Below, one piece after another: positions 1 to 15,488 of a DNA stretch of 15,488 bases (position 1 is its first letter; each line of letters starts with the position of its first letter). The DNA lies in NCBI GenBank assembly GCA_021161465.1, contig JAGHAM010000032.1, forward strand, positions 1 through 15,488, read 5' to 3'. The notes beneath the pieces are model-generated. The model was not told where the DNA came from and made no database searches. It was given only the letters and a program-made list of their open reading frames with translations. The stretch comes from Candidatus Iainarchaeum sp. Lineage in GTDB: Archaea > B1Sed10-29 > WALL01 > JAGHAM01. The position numbers and the translations under genes were made by a program.

Positions 1-612
1 ATCAACCTGAACTCAAAAGAAGCTAAAAAAATAAAAGACAGCGAGCAGCGAATTCTTGACACTGCAGAGAAGGCCCATCTATTTGGCGGTGACAAGGTTG
101 TATTCCATCCCGGCTTTTATTCTGGGAGGAGCAGTGAGGATGCCTTCCAAACATTCTACCAGGAGATAAACGATTTGCTCGAAATCGTTGAAGAGAGGGG
201 ATTCAACGTGCACCTATCGCCAGAAACCACTGGCAAAAAAAGCCAGTTTGGCAGCCTTGATGAAATAATAGAACTTTGTCGTAGGCTTCCTGACTTAAGA
301 ATGACCATTGATTTTGCTCATCTATTTGCAAGAGAACAAGGCAATATCGACTTCCACAAATGCCTTGAAAAGATAGAAAACAATCTTGGGACTGAATTCC
401 TAAAGGATATGCACATGCACTTTTCTGGCATAGAATACACAGACAAAGGCGAGAGACGTCATTTAACTGCAGATGACCCTAAGAACCATCTGAAGTATGA
501 GGATATAGCAGCAGTACTGAGAGATTTTGATGTTCACGGAAATCTAATCTGTGAGTCACCAAATCTTGAGGTGGACGCATTAAAGATGAAAAAACTACTG
601 GAGATAGCTTAA
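1..612 (+). CDS. nfo: Endonuclease IV-like TIM-barrel protein (5' end outside window)
   Basis: The reading frame is open from base 1, so the start lies upstream; 203 residues are visible. The family (AP endonuclease IV, base excision repair) uses a TIM barrel with a trinuclear metal site. Seen here: HPG (His36 of the visible part), SPETTGK (Glu75), IDFAH (Asp104, His107), HMHFSG (His138/140), ERRH (His154) and CESP (Glu185). By alignment from memory to E. coli Nfo these match most metal ligands. The Asp of the usual DRH triplet looks replaced by Arg (RRH), which I believe is common in archaeal relatives. The first ligand (H69 in E. coli) would be upstream of the window. Incision of abasic sites is inferred from the family; a sugar isomerase-like role for this barrel is less likely given the ligand pattern. 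Confidence 0.85.
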   Translation: MNLNSKEAKKIKDSEQRILDTAEKAHLFGGDKVVFHPGFYSGRSSEDAFQTFYQEINDLLEIVEERGFNVHLSPETTGKKSQFGSLDEIIELCRRLPDLRMTIDFAHLFAREQGNIDFHKCLEKIENNLGTEFLKDMHMHFSGIEYTDKGERRHLTADDPKNHLKYEDIAAVLRDFDVHGNLICESPNLEVDALKMKKLLEIA

Positions 613-656
613 CTGGCCCATGTGGGATATGGTTAGGCTACCCCCTTTTTCCGTTC
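613..656 (+). terminator. Convergent gap with T-run
   Basis: The 44 bases between two convergent stop codons contain CCCCCTTTTT, with T5 at 646-650. A short T-run after a stop codon is the usual archaeal termination signal, so this could end transcripts of the endonuclease IV-like gene. No convincing hairpin was found. Confidence 0.35.
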
Positions 657-1490
657 TTAACCTGACCCCTGCAGTTCTTTCCCCGCCATAAACAAAGACA
701 GGGCTATCCCAGTCAGGAATGCAACGAGGGCATCAGTGCCAAAGTAACTATAGGAGAACAGAACATCCCAACCAATCTGACCCCAGAAGCTCCCAAGGAT
801 AAACGAGAGGACAAACCCAATTACAACAGCAATGAAAATCAGCTTGAGGCTTTCAACTGGATTTGAATAAGTTCTGAAAATGTATATGGTGACTCCAATG
901 AAGAACACTATGAAGAATGCCAGGCCTACATCTGGTGTTGGTGCGTGAACTGTCTTTGATGAGAAGACACCAAACTCTGCAATCAGTATGTATGTAAGCA
1001 TTGTAGTCAAGGTATGTTTCCCTTTCTTTATGCCGTGAAGTGATAGCATCTCTTTTATACCTGTTGGTCCTGCTGGCCCTGGAGCTGGTGTAACTGTAAC
1101 TTTCTCCTCCTTTCCCTCCTTTGGCTTTCTCTCAGCTTTCATGTTAAGTATGAAGTAGTAAACAGCAATCACAACACCTATGAATGCTATTGCAAGGACA
1201 ACAATCCCAGCTATAAGAACCATCGGGTCAACCTTGCCCTGCATCTCATTCAGGAAATACATCAGTATAGAGTAGAATGCAGAACCAAGTACTGTCAAAA
1301 TAAGCACATGTTTGAGTATCTTTAAGGAGTATTTAGTGAGCTTGTTTATGATTAGTACGCTTATGTATATTCCTATGGCAAGCATAACGAGAGAGGCTAC
1401 ATCCCCCTGGAGAGCATTTTGTGGCAGGGAAGTTGCATAGCTCATCAATTCTGTCGTGTTTACTGATGTGGCCAAAGCGCCAAAATCCAT
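657..1490 (-). CDS. Multi-pass membrane protein of unknown function
   Basis: The 277-residue protein is not recognised. About seven hydrophobic helices are visible, near residues 32-49, 60-80, 89-115, 161-177, 188-205, 215-235 and 250-270. A charged, Pro/Gly-rich loop (about 117-160, with KEGKEEK and PAPGPAGPTG) splits the protein into a three-helix and a four-helix half. Both halves contain Pro/Gly-interrupted helices but no transporter or enzyme motif I can name. ATG at 1490 is chosen because a TATA-like element lies about 28 bases upstream, which fits a leaderless transcript. The gene is divergent from the thiolase pair and convergent with the endonuclease IV-like gene, so it is probably monocistronic. 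Confidence 0.8.
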   Translation of the reverse strand: MDFGALATSVNTTELMSYATSLPQNALQGDVASLVMLAIGIYISVLIINKLTKYSLKILKHVLILTVLGSAFYSILMYFLNEMQGKVDPMVLIAGIVVLAIAFIGVVIAVYYFILNMKAERKPKEGKEEKVTVTPAPGPAGPTGIKEMLSLHGIKKGKHTLTTMLTYILIAEFGVFSSKTVHAPTPDVGLAFFIVFFIGVTIYIFRTYSNPVESLKLIFIAVVIGFVLSFILGSFWGQIGWDVLFSYSYFGTDALVAFLTGIALSLFMAGKELQGSG

Positions 1491-1512
1491 TAAGCTAATT
1501 ATGCATAACGGG

Positions 1513-1522
1513 TTAATAAATA
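1513..1522. promoter_or_regulatory. Shared TATA-like element of a divergent pair
   Basis: TTAATAAATA lies about 28 bases upstream of the ATG at 1545 on the plus strand and about 28 bases upstream of the ATG at 1490 on the minus strand. In archaea a TATA centre at this distance places the transcript start at the start codon, so both genes could be leaderless from one nearly symmetric AT-rich box. No ribosome binding site is seen before either ATG. Confidence 0.5.
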
Positions 1523-1544
1523 ATACAGTAACACTAAAAACATC

Positions 1545-2369
1545 ATGGACGTGGAACAGGTTGTAGAGGGGACAATTGCCAATTATGCGCTGCTCAAAGA
1601 AGGCAGCAAAGTTGTGGTTGCAGTTTCTGGTGGAAAGGACTCAACAACTGCTCTTTATATCATAAATAAGCTTGGATACTGTCCAGAGGCGCTCACAATT
1701 GATTTGGGAATAGGTGACTGGTCCAGGAACAATCTAAGGAATATTAGTATGTTCTGCAACCAGAACAAGATTCATCTTCACATAGTATCTGTGCAGGATG
1801 AGCTTGGCTATACTATGGTTGATATTATAAAAGCTGCTGAACAAAATCTCAGGTTAAAGAGTTGTACTACCTGTGGGATAATTAGGAAATGGTTGTTGAA
1901 CAAGAAAGCTCGGGAATTTGGTTTTGAAGCTATTGCTACTGGCCATAATCTCGACGATGAAGCCCAGACTATAATCATGAACTCGCTTAGCGGAAGGTTC
2001 GACTTAAACCTAGGGCTTGGGCCAAAGACAGGCACCGCCGAGTTGCAAAGCTCTGGTTTTATACCCAGAATCAAGCCACTGTACTTCTGCCCAGAAGAGG
2101 AAATAGAGAGGTACTCCCGCTCGCATAAATTTCCGGTGTTATACCAAAAATGCCCATATTCTTCTGGAGCACACCGGAGAGAGGTTCGAGCGATGCTTGA
2201 GCAGATTGAAGAAGCGCGCCCAGGGACAAAAGAGAAAATTGTCACGCGCTTCACTGGCATACTAGCAAAATCAAAGCGAAAGAATCCATTGAGGCGATGC
2301 AAAATCTGTGGCGAACCAAGTTCTGGAGAAATCTGCAATGCATGCAAAATACTGGAAGTGTTGAAATGA
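1545..2369 (+). CDS. TtuA/Ncs6-type tRNA 2-thiolation enzyme lacking the N-terminal zinc finger
   Basis: This 274-residue PP-loop ATPase belongs to the TtcA/TtuA/Ncs6 family, which adenylates a tRNA uridine or cytidine and replaces the oxygen with sulfur. Visible motifs are the PP-loop SGGKDS (28-33), the catalytic or Fe-S cysteines CTTC (107, 110), ATGHNLDDEA (131-140), a third cysteine in KCPYSSG (203) and a C-terminal zinc finger CKIC...CNAC (252, 255, 264, 267). TtuA proteins usually begin with another CxxC zinc finger. Here the protein starts about 28 residues before the PP-loop, and an in-frame TAA at 1521-1523 shows that the finger is absent from this frame. ATG 1545 fits a leaderless start. 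The stop overlaps the next thiolase-like gene. The target position (U34 or U54) cannot be told from sequence. Confidence 0.88.
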   Translation: MDVEQVVEGTIANYALLKEGSKVVVAVSGGKDSTTALYIINKLGYCPEALTIDLGIGDWSRNNLRNISMFCNQNKIHLHIVSVQDELGYTMVDIIKAAEQNLRLKSCTTCGIIRKWLLNKKAREFGFEAIATGHNLDDEAQTIIMNSLSGRFDLNLGLGPKTGTAELQSSGFIPRIKPLYFCPEEEIERYSRSHKFPVLYQKCPYSSGAHRREVRAMLEQIEEARPGTKEKIVTRFTGILAKSKRKNPLRRCKICGEPSSGEICNACKILEVLK

Positions 2370-3340
2370 AACGTGTGAAAGCGCTGGCTCTTGTATCAGG
2401 AGGGCTGGATAGCCTGATAGCAGTTAAGCTAGTGCAGGCTGAAGGAATAGATGTAACTGCTGTAACATTCAAAAACCCGTTTCATCAAGGCGATTACATC
2501 GCAATAATAAAGAAGAACTTAAGCCAAACAGGTACACCCCTCATTATTATTGAACTGGACAAGGAGTACCTGCAGGTTATAACCCATCCAAAGTATGGAT
2601 ACGGCTCTGGGATGAATCCATGTGTTGATTGTAGGGTATTCCTGTTGAAAAAAGCATGGGAGCTTGCAAAAAGCATTAACGCGAAATTCCTGGTAACTGG
2701 TGAGGTTGTAGGGCAAAGGCCAATGAGCCAGCAGAAGCACCAGCTTGAGCTGATTGAGAAGGAAACTGGTTTAAAGGGCAAGATATTGCGGCCGTTATCG
2801 GCAAAGCTCTTACCACCCACTGAGGCAGAGAAGCAAGGATGGGTCAATAGGAAAAATCTCTTAGATATAAGTGGCAGGTCAAGAAAAAAGCAGCTAGAGC
2901 TTGCTAGAGCATATGGAATAAAAGAATATCTCACACCAGCAGGGGGTTGTTTGTTAACAGAAAAAGAATTCTCTGGGAGGCTTAGAGATATGCTTGAAAG
3001 GGGAGGGAAACTTACCAGACGCGTAGTAGAATTGCTGAAGATTGGTAGGCACTTTAGAATTGAGGAAACTAAGATAATCGTTGGAAGGAACGAGGAGGAG
3101 AACAAAAAACTTCTTATCTTGAAAGACCCAGATGACTATGTTTTTGAAGTCCCAAATGCTGGAAGCCCTATAACTTTGCTGCAGGGACCAAAGACGGAAG
3201 AAGCGATACAATTGGCTGCCTCGCTGACAGCACGATACTCTGATGCCAAGGGAGCAACTGTGATGGTGAAATACGGGAAAGATTTTGAGAACGAGCTAAC
3301 TACCGGAAGGCTGGAAGACGCTGAAAAGTTTAGGATATAG
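2366..3340 (+). CDS. PP-loop ATPase with C-terminal NFACT-R-like domain, predicted RNA thiolase
   Basis: This 324-residue protein resembles the MnmA/ThiI-like proteins often annotated as tRNA 2- or 4-thiouridine enzymes. Residues 1-200 hold the PP-loop SGGLDS (11-16), the conserved NPCVDC pair (Cys86, Cys89), GEVVGQRPMSQ (112-122), LRPLSAKLLPPT (141-152) and the PAGGC cysteine (195). Residues about 228-305 (GRHFR, IIVGRNEEEN, DDYVFEVPNAGSP) look like the NFACT-R RNA-related domain, known to be linked to predicted RNA thiolation proteins. ATG 2366 shares ATGA with the upstream stop, and GGAAGTG sits five bases before it, so translational coupling is likely. An ATG at 2297 would overlap the neighbour by 73 bases and adds nothing family-like. 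The substrate RNA is unknown. Confidence 0.82.
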   Translation: MKRVKALALVSGGLDSLIAVKLVQAEGIDVTAVTFKNPFHQGDYIAIIKKNLSQTGTPLIIIELDKEYLQVITHPKYGYGSGMNPCVDCRVFLLKKAWELAKSINAKFLVTGEVVGQRPMSQQKHQLELIEKETGLKGKILRPLSAKLLPPTEAEKQGWVNRKNLLDISGRSRKKQLELARAYGIKEYLTPAGGCLLTEKEFSGRLRDMLERGGKLTRRVVELLKIGRHFRIEETKIIVGRNEEENKKLLILKDPDDYVFEVPNAGSPITLLQGPKTEEAIQLAASLTARYSDAKGATVMVKYGKDFENELTTGRLEDAEKFRI

Positions 3341-3357
3341 AAACTACAATGGAATGG

Positions 3358-3364
3358 TTTTTAT
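3358..3364 (+). promoter_or_regulatory. TATA box of the glycosyltransferase gene
   Basis: TTTTTAT within GGTTTTTATTC is centred 27 bases before the ATG at 3388. This fits a leaderless transcript and favours that ATG over the in-frame ATG at 3349, which would lie upstream of the promoter. Confidence 0.55.
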
Positions 3365-3387
3365 TCTTGGTTTGTATAAGCAGAAAT

Positions 3388-4533
3388 ATGAAAATAGCTA
3401 TGTTTACCGAGACATTCTTGCCTCAGGTGAATGGAGTTGTAACTTCAATTAGCTCATTCTCAGAGGAGCTGACCAGGCAGGGACACAAAGTTGAAATATT
3501 TGCCCCGGCTCCTGGTGATAAAGAATTCAACGGTATCAAAGTGCACAGGTTTCGTTCACTAACTTTCAGACCATACCCAGAATTCCGGGCTGCACTCCCG
3601 CCGGTTGGCATCAATAAGCACATAAAAGGCAAAGGATTTGATATTATCCACACCCATGGGCCTTTTGCACTTGGTTGGGCTGGTTGGTGGATTGCCATGA
3701 GGAACAAACTTCCGCTGGTGTCAACATTCCACACACCAATCTCAGATTATGTAGAGTACCTATCAAAAGATAAAAATGTAATTTCACTTGGAAAGAAGCT
3801 CGCCTGGCTGTATGCTGCAAGGTATTACAACCGATGTACCCATATGATAACACCCTCTGAAGTTATAAGAAAATTGGTTAGGTCAAATGGAGTTAGGGTA
3901 CCAATATCTATTATCCCAACAGGCATTCGCCTTGATGACTTTGAGGGAATGGCGGATTCAAGTTACGTGCGGGAGAAATTTCAGATAGACGGCAGATTTG
4001 TATTTCATGCTGGAAGGCTGTCATTTGAGAAGAATGTAGATGACATAATAAGGGCAATGCCACTAGTCCTAAAAAAGCATCCAAGATTAAAGTTAGTTAT
4101 AGCAAGCAAAGGCCCTGCAATGGGGCAATTGAAACAGCTTACCAAGCAGTTAGGCCTGGATAAGAATGTAGTCTTTACAGGTTATGTCGAGCAGAAAGAC
4201 CTGATTGCTCTCTACAAGGAAGCAGAATTAGCTGTAATCGCTTCAGGAGCTGAAACACAGGGGCTTGTGATAACCGAAGCTATGGCTTGTGGAACTCCTG
4301 TAATAGGTGCAAACGCGCTTGCAATCCCAGAGGTTATAAACAACCAAAACGGGTTTTTGTTTGAGCTTCACAAGAGCAAAGAACTTGCTGAGAAGATAAT
4401 CAAATTATTATCCAATGACAAACTGAGGAAGAAATTAGCAAAGAACGCTAGGAAGACAGCTGAAAGGAGTACCATTGAGGAAAGTACCAAAAAACTAGTC
4501 AAACTTTATGCGGGTCTACGTGAAAACTCTTAA
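3388..4533 (+). CDS. GT4-family glycosyltransferase
   Basis: The 381-residue GT-B fold enzyme transfers a sugar from a nucleotide donor to an acceptor, by family with retention of configuration. The N-terminal acceptor domain opens with MKIAMFTETFLPQVNGV, typical of GT4 enzymes related to diacylglycerol glucosyltransferases and mannosyltransferases. HTHGPFALG and FHTPISDYVEYL follow. The donor domain shows HAGRLSFEKN and the E-x7-E motif (Glu289 and Glu297) followed by AMACGTPVIG. No signal peptide is seen; such enzymes act at the cytoplasmic face of the membrane. A glycolipid or cell-surface glycan product is inferred. The start is set by the TATA box 27 bases upstream. The gene lies 47 bases after the thiolase pair and probably has its own promoter. 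Confidence 0.88.
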   Translation: MKIAMFTETFLPQVNGVVTSISSFSEELTRQGHKVEIFAPAPGDKEFNGIKVHRFRSLTFRPYPEFRAALPPVGINKHIKGKGFDIIHTHGPFALGWAGWWIAMRNKLPLVSTFHTPISDYVEYLSKDKNVISLGKKLAWLYAARYYNRCTHMITPSEVIRKLVRSNGVRVPISIIPTGIRLDDFEGMADSSYVREKFQIDGRFVFHAGRLSFEKNVDDIIRAMPLVLKKHPRLKLVIASKGPAMGQLKQLTKQLGLDKNVVFTGYVEQKDLIALYKEAELAVIASGAETQGLVITEAMACGTPVIGANALAIPEVINNQNGFLFELHKSKELAEKIIKLLSNDKLRKKLAKNARKTAERSTIEESTKKLVKLYAGLRENS

Positions 4534-4559
4534 AAAGAAAGACCAGTAAAATAATGAAA

Positions 4560-4566
4560 GGGTGGT
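4560..4566 (+). promoter_or_regulatory. Ribosome binding site of the 64-aa membrane protein gene
   Basis: GGGTGGT ends four bases before the ATG at 4571 and supports that start over an in-frame GTG at 4562, which lies inside this site. A weak TATA-like stretch (CTTAAAAAG, 4529-4537) lies far enough upstream to give a short leader carrying this site. Confidence 0.45.
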
Positions 4567-4570
4567 TCAA

Positions 4571-4765
4571 ATGATTGATAGTTTAACTGGTTTGGTGATT
4601 GTAACTGGGGTGTTCTCATTCCTGAAGGGGCTGGAGAATATAAATCCAAAGCTGGCAAGGTCCTTCCTAAAAAGGAGAATGGAACAGCCAGACTACTTCT
4701 TCACTGCAAGTGGCCTAAGTTTTGTTATTGTCGGGCTGGCTATAATATATCTGGGGTTGACATAG
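4571..4765 (+). CDS. Small two-helix membrane protein
   Basis: This 64-residue protein is not recognised. Two hydrophobic segments, about residues 4-20 and 44-63, flank a basic, polar linker with LKRRMEQPDYFF. The amphipathic middle probably sits at the membrane surface. The stop codon is directly followed by the AdkA start with no gap, so the two are very likely co-transcribed. The start is chosen from the ribosome binding site at 4560-4566. An alternative GTG at 4562 adds three residues. Confidence 0.7.
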   Translation: MIDSLTGLVIVTGVFSFLKGLENINPKLARSFLKRRMEQPDYFFTASGLSFVIVGLAIIYLGLT

Positions 4766-5305
4766 ATGATTTATCTAATGACAGGCATATCCGGGGTAGG
4801 AAAGAGTACAGTAATCCATAACTGCAATGTTGACCTGACGCACGTTAATTTTGGGGATATCATACTTGAAATTGCCAGAGAACAGAAACTTGCTGAGAGC
4901 CGTGATGAGCTTAAGAACATAGATGCAGAGAAAACGCGAGAGATGCAGGAGGAAGCAGTTAGAAGGATAAAAAATATTTCTGGGAAGGTGTTGCTGGATA
5001 CGCACCTTACTATAGAAAGCCCATACGGCTTTTATCCAGGCATACCTTTATGGATGGCAAAGGAGCTTAATTTCAAATCAATTATAATCATAGAAGCTCC
5101 CCCAGAAGAAGTCCTGAAGAGAAGGAAAAAAGACGAAGGGCTGCGTGCCAGGAAGAAAAGCGACTTGCGTGAGATAGAGTTGCAGATGCAGCTGGATAGG
5201 AGTTTTGCTATGGCATTGTCTGCATTGACTGGGGTTGCTGTTAAAATCATCGAGAATGTTGACCTAGAAAAAGCATCATCCGAACTTGGAGAGTTGTTAA
5301 AGTGA
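4766..5305 (+). CDS. adkA: Archaeal-type adenylate kinase
   Basis: AdkA interconverts ATP + AMP and two ADP in the cytoplasm. The 179 residues show the Walker A loop GISGVGKST (7-15), HVNFGDIILEIARE (26-39), which fits the AMP-binding helix, LDTHLTIESPYGFYPG (77-92), EAPPEEVLKRRKKDE (110-124) with the Arg-rich lid region, and REIELQMQLDR (135-145). This order matches the archaeal AdkA family rather than the bacterial Adk with its lid domain, and the length is close to the usual 180-195. The ATG directly abuts the upstream stop, and the next gene overlaps its stop codon, so it is the middle gene of a three-gene operon. A nucleoside kinase of the same fold is a less likely alternative. Confidence 0.85.
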   Translation: MIYLMTGISGVGKSTVIHNCNVDLTHVNFGDIILEIAREQKLAESRDELKNIDAEKTREMQEEAVRRIKNISGKVLLDTHLTIESPYGFYPGIPLWMAKELNFKSIIIIEAPPEEVLKRRKKDEGLRARKKSDLREIELQMQLDRSFAMALSALTGVAVKIIENVDLEKASSELGELLK

Positions 5306-5760
5306 GATTTAAGGATGCATTAAACGTATTGATGGAAAGCGAAGAAGTAAGGTCTAGGATAAAGGAAGGGTATTACCTTTCCTCATTGCTTCTAACACCA
5401 GAGAATTTCAGTGAAGTAAATGAATGGCATTTCATATTCTTCCACCCAAAAACAGGAGATGTCTTTTCGGTTGCTATAAACAAGAATGGCATCCAAGTTG
5501 GAATTGAATCCCAACCTTTGGTGGAAGGAAACTACGAAAAGCTTGAGTTGGACAACCTAAATCCAATGGAAATACTACCAATAATAGAAAGGGAGACTCA
5601 GAAGTTAAACAAAAACAAGGTAACGAAGATAATCATAACACTGAGAAAGGCCGTTTGGCGGGCAGCTGTCATGACAGCAGACATGAAGATGCTCAGGATT
5701 GATATAAATCACAATACCAAAAAAGTTATAAAATCTGAATCGACAAGCATTTTAAGATGA
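5302..5760 (+). CDS. Unknown 152-aa protein with PepSY-like repeats
   Basis: The protein is not recognised. It is soluble with no signal peptide. An N-terminal helical part (1-40) is followed by strands with FIFFHPKTGDVFSVAINKNG and, later, VMTADMKMLRIDINHNTKKV. The two halves have the 'strand, turn with Gly/Asn, strand, helix' look of PepSY-like units, which is a structural guess. The start is GTG, because the GTGA overlap with the AdkA stop and GGAGAG at 5288-5293, eight bases upstream, both support it. Tight coupling to adkA suggests a related cytoplasmic role, but nothing in the sequence says what. Confidence 0.72.
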   Translation: MRFKDALNVLMESEEVRSRIKEGYYLSSLLLTPENFSEVNEWHFIFFHPKTGDVFSVAINKNGIQVGIESQPLVEGNYEKLELDNLNPMEILPIIERETQKLNKNKVTKIIITLRKAVWRAAVMTADMKMLRIDINHNTKKVIKSESTSILR

Positions 5761-5764
5761 ACTA

Positions 5765-5782
5765 GGGGCATTGGAGTGCCCC
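5765..5782. terminator. Hairpin between convergent genes
   Basis: GGGGCA, a six-base loop and TGCCCC form a perfect 6-bp stem starting five bases after the plus-strand stop and ending nine bases before the minus-strand stop. It could limit read-through or stabilise both 3' ends. There is no T-run on either side, so classic termination is uncertain. Confidence 0.35.
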
Positions 5783-5790
5783 CAACAACT

Positions 5791-6180
5791 TCAGACACCA
5801 TAAACCCTATCTTGCTCTGGAAGGGTCTTCTGTATGTCCCTAATCAGCTTGTCAGCATCGGCCTTCAGCGTATCCAGATGCTTTATTATTCTTTTCTTTT
5901 CCTTGTCTATATCCTCAATTTCCTCATAAGGCCTCACTGCTTCCCTAAACATCCTATAATCTATCATTGCATAAGGATACTCATTCAGCTTCTTTGATAT
6001 ATCAACACATATTTTCTCAAGGAACTTGTTCATGGCTATCTTAACCTCAGCCTTAATCATCTTGTCCTTTGCCATGTTTGCTTTCATCACTCTAACAACC
6101 TGCGCATTAGCGAAGGCTAAGTTCTTCTTTTCAAGTTCCTCATCAGTTGGTTCTACTTCCTCTTTTTTCTCATCGGTCAC
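5791..6180 (-). CDS. Probable divergent histone-fold protein with C-terminal coiled coil
   Basis: From GTG 6180 the protein has 129 residues. After an acidic N-terminus (1-20), residues about 21-86 align by eye with an archaeal histone: FANAQVVRVMKA matches helix 1, then EVKIAMNKFLEKICVDIS the long helix 2, and DYRMFREAVRPYEEI helix 3. The usual Arg-Thr/Asp pair (RKT...ED) is missing. A charged heptad-like helix (about 91-121, DKEKKRIIKHLDTLKADADKL) follows, suggesting a coiled-coil extension. Histone-fold proteins bind DNA or act as TAF/NF-Y-like subunits; this role is inferred. Start choice: AAGGTGG at 6186-6192 is five bases upstream of GTG 6180. A TTG at 6207 would add nine residues. The gene lies just downstream of the transglutaminase-like gene on the same strand. 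Confidence 0.68.
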   Translation of the reverse strand: MTDEKKEEVEPTDEELEKKNLAFANAQVVRVMKANMAKDKMIKAEVKIAMNKFLEKICVDISKKLNEYPYAMIDYRMFREAVRPYEEIEDIDKEKKRIIKHLDTLKADADKLIRDIQKTLPEQDRVYGV

Positions 6181-6217
6181 CGTAACCACCTTATCATTTA
6201 CTAACAAGATAACTCAA

Positions 6218-7438
6218 TTAGGGTATAAAAGCATTGGGGTTCAATTCCCTCTCTCTGTCCTTGACAAAGCTGAGGAAATCTTCAAATCCCTTCCACTCAC
6301 CAGAATTTCCATCGAAATCATAGCTGTCTTTATCCGTCACAACAAGATACAAGAAATATCTCCCATAGGTAGAGTTAGATGGCACAAGCATTTCCGTGTC
6401 ATTCCTAAGGTCATAAACCAATTCACCTGTTTGTGGTTCAACAAGAATTGCGTCCTTAAGTGAGCTATAAACATCTTTACTGGAAGCTATTGGCCTAGGG
6501 GAAAATGCAACGACACAATGCCCAACCACATCACTGCTTGTTTCAACGTTTGGAGCTTCCGGGAAATTTCCACAAGCCATGTAATAGTTTTCATACTCTT
6601 TAGGTAACTGTTTTTTCTCGGTGTTTTTCAAGTAATACGTGCGCGAGTTCTCTACGTAAAAGATACTACCCCCTTGGACAAATCCTGTAAATGATGCATT
6701 TGTATTCTTCTCGGTACAAAACCCTGTCAGGTAGTTCAGTTCTGCCATAAAGAGTATGGAAAAATCCTCACAGTCTCCGCCTTTGTTGGATATGATAGAT
6801 TCTAGATTTTGGAGGGCATCACTAGTCCCACTGGTTTCATTATCTGTTTTATACTCCAGGCCCTCTTTGTAAGAGTTAACGAAGCTGAGGCAGGCTAGGT
6901 TTATGTTGCAATCACCGTGCTCAAGCTTAACACACCTGCTCTTAAGCGAATCCTGAAAGTGTTTGTAGTCACTGAAGTGGTCTATATTTGAATTCTCCCT
7001 GAACCAATTCATCCTATCGTTCAACCGTGTCTCGTATGCTTTCAACTCATCCAATGTGCTGTTGATGTCAGTCTTCAGGGCAGATAGCTGCTGTCCTTTC
7101 TCCTTAAGCTCCTTGTCCTTATTCTCGAGTTCACTGTTAGCTTTCTCCAGTGATTTTTCCAGCTTTGAATTGTTGTACTCAAGCGAAGAGATGTATGTCT
7201 TCTGTTCTTCAATCACATTAGAGGCGTTCTCAACTGAAGCTGACAGGTTCTGTATATGCTTCTCCATCGAAGCAATCTGGGCAGTTGCCAAATCCAGCTT
7301 TCGCTCCAGTTCTTTTGAGCGCGTGTCAGCATTGTATGCAAGAAGCGACACCACCGCTAAAACAAAAATCAGAACAACTATGGCTGCCCCAGTCCACGAG
7401 TATTTAACTTTTCTTGCCTTCTTCTTTCGCGCCAACAA
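6218..7438 (-). CDS. Membrane-anchored coiled-coil protein with transglutaminase-like domain
   Basis: Numbering is from the TTG at 7462 (414 residues). A basic stretch (ARKKKARKVK) precedes one membrane helix (about 25-43), so the bulk should lie outside the cell. Residues 48-150 are a heptad-rich coiled coil (Leu/Glu/Lys with repeated LE and NS). Residues about 155-400 look like a transglutaminase-like cysteine hydrolase: GGDCEDFS with Cys231 as nucleophile, GHCVVAF with His315, and VEPQTG where Glu342 may take the place of the usual Asp. Such domains act as proteases or amidases, or in cross-linking; the substrate is unknown. Several extra cysteines suggest disulfides. The start is uncertain. 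TTG 7438 gives MLARKKKARK and fits a transcript start near 7454; TTG 7462 adds eight residues. Confidence 0.75.
   Translation of the reverse strand: MLARKKKARKVKYSWTGAAIVVLIFVLAVVSLLAYNADTRSKELERKLDLATAQIASMEKHIQNLSASVENASNVIEEQKTYISSLEYNNSKLEKSLEKANSELENKDKELKEKGQQLSALKTDINSTLDELKAYETRLNDRMNWFRENSNIDHFSDYKHFQDSLKSRCVKLEHGDCNINLACLSFVNSYKEGLEYKTDNETSGTSDALQNLESIISNKGGDCEDFSILFMAELNYLTGFCTEKNTNASFTGFVQGGSIFYVENSRTYYLKNTEKKQLPKEYENYYMACGNFPEAPNVETSSDVVGHCVVAFSPRPIASSKDVYSSLKDAILVEPQTGELVYDLRNDTEMLVPSNSTYGRYFLYLVVTDKDSYDFDGNSGEWKGFEDFLSFVKDRERELNPNAFIP
6223..6230 (-). promoter_or_regulatory. Possible internal TATA box for the histone-like gene
   Basis: On the minus strand GCTTTTATACCC lies at the very end of the upstream coding sequence. 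A transcript starting about 27 bases downstream (near 6200) would have a 20-base leader containing AAGGTGG before GTG 6180. It may be a chance match, since these bases also encode the upstream protein's last residues. Confidence 0.3.
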
Positions 7439-7477
7439 ACCACATCCAATGCCGTAAACCAATAAACGTAGCCAAAG

Positions 7478-7485
7478 TTTAAATA
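7478..7485. promoter_or_regulatory. Shared TATA-like element between the transglutaminase-like gene and proS
   Basis: TTTAAATA is centred about 26 bases before the proS ATG at 7508, consistent with a leaderless transcript. Read on the minus strand, the same AT-rich stretch (ATTATTTAAAC) could direct the transglutaminase-like gene with a start near 7454. The gap between the two genes is under 70 bases, so they must share control space. Confidence 0.5.
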
Positions 7486-7507
7486 ATTTGATGAAGAAAA
7501 CAACTCC

Positions 7508-8899
7508 ATGCAGGACTTCTACGAATGGTACAATGAAAAAATCAGGCTCATAGTTGACAACAGATATCCCATAAAGGGCGCGCTGGTCTGGACGCCGTTC
7601 GGCTTTAAGCTCCAGAAGCTTGCATTTGACAAGTTAAGAGAACTTCTGGAGGCTACTGGCCATAAGGAAACACGTTTTCCAACTTTAATTCCAGAAAACC
7701 AGCTGGAGAAGGAAGAGGAGCACGTTAAAGGCTTTAAGGACGAGGTTTATTGGATAACTCATGGTGGTTTAAGCAAGTTGGATATCCCTCTAGCACTCAG
7801 GCCAACAAGCGAGACTGTGATATACCCTATGTTTTCTCTCTGGATTAGAAGCCATGCAGACCTGCCACTAAAAGTTTTCCAGGTCGTTAACACATTCAGG
7901 TATGAAACCAAGCACACAAGACCTTTAATCAGAGATAGGGAAATAGGCTTCTTCAAGGAGGCACACTGCGCGCATGCTGACGCCGCTGATGCTGAAAAAG
8001 AAATGAAAACAATTCGTCGGATATACAAAGAATTTTTTGACGCACTGGGGATACCTTACCTTATACTGCAGAGGCCTGACTGGGACAAGTTCCCCGGAGC
8101 TGAGAAAACAATATCCTTCGACCAGCTTATGCCAAATGGGAAGACTCTGCAGATAGCTACCTCCCACTACCTCGGGACAAATTTCTCGAAAATGTTTGAA
8201 GTTGACTACGAAACCGATGATGGCGGCAGAGCGCTAGCACATATTACATGTCATGGCATATCTGGGAGAGCCATTGCTGGGGTAGTAAGCGCGCATGGTG
8301 ATGAGAAAGGATTGATTCTACCGCCTGAGTTCGCGCCTGTTCAGGTTGTCATAGTTCCAATACCGTTTAAGGGCAAAGAAGAGCTGGTATTAAGTTATGC
8401 AAAGGAAATTCACAAGAAAGCCGAGGCATTAGGATGGCGTGTAGAACTCGACGATGGCGAGGAAACTCCAGGAAACAAATACTACTACTGGGAAGAGCGT
8501 GGAGTTCCATTCAGAATTGAAATTGGGCCAAGAGAAGCAGGCAACGAAACTATTACGCTGGTTCGCAGGGATACCGGAGAGAAGAAAGTGGTCCCACTTA
8601 AAAATTTGGAGGACTTGCTTGACAAAAGCGCGAAGGAAATCGCTGAGAACTTAAGGGAAACCGCAAGGAAGCGCGTTGAGAAACTCGTCAAGAAGGCCAA
8701 AAGCAAGAGTGATTTGAAGAAGAAAGGCCTTGTGTTCAAGGTAGAAGTGTGCAGCCCTGAATGCGCGAAGACCTTAGAAGATGAGTGCATCGAGGGTATG
8801 GAGTACAGAGGCCATCTCCTTGATGAAAAACCTGAAGGCAAATGCCTAGCCTGCGGTAAAAAGGCTAAATACGTTGGAATAATCAGCAACGCTTACTGA
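7508..8899 (+). CDS. proS: Prolyl-tRNA synthetase, archaeal/eukaryal type
   Basis: ProRS charges tRNA-Pro with proline and ATP in the cytoplasm. The 463 residues show YPIKGALVWTPFGF (20-33), RPTSE (98-102), motif 2 FRYETKHTRPLIRDREI with FFKEAHCAH (130-156), and motif 3 CHGISGRAIAGVVSAHGDEKG (248-268). The anticodon-binding domain begins near PVQVVIVPI (277-285), and the C-terminal zinc-type domain has Cys415, Cys419, Cys427, Cys446 and Cys449, ending in the typical Tyr. There is no bacterial editing insertion. The N-terminus is slightly short for the family, but ATG 7508 sits 26 bases after a TATA box, so it is taken as the true leaderless start. Confidence 0.96.
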   Translation: MQDFYEWYNEKIRLIVDNRYPIKGALVWTPFGFKLQKLAFDKLRELLEATGHKETRFPTLIPENQLEKEEEHVKGFKDEVYWITHGGLSKLDIPLALRPTSETVIYPMFSLWIRSHADLPLKVFQVVNTFRYETKHTRPLIRDREIGFFKEAHCAHADAADAEKEMKTIRRIYKEFFDALGIPYLILQRPDWDKFPGAEKTISFDQLMPNGKTLQIATSHYLGTNFSKMFEVDYETDDGGRALAHITCHGISGRAIAGVVSAHGDEKGLILPPEFAPVQVVIVPIPFKGKEELVLSYAKEIHKKAEALGWRVELDDGEETPGNKYYYWEERGVPFRIEIGPREAGNETITLVRRDTGEKKVVPLKNLEDLLDKSAKEIAENLRETARKRVEKLVKKAKSKSDLKKKGLVFKVEVCSPECAKTLEDECIEGMEYRGHLLDEKPEGKCLACGKKAKYVGIISNAY

Positions 8900-8911
8900 A
8901 CTGCCGAAAAG

Positions 8912-8918
8912 TTTTTAT
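8912..8918 (+). promoter_or_regulatory. TATA box of the 101-aa membrane protein gene
   Basis: TTTTTAT within AGTTTTTATGC is centred 26 bases before the ATG at 8941. The earlier in-frame ATG at 8917 lies inside this box and would be untranscribed or at the extreme edge, so 8941 is preferred. Confidence 0.55.
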
Positions 8919-8940
8919 GCAACAGCCGTTTTCTTATTTT

Positions 8941-9246
8941 ATGGTAGAAAGGCCTGCCAAAATCGATAGAAAACAATATGTAATCATCGCACTCATTTTC
9001 ATAATAATTAACATTATAATTAGTTCTGTTGGGTTCTTTTACATCTTCAAACAACCAATAAACTCCCCGGAAGATCCCTATTCGTTTGGACATTACAATG
9101 CCATACCTTTTGATGTAGTAATAGGAACTATTCTAATACCTATTGGTGGGGTGTTTGGCTCAATAGCGGTTTTCATATACATGAAAAAGCTTAAGGTGAA
9201 GCCAAACATGCAACAAGCTTCAACAAGAGAAAGTACTAGTGAATGA
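8941..9246 (+). CDS. Two-helix membrane protein of unknown function
   Basis: The 101-residue protein is not recognised. A basic N-terminus (VERPAKIDRK) precedes a first helix (about 15-38), an external loop rich in Pro and Asn (NSPEDPYSFGHYNA), a second helix (about 58-82) and a basic tail (MKKLKVKP). By the positive-inside rule both ends are cytoplasmic. The start is set by the TATA box 26 bases upstream. It lies 41 bases after proS but probably has its own promoter. No functional hint comes from its neighbours. Confidence 0.7.
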   Translation: MVERPAKIDRKQYVIIALIFIIINIIISSVGFFYIFKQPINSPEDPYSFGHYNAIPFDVVIGTILIPIGGVFGSIAVFIYMKKLKVKPNMQQASTRESTSE

Positions 9247-9269
9247 AAGATGGCTCCAACACCGTTATC

Positions 9270-9276
9270 TTTTTAT
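9270..9276 (+). promoter_or_regulatory. TATA box upstream of nnrD
   Basis: TTTTTAT is centred 36 bases before the nnrD ATG, giving a predicted leader of roughly 10 bases. GGTGA at 9299-9303, five bases before the ATG, would fall at the transcript's 5' end. Unlike several neighbours this gene therefore appears to have a short leader with a ribosome binding site. Confidence 0.45.
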
Positions 9277-9308
9277 CCATCCTAGCAGTTAGTAAATGGG
9301 TGACTTAA

Positions 9309-10085
9309 ATGCTTGAAAGGAAATCTGACAGCCACAAAGGCGAGAATGGAAAGGTACTTGTCATTGGAGGAAGCGACGAGTATGTTGGAGCTCCTGCGCT
9401 TACGGGCCTCGCTGCGTTGCGCGCTGGGGCTGACTTAGTGTATATCGCCTGCCCGGAGAAGGTGGCTTATGCAATCAACGCTTTGTCGCCAGATTTGATA
9501 ACTGTGAAGCTTAGCGGTGACTCGCTTGGTGTGAGGCACGCTGTTAAGATAATGGATTTCGTAGAGAAAGTGGATGTCGTTGCTATTGGCCCCGGGCTTG
9601 GTACCAGGGCTGGTACACAGGAGGCCGTCAAGAAGCTCTGCTCCAAAATAAAAAAACCAAAGGTAATCGATGCGGACGCGCTGAAAGCCTTGAAGGAGAT
9701 ACCACCAAATAGCATTATAACACCACACCGTGGTGAATTTGAAGCTATGTTTGGCGTGAAGCCTACAAGGGATGAGCTCACAAAAAGAGCTGACAGCGAT
9801 AAGATTATCCTCTTAAAAGGCCAAACAGACTTCATCTGCAATGGTAGTGAAGTCCGTGAGAACCACACTGGAAATGCAGGTATGACTGTTGGTGGCACTG
9901 GTGATATCCTGACAGGCATAGTGGCTGGCTTAATTTCGCAGAAAGTGCCGCTCTCCGATGCTGCTTTCTTGGGCGCGCAGATAAATGGGGAGGCCGGGGA
10001 CATACTAAAAGAGCAGATGGGTTACTGCTTTGTAGCATCAGACCTACTAAGTGTCATCCCAAGAGTCATTCTGGAAGAAGTATAA
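9309..10085 (+). CDS. nnrD: ADP/ATP-dependent NAD(P)H-hydrate dehydratase
   Basis: NnrD repairs hydrated NADH or NADPH by nucleotide-dependent dehydration. The 258 residues match the ribokinase-like YjeF C-terminal family: GKVLVIGGSDEYVGAPALTG (14-33), AIGPGLGT (92-99), VIDADALKAL (119-128), ITPHRGEF (137-144), and the nucleotide/catalytic motif NAGMTVGGTGDILTG (189-203, Asp199). AQINGEAGD (223-231) follows. The epimerase half (YjeF N-terminal domain, NnrE), often fused in front, is absent; the protein starts directly at the dehydratase domain. ATG 9309 is preceded by GGTGA. The gene is convergent with the Cys-rich gene, with seven bases between their stop codons. Confidence 0.93.
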   Translation: MLERKSDSHKGENGKVLVIGGSDEYVGAPALTGLAALRAGADLVYIACPEKVAYAINALSPDLITVKLSGDSLGVRHAVKIMDFVEKVDVVAIGPGLGTRAGTQEAVKKLCSKIKKPKVIDADALKALKEIPPNSIITPHRGEFEAMFGVKPTRDELTKRADSDKIILLKGQTDFICNGSEVRENHTGNAGMTVGGTGDILTGIVAGLISQKVPLSDAAFLGAQINGEAGDILKEQMGYCFVASDLLSVIPRVILEEV

Positions 10086-10092
10086 TCCCTCG

Positions 10093-11412
10093 TTAACTCG
10101 TCCATGGGCAGTCAGTATCTCCACCAGAATAAGTACAACCAGATGGACAACAACCATCGCCTGGATTGCATTCTGTTATATCTTCATGGACACATTCTCC
10201 AGATGAACACTTGTCAATAGTACATGAATCGTCATCATTACAGTCAGCATAAGTCAAACATTTGTTTGGACTGCAATCATTATCATTATTGTAAAAACAA
10301 GTTTCTGGGCAACACCCATCATCATTTATACATTCAATGATTGGCATGTACACGCATCTTTTTGCATCATCTTCCTTATTGTGAGAACATATGTTCTGAG
10401 TACAAGAATTACCATCATCACAATCAGCATCAGACTCGCATTGATTGCAATCAGAATCTCCAGGATAGCTACATCCGCCAGGGCAACAGCCGTCTCCACC
10501 AATACAGGAAGTTATCTGTGTATTGACACACTTTCCATCATCATTGCATTCATCAATTGTACAAGAATCCCAATCATTACAGTCAGAATTCTTTTCACAT
10601 TTTTTGGTAGGTTGAACCTGTTCACAATCACTATCACTTTTGTAATCACAGTTTCCTGGACAGCAATCATCATCAGATTTGCACTCTGTTATGGTAGAAT
10701 AGTAGCAATATCCATTTCTACACTCATCTAGAGTGCAAGAATTATTATCAGAACAATCCTCTGGAGAAGAACACTCAGTTCCTAGATAGCAATCATTGTC
10801 TGTATTGTCGCAACCTCTTGGGCAACAGCCGTCACCAGATTTACATTCTGTTATAATAGAACGTTGACACATGTTATTAACACACTTTTCTGTTGTGCAT
10901 GGGTTGTTATCAGAACAGTCTTCATCTGAAGTGCAACCAAAGCACTTCCTGGTCTCAGTCTTAGTTGTGACATTACCACATTTATTCAAATCAGCACATG
11001 TCCTGTTCTGTGAGCCATTAATACACTTACCCCACTCACCACATTTCCAGTTTTCCACACACAGATGCGTTTTTTTCTGCAGACGAATTTCAACAGGAGA
11101 CTCTTTACCAGCATAAACAAAGACAAGTTCACTCGTTTCTGGATAATTTGTTGCCGATACATTGATGTAGTAGTATCCGGGTTTAAGTTCAAGTTTAGTA
11201 GTTCCATTTTCACCAACAATCTTCTTTGATACAAAATCCCAATCCTGGGTATACACGTACACTATCGCACTCTTAATGGGTGAGGAAGTTTCAGTATCTA
11301 AGGTAGATACTTTTACATAACCTTTTTCCCCAAACGGAAATTGTGTTAGAACAACAGCTAACACTACGAGAACAAGCAAACCAAATACAACAGCAATTAA
11401 CTTCTTTATCAT
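10093..11412 (-). CDS. Anchored or secreted Cys-rich protein with TSP1-like and five slime-mould-type repeats
   Basis: This 439-residue surface protein begins with a Lys-rich start and a hydrophobic helix (6-23) lacking a clear cleavage site, so it may be a membrane anchor. Residues 31-112 resemble a carboxypeptidase-regulatory/PEGA-like beta sandwich (VKVSTLD, ELKPGYYYINVSA). Residues 118-157 look TSP1-like (CVENWKCGEWGKC, SQNRTC). Residues 160-435 are five tandem repeats of about 50 residues. Each has C-x5-C-x5-C-T-x3-C, a short run to another Cys, then 'I-x2-C-x4-DCC or GCC-P-x2-C' and an acidic end (DxDC); the pattern resembles the slime-mould (Dicty) repeat. Adhesion or ligand binding, perhaps with calcium given the Asp/Asn density, is inferred. 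It is divergent from the giant surface gene. Confidence 0.85.
   Translation of the reverse strand: MIKKLIAVVFGLLVLVVLAVVLTQFPFGEKGYVKVSTLDTETSSPIKSAIVYVYTQDWDFVSKKIVGENGTTKLELKPGYYYINVSATNYPETSELVFVYAGKESPVEIRLQKKTHLCVENWKCGEWGKCINGSQNRTCADLNKCGNVTTKTETRKCFGCTSDEDCSDNNPCTTEKCVNNMCQRSIITECKSGDGCCPRGCDNTDNDCYLGTECSSPEDCSDNNSCTLDECRNGYCYYSTITECKSDDDCCPGNCDYKSDSDCEQVQPTKKCEKNSDCNDWDSCTIDECNDDGKCVNTQITSCIGGDGCCPGGCSYPGDSDCNQCESDADCDDGNSCTQNICSHNKEDDAKRCVYMPIIECINDDGCCPETCFYNNDNDCSPNKCLTYADCNDDDSCTIDKCSSGECVHEDITECNPGDGCCPSGCTYSGGDTDCPWTS
10108..10935 (-). repeat. Five-unit Cys-rich tandem repeat within the coding region
   Basis: Units begin at residues 160, 214, 272, 325 and 385 of the minus-strand protein and are 49-56 residues long. 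Each carries DCxDxxxCT near the front and a CCP motif near the end. The DNA has diverged between units, so this is old protein-level duplication and not a recent DNA repeat. Confidence 0.8.
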
Positions 11413-11448
11413 ATTAACAACCGTATCTTCAATTTAATTATCTAAAAG

Positions 11449-11459
11449 GTATTTATATG
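11449..11459 (-). promoter_or_regulatory. TATA-like element for the Cys-rich gene
   Basis: On the minus strand ACATATAAATACC would start a transcript about 15 bases before the ATG at 11412. A second AT-rich box (TAATTAAAT, about 11432-11440) would give a leaderless transcript instead. The sequence does not decide between them; no clear ribosome binding site precedes the ATG. Confidence 0.35.
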
Positions 11460-11467
11460 TGTTTTGG

Positions 11468-11477
11468 TTTTTATTAA
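11468..11477 (+). promoter_or_regulatory. TATA box of the giant surface-protein gene
   Basis: GGTTTTTATTAA matches the GGTTTTTAT or AGTTTTTAT boxes seen before other genes here (3358, 8912). It predicts a transcript start near 11499 and a leader of about 26 bases carrying GAGGT at 11513-11517, seven bases before the ATG. Another possible box, TTTATATG at 11452-11459, would give a longer leader. Confidence 0.5.
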
Positions 11478-11512
11478 TCAATTCAGATTTCACAGATAGA
11501 AGAAGTGTGAAA

Positions 11513-11517
11513 GAGGT
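11513..11517 (+). promoter_or_regulatory. Ribosome binding site of the giant surface-protein gene
   Basis: GAGGT ends seven bases before the ATG at 11525 and is one of the best matches in the window to the archaeal 16S tail. It supports that start. Confidence 0.6.
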
Positions 11518-11524
11518 CAATATT

Positions 11525-14500
11525 ATGAAAAAGATAGGATTAATTTACATGATTTTAACCCTCCTTCTGACTATCTCTGCTGCCTATCAAAACGTGTATG
11601 TTGAACAATGGTTGAGAACAGATAGTATCTCAACAATAAGCGACTCTTTTCCATCTGAATGTGATGACTATAGAAAGTGTAATCCTGCTCCAACAATTTT
11701 CAAAGCCCTGAGTTCATCTATAGGCGATCCGGGAACAAAACATTGGATGATACTTGGATTGCAGGATGGTAGTTGGAGAGGTTACTGGTGGAGTAAGTCA
11801 CAAAATAGATGGGTGAGAGATGATCGAATAGTGATGGGTTTATCTAATACTGGTGGTTGGGCAAGACCTGTAGTGTTCAAGATGGGAAACACATGGTATC
11901 TAATAACTGGTAGGAAAGATGGTGGGTTCAGTGGATATCATTGGGGTGGTGGCTCCAGTGGTGGTGTATGTGTTGGAAACGACGCATACTGTGCAAGTTA
12001 TGGAGGCGAGACAACATGTAATTCTAAGGCAGGATGCAAATGGGTAGGTGGTTCTGGTATATGTACTGGTACTATCATATGGCCAAGAACTTGTGGGTTG
12101 GCATGCGCCGCGTGTGGTGGGTTATGTAGCCCACGAACTCTCCGTTGTTTCCCACATGTTGGAGATTGTAGTTCCGATCTAGTAAAGGATTGTGCAAACT
12201 GCCCTGGGTGCTCAGGTGGTGGTAGTGGTAGTTGTGTAGGTGATGATGACTACTGCTCTACCTATAACAACAACGAGGTTGGCTGCAAATCAAAATCAGG
12301 ATGTTCATGGCAGAGTAGTGCAGGAGGTCAGTGGGTGCCTGACACCAGCATCGTCAGTGGATTAGGAACATTCTGTACAGGTTGTTCTTCAGGTGAATGT
12401 TATACAAGTCCTGCTGTTGGTTTCGATATTACTGGCGAAGGTCACTGGAATCTAATTGCTGGAAATGCAAATGCTAGGTTAAAAGGATGGTCATACTATT
12501 CAGGTTCATGGCATGCGGATTCTTTGGTAACTCAGAATTTACCTACTACTATTGGTGCATGGGATTGTAGATCTGCACGGATAGGTGGCACGTGTTACAG
12601 GTACATAGTAACAGCGAGACCTGCACTTGTATTCAATGCCACTGGAAACGAAGAATGGCATTTGCTAGTTGGTAAAACAGAATGGTGGTGGAACGCAGGT
12701 TCAGCTGACGTGCCATGGCACTTCAGAAGTTACGTACGTGAGGGAGATTACTGGATTCCTGATAGTAGTTTTAAGCTTGGTGTTGAAGACCCAAACAAAG
12801 GGCAAGTCCTCCCTGTACCAAATATGCCTGCCTTTGCTTACAACGTAACTGGAAATGGTTTCTGGTGGTTAATAGTTGGTGTGGGTAAAAAAAGCGGGTT
12901 TGGCATGCCTAGTAGTTATCTCCCCAGTTTCTACTGGGATGACCGTGATGAACCTGATCAAGCTAACTGGAGCCCCTATCCTGGCTTCTACGTTCCCTAT
13001 ACTTCATTCACTTTGAAGCTTGATCTGGATGAAGATGGAGACTGTTTTGCAACTGTTAATATGCCAAAGATGGGATATTACGATATGGTTAATGACCCCA
13101 ATGTAACTAAAAGAGTTTTCGATTGTCGTGGAGATGGTACTAACGATATAGAATGTGATATCTCTGGTCTTGAAGACTGGCACAAAAGACCAGGAGGAAA
13201 CGAAGTGGTTGTTGCATGCAAAGATACCCACGACAACGCCAATGATGAGGCCACCTCACAAAAGTTGATATATTACATTGATGCAACTCCCCCAGAGTAT
13301 AAGGATCAATCTCAAAACGTAAGTGGTGCACCACCGTCCATACCAGATAGTCCAAGACCGTACGTTAACATGAGTGCATATGGGATGGACACAGTTGTTA
13401 CATCGGGGTGGCTGTGGACCAATGAGAGTGGGGATCCCGGAATAAATTATTCTGTACCCTATTGGCATGAGAAATTTAATAGTTGGAGTAGGAGGAAAGA
13501 AATAATTGTAAACAACTCGTATCAGGGGAATAATCCTGATCCAACAGACAACTATCAGGTATACTTCAAAGTAAATTATGATTCTGATATGCAAGGGGAC
13601 TTTGACGATTTAAGATTCTGTGATGTTGATGGGAATGAACTCAACTACTGGATTGAGAGGAAAGTCAATGGTAGTTATGCCTATGTGTATGTGAACATCC
13701 CTCACCTATACTCATTTTCGGTTCCAAAGATATACATGTATTACGGTAACCCAACAGCCCACAGCAAGAGTGATCCAACCCTCACTCTAATTTATTACAA
13801 GAATTTCAAGAGTTCGAATCCGTCAATAGGGTGTGGAAGTTGGCTAGAACAAGGTAAATGGTGTTGGGGTTCCCACCCGTCTGGAGTAAGCTCTTATTGT
13901 GAGAAAAATTATTTCACTTGGCGCAGTGGCTATGGAATTAAGTTTCATTGGGAAGAATGCCACAGAGAACCTGGTGCCGCATATACTGAGTACGTACCTA
14001 TATTCAATGATGTAAGTAAAAAATGGTACACGATGAATCCTGATATTAAGATTAAACTAAATTTAGACTACATAAACAACCCAAGCAGAACTAGGGGGGG
14101 TGGTCCCACATTCATGCTAACCAATATAACTGGCATACATATGAACGATGGAAGTAGCTCGCATCCTTATGACCCAGATAACGCCAGCATTATATATTTC
14201 CACATACATGCAGGTAAGCTTTTGGATGGCACCACACCCAGCACAAGTGAATTAGTCATCCACCCCGGTGCTCAACATGGAATGAGTGGAACCAGTGGTA
14301 TTACTTGTGGAATAATAGGGAAAGGAGAGCACTGGATAGAGCTCCTAGTTAAAAAGAATAAATTACATTTGTACTTAGATGAAAAAGAATGCGGATCAGT
14401 AGACGTAACAAGCATGCAATTTAACAAGAAGACTTATTGGCAATACTTCGTTGCTCAAGATAAGCAAAGTGGGAGTGCGAGTAGTACGTATACAACAGGA

Positions 14501-15488
14501 ACTATAGAAGAGATTTACGGTAGAAAAGTGCTCAATTTTGAACCTGAAGTGAAGATAGGACCGGAAGTAAGAAAAAGTGATTTATTAGAGGCATATGGCT
14601 CTCCAAAGATCATTGAAGAAAAGAGGAAATGGGCCCTCACAGACTTTATGTGGCTGAATGATTCCTCTAAGTTACGCAACAAGAACATTACATGGAGCAT
14701 ATGGTATGCCGATGTGTTTGGACATAACACCGAAACTGAGAAGATGAGTTTCCTAATTGGAGGAGGAAATAACGCTCCCAATGCTTGTTTCACCACGAAT
14801 TACACAGGTAACACCAAAAATCCAACAAAGATTGATGCAAGAATTGGTTCTACTGTAGAATTTGATGGTAGTTGCAGCTTAGATCCGGATCCTGGAGATC
14901 ACGTGGACACATATACTTGGAGATATTCTGGGACTCCAACATATAAAAAATTCCCGAACAACAAAACAGTTTTCACTTTCAATAATCAGGGTGAATTCCA
15001 AGTGTGTCTGAGTGTTAATGATACGAAAGGTTTATTCAACAGTCCACCAAACCCTTGTGTGATGGTTAACGTCTCGGCAAACACGCCACCAATAGCATAT
15101 GCGCATCCATCAAAAATCACCGGTGCTGTATACCAATGTCAGGTTGGTGGAAACGTATTGTTGGATGGTTCCGCTTCATCCGATCCTGATGGAACAATAG
15201 CATCGTGGGAATGGGATGTAGGTGGTTGGACGGGTAGCGGTGAAACTGTTTCATATCCTTGTTCAACTGGCGGTGATAACGTTGTAACTTTAACTGTGAC
15301 AGACAACGATGGCGCCACGGGCGATGATTACGCAATAGTTAGAGCGATCTCGCCACCCAAGCCAGCCAAACTAATTGTAAAGTCAGTTCAGCCGATATAC
15401 CCAATCAGGCCAGGTATAAGGTCAAATGCAACAGTCACGATTGAGAATACCGGCCAACAAAAAAGTGGACAGTATAATATAACTTACG
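11525..15488 (+). CDS. Giant secreted multidomain surface protein (3' end outside window)
   Basis: The frame is open for 1321 codons to the window end. A signal peptide is visible (MKKIGLIYMILTLLLTISAA). Residues about 60-470 hold five repeats centred on W-x-L/I-I/L-x-G (near 73, 124, 308, 378, 447), suggesting a beta-propeller-like array. A Cys-rich insert (149-292) splits it and contains two similar units, CVGNDAYC and CVGDDDYC, 88 residues apart. An Ig-like stretch (about 605-650, VNMSAYGMDT, TNESGD) leads into DUF2341 (654-750: WSRRKEIIVNN, DFDDLRFCD, MYYGNP) and a lectin-like jelly-roll region (750-1000). An LRNKNITWSIWY segment (about 1055-1080), two PKD domains (1084-1184, 1187-1276; GSCSLDPDPGD, SASSDPDG) and a CARDB-like start (1280 on) follow. 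A cell-surface adhesion or glycan-binding role is inferred. No anchor is visible yet. Confidence 0.9.
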   Translation, partial: MKKIGLIYMILTLLLTISAAYQNVYVEQWLRTDSISTISDSFPSECDDYRKCNPAPTIFKALSSSIGDPGTKHWMILGLQDGSWRGYWWSKSQNRWVRDDRIVMGLSNTGGWARPVVFKMGNTWYLITGRKDGGFSGYHWGGGSSGGVCVGNDAYCASYGGETTCNSKAGCKWVGGSGICTGTIIWPRTCGLACAACGGLCSPRTLRCFPHVGDCSSDLVKDCANCPGCSGGGSGSCVGDDDYCSTYNNNEVGCKSKSGCSWQSSAGGQWVPDTSIVSGLGTFCTGCSSGECYTSPAVGFDITGEGHWNLIAGNANARLKGWSYYSGSWHADSLVTQNLPTTIGAWDCRSARIGGTCYRYIVTARPALVFNATGNEEWHLLVGKTEWWWNAGSADVPWHFRSYVREGDYWIPDSSFKLGVEDPNKGQVLPVPNMPAFAYNVTGNGFWWLIVGVGKKSGFGMPSSYLPSFYWDDRDEPDQANWSPYPGFYVPYTSFTLKLDLDEDGDCFATVNMPKMGYYDMVNDPNVTKRVFDCRGDGTNDIECDISGLEDWHKRPGGNEVVVACKDTHDNANDEATSQKLIYYIDATPPEYKDQSQNVSGAPPSIPDSPRPYVNMSAYGMDTVVTSGWLWTNESGDPGINYSVPYWHEKFNSWSRRKEIIVNNSYQGNNPDPTDNYQVYFKVNYDSDMQGDFDDLRFCDVDGNELNYWIERKVNGSYAYVYVNIPHLYSFSVPKIYMYYGNPTAHSKSDPTLTLIYYKNFKSSNPSIGCGSWLEQGKWCWGSHPSGVSSYCEKNYFTWRSGYGIKFHWEECHREPGAAYTEYVPIFNDVSKKWYTMNPDIKIKLNLDYINNPSRTRGGGPTFMLTNITGIHMNDGSSSHPYDPDNASIIYFHIHAGKLLDGTTPSTSELVIHPGAQHGMSGTSGITCGIIGKGEHWIELLVKKNKLHLYLDEKECGSVDVTSMQFNKKTYWQYFVAQDKQSGSASSTYTTGTIEEIYGRKVLNFEPEVKIGPEVRKSDLLEAYGSPKIIEEKRKWALTDFMWLNDSSKLRNKNITWSIWYADVFGHNTETEKMSFLIGGGNNAPNACFTTNYTGNTKNPTKIDARIGSTVEFDGSCSLDPDPGDHVDTYTWRYSGTPTYKKFPNNKTVFTFNNQGEFQVCLSVNDTKGLFNSPPNPCVMVNVSANTPPIAYAHPSKITGAVYQCQVGGNVLLDGSASSDPDGTIASWEWDVGGWTGSGETVSYPCSTGGDNVVTLTVTDNDGATGDDYAIVRAISPPKPAKLIVKSVQPIYPIRPGIRSNATVTIENTGQQKSGQYNITY

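Follow-up and report, generated by a model that had tools for sequence, protein, structure and literature searches.

The window analyzed here, a stretch of 15,488 nucleotides that makes up one entire contig (C24), ends inside the gene of a large secreted protein from an archaeon whose genome is, as first surmised, small (0.98 Mb at 93% completeness). The locus raises the question of what this protein does at the cell surface, and in particular what is formed by its N-terminal region, which the first-pass annotation could place in no nameable family and had read as the blades of a propeller in a possible adhesin or glycan-binding protein.

Completion of the reading frame and domain organization

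An ORF scan found no stop codon from the ATG at 11525 to the end of the window at 15488 (forward strand), in agreement with the open frame of 1321 codons described at first. The final 127 bases of the window are an exact match to the first 127 of a second contig of the same genome (C8), and the frame joined across the two contigs has 1430 codons, for a protein of 1430 amino acids. This join is supported by a related genome from a second genus (public record JAIOSL010000006.1, archaeon isolate SMBSF43), where the ortholog, of 1362 amino acids, sits between the same two Cys-rich neighbors in a three-gene neighborhood; the 127-bp overlap and the matching gene order rule out an assembly artefact at the contig end. 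Hydropathy places a hydrophobic run at residues 1-22, as expected from the signal peptide proposed earlier, and a hydrophobic helix at about residues 1391-1415, followed by a basic tail; some 15 residues of the frame remain past the helix. This membrane helix lies on C8, beyond the window, where the first-pass annotation had advised looking for a C-terminal anchor. Both an export signal and a membrane anchor, as sought in a surface adhesin, are present by sequence only, and they strongly indicate that the protein is exported and membrane-anchored. The description of the protein as giant holds only in relative terms, since related proteins sit in frames of more than 5,000 codons. The features of the locus are as follows, with residue numbers referring to the surface protein.

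10093..11412, reverse strand: divergent, N-terminally anchored Cys-rich protein, a conserved neighbor that adjoins the ortholog too
11525..15488, forward strand: surface protein gene, first 1321 of 1430 codons; remainder on contig C8
11525..11584, forward strand: signal peptide, residues 1-20 (hydropathy; kept in the ortholog)
11597..11632, forward strand: N-terminal strand of the propeller, residues 25-36, putative fourth strand of blade 5, which would close the ring (Trp register; low pLDDT)
11684..11818, forward strand: predicted blade 1, residues 54-98 (AF2 strands; alignment)
11864..11944, forward strand: predicted blade 2, strands 1-3, residues 114-140 (AF2; blade HMM, 53 bits)
11945..12322, forward strand: Cys-rich insert, residues 141-266, two similar Cys-rich units between strands 3 and 4 of blade 2
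12323..12379, forward strand: predicted blade 2, strand 4 and a short helix, residues 267-285 (AF2)
12404..12517, forward strand: predicted blade 3, residues 294-331 (AF2; alignment)
12605..12760, forward strand: predicted blade 4, residues 361-412, with a Trp-rich 2-3 loop (AF2; alignment)
12824..13009, forward strand: predicted blade 5, strands 1-3, residues 434-495, with a long 2-3 loop at 454-487 (AF2)
12998..13294, forward strand: Ig-like domain, residues ~492-590 (matches the Ig-like part of a surface protein on contig C22, E 3.4e-6)
13328..13459, forward strand: probable split Ig-like domain, first half, residues ~602-645 (sequence pattern, ortholog alignment)
13598..13819, forward strand: DUF2341, residues 692-765 (Pfam E 2.4e-15; genome search 63.9 bits)
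13820..14566, forward strand: probable ConA-like jelly-roll, residues ~766-1014 (three-sequence profile)
14585..14767, forward strand: probable split Ig-like domain, second half, residues ~1021-1081 (ortholog alignment)
14780..15334, forward strand: two PKD domains, residues ~1086-1270 (Pfam PKD_4, two stretches; PDB PKD matches)
15368..15488, forward strand: start of CARDB, continuing on C8, then the membrane helix at ~1391-1415 and the basic tail (127-bp overlap)

The N-terminal region is predicted to form a five-bladed propeller

The five W-x-L-x-G repeats noted at first are present, at residues 74, 124, 308, 378 and 447, and their motif is better given as W-x-[LI]-[LI]-(x)-G. Structure prediction of residues 21-495 with AF2, from ten input sequences, gave 20 strands in five sets of four with blade cores mostly at pLDDT 70-97 and a pTM of 0.65, in a model that leaves the Cys-rich insert unmodeled and is not independent of the repeat alignment, the input already holding the aligned repeats. 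With a single-blade HMM built from other proteins only, two blades reached 53 and 17.5 bits and part of a further blade reached 9.5 bits; the highest score among 200 shuffles of the region was 5.1 bits. The N-terminal strand carries an invariant Trp that aligns with the fourth strands of blades 1-4, in a stretch of low pLDDT. These data predict with good confidence that the N-terminal ~470 residues form a five-bladed beta-propeller, and the repeated beta units that the earlier reading hung on are what the prediction returns. Scans of this N-terminus against Pfam, NCBIfam and PHROG gave nothing over cut-off, as expected from a region without a nameable family.

The Cys-rich insert reported in the first-pass annotation is real, with 18 Cys in about 128 residues and a GC content of 49% compared with 42% elsewhere. 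Alignment shows that it is missing from the ortholog; it has no Pfam match and no further copy in the genome, and is restricted to this lineage. Since it separates strand 3 from strand 4 in blade 2, it should lie opposite to the face that corresponds to the active site of glycosidases.

Comparison with five-bladed glycosidases

Comparison of the model with solved structures by VIA-align returned five-bladed glycosidases for nearly all top matches, with Z of 16-18.6 over ~240-270 residues: GH159 at Z 18.6 (rmsd 3.8, 246 residues), the arabinofuranosidase 3qee at Z 18.4, and GH62 and GH117 at about 17. Like these enzymes and GH43, the propeller is predicted to have five blades closed around an axis. 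GH43 enzymes carry an Asp immediately ahead of the proline that starts blades 1 and 3, and in blade 4 a Glu two residues ahead of that proline; a weak alignment to BoGH43A shows two of these acid places. In the present propeller, the residues preceding the five blade-start prolines are A, R, S, R and M, and those two positions before are P, A, T, A and N, with no acid among them. No acid is invariant across the propeller family, and neither the propeller itself nor the canonical copies described below have any Pfam match, GH43 included. A close match to a characterized enzyme family had been named in advance as grounds for abandoning the adhesin reading; the fold is indeed close to GH43, GH62, GH117 and GH159, while the GH43 acids and any family-level sequence match to these enzymes are absent. 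The propeller further differs from them in being part of a modular, membrane-anchored surface protein.

The order of the strands suggests that blades 4 and 5 present their long 2-3 loops on the face matching the glycosidase active site. The blade-5 loop (454-487) is acidic and aromatic and is conserved, being 65% identical to the ortholog compared with 55% overall. The acids in this loop (DDRDEPDQ) could serve catalysis or metal binding, so that an enzyme is possible. The acidic loop is kept in the ortholog and not in the paralog introduced below, and we therefore read it as a binding face with changing specificity.

The domains of the putative stalk and a small protein family

Past the propeller, several of the modules named in the first-pass annotation are recovered by profile searches. 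DUF2341 (PF10102) scores 57.2 bits against a cut-off of 23.4, the two PKD domains are found in two stretches (Pfam E 2.5e-15), and CARDB, sub-threshold inside the window, reaches 28.8 bits on the C8 part (cut-off 22.7). The Ig-like part that follows the propeller resembles its counterpart in the surface protein on contig C22 and has no Pfam match. The jelly-roll-like region can be graded as probable, its three-sequence profile touching GH16 (ConA-fold) chains weakly (E 0.02-0.17), and the DUF2341/ConA-like unit probably splits an Ig-like domain. AF2 of residues 602-1081 from two sequences gave no usable model (mean pLDDT 37), so both of these readings draw on sequence patterns alone. By their domain types, the CARDB, PKD, Ig-like, DUF2341 and probable ConA-like domains would form a stalk. 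A second DUF2341 protein, with the pilin-like N-terminus MQKGISPVVAAVLLITISVIAG, is encoded on another contig of the genome (C4; L084:2964-5552), just before an FtsZ-like gene.

The genome that holds the ortholog also encodes a second, tandem protein of 1335 amino acids with the same domain order and 27% identity over the aligned part. The domain order had been thought undescribed; as both the ortholog and this paralog share it, it defines a small family and not a lone oddity. The gene is flanked by Cys-rich proteins at 10093-11412 (reverse strand) in the window and at L009:868-3009 (reverse strand), as it is in the related genome. Both flanking proteins are membrane-anchored at the N-terminus and contain a weak CarboxypepD_reg domain; the one in the window has sub-threshold Pfam matches to CarboxypepD_reg and Dicty_CTDC. 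The surface gene and its two flankers are a conserved surface-protein cassette. Elsewhere in the window, the product of the gene at 6218-7462 (reverse strand) combines a membrane helix at its N-terminus with a long coiled coil, and its match to transglutaminase-like proteins is weak (E 0.05).

Occurrence of the propeller in other archaea and in viruses

A profile built from the two N-termini led to a clearer 50-residue repeat in other archaea, with the consensus WVSDSSIVSGLGDVGSNSAPTVFQKDSTWYLISGESDGTFNGYQWNGTQ. With a wider profile, the propeller domain was found in 10 of 394 archaeal genomes, including the two described above; the search of archaeal proteins proposed at the outset has therefore yielded relatives in eight genomes outside the phylum, one of them by a weak match. 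Wherever a copy is complete enough for its units to be counted (HMM and by eye), there are five. In L037 the split point is shifted and the total is still five, as expected of a closed ring. In many copies one unit is repeated almost unchanged. The archaeal relatives are mostly found with Ig-like parts, and several have a terminal membrane helix. In L034, L035, L039, L043, L044 and L047, the propeller seems to interrupt an Ig-like or PKD-like domain within one of its loops, the second half of that domain resuming past the fifth blade. PHROG matches on the canonical copies cover short stretches only, and the family is without a Pfam or NCBIfam model.

A scan of IMG/VR with the two-row alignment gave no matches; the canonical alignment then found the propeller in six contigs, once weakly, and one contig (L043) carries two. 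A tape measure gene (E 4.7e-43) precedes the propeller gene of L046, with a few genes between them. On the L043 contig, the gene directly downstream of the propeller gene encodes a tail protein (E 7e-10), a weak tape measure match (E 2e-4) lies upstream, and a terminase is found above cut-off. L044 has a similar arrangement without family matches. The propeller is therefore among virus tail genes in at least two of the six IMG/VR contigs. Many tailed phages carry their baseplate and receptor-binding genes at this position. The propeller proteins of these tail clusters are large (L043:4245-8990, L044:3282-9035 and L046:4128-7151), and the one in L044 shows two propellers by eye and a DUF2341-like part. 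The simplest form of the module is a protein of 300 amino acids (L045:4830-5729) with little beyond a leader and a five-bladed propeller, on a contig that also matches a baseplate hub/tail lysozyme. The virus contigs gave no match to the portal family PF04860, and the propeller had no match among phage records. Among plasmids there was a single weak match, a Nostoc protein annotated as FG-GAP-like; Pfam returned no FG-GAP match for the propeller.

A provirus origin of the cellular copies was also considered and set aside, there being no tape measure match in the genome studied here or in seven of the eight other propeller genomes. In G301, tape measure matches lie on contigs other than that of the propeller; the cellular copies do not adjoin tape measure genes. 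We tentatively propose, as a possibility we rate below even chances, that the propeller family is a non-catalytic receptor-recognition cassette, often carried in an Ig-like loop, that has been exchanged as a shared binding part between tailed viruses and the adhesins of small archaea.

Proposed function and alternatives

Taken together, the fold match and the domain context are best read as a surface adhesin whose propeller tip is non-catalytic and probably binds glycans, a reading we consider reasonably probable, and the putative role suggested in the first-pass annotation can be kept. The signal peptide would export the protein and the C-terminal helix would hold it in the cytoplasmic membrane, the stalk of beta-domains keeping the propeller, at the far N-terminal end, away from the membrane. 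The predicted closed five-bladed propeller, of GH43-like fold and without the GH43 catalytic acids, may then use the long conserved loops of its face to grip a glycan or glycoprotein, whether this belongs to another cell, to the coat of the cell itself or to the matrix. That the tip binds such a ligand is, on balance, rather likely. The relatives in archaeal surface proteins and among virus tail genes suggest a part that probably serves for gripping sugars or other cells, although a shared fold shows no function and the role of the viral propellers is putative. The partner might be a host cell, for which the small genome is the only hint.

The same fold match could instead point to an active glycosidase or lyase that relies on other acids and trims a polysaccharide of the environment or the coat of the cell, with the remaining domains as carbohydrate-binding and spacer modules. 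The enzymes that dominate the structural matches and the four blade-5 loop acids conserved in the ortholog speak for it; we nevertheless think it improbable, given that none of the five blades has an acid at the GH43 positions, that the family has no invariant acid, that the acidic loop is missing in the paralog, and that near-identical repeated units suit a lectin or scaffold better than an enzyme. Propellers often bind proteins, and the propeller profile has weak PDB matches to LGI1, a protein-binding propeller (E 0.003). Together with the neighborhood conserved in two genera, this would be in keeping with a structural part of the envelope that binds a neighbor protein, such as the flanking Cys-rich proteins, or the S-layer, and no other cells. 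We regard this as unlikely, since the propeller occurs in many proteins without these neighbors, virus tail clusters included, so that the Cys-rich pair is not its partner in general.

For DUF2341 proteins of other archaea, a role as PilY1-like adhesins at the tip of type IV pili has been proposed, large examples being encoded in Methanococcus pilus loci (PMC4858521). Several T2SSE-type ATPases and the second DUF2341 protein with a pilin-like start are present in the genome here; the protein's own C-terminal membrane anchor and the lack of any pilus gene adjoining it, in the window or on C8, make such a role very improbable.

Relation to known systems and implications

The membrane-anchored adhesin that we favor has partial counterparts in several known systems. 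It shares with the DUF2341 proteins of archaeal type IV pilus loci (arCOG03508; PMC4858521) the placing of DUF2341 in a large secreted protein, and differs from them in its own anchor, its propeller, its PKD/CARDB stalk and the absence of adjoining pilus genes. SPEARE and other giant surface proteins of Nanohaloarchaeota (PMC6642349, PMC10266531) have, as here, a signal, a propeller, an Ig-like ectodomain and a C-terminal helix, and likewise come from small-genome archaea. They reach up to 9,409 amino acids compared with 1430 here, and their propellers are described as WD40/PQQ-like. The conserved cytoplasmic C-terminal region of SPEARE is missing from the present protein, the frame of which stops soon after the membrane helix, leaving it without a cytoplasmic ATPase domain. 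The receptor-binding protein of phage phi11 has a five-bladed propeller proposed to hold GlcNAc (PMC4901313), which is closed by an N-terminal strand, as the sequence register may indicate here, and likewise has mostly carbohydrate enzymes as DALI matches. As with phi11, the propeller studied here has relatives in virus tail clusters and a proposed glycan binding, whereas the phi11 protein is trimeric and has a helical stem, and no sequence relation emerged between the two here. We found no paper in the open-access literature that joins a five-bladed propeller to an archaeal adhesin.

Partner recognition by small archaea is mostly unknown, and their large surface proteins usually go unannotated past PKD and LamG domains. 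The propeller provides a definable module in such proteins, one for which a fold can be predicted, a binding face proposed and a motif searched. As it also occurs in virus tail clusters, the idea that cells and viruses have a recognition part in common can be tested directly.
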